A DNA stretch of 40,505 nt, from positions 1 through 40,505 of the forward strand of contig JAUNNY010000012.1 in NCBI GenBank assembly GCA_030531215.1, in the 5' to 3' direction. This DNA comes from Erysipelotrichaceae bacterium (GTDB lineage: Bacteria; Bacillota_I; Bacilli_A; Erysipelotrichales; Erysipelotrichaceae). Within the stretch, counting starts at the first letter, position 1; the number at the start of each line of letters is the position of its first letter. The notes below the pieces were generated by a model. That model saw only the letters and a program-made list of their open reading frames with translations, did not search any database and was not told the origin of the DNA. A program made the position numbers and the translations under genes. Shown here one piece after another: positions 1 through 40,505 of the stretch.

Positions 1-45
1 TACTAGTAAACAGTTTGCGTTTCAATATAGTTTTTTCATTTAGCA

Positions 46-51
46 TATAAT
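46..51 (+). promoter_or_regulatory. -10 box of rsmA, predicted leaderless promoter
   Basis: A perfect TATAAT ends 6 nt before the rsmA ATG at 58. Transcription would therefore start at or next to the A of the start codon. There is no Shine-Dalgarno-like sequence in between and no good -35 match upstream. The same geometry recurs at several other genes in this window. Confidence 0.6.
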
Positions 52-57
52 GAGAGT

Positions 58-861
58 ATGATCTCTAATATCAATCACGTAAAAAGAGTTATGGGCAATT
101 TATCAGCTAAGAAAAAATATGGTCAGAATTTTTTAATCGATTCAAATATAGTAGACAAAATAGCCAAAAATGCATGCGATAGCAATTGCCTAACAGTAGA
201 AATAGGGCCAGGATTAGGTGGCTTAACTGAAATGCTTTTAAAATATTCAAAAGCAGTTGATGCTTATGAAATTGATAAAGATATGTACGATATTCTAATA
301 GACTCTATTGATGACAAGAGATTAAACGTGTATTTAGAAGATTTTATGGATACCGATATATCTAAGTATCAAAACCAAGAAATTCGCGTTTGTTCAAATC
401 TGCCATATTATGTTACGACGCCAATCTTATTTAAACTATTTGAATCAACTTTAAATATCTCCAAAATTACAGTTATGGTTCAAAAAGAAGTGGGGGATCG
501 CTTCAAGGCAAAAGTTAACAGCGAGGATTACAACGCATTGAGCATTATTGTTCAATACCTATATGATGTAAAACACGAAATGTCTGTTCCTAAAAACGTT
601 TTTTACCCTGCGCCCAAAGTGGATAGTGCTGTTATTTCCTTCACTCCAAAAGTTGATAGAGATGCGGAATTTGAAAAGAAATTTTTCAGTTTGGTTAAAA
701 ATAGTTTTGTGATGCGTCGCAAAACCTTGCACAACAATTTCAAACAGTTTTTAGATAACGAAACAATCGAAAAGATATATACAACTTTAAATTTAGATAA
801 GAATATTAGGGCTCAAGAATTGACCCTTGCAGATTTCTTGAAGATAAATGAATTGTTGTAA
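58..861 (+). CDS. rsmA: 16S rRNA dimethyladenosine transferase RsmA (KsgA)
   Basis: This enzyme dimethylates two adjacent adenines near the 3' end of 16S rRNA during small-subunit assembly, using S-adenosylmethionine. Visible family marks are the N-terminal KKKYGQNFLID stretch, the SAM-binding EIGPGLGGLTEML motif near residue 50, and the catalytic NLPYYVTTPI motif near residue 115. At 267 residues it is about the usual length. The start at 58 follows a -10 box by 6 nt with no ribosome site, so the message is probably leaderless. tsaC begins 9 nt after its stop, so the two are likely co-transcribed. In Bacillus rsmA lies near ispE, which here is 3.4 kb away on the other strand. Confidence 0.96.
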   Translation: MISNINHVKRVMGNLSAKKKYGQNFLIDSNIVDKIAKNACDSNCLTVEIGPGLGGLTEMLLKYSKAVDAYEIDKDMYDILIDSIDDKRLNVYLEDFMDTDISKYQNQEIRVCSNLPYYVTTPILFKLFESTLNISKITVMVQKEVGDRFKAKVNSEDYNALSIIVQYLYDVKHEMSVPKNVFYPAPKVDSAVISFTPKVDRDAEFEKKFFSLVKNSFVMRRKTLHNNFKQFLDNETIEKIYTTLNLDKNIRAQELTLADFLKINELL

Positions 862-870
862 AATTTACTT

Positions 871-1473
871 ATGAACACGATCAAATACTCAAAACAAGAT
901 TTAAATATAATAATTGATAGATTATCTAAAGGCGATATCATTGCTTTTCCAACCGATACCGTTTTTGGCTTAGCGTGTGTAATGGATGTTAAAGCAATAA
1001 AGAAAGTATATATCGCAAAAGGAAGAGATTTCAAAAAACCATTACCAATGATGTGCAGTTCATTAAAAATGATTTCTGATGTTGCATACATAAATACTGA
1101 TGCTAAGAAAATAATAGACAATTTTATGCCAGGCGCCATTACTATTATTTTCAATAAAAAAGATTATTTAGATGATTATATTACTCAAGGTTTAAATACT
1201 ATTGGTATTAGAGTTCCTGATGATGATTGGATTTTAAAACTAATAGAAGGCATCGGTAAGCCAATTATGGTTACTAGTGCTAATATTTCAAATACAGGTT
1301 CTTTGCTAAAGTGGGAAGATGTATATGAAAGCATGAATGGAAAGATTGATGGTATCGTCACCGAAAATGCAAGAGGCGAACTTTCTTCAACAATCGTCGA
1401 TGTAACTCATGAAGTAAAAATACTAAGGGAAGGTCCAATTTCTATGGAAGAGATAAAGAGGGCAATAGAATGA
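871..1473 (+). CDS. tsaC: Threonylcarbamoyl-AMP synthase (Sua5/YciO/YrdC family)
   Basis: It makes threonylcarbamoyl-AMP from threonine, bicarbonate and ATP, the first step of t6A37 modification in tRNAs that read ANN codons. The single YrdC domain spans nearly all 200 residues: IAFPTDTVFGLAC near residue 24, KGRDFKKPLPMM near 50, PGAITII near 88, GIRVPDD near 110, and KPIMVTSANIS near 130. The short form lacks the C-terminal Sua5 domain. It lies 9 nt after rsmA and ends in TGA, which overlaps the nagA start codon (ATGA), suggesting translational coupling. A tRNA-Thr, a likely t6A substrate, is encoded elsewhere in the window. Confidence 0.93.
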   Translation: MNTIKYSKQDLNIIIDRLSKGDIIAFPTDTVFGLACVMDVKAIKKVYIAKGRDFKKPLPMMCSSLKMISDVAYINTDAKKIIDNFMPGAITIIFNKKDYLDDYITQGLNTIGIRVPDDDWILKLIEGIGKPIMVTSANISNTGSLLKWEDVYESMNGKIDGIVTENARGELSSTIVDVTHEVKILREGPISMEEIKRAIE

Positions 1474-2609
1474 AATATTTATTGAATCATGCACACTTAA
1501 TTGTTGATGGAAATAGAGAATATATTGATGGAGCTTTACTTGTTAATGATGAAACGATTGAAGATGTTTTTTATAACGCTAATAAAATAAATGTTGATTT
1601 GACAGATTATAAAGTCATAGACTGTACAAATAAGATAGTTATGCCAGGTTTTTTTGATACCCATACTCATGGCATAAAAGGTTTATCTTTTGATGAAGTA
1701 AATAAAAATCAAATGGATGAAATTTCTGAAGAGTTTGTTAAAGATGGAACAACTTCTTTTTTAGCCTCTTTATCTTATGATTGTCCAATCGATAAATATG
1801 ATGAACGATTTGAATTATTAAATGATTATGATGCACCAATGTCTAGATATATGGGCATTCATATGGAAGGCCCATTTTTATCAACTAAACATTTAGGCAT
1901 TGGTGATCCTGAAAAGTTTTTAAAACCTAATAAGAAGATGATTGAAGATATATTAAATAAATGTAGTTGCTTAAAACAGATGACCATCGCATGTGAACTT
2001 GATGGTTATAAAGAAGCTGGTCAATTATTGCACGACCACAATGTAAAAGTGATGTGTGGTCATTCTGATGCATGCATAGAAAACTTGGATGACAATGTTG
2101 ATGGGTTTACACATTTATTTAATGCGATGAGAAGTCTTCATCATCGTGATGTAACTTTAGTTAATTGCGCTTTCATGAATAGATGGATGTGCGAACTTAT
2201 AGCTGATGGAAACCATGTTGATCGCAATGTTTTAAAATTAGTTATAAATAATATTGATAGAGATAAAATTATGTTGGTTTCTGATTCTTCAACAGCTAGA
2301 AATTTGCCAGATGGTGAATATGATTTTATGTCGAAACATTGTACAAAAAAAGGAACTAAATTTATTAGCAGTGATGGTCATTATGCTGGAAGCGTTGTTT
2401 CCATTAATGATGAAATGAAAGTTCTATATGAACTTGGTGTTAAATATACTGATTTATTAATGTATTCTAGTTTAAATGCTTTTAGGTTTTATGGCCTAGA
2501 TAGACACTTTGGCTCTTTAGTTAAAGGAAAGTCATCAGATTGTGTAATTATGGATGAAGACTTAAATGTTAAAAATGTTTTAGTGAGAGGTAAATTAATA
2601 TATGACTAA
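1470..2609 (+). CDS. nagA: N-acetylglucosamine-6-phosphate deacetylase
   Basis: This amidohydrolase removes the acetyl group from GlcNAc-6-P, giving glucosamine-6-P and acetate for amino-sugar catabolism and wall recycling. The metal-site motifs are in order: GFFDTHTHG near residue 60, HMEGPFLS near 127, the CGHSDA histidine near 196, FTHLFNAM near 214, and the catalytic aspartate in LVSDSS near 270. Length (379) is normal. It overlaps tsaC by 4 nt and the next gene by 8 nt, so it sits in the rsmA-tsaC-nagA-DUF1146 run. No nagB or GlcNAc transporter is nearby, so its presence here is a matter of gene order rather than a sugar operon. Confidence 0.95.
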   Translation: MKYLLNHAHLIVDGNREYIDGALLVNDETIEDVFYNANKINVDLTDYKVIDCTNKIVMPGFFDTHTHGIKGLSFDEVNKNQMDEISEEFVKDGTTSFLASLSYDCPIDKYDERFELLNDYDAPMSRYMGIHMEGPFLSTKHLGIGDPEKFLKPNKKMIEDILNKCSCLKQMTIACELDGYKEAGQLLHDHNVKVMCGHSDACIENLDDNVDGFTHLFNAMRSLHHRDVTLVNCAFMNRWMCELIADGNHVDRNVLKLVINNIDRDKIMLVSDSSTARNLPDGEYDFMSKHCTKKGTKFISSDGHYAGSVVSINDEMKVLYELGVKYTDLLMYSSLNAFRFYGLDRHFGSLVKGKSSDCVIMDEDLNVKNVLVRGKLIYD

Positions 2610-2802
2610 GTTTTTTATTAAAGCTTTAATTTATTTATTTTGTTTTATCTTATCGTTATTCGGTTTAAGCGCTTTAGATTATAATCGTTTTTTAAAACAA
2701 AATAGGGTTGCGCAAGCACAAACCCTATACTTTGTTATAGCTTTCTCATTAGCTTATCTAATGGGAACTTTGATAATTAATTTAATTTATACTTTACAAT
2801 AA
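2602..2802 (+). CDS. Small membrane protein, DUF1146 (YwzB-like) family
   Basis: A 66-residue protein of unknown function with two hydrophobic segments (about residues 5-24 and 42-62). Between them is a polar stretch ending in KQNRVAQAQTLYF. This layout and the Q-rich joint before the second helix match the DUF1146/YwzB family of Bacillota, which is often found near ATP synthase genes. It starts inside the end of nagA (8-nt overlap). Its stop codon directly abuts the stop of the convergent prs gene, leaving no intergenic base. A hairpin within it (2702-2728) works as a terminator for prs on the other strand. The family call rests on my reading of the pattern. Confidence 0.72.
   Translation: MTKFFIKALIYLFCFILSLFGLSALDYNRFLKQNRVAQAQTLYFVIAFSLAYLMGTLIINLIYTLQ
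2690..2728 (-). terminator. Intrinsic terminator of prs, lying antisense inside the DUF1146 gene
   Basis: Read on the minus strand, ATAGGGTT (2728-2721) pairs with AACCCTAT (2709-2702) across an 11-nt loop and is followed by a T-rich run, TTTGTTTT. It lies about 75 nt past the prs stop. Since prs and the DUF1146 gene end back to back, the prs 3' untranslated region must run antisense to the smaller gene. Confidence 0.6.
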
Positions 2803-4206
2803 TTATTTTCTTTCATATAAAGCATATACTTCAGAAACTGGAGTGTGTCCAGATACTGCTAAGATCAATTTAGATAGCATCCAACCTACTGATAAAACAG
2901 TAATTTTTGATTTGTCATCACAATCCGGAGCTTTAATAGTGTTGGTTACAACAACTTCTTTAATTCCAGAATCTTGAATTCTTTGAATTGCATTATTTGA
3001 GAAAATGCCATGCGCAATAGCTACATAAACATCCTTAGCGCCGTTATCTTTTAAGATCTGGCTTGCAGCAACCAACGATCCACCGGTGTCGCAAATATCG
3101 TCAACAATAATTGCGTTCTTATCTTTAACATCACCGATGATTGTAACAGCTTCACATACGTTGGCTCTTGGTCTTCTTTTATCGATAATTGCTAGTGGTA
3201 TTTCTAGCATTTCAGCTAGGTTTCTAGCACGTTTAACACCGCCATGATCTGGAGACACAACAACAGTGTTGCTGTTAGCGAATCCTTTATTAATAAAATA
3301 ATGGCCAATCATTGGGACAGTTGTTAAATCATCAACTGGACAATGGAAGAAGCCTTGAATTTGAGCTGCGTGAAGATCAAATGTTACAACTCTATTTGCG
3401 CCTGCTTGTTCCAGCATTGCGGCAACTAGTTTTGCTGTAATTGGTTGTCTTGGTGATGCTTTTCTATCTTGCCTAGCATAACCGAAATATGGAATTACAC
3501 AAGTAATCTCTGCTGCTGATGATCTTCTTAGAGCATCTAAACAAATTAACAATTCCATTAATGTTTCATTAACAGGTCGACAAGTAGATTGAACAACATA
3601 TATTCTCTTGCCTCTTACTGTTTCGCCTAATTCAACAAGTGTTTCACCATCTGCAAAATGCGCAATTGTTGCCTTGCCTGGTTGAATATTTAAATAACTA
3701 CAAATTTCATCTACTAATTCAATTGATGAAGTAAGTGGTAATACAACAACATCTTTTAATGAAGATTCTTTATTTTTACGAGCATCTACTTCAGTAAAGC
3801 GTTTTACTTCTTTTCCTGTAATCTCTATTTTTTCATAGTTTAGTTTGTTGTAGTCTTTAATGCGTGAGAATGGTAAAACGAAAACATCACAAACGGTATC
3901 TTTATATGATAAAACAGCAACTTCTTTTTGAAGAAGTCTATTATAGTCATCATGATTAATAGCAGGATAGAATGGTGAAGCTAGAATGCATTTATCGCAA
4001 TCTTCAACTTCATTGATAATTTCATCAACGCTATTTCTTTTTATAGCGCCTGGAACTTCAGCGTCATTACCAACTACATAGATTTTGGCAACATCAACCT
4101 TTTTTAATTGATTGATTTGATAAAGTAATAGGTTAGAGCCTCTATATGGTGCTTTGGCTAGTAATTTTTGTTCATCATTGCTAATAAAGATAATTGCTAG
4201 ATTCAT
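2803..4206 (-). CDS. prs: Ribose-phosphate pyrophosphokinase with extra N-terminal GlmU-like domain
   Basis: PRPP synthase: transfers pyrophosphate from ATP to ribose-5-P, feeding nucleotide, His and Trp synthesis. The C-terminal ~315 residues are a complete class I Prs: FADGET, RRSSAAEITCVIPYFGYARQDRK-type signature, FDLHAAQIQGFF, SPDHGG, IDKRR, and the PRPP loop VDDICDTGGS. The first ~152 residues are additional. They resemble the nucleotidyltransferase half of GlmU in layout (MNLAIIFISN, then YVVGND near residue 48, then ILASPFYP near 75), but the GxGxRM nucleotide loop is missing. I chose ATG 4206 because GGGGGA lies 8 nt upstream; the in-frame GTG at 4230 sits 1 nt from a TATAAT box. glmU-prs is a common Bacillota pair, so a fusion followed by decay is likely. 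Confidence 0.93.
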   Translation of the reverse strand: MNLAIIFISNDEQKLLAKAPYRGSNLLLYQINQLKKVDVAKIYVVGNDAEVPGAIKRNSVDEIINEVEDCDKCILASPFYPAINHDDYNRLLQKEVAVLSYKDTVCDVFVLPFSRIKDYNKLNYEKIEITGKEVKRFTEVDARKNKESSLKDVVVLPLTSSIELVDEICSYLNIQPGKATIAHFADGETLVELGETVRGKRIYVVQSTCRPVNETLMELLICLDALRRSSAAEITCVIPYFGYARQDRKASPRQPITAKLVAAMLEQAGANRVVTFDLHAAQIQGFFHCPVDDLTTVPMIGHYFINKGFANSNTVVVSPDHGGVKRARNLAEMLEIPLAIIDKRRPRANVCEAVTIIGDVKDKNAIIVDDICDTGGSLVAASQILKDNGAKDVYVAIAHGIFSNNAIQRIQDSGIKEVVVTNTIKAPDCDDKSKITVLSVGWMLSKLILAVSGHTPVSEVYALYERK

Positions 4207-4231
4207 TTTTCTGTCCCCCGCTAACAACACT

Positions 4232-4237
4232 ATTATA
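4232..4237 (-). promoter_or_regulatory. -10 box of prs
   Basis: TATAAT on the minus strand, 25 nt before the prs ATG at 4206, in the short gap after ispE. The predicted start of transcription near 4225 gives a 5' leader of about 19 nt containing the GGGGGA ribosome site. It would let prs be transcribed apart from ispE. I see no good -35. Confidence 0.45.
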
Positions 4238-4244
4238 TCGTGAA

Positions 4245-5075
4245 TTATTTAAGAATTTTCGTTAATCTAACGAAATATTTAGAATCTAAATATTCATTAT
4301 TTATTTTTTGTAAAATGTCACGATCTTTTCTTATCGCAAAGACGCTACTTCCTGATCCTGACATCAATGAATTGCCTGCTTTTTCTTTTAGGATTTCTTT
4401 TACAGTCCTTATGTCCTCGTTTAATAATAACGCTGGTTGTTCTAGAGAATTTTGCATATATGGCAAGATATCTCCACCATTTTTAAGTTCATTTACAAGG
4501 GCATCTATATCTGGATGATCACATATGTTCATATCAAGTATTCCATATGCTTGTTTTGTGCTAACTCCCAATCTTGGTTTCATAAGAAGGATGTAATATT
4601 GATCCTTGATATCAAAGAATTCAAGTTCATCGCCAATTCCTGATACAATTGCAGGTTTATTATAGTAATTAAAATATACATCGGCGCCTACCGCAACGCA
4701 TAATTTCTTAATTGTTTCATTGGATAAACTCATCTTATATATTTTTTGTAAGAGTCTTAATGCTCCTGCGGCATCTGAAGTTCCACCTGCCAGTCCAGCT
4801 TTTGTGGGAATGTGTTTATTAAGGGTAATTGTGTATTTATTGATGATATTAGTTTCTTTTTCAAATTCTTTTATCATCTTGTAAATTGAATTATTTTCGT
4901 TGTTTGTTATATACGCTTTATTGCAGATGAAATTGTTATCCTCACTAATTTGGATTTGCAGCTCATCAAAAAAGGAAATGGGTACCATTACTGATTTCAG
5001 ATCATGATATCCATCTTCACGAATATTAAAAACATCTAGTGCCAAGTTAACTTTAGCAAAACATCTTTCAATCAT
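4245..5075 (-). CDS. ispE: 4-diphosphocytidyl-2-C-methyl-D-erythritol kinase
   Basis: GHMP-family kinase of the MEP isoprenoid pathway; it phosphorylates the 2-hydroxyl of CDP-methylerythritol. It begins with the typical RCFAKVNLALDVFNIREDGYHDL stretch (shown by AKVNL and GYH), has the ATP loop PTKAGLAGGTSDAAGAL near residue 92, and the C-terminal GHMP motif SLMSGSGSSVFAI near residue 240. Length (276) is normal. It overlaps the VanZ-like gene by 8 nt and is followed by prs, matching the usual Bacillota closeness of ispE and prs. Its presence says this organism makes isoprenoids by MEP rather than mevalonate. Confidence 0.95.
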   Translation of the reverse strand: MIERCFAKVNLALDVFNIREDGYHDLKSVMVPISFFDELQIQISEDNNFICNKAYITNNENNSIYKMIKEFEKETNIINKYTITLNKHIPTKAGLAGGTSDAAGALRLLQKIYKMSLSNETIKKLCVAVGADVYFNYYNKPAIVSGIGDELEFFDIKDQYYILLMKPRLGVSTKQAYGILDMNICDHPDIDALVNELKNGGDILPYMQNSLEQPALLLNEDIRTVKEILKEKAGNSLMSGSGSSVFAIRKDRDILQKINNEYLDSKYFVRLTKILK

Positions 5076-5487
5076 GATTTTTTAATCTCAAATAAATATT
5101 CCTTACAATTACTATTGTTCCCGACATAACAATAAAGCCTAATAGGCCTGATACGATATCCGCAAAATCCATATCACCAGTTCCTGAGATGTCTTGTCCT
5201 ATTTCAATCAATAAGGTTATAGCGATTAAGATAGTAAAAACATATATCCAAGATACTAACATTAATTTGTGATTATCTATCAACCATTTAAATAGGGGAT
5301 ATATAACAAATAAAAAGGCTAAGCCTAAAATACCGATAACAATAAAATGTAACATCTTGTCTGATAAAAACATTTCATATTTATCATTTAGCGACATGAT
5401 GTATCTATGAATAATTGCGAATAATTTAACTACATAATTTAAAAACTCTTTAAATAATGATGGTTCTTGTACGATTACTTCTTCCAT
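5068..5487 (-). CDS. VanZ-like membrane protein
   Basis: A 139-residue protein with three clear membrane helices (about residues 46-66, 77-97 and 110-128). It has the VanZ-family marks: DKMLHFIVIGILG at the start of the first helix, then IEIGQD and FADIVSGLLGF. VanZ-like proteins are common in Bacillota. A few are linked to glycopeptide resistance, but most have no known role, and nothing here suggests a resistance locus. Its ATG overlaps the aminotransferase stop by 1 nt (TAATG) and its TGA overlaps the ispE start, so it is translationally tied to both. Confidence 0.8.
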   Translation of the reverse strand: MEEVIVQEPSLFKEFLNYVVKLFAIIHRYIMSLNDKYEMFLSDKMLHFIVIGILGLAFLFVIYPLFKWLIDNHKLMLVSWIYVFTILIAITLLIEIGQDISGTGDMDFADIVSGLLGFIVMSGTIVIVRNIYLRLKNHD

Positions 5488-6653
5488 TACTTACATTCCT
5501 TAATTCTTCTAGCTAATCCTTTAAGGGCTTCTTCTGAGGCTGCACAAATGCCAACTCTTATTCCTTTATTTACTTTTACACAATAAATATGATTTTCTAA
5601 TAGTCGTTTATGAACTTCATCACGGTAATTATTATCATCTATTTTAATGGTAATAAAGAAACCTTCTCTATATGGATAGATATGAAGATAACATTCGCTG
5701 CATTCTTTGATGAACACATCTGCTCTTCTTCTTACCATTTGGATATTTTGTGAAAGTTCATTTTTAAACTCTTCTAGGTGGTTATCAATGACATCGGCAA
5801 TATTTATCATTGCTGAATTGTTGACATTTGACCAAATACAACGACAGTGTTTTGCACACTGATTCATAAATGTTTCAATAAATTCTTCATCATTATTAAT
5901 ACAAACCAAAGCGCCTAGCCTTTGACCATAATATGAGAAAGTTTTACTACAAGAATATGCCATCAAAACTAAGATGTTATCACCTATATTGTTGAATAGT
6001 TCAAAATATCTTTTCTTATTTTCATCATAAGCATAATCGATATAGGCGATATCATTTAAAATGATAGTTTCTTTGTTTAATTCGTTTAGTTTATTGATGA
6101 TTTTTTGCCAATCTTCATATGTATATGAATGGCCCGTAGGATTTTCACATGGAGAGTTGATGATGACAAAGATTCTTTCTTGTTGTTCAAACTTTTCTAA
6201 CAAAGCGTTGACATCATAAACATCATAGGTTATTGCATTTAGATTCAATTCTTTAGCGATTAAAGAATAATTGATCCAAGATATTTCAGGATACAACACA
6301 GTATCACCTTCTTGTAGGCACATATCCATTGCTAAAGAAATGGCACCAGTTCCACCGAATGTCGCAATAGCTTTTCCTTTAACTTTATCTTCAAGCAAAA
6401 ACTTTTCTATTGCTTCATTGTATTTTTTATTGCCTTGAGGACCTTCACAATAGCTTGCACGTTTATTGTTTTCTATTGTTGCCTGGCTATCATAGACACT
6501 TTTATATGTGATAATAGTTCCATTATCATCTAACAAGCATCCTGCTGATACGTTTACTCTATTTGGACTATTATCGGCTTTTGCTGCATTTGACACCGCA
6601 AAAACGCCATCTATATATTTTGTGTTATCGTGATTTTTCTTAATAAATTTCAT
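5487..6653 (-). CDS. Aminotransferase class I/II, aspartate/aromatic (AspC/TyrB)-like
   Basis: PLP-dependent fold type I aminotransferase of 388 residues. The opening IDGVFAVSNAAKAD...RVNVSAGCLLDDNG resembles the AspC/TyrB subgroup. Other marks are ATFGGTGAISLAMDM for phosphate binding, NSPCENPTGHSYT near residue 165, the LNDIAYIDY aspartate/tyrosine, and the Schiff-base lysine in YSCSKTFSYYGQRLG near residue 235. The exact substrate (aspartate, aromatic or other) cannot be read. It heads the operon with VanZ-like, ispE and prs. It is divergent from cutC across 81 nt; a minus-strand TATAAT (6699-6694) is a plausible -10, with GGAAAA as a weak ribosome site. Confidence 0.85.
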   Translation of the reverse strand: MKFIKKNHDNTKYIDGVFAVSNAAKADNSPNRVNVSAGCLLDDNGTIITYKSVYDSQATIENNKRASYCEGPQGNKKYNEAIEKFLLEDKVKGKAIATFGGTGAISLAMDMCLQEGDTVLYPEISWINYSLIAKELNLNAITYDVYDVNALLEKFEQQERIFVIINSPCENPTGHSYTYEDWQKIINKLNELNKETIILNDIAYIDYAYDENKKRYFELFNNIGDNILVLMAYSCSKTFSYYGQRLGALVCINNDEEFIETFMNQCAKHCRCIWSNVNNSAMINIADVIDNHLEEFKNELSQNIQMVRRRADVFIKECSECYLHIYPYREGFFITIKIDDNNYRDEVHKRLLENHIYCVKVNKGIRVGICAASEEALKGLARRIKECK

Positions 6654-6673
6654 AGTTTTCCAGCTTTCATGAT

Positions 6674-6701
6674 TTGTTGTAAATCATACAATAATTATAG
6701 T
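6674..6701 (+). promoter_or_regulatory. Putative cutC promoter
   Basis: TTGTTG (6674-6679), a 16-nt spacer, and TATAGT (6696-6701) lie 34 nt before the cutC start. The same short region carries a minus-strand TATAAT (6699-6694) facing the divergent aminotransferase gene, so the two -10 boxes overlap. Confidence 0.5.
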
Positions 6702-6734
6702 ATATTTTTCTTAGTAATCTAAAGGAGCACACAT

Positions 6735-7451
6735 ATGATAAACAATATCAAAGTTGAAATTTGTGTAGGGAATGTAGACGATGCAATAATTGCCAGTAAG
6801 TATCCGATTGATCGAATAGAACTTAATAGTTCATTAGAATTGGGTGGCATAACTCCTTCTTTAGAGGTACTTAAATATTTAAAAACACATATTAATACAC
6901 CAATATGTTGTATGGATAGACCTAGAGGTGGTGATTTTGAATATTCTAATTTGGAATATCAAATAATGTTGAATGATGCAAAATTGATGTTAGAAAATGG
7001 TGCAGATGGTGTTGTTTTCGGCTTCTTGAAAGATAATCATATTGATATAGATAGAACTAGAACGATGGTTGAATTAATCCATTCTTATGGCAAAGAAGCT
7101 ATTTTCCATAAAGCATTTGATGAATTAGAAGATATAGATGGCGGGTGCAAAGAACTAATAGATTTAAAAGTAGATCGTATTTTAACTTCTGGGAAAGCAG
7201 TATATCCTGATATCTTAGAAGGATGTAAAAGAATTAATGAGCTAGTTAATAAATATAAAGGGCAAATCCAATTACTTCCTGGTGGAGGTGTAAGAACACA
7301 TAATATCATTGATGTAATAAAAACGTCTAATGCAATGCAGATTCATATGACTTCTAAGAAGAACAATGAAGGTGGTTATGTGCAATTAGACGTTAAGCAA
7401 CTAGAGGATTTATTATCTCTTATTCAGTTGGTGGAATGTGATAACAATTAA
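6735..7451 (+). CDS. cutC: CutC family protein (copper homeostasis CutC)
   Basis: A TIM-barrel protein of 238 residues covering the CutC family end to end: KVEICVGNVDDAI, DRIELNSSLELGGITPS near residue 25, DRPRGGDFEYS near 61, GADGVVFGFL near 89, EAIFHKAFD near 117, RILTSG near 143, and LPGGGVRTHN near 180. The family name comes from copper-sensitive E. coli mutants, but its biochemical role is disputed. AAAGGAG lies 8 nt before the ATG. The gene stands alone on the plus strand, and its last 32 nt overlap the 3' end of the convergent phosphatase gene. No copper exporter or chaperone is nearby. Confidence 0.9.
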   Translation: MINNIKVEICVGNVDDAIIASKYPIDRIELNSSLELGGITPSLEVLKYLKTHINTPICCMDRPRGGDFEYSNLEYQIMLNDAKLMLENGADGVVFGFLKDNHIDIDRTRTMVELIHSYGKEAIFHKAFDELEDIDGGCKELIDLKVDRILTSGKAVYPDILEGCKRINELVNKYKGQIQLLPGGGVRTHNIIDVIKTSNAMQIHMTSKKNNEGGYVQLDVKQLEDLLSLIQLVECDNN

Positions 7452-9870
7452 ATTTCACTGATAACATTGTAATATCATCAAATTGTGGGGCGTCGCCAGC
7501 AAATGCATCGACGTCTTTTTTAACGCCTCTACATATTTCATCACAAGCTTTGCCTTTATTATCGTTAATAGATTTCAACAATCTTTCTTCGCCAAATAAT
7601 TCGTTTGAATTATTGGTAGCTTCAGTAACACCATCTGTATACAAGAATATTTCATCACCAGGTTCTAATACTATAGATTGTTCTTGATATACTATGCTAT
7701 CCAATCCAGCCAATACAAATCCTGGTTTAGATTTTAAGTATTCGTAATCTCCACCTTTTCTTCTAACTAGTGGTGGATTGTGTCCAGCATTAGCGAATCT
7801 TAATTCACCAGTTAACGTATTTAAGACGCCCATCCAAGCAGTAACGAACATACCAGCGTCATTACCCTCGCACAAACTATAGTTAGCATTTGTGAAGATA
7901 TCCGCAACAGCTACACCACCTTCGGCATATGTCTTTAATAATGTTTTAGCTCTCATCATGAACAAAGCACCAGGAATACTCTTACCTGAAACATCGGCAA
8001 CTAGGAAGGCGATTAAATTTCTTCTTAACATATAGAAATCATAGAAGTCACCACCAACTTGTTTAGCTGCATCCATCGTAGCGTAAATTTCGAATTCATT
8101 GAAATGAGGGAATGGAGGGAAGATTGATGGTAAAGCTGATTTTTGAATTTCTTTTGCGTAATTCAATTCGGCATCTATTCTACTGTTTGCCTCTTCTATG
8201 TAATTCTTTAAAGTTGCAACGGTAGAATTAATACCAGCAGATAATTCTACGAATTCTTGCGATGAGTTTGAATCAACAACAGTGTCTAAATCACCATTAG
8301 TAATCTTTTCTAACGATTCATTTATTTCGTGAACGTGTTGAACGAATAATAATTTAACTAAGAAATAAACAAAGATGAATAGTGCCGCAAAGACAGTTAT
8401 TTCCATGAAAGCATTCAAATAGATTGCTAAGTCTTCACTTAAATTTGCTTCATCAACAGGAAGGTAGGCATAAACAACATATCCTTCAGAATTACCATAC
8501 ATATAATAAATATCTGAGCCATCGTATTCATATCTGTATGTTACATATGGTTCATATTCATCAGACCAGAAAACTTCTGGTGAAACATTTAATTTTTGAT
8601 TTACTTGCCCAAGCGAATTAGAGATAATGTTTTCTTCTAAGTCGGTAATGCACAAGCCGCCCGATTCCCCGATGTGCCTATTGTAAGCAATCGTACTAAT
8701 CTCGTTGTAAATATCATCCATAAATTGTTCTTTGTCATAACCGACTTGAACATAGCCGCCTTTTTCTAAAGTTTTACAAGCATATTTTCTAGTGATGTTT
8801 TGATACTCAGAAGACATACGATATGGTAATACTACTTCGTTATATGATCCATCATCCAAACCACTGAAGTCACTATAGTAGTAATTTGAACGCATATTGT
8901 AACCAACATAATTAGTATCTGTAGAATATATAACAAAGCCAGATGAATCAACAATACTTATTTCTGCGACATCAAACTCAGTTGAGATTGTATTTAAAAA
9001 ATCATTGTTAACTGTTTTAGATTCGTTCAAACGTGTAGCAATTAACCTTGTAATCTTCAATAAGTTTTTATCTGATGCTTGAGTGATATCGTTAATAACA
9101 TCACGAATGTTTAGTTCTAATAATTCATTAGTATCTGTTTCAGCAATATTTTTTTGTAACAAGATTGTAAATGATAATGTCAAAATAAATGATGCCAAGA
9201 CTAAGGCGAACATTTTTCTTTGAAATTGAACTGCTAAAGAAGGAATTTCTTCTTTACGTGATCCGTATAAATTTTCTTTATCCAATATGTTAATTGCTAA
9301 GACTGCTAAAGTAACACTCAGTGCATTAACAATAATCATTGGAAGAGCTAATTTATGTATGATTGAAAAGGCGTGTTTAACATCATCCAAATGGGTGAAG
9401 AAAACATTCAACATATGAAGAACTTCAGCTGAAGCGCCAATCGCTAATGAATATTTCCAAGACGGGATTTTATTATTAAAGATATATTTTTTTAGTAGGG
9501 CACTGTATAAACCGACAAGGCAAGTTGAAACTGAACAAGCTAGTCTAGTGTAAGTATCAACACCCCAATATACAGAAAGCCATCTTTCAACGCCACCAAT
9601 AAAACCAGAGATAATGCCAGCAGGAGCGCCAAATATTAAACCAGCACAAAGTGGAGCAGCATCTCTAGCATTCAATATTGCATCATTTACTACAACGCCT
9701 TTCTCAGTGCCAAGTATTGCTAGAGCACCAAAAACGATACCAGCAATTATTTGTTTTGACTTATAACTTAACTGTTCACCCTTCTTTGTATGGAACAAAA
9801 AATGCAATAAAATACTCACATTTATTGGGATAACAGATATAACAGCTAAGGACATAATATTATCGACCAT
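7420..9870 (-). CDS. Membrane sensor PP2C (SpoIIE/RsbU-type) serine phosphatase
   Basis: A predicted membrane receptor phosphatase of 816 residues. In order: a 5-6 helix LytS/YhcK-like 5TM module (NARDAAPLCAGLIFGAPAGIISGFIGG, about residues 5-200), a helix near 220-240, an extracytoplasmic Cache-like sensor (about 245-485), another helix (490-515), a HAMP-like linker with ITNGDLDT, and a PP2C-SIIE catalytic domain (580-805). The catalytic aspartates are in KQVGGDFYDF, VADVSGKSIPGAL, LYTDGVTEA and DDITML. Such proteins usually dephosphorylate an anti-sigma antagonist, but no RsbV/RsbW pair is here. ATG 9870 is preferred over TTG 9876; TAAAAT (9884-9879) lies 8 nt upstream and no ribosome site is visible. 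The 3' end overlaps cutC by 32 nt. Confidence 0.9.
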   Translation of the reverse strand: MVDNIMSLAVISVIPINVSILLHFLFHTKKGEQLSYKSKQIIAGIVFGALAILGTEKGVVVNDAILNARDAAPLCAGLIFGAPAGIISGFIGGVERWLSVYWGVDTYTRLACSVSTCLVGLYSALLKKYIFNNKIPSWKYSLAIGASAEVLHMLNVFFTHLDDVKHAFSIIHKLALPMIIVNALSVTLAVLAINILDKENLYGSRKEEIPSLAVQFQRKMFALVLASFILTLSFTILLQKNIAETDTNELLELNIRDVINDITQASDKNLLKITRLIATRLNESKTVNNDFLNTISTEFDVAEISIVDSSGFVIYSTDTNYVGYNMRSNYYYSDFSGLDDGSYNEVVLPYRMSSEYQNITRKYACKTLEKGGYVQVGYDKEQFMDDIYNEISTIAYNRHIGESGGLCITDLEENIISNSLGQVNQKLNVSPEVFWSDEYEPYVTYRYEYDGSDIYYMYGNSEGYVVYAYLPVDEANLSEDLAIYLNAFMEITVFAALFIFVYFLVKLLFVQHVHEINESLEKITNGDLDTVVDSNSSQEFVELSAGINSTVATLKNYIEEANSRIDAELNYAKEIQKSALPSIFPPFPHFNEFEIYATMDAAKQVGGDFYDFYMLRRNLIAFLVADVSGKSIPGALFMMRAKTLLKTYAEGGVAVADIFTNANYSLCEGNDAGMFVTAWMGVLNTLTGELRFANAGHNPPLVRRKGGDYEYLKSKPGFVLAGLDSIVYQEQSIVLEPGDEIFLYTDGVTEATNNSNELFGEERLLKSINDNKGKACDEICRGVKKDVDAFAGDAPQFDDITMLSVKFNCYHIPPTE

Positions 9871-10064
9871 ACACAATAATTTTATCCCATTTTTAATTAA
9901 AAAAATATTGCTATAGATGAAATTTGAACATTTTTATAACTAAAAAATAGTTTTTTAATCTGTGAAAAAAATAACTTGTTAAAAATCGGTCATAGTTCAC
10001 AATATATATGCAATAATTGAATTGTATAGAACGTATAAACAATACATTAATAAGAGGTACAAAG

Positions 10065-10850
10065 ATGAACATTGTGGTGTGCATAAAACAGGTTCCTGGG
10101 ACAACAAATGTTAAGGTTAATCCAGAAACAGGTACATTAATTAGGGATGGTGTCGCTTCAAAGATGAATCCTTTCGATTTGAACGCACTTGAACTTGGGC
10201 TTTTACTTAAAAAAGAGTATGGTGGTACATTAAAAGTTATTTCAATGGGTCCTCCTGCTGCTTTGGATATCATTCGTGAAGCTATCTATATGGGTGCTGA
10301 TGGTGGCGTCTTAATATCTGATCGTAAATTTGGAGGCGCTGATGTTTTAGCTACCTCTTATACTTTATGCAGCGGCATTAAAGCCATGGGTTATTTTGAT
10401 TTAATTTTAACTGGAAAACAAACTACAGATGGTGACACTGCTCAAGTTGGCGCAGAACTTGCTGAACATTTAGATATTCCTCATGTAGCGAACGTTACCC
10501 ATCTTGAATATGAAGATAATCAAATGAAATATATAAGTAATTTGGGAGAAAAGATTGTTACCGCAAAAGTAACAACACCATGCTTAGTATGCGTCGATAA
10601 TGATATTAACACACCTAGACTTCCATCATTTAAAAGGAAAGCAGAATTAAAGAACTGTGAAGATTTAATTAAGATAGTTACATTTAATGATATTGAAGAC
10701 CAAGACGAAAATCATTACGGATTAAAAGGTTCTGCAACAAAAGTTGAACGCATTTTTGAACCTGAAAAACGTAGTGATAAACAAATGTTTGTCGATGGCG
10801 ATTTAACTAAAAAAGTATATGAGATTTTATCTCAAAAGAAATTTATTTAG
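10065..10850 (+). CDS. etfB: Electron transfer flavoprotein beta subunit (LctB-like)
   Basis: Small subunit of an electron-transferring flavoprotein; it carries a flavin and takes electrons from the partner dehydrogenase. The opening MNIVVCIKQVPGT is diagnostic, followed by NPFDLNALELGL, a GADGGVLISD segment, and LTGKQTTDGDTAQVGAELAE near residue 115. I chose ATG 10065 because AGAGGT lies 7 nt upstream and the family motif begins there; in-frame codons further upstream encode no family sequence. It is first in a three-gene operon with etfA (9 nt apart) and an FAD oxidase. In this combination the set resembles the LctBCD electron-confurcating lactate dehydrogenase of acetogens. Confidence 0.93.
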   Translation: MNIVVCIKQVPGTTNVKVNPETGTLIRDGVASKMNPFDLNALELGLLLKKEYGGTLKVISMGPPAALDIIREAIYMGADGGVLISDRKFGGADVLATSYTLCSGIKAMGYFDLILTGKQTTDGDTAQVGAELAEHLDIPHVANVTHLEYEDNQMKYISNLGEKIVTAKVTTPCLVCVDNDINTPRLPSFKRKAELKNCEDLIKIVTFNDIEDQDENHYGLKGSATKVERIFEPEKRSDKQMFVDGDLTKKVYEILSQKKFI

Positions 10851-10859
10851 GAGGGCTTT

Positions 10860-12059
10860 ATGGGACTAAAGATTAATCAAGAATTAGTAAATGAACAAAC
10901 TGGTAAAGCCTTACAAGAACTTTGCCCATTTGGTGCTATTAGTTATGAAGCAGGGAAGTTAGATATTAATGCAGGATGTAAACTATGTAAAATGTGCGTT
11001 AGAAAAGGCCCTGCTGGAGTAATAACTTTTGAAGAAGAGAAACAAGAAGCGATAATCAATAAAGATGAATATAAGGGAATATGTGTATATGCCGATATCG
11101 AGCAAGGTCAAACACATAAAGTAACTTTTGAACTTATTGGCGAAGCTTTAGAATTGGCTAAAGTAATAAATCATCCAGTTTATGTATTGGCGATTGGCAA
11201 AGATATAGATGCTAATGTTGAAGAAATTCTTCATTATGGTGTTGATAAAGTATATCTATATGAACACGAGGCATTAAAAGATTTTGACACCGAGACATAT
11301 ACAAATTGTTTTGCGGATTTCATTAGAAATGTAAAACCTAGTTCGATATTAGTTGGCGCAACCAACGTTGGTAGATCTTTAGCTCCTAGAGTAGCTGCTA
11401 GATTCCATACAGGATTAACAGCTGATTGTACAAAATTAGAGATGAAAGAAAACACTGATTTGGTACAAATAAGACCTGCATTTGGTGGCAACATCATGGC
11501 TCAAATTATCAATCCAGATCATCGCCCTCAATTTGCGACAGTGAGATATAAAGTATTTAGTGCACCAAATAAAGTTAGTGAAATAAAAGGAACAATTGAA
11601 AAAGTTAAGATAAATGAAGAATGGCTTAAATCGCATACTACTGTTTTAGATGTTGAACAAAAACCAAAAGAATTAGATATCTCAGAATCAGAGGTTATTG
11701 TTGCGGTTGGCAGAGGTCTTAAATCAGTAAATGATTTAGGAATGATTAATGAACTAGCTGATTTACTAAATGGTAATGTCGCATGTTCTAGACCAATGGT
11801 TGAAGCGGGCTTTTTTGATAGTAAACATCAAATTGGTTTAAGTGGTAAAACGGTCAAGCCTAAACTTATTATTACTATTGGTATTTCAGGTTCTGTGCAA
11901 TTTACTTCAGGCATGAAATCATCAGATACAATAATCGCGATAAATAATGATCCTAATGCTTCGATATTCAATGTTGCAAATTACGGAATAGTTGGCGATT
12001 TATATGAGATAGTACCAAATCTAATTAAAATGATTAAGGAGGGCAAGCAAAATGTATAA
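10860..12059 (+). CDS. etfA: Electron transfer flavoprotein alpha subunit with N-terminal iron-sulfur domain (LctC-like)
   Basis: Large Etf subunit of 399 residues. It starts with a ferredoxin-like domain: cysteines at about 22 (LCPFGAI), 40, 43 and 46 (CKLCKMC) could bind one [4Fe-4S] cluster. The Etf alpha/beta domain follows (about 70-250, with [29 protein letters not shown]) and then the FAD-binding C-terminal domain ([40 protein letters not shown]). The extra cluster is typical of Etfs in flavin-based bifurcating complexes, such as Acetobacterium LctC. A strong AGGAGG site precedes it, and it overlaps the next gene by 8 nt. Confidence 0.93.
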
Positions 12060-13455
12060 GAAAATTGACAACAAAGATGTTGAATATTTAAAAACATTTA
12101 TACCTGCCGAAAGAATATTTGTTGGTGAAGAAATCTCACATGATTATGCTCACGATGAATTAGGTGATGTTGAAGCAAAACCTGATTTATTAATCAAAGT
12201 CTTAAGTACTGAAGAAGTATCAAAGATTATGAAATATGCATATGATAATGAAATACCAGTTGTTGCTAGAGGTTCTGGTACAGGCTTAGTTGGTTCTAGT
12301 ACCGCAATTAAAGGTGGAATCATGATTTGCACTTCTTTGATGAATCATATTCTAGAACTTGACGAAAACAATCTTACTCTTACTGTTGAACCAGGTGTGT
12401 TATTGATGGAACTTCAGGCATATGTTGAAGAACACGGATTCTTTTATCCTCCAGATCCAGGTGAGAAGTCTGCTACAATCGGCGGCAACATTTCAACAAA
12501 TGCCGGTGGGATGAGAGCTGTTAAATATGGTGTAACTAGAGATTATGTCAGAGCTTTAAAAGTCGTTCTTCCTAATGGCAATATCGAAACTTTTGGTAGC
12601 AAATGTGTTAAGAATTCATCTGGTTATGCTATGAAAGATTTAATTGTCGGCTCAGAAGGGACCCTTTGTATTATTACTGAAGCAATTTTAAAGTTGCTAC
12701 CACTTCCTAGCCAAAGCGTTTCAATGTTACTTCCATTTACAACGATGGAAAAAGCTATTGAAGTTGTTCCAGAAATCATTAAATCAAAAGCTAGTTTGAC
12801 AGCAATAGAATATATGTCGTTGGATACTATTATTTCTGCCGAAGATTTCTTAGGAAAGAAATTCCCTGATACGAATTATGAAGCGTACATTCTCTTAACT
12901 TTTGATGGTAATAACATGCAAGAGATTGAAGAAGAATATACTAAGGTGGCAAATTTGTGTATTGAACATGGCGCTATTGATGGTTATTTCGTTGATACTG
13001 ATGAAAGAAAGAAATCAGTGTGGAATGCTAGAGGCGCTTTCTTAGAAGCAATCAAAGCAACAACAGATTTTATGGACGAGTGCGACGTTGTTGTACCAAA
13101 AGATAAAGTTGCCAGTTACATTAAATACACTCACGAAGTCGCAAAAGAAGTTAATTTACGTATTCCTTCATTTGGCCATGCTGGCGATGGAAACTTACAT
13201 ATCTATATTTGTCGTGATAATCTTCCTAATGATGAATGGGAGATTCGTTTGAACAAAGCATTTGACATGCTATATAACAAAGCCAATGAATTTGATGGAC
13301 ATGTTTCTGGAGAACATGGTATAGGTTACGCAAAAAGAAAATACCTAGCCAATCAAGTAGGTGAACAACAGATTCAATTGATGCAAGGAATCAAGAAAGT
13401 ATTCGACCCTAAAGAAATACTTAATCCTGGTAAAGTTTGCTATATAAATGAATAA
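12052..13455 (+). CDS. FAD-linked oxidase, GlcD/LctD-like lactate dehydrogenase
   Basis: A flavoprotein of the D-lactate dehydrogenase/glycolate oxidase family, 467 residues. The FAD-PCMH domain shows [15 protein letters not shown] near residue 73, [16 protein letters not shown] near 138 and [12 protein letters not shown] near 202. The C-terminal cap shows [14 protein letters not shown] near 376 and the metal/substrate segment [11 protein letters not shown] near 422. Neighbouring etfB and etfA make it the likely LctD partner: lactate oxidation with NAD+, driven by ferredoxin. Glycolate or another 2-hydroxyacid remains possible. AAGGAGG lies 9 nt upstream. A strong terminator follows the stop at once. 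Confidence 0.88.
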
Positions 13456-13478
13456 AAAGAGCTGATGCTCTTTTTATT
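13451..13478. terminator. Bidirectional terminator between the etf operon and the zinc-ribbon gene
   Basis: A perfect 12-bp stem, AATAAAAAGAGC / GCTCTTTTTATT, with a TGAT loop. It begins within the stop region of the lactate-dehydrogenase-like gene and reaches the stop codon of the convergent gene. The A/T-rich stem base serves as the U-tract in both directions. Confidence 0.88.
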
Positions 13479-13872
13479 AGGAATTATGTTCTTGTTGATT
13501 ATTACAATTTGGACAGGTAACTATTACTTTTCCGTGTCCTTTAGGTATTTTTACTAATTGACCACAATTTTTGCACATAAATACACGATGTGTTTTTCGA
13601 TATGTCCATTTTGTTTTAAATAGTTTAATAATTTTGCGGAATTTGCGATTCTCTTCACTACGTGCAAATTTCTTACTTGAAAAATATCTAAAAATGAAGG
13701 CAATCATCGATAAAGTTGAAATGATATATATAACAGTACTTCTCGTTATTAACTCTATAATTGAAGAAACAAAAGTAAGAGCCAATAACACTCTGTTGAT
13801 ATCATCCATACCATAACTACGAGCATATAAATTTCTAAAGAAATTTTTAATTTTGTTTAAGAAATTATTCAT
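13477..13872 (-). CDS. Membrane protein with C-terminal zinc ribbon, function unknown
   Basis: A 131-residue protein. It has an amphipathic N-terminus (KIKNFFRNLYARSYGMDDINR), two membrane helices close together (about residues 27-43 and 46-63), a strongly basic linker, and a zinc ribbon with cysteines at 100, 103, 120 and 123 (CKNCG and CPNC). The topology suggests that the ribbon faces the cytoplasm. I recognise no named family. Promoter elements are very clear: TTGATA, 16-nt spacer, TAAAAT, then exactly 6 nt to the ATG, with no ribosome site, so the message should be leaderless. It is divergent from rhaB across 82 nt. Confidence 0.75.
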   Translation of the reverse strand: MNNFLNKIKNFFRNLYARSYGMDDINRVLLALTFVSSIIELITRSTVIYIISTLSMIAFIFRYFSSKKFARSEENRKFRKIIKLFKTKWTYRKTHRVFMCKNCGQLVKIPKGHGKVIVTCPNCNNQQEHNS

Positions 13873-13878
13873 ATTTCC

Positions 13879-13906
13879 ATTTTACGATGAAAAATAGCGA
13901 TATCAA
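13879..13906 (-). promoter_or_regulatory. Leaderless promoter of the zinc-ribbon gene
   Basis: On the minus strand TTGATA (13906-13901), a 16-nt spacer and TAAAAT (13884-13879) are followed by GGAAAT and the start codon at 13872. Both hexamers are 5/6 matches to the housekeeping sigma consensus. Transcription should start at the ATG. Confidence 0.68.
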
Positions 13907-13928
13907 GATAACAACAGAAATTTAGCAC

Positions 13929-13948
13929 AACATTATCAATGTTATAAT
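13929..13948 (+). promoter_or_regulatory. rhaB -10 box with adjoining inverted repeat
   Basis: TATAAT (13943-13948) ends 6 nt before the rhaB GTG. Directly upstream, AACATT-ATC-AATGTT (13929-13943) is a perfect 6-bp inverted repeat between the -35 and -10 zones. Its position suggests an operator for a rhamnose regulator, which is not encoded here. The -35 is weak (TTTAGC, 13921-13926), which would fit an activated or tightly controlled promoter. Confidence 0.5.
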
Positions 13949-13954
13949 TTAGTT

Positions 13955-15223
13955 GTGAAATATTATTTAGCGATTGATATTGGTGCATCAAGCGGCAGAC
14001 ACATCATTGGATACAAAGAGGGTAATGAAATAAAAACTCTTGAAGTATATCGTTTTAGTAATGGTGTTAAAGAACTTGACGGGCATTTAACTTGGGACAT
14101 CGACGAGATAGAAAGACAAGTTAAAATCGGCATTGATATTGCTATGAAACAATACATGATTGAATCATTATCTATTGATACTTGGGGTATTGATTATGTT
14201 TTATTAAATGGTGATGAAGTAATTTATCCTGTATATAGTTATCGTGATAATCGTACCGAAGGAATAATAGATGAAGTTCATTCAATTGTTAGTTTTGAAG
14301 AATTGTATAAATGCACTGGCAGTCAATTTCAAAGGTTTAATACCATCTATCAACTATACTATGATTTAAAAAATAAGCGTCTAGATACTGTGACTGATTT
14401 TTTAATGATTCCTGAATACTTACTATATCGTTTAACAGGAAACAAAGATAAAGAATTTACAGATGCCACAACAACAAGTTTGATAAATGTTGATACCTTA
14501 GAATTCGATGAAGAAATAATTGATAAGCTAAAACTTCCAAAACGATTGTTCAAAAAAATATCACAACCTAAAAAAGTGATTGGCGAATATAAAGGCATTA
14601 AAGTTGTATTCTGTGCAACCCACGATACAGGAAGTGCAGTTGAAGGAATACCAATGGTTGGTAATGAGCCATATATTTCAAGTGGAACCTGGTCACTTTT
14701 AGGAATAAAAACAGATAAGCCGATTGTAAGTGATGAATCTATGAGAGTTAACTACTCTAATGAAGGTGGTGTTAATTATAATCGTTATCAAAAAAATATA
14801 ATGGGTCTATGGGTTGTCAATGAACTTCAAAAAGAACTATGTCCAGAGTTAAGTGTTGTTGATATTACCAAATTAGCTGATGAATCAAACTATGAAGAAA
14901 CAGTTGATGTTAATTTAGATGATTTCATTTCACCTAAGTCTATGAAAAAGGCTTTTGATGATCATTTAGAAAACAAGCCAACAAGTAATGGTGATTATTT
15001 TAGATGTGCATACAAATCGTTAGCTATTTGTTATGCGGAAGCCATCGAAGAATTAGAGGTAAACACCAATAAAAAATATAGAGATTTATATATAGTCGGT
15101 GGCGGAGCCAAGAATTACTTATTAAATGAATTAACTAAAAAATACACAAAGAAGAATGTTATAGCATTACCTATTGAGGCAACTTCTTTAGGCAATTTAA
15201 AAATTCAAATGGAGGTCGAATAA
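13955..15223 (+). CDS. rhaB: L-rhamnulokinase, C-terminally short
   Basis: FGGY-family kinase that phosphorylates L-rhamnulose at C1. Marks are YYLAIDIGASSGRHIIG at the start, SIDTWGIDYVLL near residue 72, FNTIYQLYYDL near 130, EYLLYRLTG near 152, HDTGSAV near 225, SSGTWSLLG near 242 and VGGGAKNYLLNEL near 387. It ends at ATSLGNLKIQMEVE, about 35 residues earlier than typical RhaB proteins (around 480), and its last codons carry the GGAGG site for rhaM. The start is GTG, 6 nt after a TATAAT box, so probably leaderless. The TAA overlaps the rhaM ATG by 1 nt. Confidence 0.92.
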   Translation: MKYYLAIDIGASSGRHIIGYKEGNEIKTLEVYRFSNGVKELDGHLTWDIDEIERQVKIGIDIAMKQYMIESLSIDTWGIDYVLLNGDEVIYPVYSYRDNRTEGIIDEVHSIVSFEELYKCTGSQFQRFNTIYQLYYDLKNKRLDTVTDFLMIPEYLLYRLTGNKDKEFTDATTTSLINVDTLEFDEEIIDKLKLPKRLFKKISQPKKVIGEYKGIKVVFCATHDTGSAVEGIPMVGNEPYISSGTWSLLGIKTDKPIVSDESMRVNYSNEGGVNYNRYQKNIMGLWVVNELQKELCPELSVVDITKLADESNYEETVDVNLDDFISPKSMKKAFDDHLENKPTSNGDYFRCAYKSLAICYAEAIEELEVNTNKKYRDLYIVGGGAKNYLLNELTKKYTKKNVIALPIEATSLGNLKIQMEVE

Positions 15224-15540
15224 TGGAAAAATACGCATGGAAAGGCTTGGTAAAACAAGGATGTCTTGACGAATATATAAAAAGGCATAATGAAATATGG
15301 CCTGAAATGAAGCAGATGTTATTAGATGCCGGAATTAAAAATTATACAATTTGGAATGTTGGTAACGAAATGTTTGGCTACTATGAATGTGAAAATGGCG
15401 TTGAATATGCATCCAAGGTACAAGCGATGTCAGATATTAATAAAAAATGGGATGAATATATGAAAGATATCTTGATTATGGAGAAAGATCCAATCACCGG
15501 TGCTCAACCATTATTAAGAAAAGTATTTGAATTTAATTAG
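15223..15540 (+). CDS. rhaM: L-rhamnose mutarotase
   Basis: A 105-residue dimeric ferredoxin-like-fold enzyme that interconverts the alpha and beta anomers of L-rhamnose, supplying the form used by RhaA. Family marks are WKGLVKQGCLDEYIKRHNEIWPEM (the RHNEIWPE segment carries the catalytic histidine), NYTIWNVGNEMFGYYE near residue 42, and a C-terminal DPITGAQPLLRKVFEF. Length matches the family. It is coupled to rhaB by a TAATG overlap and lies 9 nt before rhaA. Confidence 0.95.
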   Translation: MEKYAWKGLVKQGCLDEYIKRHNEIWPEMKQMLLDAGIKNYTIWNVGNEMFGYYECENGVEYASKVQAMSDINKKWDEYMKDILIMEKDPITGAQPLLRKVFEFN

Positions 15541-15549
15541 GAGAGAAAA

Positions 15550-16779
15550 ATGAACAGATTTGAATCAGCAAAGAAAATTTATAAACAACATGGAATAGAT
15601 GTTGAAAAAGCTTTAAATCAATTAAAGAAAATAACGATATCTATTCATTGCTGGCAAGGCGATGACGTTGTAGGTTTTGATAGTAGACAAGCAGCTTCTG
15701 GTGGTATTCAAACAACAGGCAATTATCCTGGAAAAGCTACTACCCCTGAACAATTGATGGCTGATTTTGATAAAGTGCTAGAGTTGTGTCCTGGTAAAAA
15801 GAAATTAAATTTGCACGCATCTTATGCGATTATGGATAAACCAGTAGGCCGTAACAAGATAGAACCTAAGCATTATGCCAAATGGGTTGAATATGCTAAG
15901 AAAAGAAAAATCGGTTTAGATTTTAACCCAACATTCTTTTCTCATCCAATGGTAAAAGATGGTTTAACATTGTCTTCACCAGATAAGAAGATAAGAGATT
16001 ATTGGATTGAACATGGTAAACGTTGTTTAAAAGTTGCTGAATACTTTGCTAAAGAGTTGAAACAACCTTGCTATGTTAATTTTTGGATGCCTGATGGTTT
16101 TAAAGATTATCCTGCAGACCGCATTGGTCCTAGATTAAGAATGAAGGATTCTTTAGATAAGATTTTTAAAACTAAATATGATAAAAAACTAGTAATTCCT
16201 ACTTTGGAATCAAAGGTATTCGGCATCGGCGTCGAAGCATATACTGTTGTATCAGCAGAATTCTGTTTAGCATATGCTATGAAAAATAATATTACACCAC
16301 TAGTTGATAATGGCCATTATCATCCAACAGAAATGGTTTCAGACAAGATTTCAAGTTTATTAACTTTCTCAGATAAGATGATGCTTCATGTAACTAGGCC
16401 AATGAGATGGGATTCTGACCACGTTATTTCTTTTGATGACGAAACTAGAGAAATGATGAAAGAAGTTGTTAGATGTGGCGTAGATAAAGTTTCTTTAGCA
16501 ACTGATTATTTTGATGCATCAATCAATAGGATCAGCGCTTGGGTAACTGGTGTTCGCAATCTACAAAAAGCCTTATTATATGCTCTATTAGAACCAAACA
16601 AAGAATTGGCAAAACTACAAGATAGTAATGATTTTACTTCATTACAAGTTAAACACGAAGAGTTAAAGACTTTACCTCTTGGTGACATTTGGAATGAATT
16701 CTTAAATAGAGAAAACGTTAAACAAGACTACTTAAGTGAAATTAAGAAATATGAAAAAGAGGTTTTGAGCAAACGATGA
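15550..16779 (+). CDS. rhaA: L-rhamnose isomerase
   Basis: Metal-dependent TIM-barrel isomerase converting L-rhamnose to L-rhamnulose. The whole 409-residue length matches: ISIHCWQGDDVVGF near residue 30, GGIQTTGNYPGKA near 50, LNLHASYAI near 88, IGLDFNPTFFSHP near 118, NFWMPDGFKD near 177, and the metal-site stretch LVDNGHYHPTE near 250 with ACC-end DYFDASINR near 318. AGGAGAG lies 6 nt upstream. Its TGA overlaps the rhaD start by 4 nt. It is the central enzyme of the rhaB-M-A-D operon. Confidence 0.96.
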   Translation: MNRFESAKKIYKQHGIDVEKALNQLKKITISIHCWQGDDVVGFDSRQAASGGIQTTGNYPGKATTPEQLMADFDKVLELCPGKKKLNLHASYAIMDKPVGRNKIEPKHYAKWVEYAKKRKIGLDFNPTFFSHPMVKDGLTLSSPDKKIRDYWIEHGKRCLKVAEYFAKELKQPCYVNFWMPDGFKDYPADRIGPRLRMKDSLDKIFKTKYDKKLVIPTLESKVFGIGVEAYTVVSAEFCLAYAMKNNITPLVDNGHYHPTEMVSDKISSLLTFSDKMMLHVTRPMRWDSDHVISFDDETREMMKEVVRCGVDKVSLATDYFDASINRISAWVTGVRNLQKALLYALLEPNKELAKLQDSNDFTSLQVKHEELKTLPLGDIWNEFLNRENVKQDYLSEIKKYEKEVLSKR

Positions 16780-17588
16780 AAGATGTTAGAACAAGTGAAT
16801 TTGTAATAGAACTATCTAGAATGGCTACCAATATGTATCGTCTTGGGTGGGATGAGAGAAATGGTGGTAATATTTCATATCTTTTATATGAAGAAGAATT
16901 AAAAGAATATTTAGATACGAACAAAGTGATTCGTGATATACCTTTAGGTTTTGATGCTAAGGAACTTATAGGTAAATACTTCTTAGTTACAGGTACTGGA
17001 AAGTACTTTAAGAACGTTGAAAGAGATCCAGCATATAATCTAGGTATTTTAAGAATTAAAGAAGATGGCACTACTGTTGAATTATTATGGGGTTTTGAAG
17101 ATGGCGGCAAATTTACAAGTGAATTTCCAGCGCATTTAATGTCGCATATTGAAAGATTAAAAATATCTAAAAATCATCGTGTAGTTTTACATACTCATCC
17201 TCTAGCTACTATGGCTATGAGTTTTGTCCATCCTTTAAGTGATAGGGAATTCACACGTACCATTTGGAAGATGAATAATGAATGTATAGTTGTGTTCCCA
17301 GATGGCATTGGCGTTCTTCCTTGGATGGTTTGTGGCACCAACGAAATAGGTGAAGCTACAGCTCAAAAAATGAAAGACTATCGTATTGTGCTATGGCCAA
17401 ATCATGGTATATATGGTGTCGGTGACACACTAGATGAAGCTTTTGGTTTAGTCGAAACGGTTGAAAAATCTGCTCAAGTATATATGATGATTAATGATAA
17501 GGAAATAATTAATCCAATAACCGACCAAAACTTGAAAGATCTTGCAGCACACTTCAAATTAAATTATCGTAAAGATTTCTTAGATTAA
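16776..17588 (+). CDS. rhaD: Rhamnulose-1-phosphate aldolase
   Basis: Class II, zinc-dependent aldolase (RhaD/FucA family) that splits L-rhamnulose-1-P into DHAP and L-lactaldehyde. At 270 residues it is close to the E. coli enzyme. Marks are WDERNGGNIS near residue 27, FLVTGTGKYF near 70, SEFPAHLMSH with the catalytic glutamate near 116, HTHPLAT zinc histidines near 140, and WPNHGIYGVG near 207. It is the last gene of the operon and is followed by a terminator at its stop codon. No rhamnose transporter, regulator or lactaldehyde reductase is in the cluster. Confidence 0.95.
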   Translation: MKDVRTSEFVIELSRMATNMYRLGWDERNGGNISYLLYEEELKEYLDTNKVIRDIPLGFDAKELIGKYFLVTGTGKYFKNVERDPAYNLGILRIKEDGTTVELLWGFEDGGKFTSEFPAHLMSHIERLKISKNHRVVLHTHPLATMAMSFVHPLSDREFTRTIWKMNNECIVVFPDGIGVLPWMVCGTNEIGEATAQKMKDYRIVLWPNHGIYGVGDTLDEAFGLVETVEKSAQVYMMINDKEIINPITDQNLKDLAAHFKLNYRKDFLD

Positions 17589-17616
17589 AAACAGGCACAT
17601 AACGTGCCTGTGTTTT
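17587..17616. terminator. Bidirectional terminator between rhaD and tRNA-Thr
   Basis: ACAGGCAC / GTGCCTGT form an 8-bp stem around ATAAC, flanked by AAAA and GTTTT. It serves rhaD on the plus strand (starting at its stop codon) and the coaX-maf-tRNA transcript on the minus strand, 5 nt after the tRNA CCA. Confidence 0.85.
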
Positions 17617-17620
17617 ATGA

Positions 17621-17694
17621 TGGTGCCGACACCGTGAATTGAACACGGGATTTATCCTTACCATGGATACGTATTGCCACTATACTATGTCGGC
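17621..17694 (-). tRNA. tRNA-Thr (anticodon GGU), CCA encoded
   Basis: A full 74-nt cloverleaf on the minus strand. Acceptor GCCGACA/TGTCGGC (7 perfect pairs), D-stem GTAT/ATAC around AGTGGCA, anticodon stem TATCC/GGATA with loop ATGGTAA, T-arm CCGTG-TTCAATT-CACGG, discriminator A and encoded CCA. U33-GGU-A37 reads ACC and ACU (threonine); G1-C72 and C2-G71 agree with threonine identity. No promoter of its own is seen. Its first 15 nt are also the last five codons of maf, including the TAG stop, so it must be cut from the coaX-maf transcript. Confidence 0.93.
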
Positions 17695-18249
17695 TTTAAA
17701 TGTTCTTAAATGACGCAATACCTCAGCGATTGGCAATCCAACAACAGTGTAGTAGTCACCATTGATTGCTTTTACAAATTCACATCCTTTACCTTGAATC
17801 GCATAAGCTCCAGCTTTATCCAATGGCTCTGTTGATTCAACATAATCATTTATTTCTTTATCGGTTAATTCGTAAAAAGTTACATCAGTTATGCTAGCGA
17901 AAGTATCGGTTTTTTCTTTTGACATGATAGTAACTGCGGTTACTACTTGATGAGTTTTATTTGAAAGCTTATGAAGCATTTCTTTAGCATTTTCCATAGT
18001 CTTTGGTTTTCCCAATACTTCATTATTAATATAAACAATTGTATCAGAACCTATGACTATATTATCTTGATGATTTTCAAATACGGCATTTGCTTTTTGA
18101 TAAGATAATTTTTTAATTTCTTCTACAAGATTGTTACGATAATCTATTTGTTCATCTATATCGGCAACAATTACATCAAAAGGTATCCCTAACATATTAA
18201 GGAGTTCTTTTCTTCTAGGAGATTGAGATGCCAATATTATTTTATTCAT
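17680..18249 (-). CDS. maf: Maf family nucleoside triphosphate pyrophosphatase
   Basis: House-cleaning hydrolase (dTTP/UTP or modified-nucleotide pyrophosphatase) that turns noncanonical NTPs into NMPs. The start MNKIILASQSPRRKELLNMLG is diagnostic. Further marks are VIGSDTIVYINNEVLGKP near residue 66, the catalytic-lysine region and DVTFYELTD near 122, and AYAIQGKGCEFVKAINGDYYTVVGLP near 148. Length (189) is normal. Its ATG overlaps the coaX TGA by 4 nt. The last codons, encoding KADIV and the TAG stop, run into the tRNA-Thr gene, so cutting out the tRNA removes the maf stop codon from that transcript. Confidence 0.94.
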   Translation of the reverse strand: MNKIILASQSPRRKELLNMLGIPFDVIVADIDEQIDYRNNLVEEIKKLSYQKANAVFENHQDNIVIGSDTIVYINNEVLGKPKTMENAKEMLHKLSNKTHQVVTAVTIMSKEKTDTFASITDVTFYELTDKEINDYVESTEPLDKAGAYAIQGKGCEFVKAINGDYYTVVGLPIAEVLRHLRTFKADIV

Positions 18250-19004
18250 CGTTCGTATGTATAGTATATATAACTTAATCCTTTAGTTACAAAATCAGGA
18301 TCATATTCATCAAAGAAAGATATACATGGAATAACCATATTTCCTTGGCCACCGCATCCTTGAACAAATAAACTACCTTTTCCAATTTCGTCTTTTAATC
18401 CTGCAATTAAGAAGGCTACCATACCAATAAAACCATTGTAGATACCAACATTCATTGCATCAACTGTTGTGTTAGCTAAGAAAGTATTCTTTTTTACAAC
18501 TTCAATTTCTGGAAGTTGAGATGCACTATTCCACATTGATGAACAAATTTTTTTGAAACCAGGAGCGATAATGCAATGTTTGAATTCACCATTTTCTGTA
18601 ATGTGAATCAAAGCAGTACACGTTCCTAGAGAAACAATGATTTGTTCTTCAGGATGTTTATGATAAGAATATGCAGCCATAACCACTAAATCATCACCAA
18701 CTTCTTCAGGGTGTGGGACATCTAGTTTTATACCATAATTCTTATCTTGCACGATATCTATTACTCGACCTGTGACAATAGATGAAAGAGCATCATAAAT
18801 CTTTTCATATTCAGAAATAACTACGCATGATAATATAGCATCTTCAATGCAGTCTGCTCTTAAGTTGGATTTAAACAAAAAAGATAAGATAGCGTTGCGA
18901 TAATCATCTGGTCTATCATCTAAACATGTAAAGGCAACTAATTTGTAGGCATCATAGACACCAAACTTAATGCTTGTATTTCCAAAATCAATAGTTAACA
19001 GCAT
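18246..19004 (-). CDS. coaX: Type III pantothenate kinase
   Basis: First step of coenzyme A synthesis: ATP-dependent phosphorylation of pantothenate, by the CoaX (ASKHA-fold) type. Marks are LLTIDFGNTSIKFGVYD at the start, the substrate segment HPEEVGDDLVVMAAYSYHKHP near residue 97, VSLGTCTALIHI near 124, and APGFKKICSSMW near 147. Length (252) is normal. A minus-strand TTGTCA, 18-nt spacer and TATAAT end 6 nt before the ATG, so the message appears leaderless. It heads the coaX-maf-tRNA-Thr unit and is divergent from marR, sharing -35 bases with it. Confidence 0.93.
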   Translation of the reverse strand: MLLTIDFGNTSIKFGVYDAYKLVAFTCLDDRPDDYRNAILSFLFKSNLRADCIEDAILSCVVISEYEKIYDALSSIVTGRVIDIVQDKNYGIKLDVPHPEEVGDDLVVMAAYSYHKHPEEQIIVSLGTCTALIHITENGEFKHCIIAPGFKKICSSMWNSASQLPEIEVVKKNTFLANTTVDAMNVGIYNGFIGMVAFLIAGLKDEIGKGSLFVQGCGGQGNMVIPCISFFDEYDPDFVTKGLSYIYYTYER

Positions 19005-19010
19005 ATTTTT

Positions 19011-19040
19011 ATTATATGCTTATGCGTTTTTAATTGACAA
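19011..19040 (-). promoter_or_regulatory. Leaderless coaX promoter
   Basis: TTGTCA (19040-19035), 18-nt spacer, TATAAT (19016-19011), then 6 nt to the coaX ATG at 19004. The -35 lies on the same base pairs as the marR -35 on the opposite strand. Confidence 0.65.
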
Positions 19041-19062
19041 ATGCCATAGTAGATAATACACT
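19034..19062 (+). promoter_or_regulatory. marR-ABC operon promoter
   Basis: A perfect TTGACA (19034-19039), 17-nt spacer and TACACT (19057-19062). The predicted transcription start, near 19069, falls at the edge of the inverted repeat at 19070-19085. The 5' leader is about 28 nt. Confidence 0.7.
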
Positions 19063-19069
19063 AATATAG

Positions 19070-19085
19070 TTAGTTTGCGAACTAA
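19070..19085. promoter_or_regulatory. MarR-type operator
   Basis: TTAGTTTGCGAACTAA is an inverted repeat (TTAGTT and AACTAA around TGCG) of the size and composition typical of MarR operators. It starts next to the predicted +1 and 12 nt before the marR ATG, so a bound dimer would block the promoter: autorepression of the regulator and exporter genes. Confidence 0.72.
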
Positions 19086-19097
19086 TTTGGTAGAGAT

Positions 19098-19526
19098 ATG
19101 AATAGAACTGTAACGAAAGAATTTAGAGATATTAATTGCGAAATTGGTAAACGTATTAAAGAACATATTAATAATGATTACCCACCATTAAACCCTACAC
19201 AATTGCACATCCTTTCGTATTTGATTAATAATGAAGACCAAGATATTTGCCAGAAACAAATAGAAGAAGAGATGCACATTAAGAAAGCTAGTGTTACTGG
19301 CAGTTTAGATTCATTAGAAGAAAAAGGATTAATCAGAAGAGTTTACTCTGAAGATGATAAGCGTAAAAAATATATCAAGATTACTCAGTTAGCTAAAAAT
19401 CAAAGAAACGAAATTGGTGCTATGTTAGATAATCTTGAAAAAAGGCTTATTAATGGAATTGGCAAGAAGGAACTAGAACGTTTTCTAGAAACGTTAAATA
19501 AGATGAAAAAGAATTTGGAGGATTAA
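19098..19526 (+). CDS. MarR family transcriptional regulator
   Basis: A 142-residue winged-helix regulator. The HTH covers about residues 32-95: PTQLHILSYLINNE, CQKQIEEEMHIKKASVTGSLDSLEEKGLIRR, then the wing YSEDDKRKKYIKIT with the conserved D-R/K-K wing tip. N- and C-terminal helices would form the dimer interface. It lies 3 nt before two ABC exporter genes and just after a palindromic operator, so it most likely represses this operon until an exported compound binds it. The ligand is unknown. Confidence 0.92.
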   Translation: MNRTVTKEFRDINCEIGKRIKEHINNDYPPLNPTQLHILSYLINNEDQDICQKQIEEEMHIKKASVTGSLDSLEEKGLIRRVYSEDDKRKKYIKITQLAKNQRNEIGAMLDNLEKRLINGIGKKELERFLETLNKMKKNLED

Positions 19527-19529
19527 TGT

Positions 19530-21635
19530 ATGAAGTATCTATTTAGATATATTAAGCCTTATCTCTTAGTGGTTATGTTGATTTTTGTTTTTACTTTTAT
19601 TCAGGTACAAACAGAATTAGCTTTGCCAGATTATATGGCTGATATTGTTACGGACGGCATTCAATATGCCGGCATAACAGAAACAATCCCTAGCGCTATT
19701 ACCGCAAAGGATATGAATGAAATATTGCTTTTTACGGAAGATGATGAACAAATATTAAATCAATACACCTTAATAAAAAAGGGAAATAAAGCAATAGTAA
19801 ATAATAAGGAAGTTGAATTTAAAGATGATGTCTATGTTTTGGCTGATAATTTTGAAGATATCTCTTCAATTATAGAAACGCCAATTGTTTACACATATAT
19901 TTGTCATCAACAAAATTTTGATGTTAATTCAGTAGATGTGTCATCAATTGAAGCAAGTTTAGTTGGCTTAGAAGATAACTATGCTAGCATGGCTAAACTA
20001 TATATTGGTCAATTATATAAGAATGTTGGTTTAAATTGTGAAACTATCCAAACCAACTATATTCTTATGGCTGGTTTAAAAATGCTTGGTATAGCAGCAA
20101 TCAGCGTTGTTGCTCAATTATTTACAACTTATTTAGCAACTAAGACAGCAGCCAAGATTGCGACTAAGATGAGAAAAGAAGTCTTTGAAAAAGTTGAATC
20201 ATTCTCTTCGAGTGAATTCTCAAAATTCTCAACATCTTCATTAATCACCAGAACTGGTAACGATGTAACTAAAGCTCAGCAGTTGATTCAGATGATGTTA
20301 AGAATGATGTTGATGGCACCAATGATGGGCTTAACAGCTGTATTCAAAGTATCACAATATCCTGGTGTTTCATGGTTGTTGATAGTTGCAATATGCATTA
20401 TTGTTTCGGCTATGATTGTTTTGGCAGTATTTGCTGTTCCAAAGTTTGAAATCATTCAAAAATTGGTTGATAAAATCAACTCTATTACTAGAGAATACCT
20501 AGATGGTATGTTGGTTATCAGAGCATTTAATTCACAAAAACAAGAAGAAGAAAAATTTGACGAAACTAATAAAGAATTTAGAAAGATAGATCGTTTCGTT
20601 TCGCATATCATGAATATTATGGGCCCAGTAATGACTTTAGTTCTAAATGGTTTGACAGTAGCTATTACTTGGTTTGCTGCAAAACAAATTGATATGGATG
20701 TTATGTCAATTGGCGACATGATGGCTTTCTCTCAATATGCAATGCATGTTGTTATGTCGTTTATGTTTGTAACAGTAATGTTCTTCATGATTCCTAGATC
20801 TTTAGTTTCAATTAGAAGAATTGAAGAAGTAATTAACACTAAAAATACTATTTTGGATGTTGATAATCCTGAAACACTTCCTATTGAAAATGGTGTATTA
20901 AGTTTCAACAATGTTACTTTTAGATATCCTGGCGCAAGCGAAGCAGTTTTAGAAAATATTAATTTTGAAGCCAATCCAGGTGAAACCGTAGCTTTTATCG
21001 GTTCTACTGGTTCAGGAAAATCTACAATTATAAAACTTATTCCAAGGCTGTTTGATGTCAGTGAAGGAAGCATCACTTATTGTGGTCACGATATAAGAAA
21101 AGTAAAACAATCTGATTTACATAATAAGATTGGATATGCTACACAAAAAGCAATCTTATTTACAGGTGATATCAAATCTAATATTGAATTTGGTAGACAA
21201 ATTTCAGAACAAGATTTAAATGAAGCAATTGATATTTCTCAATCACGCAACATTTTAGAAGAAAACGCTGAAGGAGTTAACACGCCAATAACACAAGGCG
21301 GAAGCAATGTTTCTGGCGGTCAAAAACAAAGAATATCTATTGCAAGAACATTGGCTGATAAAAAGAATATTTATATCTTTGATGATTCTTTCTCAGCTCT
21401 AGATTACGCAACAGATAAAAAGTTAAGAAGTGAATTGAATAATTTAATCAGCAAGACAAAATCAACAGTTTTGATTGTTGCTCAACGTATTTCGACGATA
21501 AAAAATGCAGACAAGATAATTGTTTTGGATGAAGGCAAAATTGTTGGACAAGGCACCTATAAAGAATTATTAGCTAATTGCAACGTATATCAACAGATTG
21601 CTTATTCACAGCTTTCTAAGGAGGAATTAGCCTAA
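19530..21635 (+). CDS. Heterodimeric ABC exporter, subunit with degenerate ATP site and large extracytoplasmic insert
   Basis: An ABC exporter half of 701 residues: TM1, then a roughly 130-residue polar insert (about residues 40-170) between TM1 and TM2 that should lie outside the cell, the remaining helices, and a nucleotide-binding domain from about 450. Walker A is GSTGSGKST, the signature VSGGQKQR, and Walker B IYIFDDSFSALD. The catalytic glutamate is replaced by aspartate (DD instead of DE), marking the degenerate-site partner of heterodimers such as BmrCD, LmrCD and TM287/288. The GGAGG site is 8 nt upstream. It is coupled to its partner by a TAATG overlap. Substrate unknown; drugs or toxic lipids are plausible. 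Confidence 0.92.
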   Translation: MKYLFRYIKPYLLVVMLIFVFTFIQVQTELALPDYMADIVTDGIQYAGITETIPSAITAKDMNEILLFTEDDEQILNQYTLIKKGNKAIVNNKEVEFKDDVYVLADNFEDISSIIETPIVYTYICHQQNFDVNSVDVSSIEASLVGLEDNYASMAKLYIGQLYKNVGLNCETIQTNYILMAGLKMLGIAAISVVAQLFTTYLATKTAAKIATKMRKEVFEKVESFSSSEFSKFSTSSLITRTGNDVTKAQQLIQMMLRMMLMAPMMGLTAVFKVSQYPGVSWLLIVAICIIVSAMIVLAVFAVPKFEIIQKLVDKINSITREYLDGMLVIRAFNSQKQEEEKFDETNKEFRKIDRFVSHIMNIMGPVMTLVLNGLTVAITWFAAKQIDMDVMSIGDMMAFSQYAMHVVMSFMFVTVMFFMIPRSLVSIRRIEEVINTKNTILDVDNPETLPIENGVLSFNNVTFRYPGASEAVLENINFEANPGETVAFIGSTGSGKSTIIKLIPRLFDVSEGSITYCGHDIRKVKQSDLHNKIGYATQKAILFTGDIKSNIEFGRQISEQDLNEAIDISQSRNILEENAEGVNTPITQGGSNVSGGQKQRISIARTLADKKNIYIFDDSFSALDYATDKKLRSELNNLISKTKSTVLIVAQRISTIKNADKIIVLDEGKIVGQGTYKELLANCNVYQQIAYSQLSKEELA

Positions 21636-23446
21636 TGCCAGGACCTATGAGAAAAATTGAAAAACCAAAGAATTTTAGGAATTCTATTGTCCAACTAATA
21701 GCGTATGCTAAACCTTATTATTTACGCATTGTGATAGCACTTGTCATCATGGTCACATCAACTGTGATGTGCATCTTTGGACCTAAACTGATTGGTAATA
21801 TTACAACACTTCTTTCTGAGGGAATCTTATCAAAGTATCAAGGTGGTACAGGAATTGATTTTGAAAAGATTGGCTCATTGGCTTCTACAGTATTAGCTAT
21901 TTATGTTTTAAGTGCCATCATGGACTATTTTGTTAATGTTATTTTTACTAATATTTCGGTTGATGTGTCTTATCGTTTAAGAGATGATATTTCAAAAAAA
22001 ATAAATAAATTGCCATTATCATATTTTGATAAACAAACTCATGGTGAAGTTTTATCAAGAGTAACTAACGATGTAGATAATATTTCAAATAATTTAACAA
22101 GTACCGTTTCTCAAGTGCTTAATTCTTTGATTAATATTATTGGTGTTTTATTTATGATGTTAACAATATCTTGGAAATTGACGCTCATTTCATTAGTTGT
22201 AGTTCCTATTTCAGGAGCATTAGCTGCCTTTATTGTTAAGAAATCACAAAAGTATTTTAGTGCGAATTCAAAATTCTTAGGTAAAGTTAATGGCCATGTT
22301 GAAGAAATGTATTCAGGTCATTTGCTTGTTAAAACATATAACTATGAAGAACATTCAATAGAAAAGTTTGATGAACTAAATAATGAATTATTTAATGCTG
22401 CATACAAATCTCAATTCTATTCCGCAGCAATGCACCCTATAACAGGTTTTATTCAAAATGTTGGTTATGTTGCAGTATGTTTAGTTGGTGGTTTTGAAAC
22501 GATAAAAGGAAGAATGACCATTGGTGATATTCAAGCGTTCACAACTTATGTTCGTAGATTACAACAACCAATTAACTCCATTGCTCAATTATTAAATACA
22601 ATTCAAACAATGGCAGCAGCCGCAGAAAGAATCTTTGAATTATTAAATGAAACTGAAGAAGTTAAAGATACAGTAAATCCAATAAATATATATAACGAAG
22701 ATGGAACAATGAATATCCAAGGAAACATTACTTTTGAAAATGTTAAATTCGGATATAATCCAGATAAAATTATTATCAAAAATTTCTCAATGTTTGTTGC
22801 TCCAGGCAAAGATGTAGCTATCGTTGGACCGACGGGTGCTGGCAAAACAACATTAGTTAAGTTATTGATGAGATTCTATGAAGTGAATGATGGTGCTATT
22901 TACGTAGATTATCACAATATCAAAGAGTATTCTCGAAATGATTTACGTTCGATGTTTGGTATGGTTCTTCAAGACGCTTGGTTATTTGATGGAACAATTA
23001 AGGAAAATATTCGTTTCTCAAAACCTGACGCAACTGATGAAGAAATTTATGAAGCATGTAAAATGGCACATGTTGATAGATTCATTAGAACGTTGGAAAA
23101 GGGTTATGACACTATTGTTTCTGAAGACACATCCGGTATTTCGCAGGGACAAAAACAGCTTATTACAATTGCTCGTGCTTTCTTAAGAGATCCTAAGATT
23201 CTAATATTAGATGAAGCTACTTCATCTGTCGATACGAGAACTGAACAGTTGATTCAAGATTCAATGGAAAAACTAAGAAAAGGAAGAACGGCATTTACAA
23301 TAGCTCATAGACTTTCAACTATAAAGAACGCGGATATAATATTGGTTCTTGATAAAGGTGATATTGTCGAAGTTGGCAATCACGAAGACTTACTTGAAAA
23401 GAAGGGCTTCTATTACAAATTGTATAATTCACAATTTGAGGGATAG
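21635..23446 (+). CDS. Heterodimeric ABC exporter, catalytic subunit
   Basis: The partner half-transporter of 603 residues, beginning MPGPMRKIEKPKNF, a start typical of the second subunit in MarR-ABC-ABC operons. Six membrane helices (about 30-330) precede the nucleotide-binding domain. Walker A is GPTGAGKTT, the signature is the variant ISQGQKQL, and Walker B is ILILDEATSSVD with the catalytic glutamate. Together the pair builds one intact ATP site (this Walker B with the partner's VSGGQ) and one degenerate site. AAGGAGG lies 11 nt upstream inside the preceding gene. A terminator follows the stop. Confidence 0.93.
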   Translation: MPGPMRKIEKPKNFRNSIVQLIAYAKPYYLRIVIALVIMVTSTVMCIFGPKLIGNITTLLSEGILSKYQGGTGIDFEKIGSLASTVLAIYVLSAIMDYFVNVIFTNISVDVSYRLRDDISKKINKLPLSYFDKQTHGEVLSRVTNDVDNISNNLTSTVSQVLNSLINIIGVLFMMLTISWKLTLISLVVVPISGALAAFIVKKSQKYFSANSKFLGKVNGHVEEMYSGHLLVKTYNYEEHSIEKFDELNNELFNAAYKSQFYSAAMHPITGFIQNVGYVAVCLVGGFETIKGRMTIGDIQAFTTYVRRLQQPINSIAQLLNTIQTMAAAAERIFELLNETEEVKDTVNPINIYNEDGTMNIQGNITFENVKFGYNPDKIIIKNFSMFVAPGKDVAIVGPTGAGKTTLVKLLMRFYEVNDGAIYVDYHNIKEYSRNDLRSMFGMVLQDAWLFDGTIKENIRFSKPDATDEEIYEACKMAHVDRFIRTLEKGYDTIVSEDTSGISQGQKQLITIARAFLRDPKILILDEATSSVDTRTEQLIQDSMEKLRKGRTAFTIAHRLSTIKNADIILVLDKGDIVEVGNHEDLLEKKGFYYKLYNSQFEG

Positions 23447-23453
23447 ACATATA

Positions 23454-23484
23454 AAAATCGGTATTATGACAATACCGATTTTAT
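23454..23484. terminator. Bidirectional terminator between the ABC exporter and the GtrA gene
   Basis: A perfect 12-bp stem AAAATCGGTATT / AATACCGATTTT around ATGAC. It ends the marR-ABC operon on the plus strand and the aminotransferase-aldolase-kinase-GtrA operon on the minus strand. Confidence 0.9.
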
Positions 23485-23504
23485 ATTGTAATTATTAATT
23501 GTTC

Positions 23505-23909
23505 TTATTTTTCAGCTGAATCAATTGATCCTTTGAATACTACATATTTATCAAAGAAGTATTCAGAGATTAAATTTAATACCATATTGATTCCGGTTAC
23601 AAGGTAATCATTCCAACCAAGAGTTCCGGTTAAATAGTTTCCTAACAAAGTTGATAATGGAGTGAATACTAAATAGAAACCAAACACTTTAGCCATTGCA
23701 ACTGGAATGTTATTTGCTGACTTGAAAGTGTATTTTCTATTTAAGGTAAAATTCCAAATGACAGATAAGATTAATGATACCAAATAACTTACTGTCCAAG
23801 AAGCTTTAAATACAGAATCAAATAGCGCAAATGATAAAGCTTGAACCAATCCTGCTGAGCAAGATATCAGAGTAAATTTTAGAGTTCGTAGTAGTTCTTT
23901 CTTTTCCAT
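23505..23909 (-). CDS. GtrA-like family membrane protein
   Basis: A 134-residue protein with four membrane helices (about residues 10-30, 37-57, 73-93 and 103-122). It has the GtrA family layout: LKFTLISCSAGLVQALSFALF, SYLVSLILSVIWNFTLNRKYTF after helix 2, and NLISEYFFDKYVVFK at the end. GtrA proteins are thought to help move polyprenyl-linked sugars across the membrane, often next to glycosyltransferases. I use ATG 23909, since AGAGGTG lies 6 nt upstream and would be too close to the GTG at 23918. It is the last gene of the operon, 11 nt after the kinase, an unusual partner that hints at use of the pathway product in surface glycans. Confidence 0.82.
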   Translation of the reverse strand: MEKKELLRTLKFTLISCSAGLVQALSFALFDSVFKASWTVSYLVSLILSVIWNFTLNRKYTFKSANNIPVAMAKVFGFYLVFTPLSTLLGNYLTGTLGWNDYLVTGINMVLNLISEYFFDKYVVFKGSIDSAEK

Positions 23910-23920
23910 AATGTTCACCT

Positions 23921-25519
23921 CTAGTATTGTAAATTCTTGTATAATTTCTTGTTAGTTTTATATATTTCTTTGAATGTTTGGTAGTATTTTTCATATTCTT
24001 TATGAACCGACATATCTGGTTCATAAATTGTATCTACTGGAATATAACTCTTTAAAACATTTAGACTATCAATTCTTCCTAGGCCTACAGCAACGATTGC
24101 AGCAGCACCTATAGCGCCAACGTATTGGGTGTTCTTTACAGTTTCAACTTTTCTACCCAAGATGTCTGCTAGCATTTGGCATCCATACGGAGACAAAGCA
24201 CCACCACCAACAAATCTGATAGGATTAGAAGTTTTGATCTTTTTTTCTTGGCACTCTAGCATCCATCTAAGATGATAGAACACGCCTTCTAGAACGGCAC
24301 GAATCAATTCGGTTTTGCCAGTTTCTAGTTTGACACCATAGAAGCCACCAGTAACAAGCGGATCTTCAAATGGGCAACGATTGCCATGTAGCCAAGGAGT
24401 AAATATTACACCACCTGATCCAGGCTTAACTTTTTGAATAACATGAGTCATATAACTATATAAGCTTTCAAACTTGTTATCATCAGATTCTGTTATATTT
24501 TGTTTCTTTAAGTAGATGCCGATTTCATCTAGTGCTAAATGGTCTTTAACCCATTCAAGACATTTACCTGCTGTTTCCATTTCGGCGAAATAGTTATATT
24601 TATATTCTTGAGCACCAACTACAGCAGCAATCATAGCATTAACATCGACCATTTGTTTTTCTACAACAGTATTTACCCAACCAGAAGTTCCATCATAAAT
24701 GTGTGTGTCACCAATGTTAGTGCATCCTGCACCAACACCAATTAAGCTAGCATCACCACCACCAGAGAAGACTGGTGTTCCTTCTAACAAGCCAAGTTCT
24801 TCACTAGCTTTTTTAGTTAGTCCACCAACTTTATCTGTTGACCTTACAAGTTTTGGTAGATGATCCATATTGATATCAAACATTTTGCATAGTGTTTTCG
24901 ACCAACAACGTTTGCCACTACGTGAATCAAATAAGAATGTTGAGTATGCACTGTCTTCTGACATTGTAAATTCACCTGTGCATCGGCAAATTAAATAATC
25001 CTTAACATCTAACCACTTATATACTTTTTCGAATATTTCTGGCTCATTGTCTTGCACCCATTTATATTTCCACATAGGGTCTTTTACAGAACTTGATACA
25101 GCTCCTGTAATTACTAACGAAGGAATAAGCTTAAAAATATTAGCACCAGCAACTTGAATACCATTTGCGATGCCTTTTTCAATTTGTGCTTTCGCTCTTT
25201 GGTCCATATATGACATTGGACGACGAAGCGCATTTCCATCTTTGTCCACAAGAACTAATCCTTGCATCTGTGAACAGAAAGAAATACCTTCAATATCTTC
25301 CGGATTGATCTTGATTGGTGATTTCTCAAAACATTCTTTTGTTGACTGGCACATATTCTCCCACCATTCATCAGCGTCTTGTTCTGCACCACCATTATCT
25401 AAGATATATAATCCATAACTATTGGTATCACTAGATACTAAATTTATCTTGTCACCAATTTCAAATATGCACGTCTTTAATCCTGTTGTTCCTATATCGT
25501 AAGCAATTACATATTTCAT
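23921..25519 (-). CDS. FGGY-family carbohydrate kinase (xylulokinase-like), substrate unknown
   Basis: A sugar kinase of 532 residues with both FGGY domains. The N-domain has VIAYDIGTTGLKTCIFE at the start, ISFCSQMQGLVLVD near residue 82, and MSYMDQRA near 101. The C-domain has VFSGGGDASLIGVGAG near 250, DGTSGWVNT near 277, FTPWLHGNRCPFEDP near 368, and RFVGGGALSPYGCQMLADIL near 440. It is closest to xylulokinase-like members but longer, with insertions. It lies 3 nt after a class II aldolase and shares an operon with a HemL-like aminotransferase. A kinase plus class II aldolase normally means a ketose-1-phosphate is made and split. Which ketose cannot be read here. Confidence 0.85.
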   Translation of the reverse strand: MKYVIAYDIGTTGLKTCIFEIGDKINLVSSDTNSYGLYILDNGGAEQDADEWWENMCQSTKECFEKSPIKINPEDIEGISFCSQMQGLVLVDKDGNALRRPMSYMDQRAKAQIEKGIANGIQVAGANIFKLIPSLVITGAVSSSVKDPMWKYKWVQDNEPEIFEKVYKWLDVKDYLICRCTGEFTMSEDSAYSTFLFDSRSGKRCWSKTLCKMFDINMDHLPKLVRSTDKVGGLTKKASEELGLLEGTPVFSGGGDASLIGVGAGCTNIGDTHIYDGTSGWVNTVVEKQMVDVNAMIAAVVGAQEYKYNYFAEMETAGKCLEWVKDHLALDEIGIYLKKQNITESDDNKFESLYSYMTHVIQKVKPGSGGVIFTPWLHGNRCPFEDPLVTGGFYGVKLETGKTELIRAVLEGVFYHLRWMLECQEKKIKTSNPIRFVGGGALSPYGCQMLADILGRKVETVKNTQYVGAIGAAAIVAVGLGRIDSLNVLKSYIPVDTIYEPDMSVHKEYEKYYQTFKEIYKTNKKLYKNLQY

Positions 25520-25522
25520 AAA

Positions 25523-26299
25523 TTATTTGTCCTTTAATTTTGCATATTTTCTTGTATATACAAAGTGTTGTAACTTAACATCAAAATTACTTAATGGTTT
25601 TGCATCTTTAACGTATAAGTTAGCTTTGATGTTCTTTTCTTTGATGATGTTTAATGCTTCTTCATCTTCACCTTCCATAGGAGGGAACATTTGTGCATAA
25701 TCATCTAGATATACTTCTAATTTTTCAGGAACGTTTTCTTCTTTTACACGTTTCTTATATAGAAGCTCACACTCATCTTCTAAGAACTCAGCATTTTTGA
25801 TTGCCTCATCTTTATCTTTACCAAAGCATATTGTTCCATGTTTTGCCATTAAGAAGATATTTGAATTAGAGAATCTCTTATATATGTCTTTAACATTATT
25901 GGCTAGAGCCTTTGTTCCTGGAAGAGCATAGTCAACACATGGAACGAATGTTCTATCTGATAGATAGATTGAAGATTCTTCAGCACAAATTGCTGATGCG
26001 TATAATTGATGAGTATGAACGATGAAGTTAACATCTTTTCTTAAAGCATATGCGCTAGCATGAATTCTTTTTTCTGAACTAGGCTTTCTTTGCGATTTGT
26101 CATAAGAACAATCATCAATATTAACTTTAACTAAATCTTCAGGTTTTGTTTGATTATAGTCTAAACCTGATGGTGTAATGATGAATTCATAATCATTCAA
26201 TCTTGCACTGACATTGCCCCATGTACGAGTAACCAATTTCTTTTCTTGTAGATATTTACAAGCTTCTATTATTTGTTTTCTTAATTCTAATTCTTCCAT
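25523..26299 (-). CDS. Class II aldolase/adducin family protein
   Basis: Zinc-dependent aldolase of the FucA/AraD fold, 258 residues. Visible marks are RTWGNVSARL near residue 24, IITPSGLDY near 35, SSEKRIHASAY with the likely catalytic glutamate near 75, the zinc pair in HTHQLYAS near 97, and MAKHGTI near 153. Beyond the usual ~215 residues there is a C-terminal extension (about 195-258) with no motif I know. It sits 2 nt after the aminotransferase gene and 3 nt before the kinase gene. It likely cleaves (or makes) a phosphorylated ketose to DHAP and an aldehyde, but decarboxylase or epimerase members exist in this fold. Confidence 0.87.
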   Translation of the reverse strand: MEELELRKQIIEACKYLQEKKLVTRTWGNVSARLNDYEFIITPSGLDYNQTKPEDLVKVNIDDCSYDKSQRKPSSEKRIHASAYALRKDVNFIVHTHQLYASAICAEESSIYLSDRTFVPCVDYALPGTKALANNVKDIYKRFSNSNIFLMAKHGTICFGKDKDEAIKNAEFLEDECELLYKKRVKEENVPEKLEVYLDDYAQMFPPMEGEDEEALNIIKEKNIKANLYVKDAKPLSNFDVKLQHFVYTRKYAKLKDK

Positions 26300-26301
26300 A
26301 A

Positions 26302-27783
26302 TTAATCAATCTTTCCGCAGTTTGCAAATACTCTTTCAAATCTTGATAAGACATCATCGATATCTTCTTCGGTATATGCTGCACTAGTGTATAATCTAGA
26401 TCCTGCTAATGTAATGATACCTTCAGCCATATATGCTGCACCGATATGTTCCATCTCAACTCTTCTTATATCTGTTTGTTTTAATACTTCAGGAATTGTC
26501 CAAGGTTTAGACCAGTCAATTCTGAAATGCATTGTACCAACAGAATCTAAGTGACAGATTGAACCTGTATTGAAAGCAACAAATGGTAAATCGTATTTTT
26601 TAATTAATTCTTGTAGACCTTTAGTTAATCTATCGCCCATTCTTCCGGCAACTTCACAAGCGTTACGTTTTTCAATTTCATTGATTACGGTATATCCAGC
26701 TACACAAGAAATAGGAGTAGCAGCCATAGTACCACCACATAATGCTTTAGAAATTTTCTTTCCAGAAGCATCTAGTCCAGCGCCTAAGTGAGCCATACAA
26801 TCAGCGTGTCCACCAACACCACCAGCGCCAGGATATCCACCAGCGATAATCTTACCGAAGATAGTTAAGTCAGGATTGATACCGAAATAACCTTGAGCAC
26901 CTGACAAACCAATTCTGAAGCCGGATACAACTTCATCACAAACTAATAATGCGCCATATTTGTGAGCTAATCTTTCACATCCTTGAACAAATTCTTTTGA
27001 AACAGGTCTTGTTCCTGATTCTGGTCCAATTGGTTCAATGTATACAGCAGCAGTGCCACCATTTAATTGGTTTAATTTAAGTTTCTTTTCTAAATCTGCT
27101 AAATCGTTAGGGAAGAACTCATCAGTATGTTTAAATACGAAATTAGGAACACCTTTTGATTGAAGTCCTTTAGTACCAGGAATTCTCATACCATAAGCCA
27201 TTTGATCAGACCATCCATGGTATGCACCACCCATCTTAAGAACATTCTTGTGTCCTGTTTTTAATCTTGCGATTCTAAGAGCACACATACATGCTTCAGT
27301 ACCAGAACCTAACATTCTGAATTTTTCTACTGAAGGAACACACTCAGAAATCTTTTTAGCAAGTTTATACTCATATTCATGGAATAAGCCTGTTGAAGGT
27401 CCGCAAGTATTTAATAAATCAATAACAGCGTCTCTTACAACTGGATCATTACTACCAATTATTGTTGGGCCACCAGCTTGTAATAGGTCATAGTACCAGT
27501 TGCCGTCTATATCGTATAATTTATTACCTTCTGCTTTTGTGATAACGATTGGGAATGGATAATTGAACGCTAAATTATGTTGAACACCACCAGGAATGAT
27601 GTTTTTAGCCTCAGTAATCATTTCTTTAGATTTTGAGCATTTCTTATCAAAATACTCTTCACAGTATTCCTTTAATTTTTCAGGGCGGATAGAGTAGACA
27701 GGTTTTTTAATCAACTCATCTAACTGTTTTGTAACCGCTTCCGCATCAAGATATTGATCGATTGCGAATCCATTGTAAGCCAT
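26302..27783 (-). CDS. HemL-like class III aminotransferase (glutamate-1-semialdehyde aminomutase family)
   Basis: PLP enzyme of 493 residues related to glutamate-1-semialdehyde aminomutases, with about 60 extra N-terminal residues. Marks are IPGGVQHNLAFNYPFPIVI near residue 64, GSGTEACMCALRIAR near 158, AYHGWSD near 187, the cofactor aspartate in LLVCDEVVSGFRIG near 281, the Schiff-base lysine in TIFGKIIAGGYPGAG near 310, and GGTMAATPISCVAG near 346. No other haem gene is present and the gene heads a kinase-aldolase operon, so haem synthesis is unlikely; an aldehyde or amino-sugar substrate fits better. AAAGGAG lies 8 nt upstream, and a TAGAAT box about 40 nt upstream. Confidence 0.86.
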   Translation of the reverse strand: MAYNGFAIDQYLDAEAVTKQLDELIKKPVYSIRPEKLKEYCEEYFDKKCSKSKEMITEAKNIIPGGVQHNLAFNYPFPIVITKAEGNKLYDIDGNWYYDLLQAGGPTIIGSNDPVVRDAVIDLLNTCGPSTGLFHEYEYKLAKKISECVPSVEKFRMLGSGTEACMCALRIARLKTGHKNVLKMGGAYHGWSDQMAYGMRIPGTKGLQSKGVPNFVFKHTDEFFPNDLADLEKKLKLNQLNGGTAAVYIEPIGPESGTRPVSKEFVQGCERLAHKYGALLVCDEVVSGFRIGLSGAQGYFGINPDLTIFGKIIAGGYPGAGGVGGHADCMAHLGAGLDASGKKISKALCGGTMAATPISCVAGYTVINEIEKRNACEVAGRMGDRLTKGLQELIKKYDLPFVAFNTGSICHLDSVGTMHFRIDWSKPWTIPEVLKQTDIRRVEMEHIGAAYMAEGIITLAGSRLYTSAAYTEEDIDDVLSRFERVFANCGKID

Positions 27784-27825
27784 ATTATTTTTGTCTCCTT
27801 TAATTCTTACTACTTTTATTCTATC

Positions 27826-27860
27826 ATAAAAAAATAATCGCCTTTTTCTCGCGATTATTT
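27826..27860 (-). terminator. Terminator of the DUF3795-Nudix gene
   Basis: On the minus strand AAATAATCGC (27860-27851) pairs perfectly with GCGATTATTT (27841-27832) around a 9-nt loop, followed by TTTTT. The first arm contains the TAA stop of the Nudix gene. The promoter zone of the aminotransferase operon follows directly (TAGAAT near 27820). Confidence 0.82.
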
Positions 27861-28673
27861 AACTTGTTTAATATATTTATTAGCCTTAATTAATAATTGC
27901 TTCATATTATCAAAAGTAATTATTTTTAATGCTTCATCATAACTGAATAGTGAAGCTTCTATCACTTCTTCTAATTGAGGATGTATTTCTTGATTCTGAT
28001 AGAAACCTGTGAAGTATATAGATTTTTTAGCTTTATTGTTTGGCATGATGTAATTTAATTCTTCTTTAAAATTAACATCTAGTTTTATATCAATTCCAAC
28101 TTCTTCTTTAATCTCTCTAATTGCAGCATCTATCTCAGTTTCATTATTTTCAAGATGGCCTTTAGGAAAACCCCAGTTTTGATGGAAATCTTTAATTAAT
28201 AGATATTTTATTTCCTCATCAATTATGGCGTAGATGATAGCTCCAGCGCTTATTTCTTTGCTAGCTCGTTTCCCATTTTTAATGAAATAAATTAATTCCT
28301 CAATATTATCAAAATCATCATAATCTCCAAAAATTCCTTCGCGATGGTAAACGATGCCATTTTTTTCATTTGCTTCTAAACAGTCTAATAATTCTTCTTT
28401 TGAATATCTTCTTATAAATTCACAGAAAGCACGTGGTTTAATTTTGTCTTTAAATAATCCTTTTTGACATTCGCTATTGTCGCACGCATAACAAGCTTCA
28501 ATATTCTTTTCTATGCAACAATTTCTGTTTTCACACCATTCAGCATCTTTACACCATGATAAATCTACAAAACCATCAACTTTACAACCTTTACAAACGC
28601 TGTTTTCTGAACATAAACAACACGCTAAACCACATCTAGCAAATCCTAATTCTCTTTTCATATTTTTCTCCAT
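27855..28673 (-). CDS. DUF3795-like Cys-rich domain fused to a Nudix hydrolase
   Basis: A 272-residue two-domain protein. Residues 11-95 hold about a dozen cysteines in short clusters (CGLACCLC, CKGC, CENRNCC, CYACDNSEC), like the presumed metal-binding DUF3795 family. Residues 140-265 form a Nudix domain with a perfect box GHLENNETEIDAAIREIKEEVGI (GX5EX7REUXEEXGU, 172-194). The WGFPKGH context is typical of Ap4A or NTP pyrophosphohydrolases. Two starts are possible: ATG 28673, 4 nt after a TATAAT (28683-28678), or ATG 28661, which has GGAG 7 nt upstream. The substrate is unknown. Short intergenic region shared with the divergent lipid-kinase-like gene. Confidence 0.82.
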   Translation of the reverse strand: MEKNMKRELGFARCGLACCLCSENSVCKGCKVDGFVDLSWCKDAEWCENRNCCIEKNIEACYACDNSECQKGLFKDKIKPRAFCEFIRRYSKEELLDCLEANEKNGIVYHREGIFGDYDDFDNIEELIYFIKNGKRASKEISAGAIIYAIIDEEIKYLLIKDFHQNWGFPKGHLENNETEIDAAIREIKEEVGIDIKLDVNFKEELNYIMPNNKAKKSIYFTGFYQNQEIHPQLEEVIEASLFSYDEALKIITFDNMKQLLIKANKYIKQVK

Positions 28674-28733
28674 CTACATTATAATTCCTAGACCGATTGA
28701 ATGTTGTTAAAACTCATAATAGAATTAGGTTGT

Positions 28734-29606
28734 ATGAAAGTGCTAGCTATTGTTAATCCTAAATCGGGCCTTAAATCTTCTAAAGCGCATCTAATAGAAG
28801 CTCTAGAAGTTTTCTCTAAGTATCAATACGAGGTTGAATTGTACGTTACGCAAGCCAAGAACGATGCTTATGAATATCTCAAAAATTATCGTAAAAAAGT
28901 AGACATCGTTTGTGGATTTGGTGGAGATGGAACAATCAATGAGATAACTAATGCATTGATGGCCAAAAAAAACAAGCCTTTACTTGCTTATTTTCCAAGT
29001 GGAACGATGAACGATTTTGGTTCCAATTTCAATCTTGGAAATGATTGGCAGGCAATTGCGGAAAGAATATGTCAGGGAAACTATAAAGAGTTTGATGTCG
29101 GAAATTTTAATGGTAAATATTTTAATTATGTAGCAGCTTTTGGTGCTTTTTGTGACGTTCCTTTTTCAACAGATAGAAAATCTAAAGAGACCTTTGGCAA
29201 TTTAGCTTATATTTTTGAAGGAATAGGAAAATTACAAGATATTAAGCCAATCAAAACAACTGTTAAGTGTGGAAACAAAAACGAAACATATGATGCATTA
29301 TTTGGATTGGTGTTTTCTGGTAATCGTGTTGCAGGCATTGAATATTTAGATAAGAAAAAAGGAAAAATAGATGATGGCAAATTCAACATTTTGATAGTTG
29401 AATATGTAAAAGATCCAATTCTTGGTATGCCGCTTATCATTGAAACTTTAGCTAATCAAAAAAAATATTTCCATTGGTACTATAGTTCTGAAATAGAGCT
29501 AACATTCGATGATAAAGTTATTTGGACTTTAGATGGTGAAGAAGCCAATTCTAATAATAAGATTATTGTTAAAAATATAAATAAAGCATTAAAAATGTTG
29601 TCGTAA
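28734..29606 (+). CDS. Diacylglycerol/lipid kinase family protein (YegS/BmrU-like)
   Basis: Lipid kinase of the DAGK catalytic fold, 290 residues. The family start MKVLAIVNPKSG (NPKSG phosphate loop) begins at the ATG at 28734, so I prefer it to in-frame codons reaching back to 28701. Other marks are CGFGGDGTINEITNAL near residue 62, YFPSGTMNDFGSNF near 87, NYVAAFGAFCDV near 130, and WTLDGEEA near 268. No ribosome site is present; TAGAAT (28720-28725) with TTGAAT 16 nt upstream ends 8 nt before the ATG, again suggesting a leaderless message. The substrate (diacylglycerol, sphingoid base or another lipid) cannot be read. Monocistronic. Confidence 0.87.
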   Translation: MKVLAIVNPKSGLKSSKAHLIEALEVFSKYQYEVELYVTQAKNDAYEYLKNYRKKVDIVCGFGGDGTINEITNALMAKKNKPLLAYFPSGTMNDFGSNFNLGNDWQAIAERICQGNYKEFDVGNFNGKYFNYVAAFGAFCDVPFSTDRKSKETFGNLAYIFEGIGKLQDIKPIKTTVKCGNKNETYDALFGLVFSGNRVAGIEYLDKKKGKIDDGKFNILIVEYVKDPILGMPLIIETLANQKKYFHWYYSSEIELTFDDKVIWTLDGEEANSNNKIIVKNINKALKMLS

Positions 29607-29622
29607 AACAATATATACGTTT

Positions 29623-30606
29623 TTATTTACTTAAGTTGTCTTTAAATACTCTTAAGACATTGAGATGAGTTATTTTATCTATATCTAATTTACTGAATTT
29701 ATTATTTTCTAGTTCTTTTACTAGTTTAGGCATATATGTTGCATCTTTTAATTCGATGTTTGTATTTTCAATACCATCAAAATCTGAACCTAAACCTATA
29801 TAATCAATACCTATTACATCTCTAATATGAATGATATGATTTACAACATCTTTTATTGTTGAAAGTTCTTCGGTTGGGGTTACAAAGTCGTGACAGAAAT
29901 TGATGCCGACAACACCATTATTTTCTTTTAGTTTTAACAACATATCATCGCTCATATTTCTAACATGATTACAAATACTTCTAGAGCATGAATGTGAACA
30001 AACGATTGGTTTGTTTGAATATTTAATGACATCGTAGAAAGTTTTATCTCCGGCATGAGAGCAGTCGATAATCATACCTAACTCATTCATCTTTTTTACG
30101 ACTTCAATTCCAAATGTAGTTAAGCCGTCTTTGGTATTTGGTGTTTTTTGATCAACGCTATCAGGCTCAAAGAAGTTCATATTAGGTGAAGCTATTTCGT
30201 TTTTATAATTCCATGTTAGCGTAAGCATTCTAGCACCGCGATTATAGAAATAAATTAGATTTTCCATCTTACCTTCTAATACGCCACCTTCTTCAATAGT
30301 TAGTAAACTAGAGATGATATTATTTTTTATGTTATCTTCAATATCTGAATATGTATATACTGGTTTGATGATGTTCGAATATTTATCTATCTCTTCATAA
30401 TATCTATCCATCATTTTATTGCAGTATTCGTATGGCTTATTATTAACTTCTTCGCCCTTAAGATTCACAAACATCGCAAAGCACTGTAAAAGATAATCAG
30501 CTTCTTTTAATTTATTTAAGTTGATCATTGAATCGTTATCTAATAGAGAGTTATTGTTTCCCATTAGCGCACCAATGGTGTCAGAATGCATATCAATGAA
30601 TTTCAT
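29623..30606 (-). CDS. Membrane dipeptidase (peptidase family M19)
   Basis: Zinc dipeptidase of the renal dipeptidase family, 327 residues. Visible metal and active-site motifs are FIDMHSDTIGALM (HxD) at the start, LTIEEGG near residue 104 (bridging glutamate), LTLTWNYKNEIA near 130, IIDCSHAGDKTFYD near 180, PIVCSHSCSRSICNHVRNM near 197, and IGLGSDFDGI near 268. It likely splits dipeptides for amino acid supply. A TATAAT (30618-30613) ends 6 nt before the ATG with no ribosome site. It is divergent from the gene at 30629 across only 22 nt and convergent with the lipid-kinase-like gene. Confidence 0.92.
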   Translation of the reverse strand: MKFIDMHSDTIGALMGNNNSLLDNDSMINLNKLKEADYLLQCFAMFVNLKGEEVNNKPYEYCNKMMDRYYEEIDKYSNIIKPVYTYSDIEDNIKNNIISSLLTIEEGGVLEGKMENLIYFYNRGARMLTLTWNYKNEIASPNMNFFEPDSVDQKTPNTKDGLTTFGIEVVKKMNELGMIIDCSHAGDKTFYDVIKYSNKPIVCSHSCSRSICNHVRNMSDDMLLKLKENNGVVGINFCHDFVTPTEELSTIKDVVNHIIHIRDVIGIDYIGLGSDFDGIENTNIELKDATYMPKLVKELENNKFSKLDIDKITHLNVLRVFKDNLSK

Positions 30607-30612
30607 ATAACT

Positions 30613-30622
30613 ATTATATAAT
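30613..30622. promoter_or_regulatory. Shared palindromic -10 of two divergent leaderless genes
   Basis: ATTATATAAT is a 10-bp palindrome that supplies TATAAT to both strands: 30618-30613 for the dipeptidase and 30617-30622 for the gene at 30629. In each direction the box ends exactly 6 nt before the start codon. The two -35 regions would then lie inside the opposite genes' first codons; neither has a good TTGACA match. Confidence 0.55.
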
Positions 30623-30628
30623 TAATGT

Positions 30629-30958
30629 ATGGTAAGAAATTATAAAGTTATTACTTTATGCGGCTCAACAAGATTTAAAGATGAGTTTTATGAAGTTCAG
30701 AAAAGATTAACTCTTGAGGGTAATATTGTAATATCTGTAGGATTATTTGGCCACAGTGGTGATGATGAAGTTTGGACTGCTGGTACTAAAGAAATGTTAG
30801 ATGATATGCATAAAGCCAAGATTGATATGGCTGATGAAATATTTGTTATTAACGTAGATGATTATATTGGTACTAGTACAAAATCGGAAATAGAATATGC
30901 GAAAACGCATAATAAAAAAATAAATTATTTAGTTGAACACAAGGAGGATTTCAAATGA
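30629..30958 (+). CDS. Small nucleoside 2-deoxyribosyltransferase-like protein
   Basis: A 109-residue Rossmann-like protein. It opens with VITLCGSTRFKDEF and later has MADEIFVINVDDYIGTSTKSEIEYAKTHNKKINYL, the pattern of small nucleoside 2-deoxyribosyltransferase-like proteins common in phages and Bacillota: a glycine loop, then an aspartate and a TxxEIxYA helix. Whether it is catalytic is uncertain. The start follows TATAAT by 6 nt with no ribosome site. Its TGA overlaps the start of the AIM24-type gene by 4 nt. Confidence 0.7.
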   Translation: MVRNYKVITLCGSTRFKDEFYEVQKRLTLEGNIVISVGLFGHSGDDEVWTAGTKEMLDDMHKAKIDMADEIFVINVDDYIGTSTKSEIEYAKTHNKKINYLVEHKEDFK

Positions 30959-31656
30959 AATATGAAGTGTTTGGTGGCTCATTTCCTGCTGCTACCGTAA
31001 CTTTAAACGCAGGAGAAAAGGTATTTACACAATCTGGCGCGATGGCTTGGGCAGATCCAAGTATCGAGATGTCAACTAATACCGAGGGGGGCTTCTTTAA
31101 ATCTTTAGGTAGATCTTTTTCTGGAACATCTTTGATGTTTGTGACTCATTCCGCAACAAAAGATGATTCTAAGATTACTTTCTCTAGTGCTTTTCCCGGC
31201 TCTATCAAGGAATTTAAGGTTGATTCTAATCATGAATATATAGCTCAAAAACAAGCTTTCTTAGTAGCTGATCCTGGTATTAAGGTTGATGCCATCGTCA
31301 ACAAGAAATTCTTAGCTGGTTTGTTTGGTGGTGAAGGATTTGTCTTGCAGAAATTCTCTGGCGAAGGTAGTGTGCTTACTGAGATTGATGGTTCTATTTA
31401 TGAATTAGAACTTAAGGAAGGTGAATCGCTTAAAGTCGATACAGGACATGTTGCAATCTTTGAATCTAGCGTTTCTTATAATATCGAAACTGTCAAAGGT
31501 GTTAAAAATGTTTTGTTTGGTGGTGAAGGGTTGTTCTTAACTACCTTGACCGGTCCAGGTAAAGTTTGGTTACAAACTCTTACTTTAGAAGATATGGCTA
31601 ATAAATTAGCTCCTTATCTTCCAATTAGAACTACTAGCTCAAGTTCTAGTGACTAA
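30955..31656 (+). CDS. AIM24/TIGR00266 family protein
   Basis: A 233-residue protein of the widespread AIM24 (TIGR00266, DUF124) family, a beta-rich trimer-like fold whose bacterial role is unknown. Marks are VTLNAGEKVFTQSGAMAWADPSI near residue 16, GTSLMFVTHSA near 57, FPGSIKEFKV near 80, KKFLAGLFGGEGFVLQKFSGEG near 120, and GEGLFLTTLTGPGKVWLQTL near 193. It ends in a serine-rich tail. AAGGAGG lies 8 nt upstream, and the start overlaps the preceding TGA. A terminator follows. Confidence 0.9.
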   Translation: MKYEVFGGSFPAATVTLNAGEKVFTQSGAMAWADPSIEMSTNTEGGFFKSLGRSFSGTSLMFVTHSATKDDSKITFSSAFPGSIKEFKVDSNHEYIAQKQAFLVADPGIKVDAIVNKKFLAGLFGGEGFVLQKFSGEGSVLTEIDGSIYELELKEGESLKVDTGHVAIFESSVSYNIETVKGVKNVLFGGEGLFLTTLTGPGKVWLQTLTLEDMANKLAPYLPIRTTSSSSSD

Positions 31657-31678
31657 TTAGTTTAAAAAACGATATTGT

Positions 31679-31705
31679 ACAAAAAGGACTTAGGTCCTTT
31701 TTTGT
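31679..31705 (+). terminator. Terminator after the AIM24-type gene
   Basis: AAAAAGGAC (31681-31689), loop TTAG, GTCCTTTTT (31694-31702), continuing in T. A second small hairpin, TGTCTT / AAGACA (31703-31720), lies just downstream with no clear role. Confidence 0.82.
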
Positions 31706-31741
31706 CTTGCCTTTAAGACAAAAATAAAGGTTCTATTGTTA

Positions 31742-31747
31742 TATAAT
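31742..31747 (+). promoter_or_regulatory. -10 box of the HPt-like/mnmG operon
   Basis: TATAAT ends 10 nt before the ATG at 31758, giving a predicted leader of about 3-4 nt, too short for a ribosome site. No -35 match is evident. Confidence 0.45.
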
Positions 31748-31757
31748 AGTTATAGTT

Positions 31758-32093
31758 ATGAAAGAAAAATACGCTAAATGTGGTCTTAATTTCGATTTAA
31801 TAATTAAGAAATATCCTAATATTTATGAATATGAAGAGATAGTTAATGCATATCTAGATGATGAGTTTTTTGTGAGTATTGAGGGTATGTTAAAGGATGA
31901 AGATTATGCGTTAGCTAAAGATGCAACTAAGGGTTTATACATATTAGCTAGTGAGTTATTGTTGTTTCCTTTATATGAGTCATTATTAGAACTATATGAA
32001 GATTTGGAATACGAAACTTATGATGATTGTATAAAACATTTTGAGATTGTTAAAGATAAACATCAATTGATAAGAGGTCTTTTCAATGTATGA
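31758..32093 (+). CDS. HPt-like four-helix protein lacking the phospho-histidine
   Basis: A 111-residue, all-helical acidic protein. The segment LAKDATKGLYILASELLLFPLYESLLELYEDLE (about residues 52-84) follows the pattern of histidine phosphotransfer (HPt) domains, whose core is HxLKG followed by an L-rich helix and LE. Here the histidine position is D55 (D-A-T-K-G). If it is an HPt relative, it cannot carry a histidine phosphate at the usual place, so it may bind a response regulator or simply keep the fold. It overlaps mnmG by 8 nt and appears to open that operon. This is a weak family call from pattern alone. Confidence 0.6.
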   Translation: MKEKYAKCGLNFDLIIKKYPNIYEYEEIVNAYLDDEFFVSIEGMLKDEDYALAKDATKGLYILASELLLFPLYESLLELYEDLEYETYDDCIKHFEIVKDKHQLIRGLFNV

Positions 32094-33945
32094 GGCAATA
32101 GTAGTCGGCGCAGGACATGCTGGTGTAGAAGCAGCAATGTCATTAGCTCATGCAGGTAAGAAGACCCTTTTAGTTACCATTAATTTAAAACACGTTGCTA
32201 AAATGCCTTGTAATCCTTCGGTTGGAGGACCCGCCAAAGGCATTGTTGTTAGAGAAATAGATGCTTTGGGTGGAGTAATGCCTAAAGTTGCAGATAAGAC
32301 AGCTCTACAATTTAAGATGCTTAATACTACTAAAGGACCTGGCGTGTGGAGTATGAGAGTTCAGTCGGATAAACTTGAATATTCTAAGATGATGCTAGAT
32401 TTGTGTTTGCATACTGAAAATCTGACTTTAGTTGAAGATATTGTTGAAGAAGTAATTTGTGAAGATAATAGCTTCAAGGCTGTGAGATTAAATAAAGGCG
32501 GAACTATTGAAGCCAAGGCGTGTATCTTGACGACTGGTACATATATGGATTCAACAGTTATGATTTCATCTGATACTAGAAGCGAAGGACCAGATGGTGA
32601 TAAGACTACTAAAAATTTAAGTGAATCATTAAGAAAATTAGGTATCAAATTATTTAGACTAAAAACTGGTACTCCTCAAAGAGTATTAACCAGTTCCATT
32701 GATTTTTCTAAGACACAATATGAACCAGGAACTAACGAGTTCTTACATTATAGTGAAGAAACTAAACCTGAAGATGTTTTGCCATTCGACAAACAAGTTC
32801 CTTGTTACTTAACATATACAACTGACGAGACCTTAAAAATCATCAAAGAAAACCTTAATAAATCTTCAATGTATTCAGGCGTTGTAAAAGGCGTTGGTCC
32901 TAGATATTGTCCATCAATCGAAGATAAAGTTGTTAGATTTTCTGATAAGCCTAGACACCAATTGTTTTTAGAGCCCGAATCTCTAGCTCTAGATACTACA
33001 TATGTTCAAGGTTTTTCAACATCAATGCCTAGAGATATTCAAGAGAAGATGGTTCACTCTTTAATCGGTCTAGAGCATGCCGAAATAATTAAATATGCTT
33101 ATGCAATCGAATATGATGCGGTTGATCCACTACAAGTTAAAGCAAATCTCGAATTAAAGAATATTAATAATCTATTCATATCAGGTCAGATTCTAGGAAC
33201 TTCGGGCTACGAAGAAGCTGCTGGTTTAGGTCTTATCGCTGGCATCAATGCTAGAAGAAAATTAGACGGCGAAGAGCCACTAATATTGAAAAGAGACGAA
33301 TCTTATATTGGCGTTATGATTGATGATCTAGTTACTAAAGGAACTAATGAGCCATATCGTTTATTAACTTCTAGAGCAGAGTACCGATTGTTGTTAAGAC
33401 ATGACAATGCCGAACAAAGATTAATTAAATATGGCTACGAAAACAAATTAATCAGCGAAGAAAGATATAATCACTATCTAAAAAGACAAGAAGAGATAAA
33501 TAATCTAATCGAATTTCTAAAGACAGCTAGAGTAAATAAAGATACCGGAGTTAATGATTATCTAGAATCACTAGGATATGAAAAACAAGATATGTCTTAT
33601 AATGCTTACGAGTTATTGAAGCGCCCAAAAGTAAAATTAAGCGACATCTTGGACCTAATGGCTGTAAAATATAATAGAGAGTTATCTAGTATAGTTGAAA
33701 TAGAAATTAAATACGAAGGGTACATAGAGAAAGCTAGAAGAGAAGCTAGTAGGATGACTAAGATGGATAACATCAAGCTTCCTCAAGATATCAACTACAA
33801 CAAAGTTGACAATCTTGCTTTAGAAGCCAGAGCTAAACTTAACAAAGTTAAGCCCGCTTCTTTAGGTCAGGCTTCAAGAATATCAGGAATCAATCCAAGT
33901 GATATCCAAGTCTTAGCTATTTATGTAAAGCAGAAAAAATTATGA
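32086..33945 (+). CDS. mnmG: tRNA uridine-5-carboxymethylaminomethyl modification enzyme MnmG (GidA)
   Basis: FAD-dependent enzyme that, with MnmE, modifies wobble U34 of several tRNAs. Marks are the dinucleotide fold YEAIVVGAGHAGVEAAMS at the start, KMPCNPSVGGPAKG near residue 40, TGTYMDS near 150, LKTGTPQR near 193, GPRYCPSIEDKV near 270, SGQILGTSGYEEAAGLGLIAGINA near 365, and TSRAEYRLLLRHDNAE near 425. Length (619) is normal. AAGAGGT lies 8 nt upstream inside the preceding gene. MnmE is not in the window. It ends in TGA, overlapping the next start by 4 nt. Confidence 0.96.
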   Translation: MYEAIVVGAGHAGVEAAMSLAHAGKKTLLVTINLKHVAKMPCNPSVGGPAKGIVVREIDALGGVMPKVADKTALQFKMLNTTKGPGVWSMRVQSDKLEYSKMMLDLCLHTENLTLVEDIVEEVICEDNSFKAVRLNKGGTIEAKACILTTGTYMDSTVMISSDTRSEGPDGDKTTKNLSESLRKLGIKLFRLKTGTPQRVLTSSIDFSKTQYEPGTNEFLHYSEETKPEDVLPFDKQVPCYLTYTTDETLKIIKENLNKSSMYSGVVKGVGPRYCPSIEDKVVRFSDKPRHQLFLEPESLALDTTYVQGFSTSMPRDIQEKMVHSLIGLEHAEIIKYAYAIEYDAVDPLQVKANLELKNINNLFISGQILGTSGYEEAAGLGLIAGINARRKLDGEEPLILKRDESYIGVMIDDLVTKGTNEPYRLLTSRAEYRLLLRHDNAEQRLIKYGYENKLISEERYNHYLKRQEEINNLIEFLKTARVNKDTGVNDYLESLGYEKQDMSYNAYELLKRPKVKLSDILDLMAVKYNRELSSIVEIEIKYEGYIEKARREASRMTKMDNIKLPQDINYNKVDNLALEARAKLNKVKPASLGQASRISGINPSDIQVLAIYVKQKKL

Positions 33946-34967
33946 TATTAAAAGATTACTTAAAAGATTGTGTAAAGACAAAAAAGATTCCAGGAGTTGC
34001 GGTTGCTTATATAACTCAAGATAGCAACTATTTTGTGAATGTTGGTTTCAAGGGTTATAAAAATTATCTAGGTAATAAATATCCTGTTGATGATAAGACA
34101 ATGTATGATTTAGCCAGTTTAACCAAAGTTGTTTCTACAACAACCTTAATTCTTAAACTGATTGAAGATGGCTATTTTGATTTAGAAACACCTGTTCAAA
34201 AAATAATTCCTGATTTCAAATATTCTAATGTAACAATTAAACATTTACTAACCCACACTTCTGGTTTGCCTGCTGATAATAAAGATTATAAGAAAACTAT
34301 TAACGCTTTGCAGATGTGGGAATTCACATTGAATCAACCTCAACTATTTGAACCTGGTAGTAAAGTAGAATATTCTGATTTTGGATATATTATCTTGGGT
34401 AAAATAATAGAACATTATAAAGCAAGTATTGAAGAATATGCTAGAGAAGTAATATTCAAACCTCTAGGTATGTTTGATACGATGTATAATCCTCATTTAA
34501 AAAGAAGAATAGAAGATTGCGCTCCAACCGAGTTTACTGAAGAAAGAGGTTTGATTAGAGGCATTGTTCATGATGGTAAAGCTTTCAAACTTAACGGATT
34601 AAGTGGTAATGCAGGATTATTCTCTACAACTAAAGATTTAACTAAATTTGTCAGAATGATGTTGGATGAAGGTTACCCTGTTTTAAAGAAAGAAACTGTT
34701 GAAATGTTTAAAACGTGTTTCACAACAAATCTAAATTTAAGTAGAACAATAGGCTGGTTCTTCTCTGATAAAACTACTGCAGTTTCAAAAGTATGTTCTG
34801 AATGCTCATTGTGGCATACAGGATTTGCGGGTGGATCTATCTACGTTGACTTTGTAAGAAATTGCGGAATTATTGTATTAACGAATAGAGTTCATCCTTC
34901 TAGAGAAAATGATATTACAGAAATTAGAGAGCAAATTCATTCATTGATATTAGAAGGAAATATATAA
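33942..34967 (+). CDS. Serine hydrolase of the beta-lactamase/PBP class C fold
   Basis: A 341-residue penicillin-recognising-fold hydrolase. The nucleophile motif is S-L-T-K ([12 protein letters not shown] near residue 60), the second motif is Y-S-D ([13 protein letters not shown] near 145), and the third is H-T-G ([10 protein letters not shown] near 302). These fit class C-like peptidases and esterases (PF00144). There is no signal peptide, so it is probably cytoplasmic and not a resistance enzyme. It overlaps mnmG by 4 nt and is followed by thyA after 11 nt. Its role in a tRNA/folate operon is unclear. Confidence 0.87.
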
Positions 34968-34978
34968 AGGAGCAAAGT

Positions 34979-35851
34979 ATGAAACAGTATTTAGATTTAT
35001 GTAGATGGGTATTAGAAAATGGCGAAGTTAGAAAGGATCGTACTGGCACAGGTACTATTTCTAAGTTTGGCTATCAAATGAGAGTTAACCTTGAAGAAGG
35101 TTTCCCTTTATTGACTACAAAGAAAGTGTTCTATCGTGGTATCTTCGAAGAATTATTCTGGTTCTTAAAAGGCGAGACTAATATTCGTCCATTAGCGTTA
35201 AAGAATGTTAAGATTTGGAATGATTGGCCTTATGCAAAATATAAGAAGTCTGATGAGTTTAAAGGCGAGACAATGGAAGAATTCATCCAAAAGATTTGTG
35301 ATGATGAAGCTTTCGCTGATAAATGGGGAGATTTAGGTCCTGTTTATGGTAAACAATGGCGTAACTTTGGTGGCGTTGACCAAATTGAACAATTAATTAC
35401 CAACCTAAAGAATGATCCATTTTCTAGAAGACATTTAGTTGTTGCGTTTAATCCAGGCGAAGTAGATAAGATGGCTCTTCCTCCATGTCATGCTTTCTTC
35501 CAATTCTATGTAAGTGCTGATGGCAAGAAATTATCTTGTCAGTTATATCAAAGAAGTGCCGACTTATTCTTAGGTGTGCCATTTAATATCGCTTCTTATT
35601 CACTATTACTTGCGATGGTAGCTCAAGTATGTGGTTATCAACCATATGAATTTGTTCATACATTTGGCGATGCTCATATCTATCTAGATCATGTTGACCA
35701 AATTAAGGAACAATTATCAAGGGAGCCAAAACCATTGCCTAAGTTATGGCTAAATCCAGAAATTAAATCAATATATGGCTTTACAATTGATGATGTTAAA
35801 GTTCTTGATTATGATCCATGGCCTGCAATTAAAGGAAAGGTATCAGTATAA
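34979..35851 (+). CDS. thyA: Thymidylate synthase (ThyA type)
   Basis: Converts dUMP to dTMP with methylene-tetrahydrofolate, producing dihydrofolate. Marks are [18 protein letters not shown] near residue 18, FPLLTTKKV near 42, [13 protein letters not shown] near 57, [13 protein letters not shown] near 120, [11 protein letters not shown] near 146, the catalytic cysteine in [12 protein letters not shown] near 166, [20 protein letters not shown] near 190, and GDAHIYLDH near 231. Length (290) is normal. AAGGAG lies 6 nt upstream. Its stop overlaps the folA start (TAATG), which fits the need to recycle dihydrofolate. Confidence 0.97.
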
Positions 35852-36321
35852 TGATTAGTTTTTCTGTTGCTTTTGATCCTAATCGTGGTATTGGCAAGTT
35901 AGGCAAGTTGCCTTGGCACATCAAAGAAGAACTTGCTGTATTTAAAACAAATACACTTGGGAAAAATATATTGATGGGCCAAACAACATACGATCATATG
36001 CCTGGTAAGTTAAAGGATCGCCACACTATCGTTGTAAGTATTGATCCAACTTACAAAGTTGATGATGAAGACGCTGAAGTGATATATGATTTGCTTGCTT
36101 TCTTAAAGGAACATCAAAACGATGAAACCGAATATGTAATATGTGGTGGTGCTTCTATTTATAAACAAGCATACCCATATGCTAAGAAAGCTTATATTTC
36201 ATTTATTAAGAAAGAATATGAAGTTGATACTTATTTTGATATCTTCGATATGAATGAATGGAACATCACTAAAGAAGTCGATCACGAAGAATTTATTGAA
36301 AGAGAACTTACAAGAAAGTAG
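35851..36321 (+). CDS. folA: Dihydrofolate reductase
   Basis: Reduces dihydrofolate, the thymidylate synthase by-product, with NADPH. Marks are SVAFDPNRGIGKLGKLPWHIKEEL near the start (the usual Leu-Pro-Trp-x motif with E in the active-site helix), NILMGQTTYDHMPG near residue 38, HTIVVS near 56, and YVICGGASIYKQAYPYA near 94. Length (156) is normal. It is translationally coupled to thyA. The TAG stop lies within the first arm of the terminator hairpin. Confidence 0.94.
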   Translation: MISFSVAFDPNRGIGKLGKLPWHIKEELAVFKTNTLGKNILMGQTTYDHMPGKLKDRHTIVVSIDPTYKVDDEDAEVIYDLLAFLKEHQNDETEYVICGGASIYKQAYPYAKKAYISFIKKEYEVDTYFDIFDMNEWNITKEVDHEEFIERELTRK

Positions 36322-36341
36322 GAAATCCTACTTTCTTTTTT
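36312..36341 (+). terminator. Terminator of the mnmG-thyA-folA operon
   Basis: AAGAAAGTAGG (36312-36322) pairs perfectly with CCTACTTTCTT (36327-36337) around AAAT, followed by TTTT. The arm includes the folA stop codon. Confidence 0.88.
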
Positions 36342-36344
36342 ATG

Positions 36345-36350
36345 TATAAT
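36345..36350 (+). promoter_or_regulatory. -10 box of the RlmI-like gene
   Basis: TATAAT directly after the folA terminator, ending 7 nt before ATG 36358 with no ribosome site in between, so a leaderless start is likely. Confidence 0.55.
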
Positions 36351-36357
36351 TTAATTG

Positions 36358-37545
36358 ATGGTTAAGGTAACTTTAAAGAAAAACGAAGGACGTACTATAT
36401 CTAGTGGCGGGTTGTGGATTTTTGATAACGAAGTAGATTGTATATCCGACAAATATGTTAATGGAGATATTGTTGAAGTCGTATCTTATAAAGATGATTT
36501 TTTAGGCTATGGTTATATCAATGATAATTCAAAAATATTGATTAGATTATTAACTAGAAATAAAGATGAAGTAATAGATAAAAAATTCTTTAAACAAAGA
36601 TTGCTAGATGCTTGGATGTATCGTAAAGATGTAGTAGATACATCTAGTTGTCGCATTGTTTTCTCCGATTCCGATCGTCTTCCAGGATTGATTATTGATA
36701 AGTTTGAAGACGTCTTAGTATTCGAGATTGATACTTTAGGAATGGATGTTAGAAAGAAACTACTTGTTGAATGTATGCTAGAAATTCTTTCAGAAGATGG
36801 CATCAATATCAAAGGCGTTTATGAAAGAAGTGACGCTAAAGTTAGAGAATTAGAGGGTTTAAAAAGAATCAAAGGTTTCTTAAGTGAAGAGTTTGATACA
36901 AATATTGAAGTAATAGAAAATGGCGTTAAGCTTCTTGTCAATGTTGCTGATGGCCAGAAGACTGGTTACTTCTTAGACCAAAAGTATAACCACTTGGCAA
37001 TAAGAGATATTTGCAAAGACAAAAGAGTTTTGGATTGTTGCACGCATACTGGAGGATTCGCCTTGTCTGCTGCAAAAGTTGCTAAAGAAGTAATTGGTAT
37101 AGACGCTTCTGATTTAGCTATCAAACAAGCAAACGAAAATAGTAAGCTGAACAATTTTACCAACACTTCATTTATTGTTGTAGACGTTTTTGATTATTTA
37201 AACGAATGTGAAAGTAAACATGAGCAATTTGATGTTGTTATATTAGATCCGCCAGCATTCACTAAATCAAAAAACAGCGTTAAGAATGCTAGTAAAGGAT
37301 ATCGCGAGATAAATTATCGAGCAATGAAAATATTAAAACCCGGAGGTTATCTGGTTAGCTGTTCATGCAGTGAATATATGCCTAAAGATTTGTTTTTGAA
37401 GATTATTAATGAGGCTTCTAGAAGTTGTCATAAACGTTTACGTTTGGTTGAACAAAGAACACAAGGAAGAGATCACCCTATAATATTGGGCAATAATGTT
37501 TCTGAATATTTGAAGTGTATGATTTTCCAAGTTAATGATAGATAA
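36358..37545 (+). CDS. Class I rRNA methyltransferase, RlmI-like (PUA plus SAM domain)
   Basis: A 395-residue RNA methyltransferase of the RlmI/YwbD type, which in E. coli makes m5C1962 in 23S rRNA. An N-terminal PUA-like domain (residues 1-75, RTISSGGLWIFDNEV) is followed by an EEHEE-type linker with RIVFSDSDRLPGLIIDKF near 98 and a Rossmann methyltransferase domain: DGQKTGYFLDQKYNH near 199, RVLDCCTHTGGFALSAA near 224, VIGIDAS near 245, and the catalytic stretch VILDPPAFTKSK near 296. YLVSCSCSEYM supplies the cysteine region. I use ATG 36358 (7 nt after TATAAT); a TTG at 36355 is one codon earlier. It appears monocistronic. Confidence 0.9.
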   Translation: MVKVTLKKNEGRTISSGGLWIFDNEVDCISDKYVNGDIVEVVSYKDDFLGYGYINDNSKILIRLLTRNKDEVIDKKFFKQRLLDAWMYRKDVVDTSSCRIVFSDSDRLPGLIIDKFEDVLVFEIDTLGMDVRKKLLVECMLEILSEDGINIKGVYERSDAKVRELEGLKRIKGFLSEEFDTNIEVIENGVKLLVNVADGQKTGYFLDQKYNHLAIRDICKDKRVLDCCTHTGGFALSAAKVAKEVIGIDASDLAIKQANENSKLNNFTNTSFIVVDVFDYLNECESKHEQFDVVILDPPAFTKSKNSVKNASKGYREINYRAMKILKPGGYLVSCSCSEYMPKDLFLKIINEASRSCHKRLRLVEQRTQGRDHPIILGNNVSEYLKCMIFQVNDR

Positions 37546-37615
37546 CACATACGTATGGTGCTATTAAAAGTAAAATAGTTAAACTAGAAAGATGTTAAAT
37601 AATTAGAGGTGACTT

Positions 37616-38581
37616 ATGAACATTGGCGTTATTGGATCAGGTTTTATTGTTGGAGAATTTGTAGAGTGTAGTAGAAAATTCAAGGAGTACAATCTACGTG
37701 GCATTTGGGGAAGACACAAAGAAAAACTTCAGAAGTTTAAAGATGACTTTTCTTATATGACTACTGACTTAGATATGCTTCTTTGTGATCCGGTTATTGA
37801 CGTAATCTATGTTGCTTTGCCAAATGGCTTACATTATGAATATGCCATGAAAGCCTTAAAAGCGGGCAAAGATGTTTTGCTAGAAAAACCATATACGGTT
37901 AATAGTACTGATGCTAAAAAATTGATAAATTATGCTAACAAACACAACTTGATGTGCATAGAAGCGATTACCACTAGATATAATCCTTGTTATCTAAAGA
38001 TGAAACAAGAAATTAAGAAATTAGGAGAAATTAAAATGATCAATTGTAATTTTTCCCAATATTCTCGTCGCTATAATAAATTTAAAGATGGTGAGATACT
38101 GCCGGTATTTAATAAGAAGCTTGCAGGTGGCGCTTTATTAGATTTGAATGTTTATAATATTCATTTTACGGTCATGATGTTTGGTATGCCTAAAAAGATT
38201 AATTATTATCCTAATATGAATAAAGGCGTTGATACCTCAGGAGTATTAATTCTTGACTACGGTACATTTAAAGCAAGACTAATTGCTTGTAAAGATTGTG
38301 GAGCAAATTGCTATGCAATGGTTGAAGGCGATGAAGGATGTCTAATCACTAATTCAACTTCAAGCAGATGTGCCGGATATACTGTTAAATTAAATAATGG
38401 TAAAGAATATAAATATGCTGGAATCGATGGAGAATTTGTTGGCTTTGAATCGGAGTTTAAGGCTTTTAGCAAATTACAGAAAAACAGAGATAAAGAATTG
38501 ATTAAGTCTTATAATAATGAGACACTAATGGTAGTAAAGATTCTAGAAGCTGCACTAAGAAGTGCTAAGATTAAATACTAA
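37616..38581 (+). CDS. Gfo/Idh/MocA family oxidoreductase, copy 1
   Basis: NAD(P)-dependent oxidoreductase of 321 residues. The N-terminal Rossmann domain begins MNIGVIGSGFIV, and the family motif LEKPYTVN lies at 90-97. The C-terminal domain contains NCNFSQYSRRYNKFKDG near 142, GGALLDLNVYNIHF near 172 and LIACKDCGANC near 222. AGAGGTG lies 5 nt upstream. The neighbouring downstream gene is a clear paralog sharing all these blocks, so this is a tandem duplication that has diverged. The substrate (dihydrodiol, inositol or sugar) is not evident, and no transporter or sugar kinase is adjacent. Confidence 0.9.
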   Translation: MNIGVIGSGFIVGEFVECSRKFKEYNLRGIWGRHKEKLQKFKDDFSYMTTDLDMLLCDPVIDVIYVALPNGLHYEYAMKALKAGKDVLLEKPYTVNSTDAKKLINYANKHNLMCIEAITTRYNPCYLKMKQEIKKLGEIKMINCNFSQYSRRYNKFKDGEILPVFNKKLAGGALLDLNVYNIHFTVMMFGMPKKINYYPNMNKGVDTSGVLILDYGTFKARLIACKDCGANCYAMVEGDEGCLITNSTSSRCAGYTVKLNNGKEYKYAGIDGEFVGFESEFKAFSKLQKNRDKELIKSYNNETLMVVKILEAALRSAKIKY

Positions 38582-38591
38582 GGAGAAAAAC

Positions 38592-39569
38592 ATGATTAAT
38601 GTAGGTATTATTGGTTCTGGATTTATTGTTCCTTCATTCATTGAAGCAACTAAACTTGTAAAAGGATTTAAGTATGTCGGCATTGCTTCGCCTGTTGAAG
38701 AACAACTTAAAGCACTAAAAGAAAAATATGATATTGGTTATTATTCTTTGAATAATGAAGATGTTTATAACGATCCTAAGATTGATGTAATCTATTGCGC
38801 TGTACCTAATGGTTTACATTATGAGGTTGCAAAAAGAGCACTTCAATGTGGTAAGAATGTCATCGTAGAAAAGCCATTTATGGCTTCTTATAAACAAGCT
38901 AAAGAACTTATTGATTTAGCTAAGAAGAAAAAATTGATTATCTTTGAAGCTATTACATTAAGACATATGCCTAACTATAAGAAGATGCAACAACTTCTTC
39001 CAGAACTTGGTGAAATGAAAATGGTTGATATAAACTTCTCACAATATTCATCTCGTTATGACAAGTTTAAGAAAGGCGTTACTCTTCCTGCATTCTCTAC
39101 AAAACTTGCTGGTGGCGCATTAATGGATCTTGGTGTATATAATATTCATTTTGTTGTAGGTCTGTTCGGTGAACCTAAGAAGGTTGCTTATTATCCTAAT
39201 ATGCGTAAGAAGATTGATACATCTGGAACATTAGTTTTAGATTATGGAACATTTAAAGCAACTTGTATAGCTTGTAAAGATTGTAAAGCGCCACTTAATA
39301 CTTGCATTCAAGGCGATGCTGGATATATTAAGTCAGATGATGCTTCAAGTGTTATTAAGACATTTAGACTTGTTAAGAACGATGGAACAACTACTAATTA
39401 CAGCTTGAATAAATGCATCGAAGTTACTCACTATTCTGAATATGCTGAATTCAAAAAAATCTTCAACAAGAAAGATTTGAAGACTGCTCAATATTGGAAT
39501 AACGAAACTCTTAAAGTATGTAGAGTAATGGATAAAGCATTAAAGAGTGGCAACATTCAATTTAAATAA
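38592..39569 (+). CDS. Gfo/Idh/MocA family oxidoreductase, copy 2
   Basis: A 325-residue paralog of the preceding gene: INVGIIGSGFIV at the start, VEKPFMASYKQAKELI near residue 91, DINFSQYSSRYDKFKKG, GGALMDLGVYNIHFVV, SGTLVLDYGTFKATCIACKDC. I use ATG 38592, with AAGGAG 7 nt upstream; in-frame codons further upstream overlap copy 1 and encode no family sequence. Copy 1 ends 10 nt before it, so both are made from one transcript. The EKP motif, including the catalytic-zone lysine, is kept in both copies, so both may be active, perhaps on different substrates. A hairpin follows the stop. Confidence 0.9.
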   Translation: MINVGIIGSGFIVPSFIEATKLVKGFKYVGIASPVEEQLKALKEKYDIGYYSLNNEDVYNDPKIDVIYCAVPNGLHYEVAKRALQCGKNVIVEKPFMASYKQAKELIDLAKKKKLIIFEAITLRHMPNYKKMQQLLPELGEMKMVDINFSQYSSRYDKFKKGVTLPAFSTKLAGGALMDLGVYNIHFVVGLFGEPKKVAYYPNMRKKIDTSGTLVLDYGTFKATCIACKDCKAPLNTCIQGDAGYIKSDDASSVIKTFRLVKNDGTTTNYSLNKCIEVTHYSEYAEFKKIFNKKDLKTAQYWNNETLKVCRVMDKALKSGNIQFK

Positions 39570-39576
39570 AAGAAAT

Positions 39577-39600
39577 AGGCGTTAGTATATAACGCCTTTA
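39577..39600 (+). terminator. Probable terminator of the Gfo/Idh/MocA pair
   Basis: AGGCGTTA / TAACGCCT form an 8-bp stem around GTATA, followed by a short TTTA. The T-run is weak, so termination may be partial, with read-through into the ECF gene. Confidence 0.6.
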
Positions 39601-39606
39601 AAATAC

Positions 39607-39612
39607 TATAAT
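39607..39612 (+). promoter_or_regulatory. -10 box of the ECF S-component gene
   Basis: TATAAT ends 8 nt before the ATG at 39621. AAGGAAG lies between, but it would fall at the very 5' end of the message, so it is unclear whether it acts as a ribosome site. Confidence 0.42.
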
Positions 39613-39620
39613 TAAGGAAG

Positions 39621-40181
39621 ATGAAGACAAAAGAATTAACATCTTTAGCGATGCTTCTTGCTATTACAATATTACTAGGAATAATACCTAATATAGGTAT
39701 TATTCAAATTGGTTTAGTTTCGCTAACTATTTTGCATATTCCGGTAATTGTTGCTGGATTAATGTTTGGAATTAAAGGTGCCAGCATTACTGGCCTTGTA
39801 TTCGGTTTAACTAGCTTATATGTCGCAAGCACAAGAGCTGTCTTTCCAATTGATTTACTATTTGTGAATCCGTTGATATCTGTTCTTCCTAGATTGTTGT
39901 TCGGTTTTATTACTGGCATTATATGTGAAAAGTTAGTTAAGAAAGAAAATATTATAACTTATGGAATTGTAGGTTTTTCTTGTAGTGTTATTCATACAAT
40001 GCTGGTGTATATTGCTTTATATATATGGGGGCAAAAAACTTTAAATATCGATATAGGAGTATTAAGCTTCTTTAAATATATAGTAGGTGCTATAAGCATT
40101 AACTCGATTATTGAAGCAATTGTTGCAGGTGTTATTAGCGCTTTGTTGATGAAGGGTATAAAAAGACTAAAAAGGCGCTAA
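39621..40181 (+). CDS. ECF transporter S component (vitamin uptake), possibly pantothenate type
   Basis: A membrane protein of 186 residues with about six helices. It opens MKTKELTSLAMLLAITILLG and has TILHIPVIVAGLMFGIKGASITGLVFGLTSL near residue 35 and FVNPLISVLPRLLFGFITGI near 80, the layout of ECF substrate-binding subunits (PF12822-like). The LHIP and NPLISVLPR stretches recall pantothenate-type members. The cell does need pantothenate for CoaX (encoded at 18.2-19.0 kb), but the substrate is a guess. Energising EcfA/EcfT subunits are not here, as is usual for group II systems. A terminator follows. Confidence 0.85.
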   Translation: MKTKELTSLAMLLAITILLGIIPNIGIIQIGLVSLTILHIPVIVAGLMFGIKGASITGLVFGLTSLYVASTRAVFPIDLLFVNPLISVLPRLLFGFITGIICEKLVKKENIITYGIVGFSCSVIHTMLVYIALYIWGQKTLNIDIGVLSFFKYIVGAISINSIIEAIVAGVISALLMKGIKRLKRR

Positions 40182-40200
40182 AATTTATTTATTATAAAGC

Positions 40201-40235
40201 AAAAAACAAATCTCACTTAGAGATTTGTTTTTTTA
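40201..40235. terminator. Bidirectional terminator between the ECF gene and the XRE regulator
   Basis: AAAAAACAAATCTC pairs with GAGATTTGTTTTTT around ACTTA, with further T residues beyond. The loop holds the XRE stop codon, so the last codons of that gene are part of the hairpin. Confidence 0.9.
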
Positions 40236-40432
40236 TTATCAGTACGATTAAGTATGTAATCTACAGAAACATCGTGGAAGTTAGCTAACTTAATTAAAAT
40301 CTCTGTAGGAATATCTAAATCACCACGTTCATAATTACTATAGACTCTTTGAGAACAAGAAAGAACAACACCCATTTCACGTTGGGTCAAATCCTTGTCC
40401 TCTCTTAAATCCCTAATTCTATAATATTTCAT
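40217..40432 (-). CDS. Small XRE-family (HTH) transcriptional regulator
   Basis: A 71-residue protein made almost only of a Cro/CI-type helix-turn-helix (IRDLREDKDLTQREMGVVLSCSQRVYSNYERGDLDIPTEILIKLANFHDVSVDYIL). LTQREMG and QRVYSNYERG are the two HTH helices, and DVSVDYILNRTD closes the domain. No effector or phage genes accompany it. AGGA lies 5 nt before the ATG. A 29-bp near-palindrome about 25 nt upstream of the start could be its operator. The final residues, KKTNL, come from the terminator sequence. Confidence 0.88.
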   Translation of the reverse strand: MKYYRIRDLREDKDLTQREMGVVLSCSQRVYSNYERGDLDIPTEILIKLANFHDVSVDYILNRTDNKKTNL

Positions 40433-40456
40433 ATAGTCCTATAGTTATATACGTAA

Positions 40457-40485
40457 ATCAATAGTGAATGGCGTTCATTATTGAT
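40457..40485. promoter_or_regulatory. 29-bp near-perfect palindrome upstream of the XRE gene
   Basis: The left arm ATCAATAGTGAATG and the right arm CGTTCATTATTGAT are inverted repeats with 2 mismatches in 14, around one central G. It lies 25-53 nt upstream of the XRE start, a fitting place for a dimer-binding operator. It could also belong to a gene beyond the window edge. Confidence 0.5.
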
Positions 40486-40505
40486 ATATATTGATAAAAA
40501 AATAG

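Follow-up and report, generated by a model that had tools for sequence, protein, structure and literature searches.

A maf reading frame that ends inside a tRNA-Thr(GGU) gene in Erysipelotrichaceae

The window analysed here is a 40,505-nt stretch of DNA from an Erysipelotrichaceae bacterium (GCA_030531215.1, contig JAUNNY010000012.1, positions 1-40,505; genome G000). ARAGORN finds a single tRNA in the window, a tRNA-Thr with anticodon GGT at complement 17621..17694, and it lies among the following minus-strand features, given in the direction of transcription:

19011..19040, minus strand: promoter-like site TTGTCA-18-TATAAT upstream of coaX, 11/12 matches, a candidate transcript source
18246..19004, minus strand: coaX, type III pantothenate kinase, sharing a 4-nt overlap (ATGA) with the start of maf
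18263..18292, minus strand: promoter-like site TTGTAA-18-TATACT directly upstream of maf, 9/12 matches and at chance level, a second candidate source
18249..17680, minus strand: maf, Maf family nucleotide pyrophosphatase, a 189-aa open reading frame ending ...TFKADIV*
17702..17712, minus strand: the position of the usual -10 box of relatives, here maf coding sequence, with TAAGAA as best hexamer (-0.6 bits)
17680..17694, minus strand: 15-nt maf/tRNA overlap, GCC GAC ATA GTA TAG, which is tRNA nucleotides 1-15
17694..17621, minus strand: tRNA-Thr(GGU), 74 nt with encoded CCA, from ARAGORN and Rfam
17591..17611, minus strand: intrinsic terminator 9 nt past the tRNA CCA, fold -14.6 kcal/mol, z -5.15

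The first-pass annotation had read the last five codons of maf as nucleotides 1-15 of tRNA-Thr(GGU), and ARAGORN, Rfam and the maf open reading frame agree with this to the nucleotide. The shared segment comprises the acceptor 5' strand, U8, A9, the D-stem 5' strand, A14 and G15, with the maf stop codon TAG at tRNA nucleotides 13-15 and the last four sense codons (ADIV) also inside the tRNA. From general knowledge of its sequence, which starts MNKIILASQSPRRKELL, we take the protein to be Maf. In the window a terminator follows the tRNA and none separates it from maf. Converging on this unit from the other side are rhamnose genes at 13955-17588 (kinase, mutarotase, isomerase and aldolase, named by eye), which have the terminator hairpin at 17591..17611 in common with it; the hairpin is usable also by the plus-strand rhaD (rhamnulose-phosphate aldolase). 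The region holds no more promoter-like sites than chance would give. The TATAAT of the site at 19011..19040 lies just 6 nt from the coaX ATG (19005-19016), so that its transcript would be leaderless, while from a second site before coaX, at 19081-19053, the leader would be about 40 nt.

To place the overlap among relatives, maf was searched in the genus (36 genomes) and the family (272 genomes) and the tRNA in the family, and the results were joined at the sequence level into 80 maf/tRNA-Thr(GGU) neighbours. A full-length maf relative is present in most family members, the order maf then tRNA-Thr(GGU) is common across the family and in many genera, and coaX and maf are adjacent in nearly all members of the genus. 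In most genomes of the genus (for example L012 and L016) the opposite strand carries a tRNA-Leu(TAG) about 1.46 kb ahead of the maf stop; G000 and G001 have no such tRNA upstream of coaX and carry a MarR-type regulator there instead, with ABC transporters also present in the window. Comparison of the maf 3' ends revealed the same 15-nt overlap in three of the 80 neighbours: in G000, in G001, a second species of the same genus (maf 82% identical in nucleotide sequence), and separately in G119, which belongs to another genus. That two further assemblies, one of them from a different genus, carry the identical overlap rules out an assembly error and leaves an artefact or frameshift at the maf end exceedingly improbable, even though the window comes from a fragmented and incomplete assembly. 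A scan of genome contigs with Maf returned only distant named relatives, and these without the tRNA. Among 54 other tRNAs from four members of the genus, three are entered by open frames of 82-170 codons, none of which is established as a gene; the longest, in G008 (L086), enters a tRNA-Arg(CCG), where it reaches a stop at nucleotide 8, and may be due to chance.

The distribution of the overlap also indicates how it came about. G000 and G001 form one clade on the maf+CoaX tree, and since the overlap occurs only there and in G119, it arose, to judge by the sequences, separately at least twice. In G119 the maf product ends ...MQNSADIV and the stop is TAA, again at tRNA nucleotides 13-15, whereas most relatives end at about the same residue, near ...LKKYL*, with no ADIV tail. 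The congeners of G119 (G118 and G120-G123) and G124 (g9) end maf with TGA, TAG or TAA at a gap of exactly 1 nt, and the next base is always T. Within the tRNA the first stop is at nucleotides 13-15 in frame 1 and at nucleotides 8-10 in frame 2. The overlap most likely stems from an ancestral stop 1-2 nt before the tRNA, as in genera g8 and g9 and in G008, that shifted out of frame, after which the reading frame would have run on to its next stop, inside the tRNA itself (UAG or UAA at 13-15); we infer that a one-base slip of the gap-1 arrangement suffices to yield the 15-nt overlap. In both origins it is the tRNA that fixes where the frame ends, and ADIV is simply the tRNA read as codons.

The tRNA bears the marks of a working gene. 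It matches Rfam RF00005 at 63.4 bits (E = 1.3e-11), above the gathering score, with every one of the 21 cloverleaf pairs formed. When 13 distinct related tRNAs are compared, standard pairs fill 98.5% of the pair cells, and 13 of the 21 pairs have changed on both sides, a number reached by none of 500 shuffles. The G001 tRNA differs from that of G000 at 13 of 74 positions, ten of which belong to five base pairs that remain intact. Within the overlap the two tRNAs differ only by C6 to T, a change that is synonymous for Maf (GAC/GAT) and is matched by a compensating one at position 65. For the tRNA folded in isolation the minimum-energy structure is a different one, but it ties with the cloverleaf at -22.9 kcal/mol and so says nothing against it. 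The acceptor stem is the same as that of the G000 tRNA-Thr(UGU), which is no more than suggestive of charging by ThrRS. Only one tRNA-Thr(GGU) was found among all typed tRNAs in each of the two genomes (20 tRNAs in G000 and 35 in G001), a count that refers to assembled sequence only, with G000 about 69% and G001 96% complete. Another copy could thus be missing from G000, and tRNA-Thr(UGU) might partly read ACU and ACC, which together make up 104 of the 204 threonine codons in ten window genes. The arrangement has removed the tRNA's promoter, as might befall a decaying copy that maf merely overruns, yet we regard such decay as very improbable: the stems are all conserved with compensatory changes in G001 and other relatives, the CCA is encoded, and the match is strong for what is the sole Thr(GGU) found. 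Covariation rules out a tRNA pseudogene, and the initial description of a perfect tRNA-Thr(GGU) holds in the sense that the gene looks functional.

How the tRNA is transcribed was approached through its upstream sequence. Of 34 tRNA-Thr loci, 26 have a good -10 hexamer at a distance of 8-11 nt upstream, as against 7.5% of random upstream positions. G000 and G001 have no hexamer scoring above zero at this distance, and in the same 34-locus test the box is also absent from G008, G024 and G026. Among the 80 pairs, 50 of the 59 with a gap of at least 15 nt have a -10 box 7-12 nt upstream, compared with two of the 21 with a gap of at most 11 nt (overlaps included); as the species are related, the Fisher p of 9e-10 should not be taken as a real probability. 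Most of the nine box-less pairs at larger gaps, G024 and G026 excepted, show by eye a -10-like box that is slightly weaker or further upstream. Between maf and the tRNA, several long-gap members of the genus also have what looks by eye like a terminator hairpin and its T-run. In G005 (L139) and G025 (L140) a three-gene cassette on the strand opposite to maf separates the two genes, encoding a VTC-type domain protein, a small membrane protein and a secreted repeat protein (names assigned by eye), and the tRNA beyond it has its own -10. Because the box is usually present at wide gaps and mostly absent at narrow ones, the sequences identify an independent tRNA promoter as the usual state, lost where the genes closed up.

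An own-promoter scan with a sigma-70 matrix of approximate frequencies, a less clean measure than the positional -10 test, leaves G000 and G001 at shuffle level (best site in G000 TTGCCA-17-TCATTT, shuffle p = 0.25), and the minus strand from 17694 to 18236 contains no promoter-like site. Consensus scans do not prove absence, but the pattern across relatives argues that the missing promoter is a real and derived property. The earlier statement that no tRNA promoter is visible is thereby extended: what G000 has lost is the -10 box that most relatives keep. We consider it quite unlikely that an unrecognised promoter in the 3' part of maf drives a short transcript that supplies most of the tRNA, leaving the overlap with little effect. 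Most relatives do have an own promoter, and G006 retains a -10 (TATCAT) within its last maf codons, but neither G000 nor G001 has a hexamer above zero 8-11 nt upstream, maf has no promoter-like site on the minus strand downstream of 18236, and, of the 19 other genomes in which the gap is at most 11 nt, 17 have no box either. With no box at 19 of the 21 tRNAs of this gap class, the maf transcript is probably their sole source. At the sequence level G000 has no separate promoter between maf and the tRNA, and the missing -10 box supports the original proposal that the tRNA derives from the coaX-maf transcript.

The overlap, the structural conservation of the tRNA, the missing -10 box, the common downstream terminator and the widespread maf/tRNA neighbourhood can all be read directly from the genomes. 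Together they suggest, as a likely reading, that coaX, maf and tRNA-Thr(GGU) form one transcription unit, whose tRNA lost its own promoter and came to lie first against and then inside the end of maf, with the overlap tolerated. RNA polymerase would start upstream of coaX or maf and read through the tRNA to the terminator. Ribosomes would translate Maf as far as the UAG within the tRNA (nucleotides 13-15) and would briefly open the acceptor and D stems on the way; with no ribosome covering it, the tRNA would fold and RNase P would cut at nucleotide 1. The predicted products are the free tRNA and a maf mRNA that is five codons short at its end and would then be degraded, and ribosomes caught on the cut message would be rescued by tmRNA, whose gene is present in G000 (G000:C12:60167-60510, 107.8 bits) and in G001. 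That cleavage at nucleotide 1 leaves a stop-less maf mRNA, as first proposed, follows from the overlap as a prediction. The further claim that each transcript gives either tRNA or Maf, not both, is overstated: RNase P requires a folded tRNA, which leaves room for translation of a transcript ahead of cleavage. On E. coli secG-leuU, according to a title cited in PMC3985628, a terminator near the tRNA inhibits RNase P; the terminator 9 nt after the CCA, if it acted likewise, would further favour early translation.

The first-pass annotation went on to suggest that the overlap links tRNA processing to Maf dosage. In such a scheme RNase P activity or immature tRNA would set the amount of Maf through non-stop mRNA and tagged, degraded Maf, and the overlap would be kept for that reason. 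The geometry physically permits such coupling, the overlap arose twice, and it persisted in both G000 and G001 despite differences at 74 of 190 third codon positions. However, only three of the 80 neighbours examined have it, and most relatives avoid it, keeping the stop before the tRNA and ending maf at about the same residue with no tail. Its retention in G000 and G001 is what the constraint on the tRNA alone would lead one to expect and needs no selection: in each tail there are only four single-base changes that would bring back a stop ahead of the tRNA, and, with third positions about 39% diverged, the absence of any of them is, on a rough estimate, unremarkable. Regulatory coupling is on this evidence unlikely. 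Dosage control is possible as a reason for keeping the overlap, and we saw no evidence of it; the overlap is most likely a tolerated by-product rather than a regulatory switch.

A related pattern emerged, post hoc and not as a prediction, at the maf ends of promoter-less genomes whose gap is 8-24 nt. All nine (G185, G189, G182, G188, G190, G127, G187, G026 and G024; loci L148, L149, L150, L152, L153, L154 and L156 in g11 and g35, L028 in G026 and L035 in G024) have a stem of 8-12 pairs that ends 0-3 nt before the tRNA, with z from -2.6 to -5.2, and mostly with the maf stop inside the hairpin loop or next to it. The arms vary by species yet stay paired, as read from the sequences (AAGTACC/GGTACTT, AAGCACT/AGTGCTT), while G186, G183 and G270, with gaps of 6-7 nt, have no such hairpin. 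A hairpin at the 3' end is the usual protection of an mRNA against 3' exonucleases, and we infer that this one is a candidate for the maf mRNA 3' end after RNase P cleavage. More broadly, RNase P may make the maf mRNA 3' end across the family, the maf end having been remodelled after promoter loss to fit the cut: by a stop exactly 1 nt before it, by a hairpin, or by an overlap that makes the cut mRNA non-stop and limits Maf to unprocessed transcripts. We put this forward as a tentative idea, on balance doubtful.

A maf gene that ends in a single-copy tRNA is a natural test of the competition between translation, tRNA folding and RNase P on one RNA. The series within the family, from own promoter through hairpin and a stop 1 nt away to overlap, bears on the way in which a tRNA comes to depend on an mRNA and on how the cell handles mRNAs whose stop is removed by tRNA processing. 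The locus is also a caution for annotation pipelines that forbid overlaps between coding sequences and tRNAs.

Among known systems, we know of no reading frame that enters the tRNA in E. coli secG-leuU, and of the two only maf has its stop inside the tRNA, so that the cut removes it. As far as the title cited in PMC3985628 indicates, secG-leuU (Mohanty and Kushner 2008) otherwise has the same layout, with a coding gene, a tRNA and an intrinsic terminator on one transcript and release by RNase P. In the tRNA punctuation of animal mitochondria (human MT-ND1/TRNI and MT-ND2/TRNW; PMC9674279) the tRNA can likewise supply an in-frame stop, its excision leaves a stop-less mRNA, and ribosome rescue matters; of two human junctions in a bacterial translation system, MT-ND1/TRNI terminates and MT-ND3/TRNR does not (PMC9674279). 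Mitochondrial mRNAs, however, regain a stop by polyadenylation, whereas maf encodes four extra residues and no such repair is expected. Cut at nucleotide 1, its mRNA would end ...ACA TTT AAA, to which added A residues give no stop, and we therefore do not file maf under mitochondrial punctuation; it is a bacterial case, with predicted rescue by tmRNA. The predicted cut product is a 3'-truncated, stop-less mRNA like those rescued by tmRNA elsewhere (PMC3985003), but there the sources are transcriptional roadblocks, cleavage at stalls and decay, whereas here truncation would stem from tRNA maturation. Short same-strand coding overlaps in prokaryotes (PMC3887535) likewise involve loss of a stop with the next one inside the neighbour; with maf the neighbour is a structured RNA gene, so that RNA processing and translation are affected on the same molecule. 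Our literature search, of partial coverage and with narrow terms, found no report of a bacterial coding sequence ending inside a tRNA. Co-transcripts of mRNA and tRNA, and stops borne by tRNAs in mitochondria, are already known; what is new, as far as this search goes, is a bacterial gene that ends inside a tRNA, together with a graded series of relatives.
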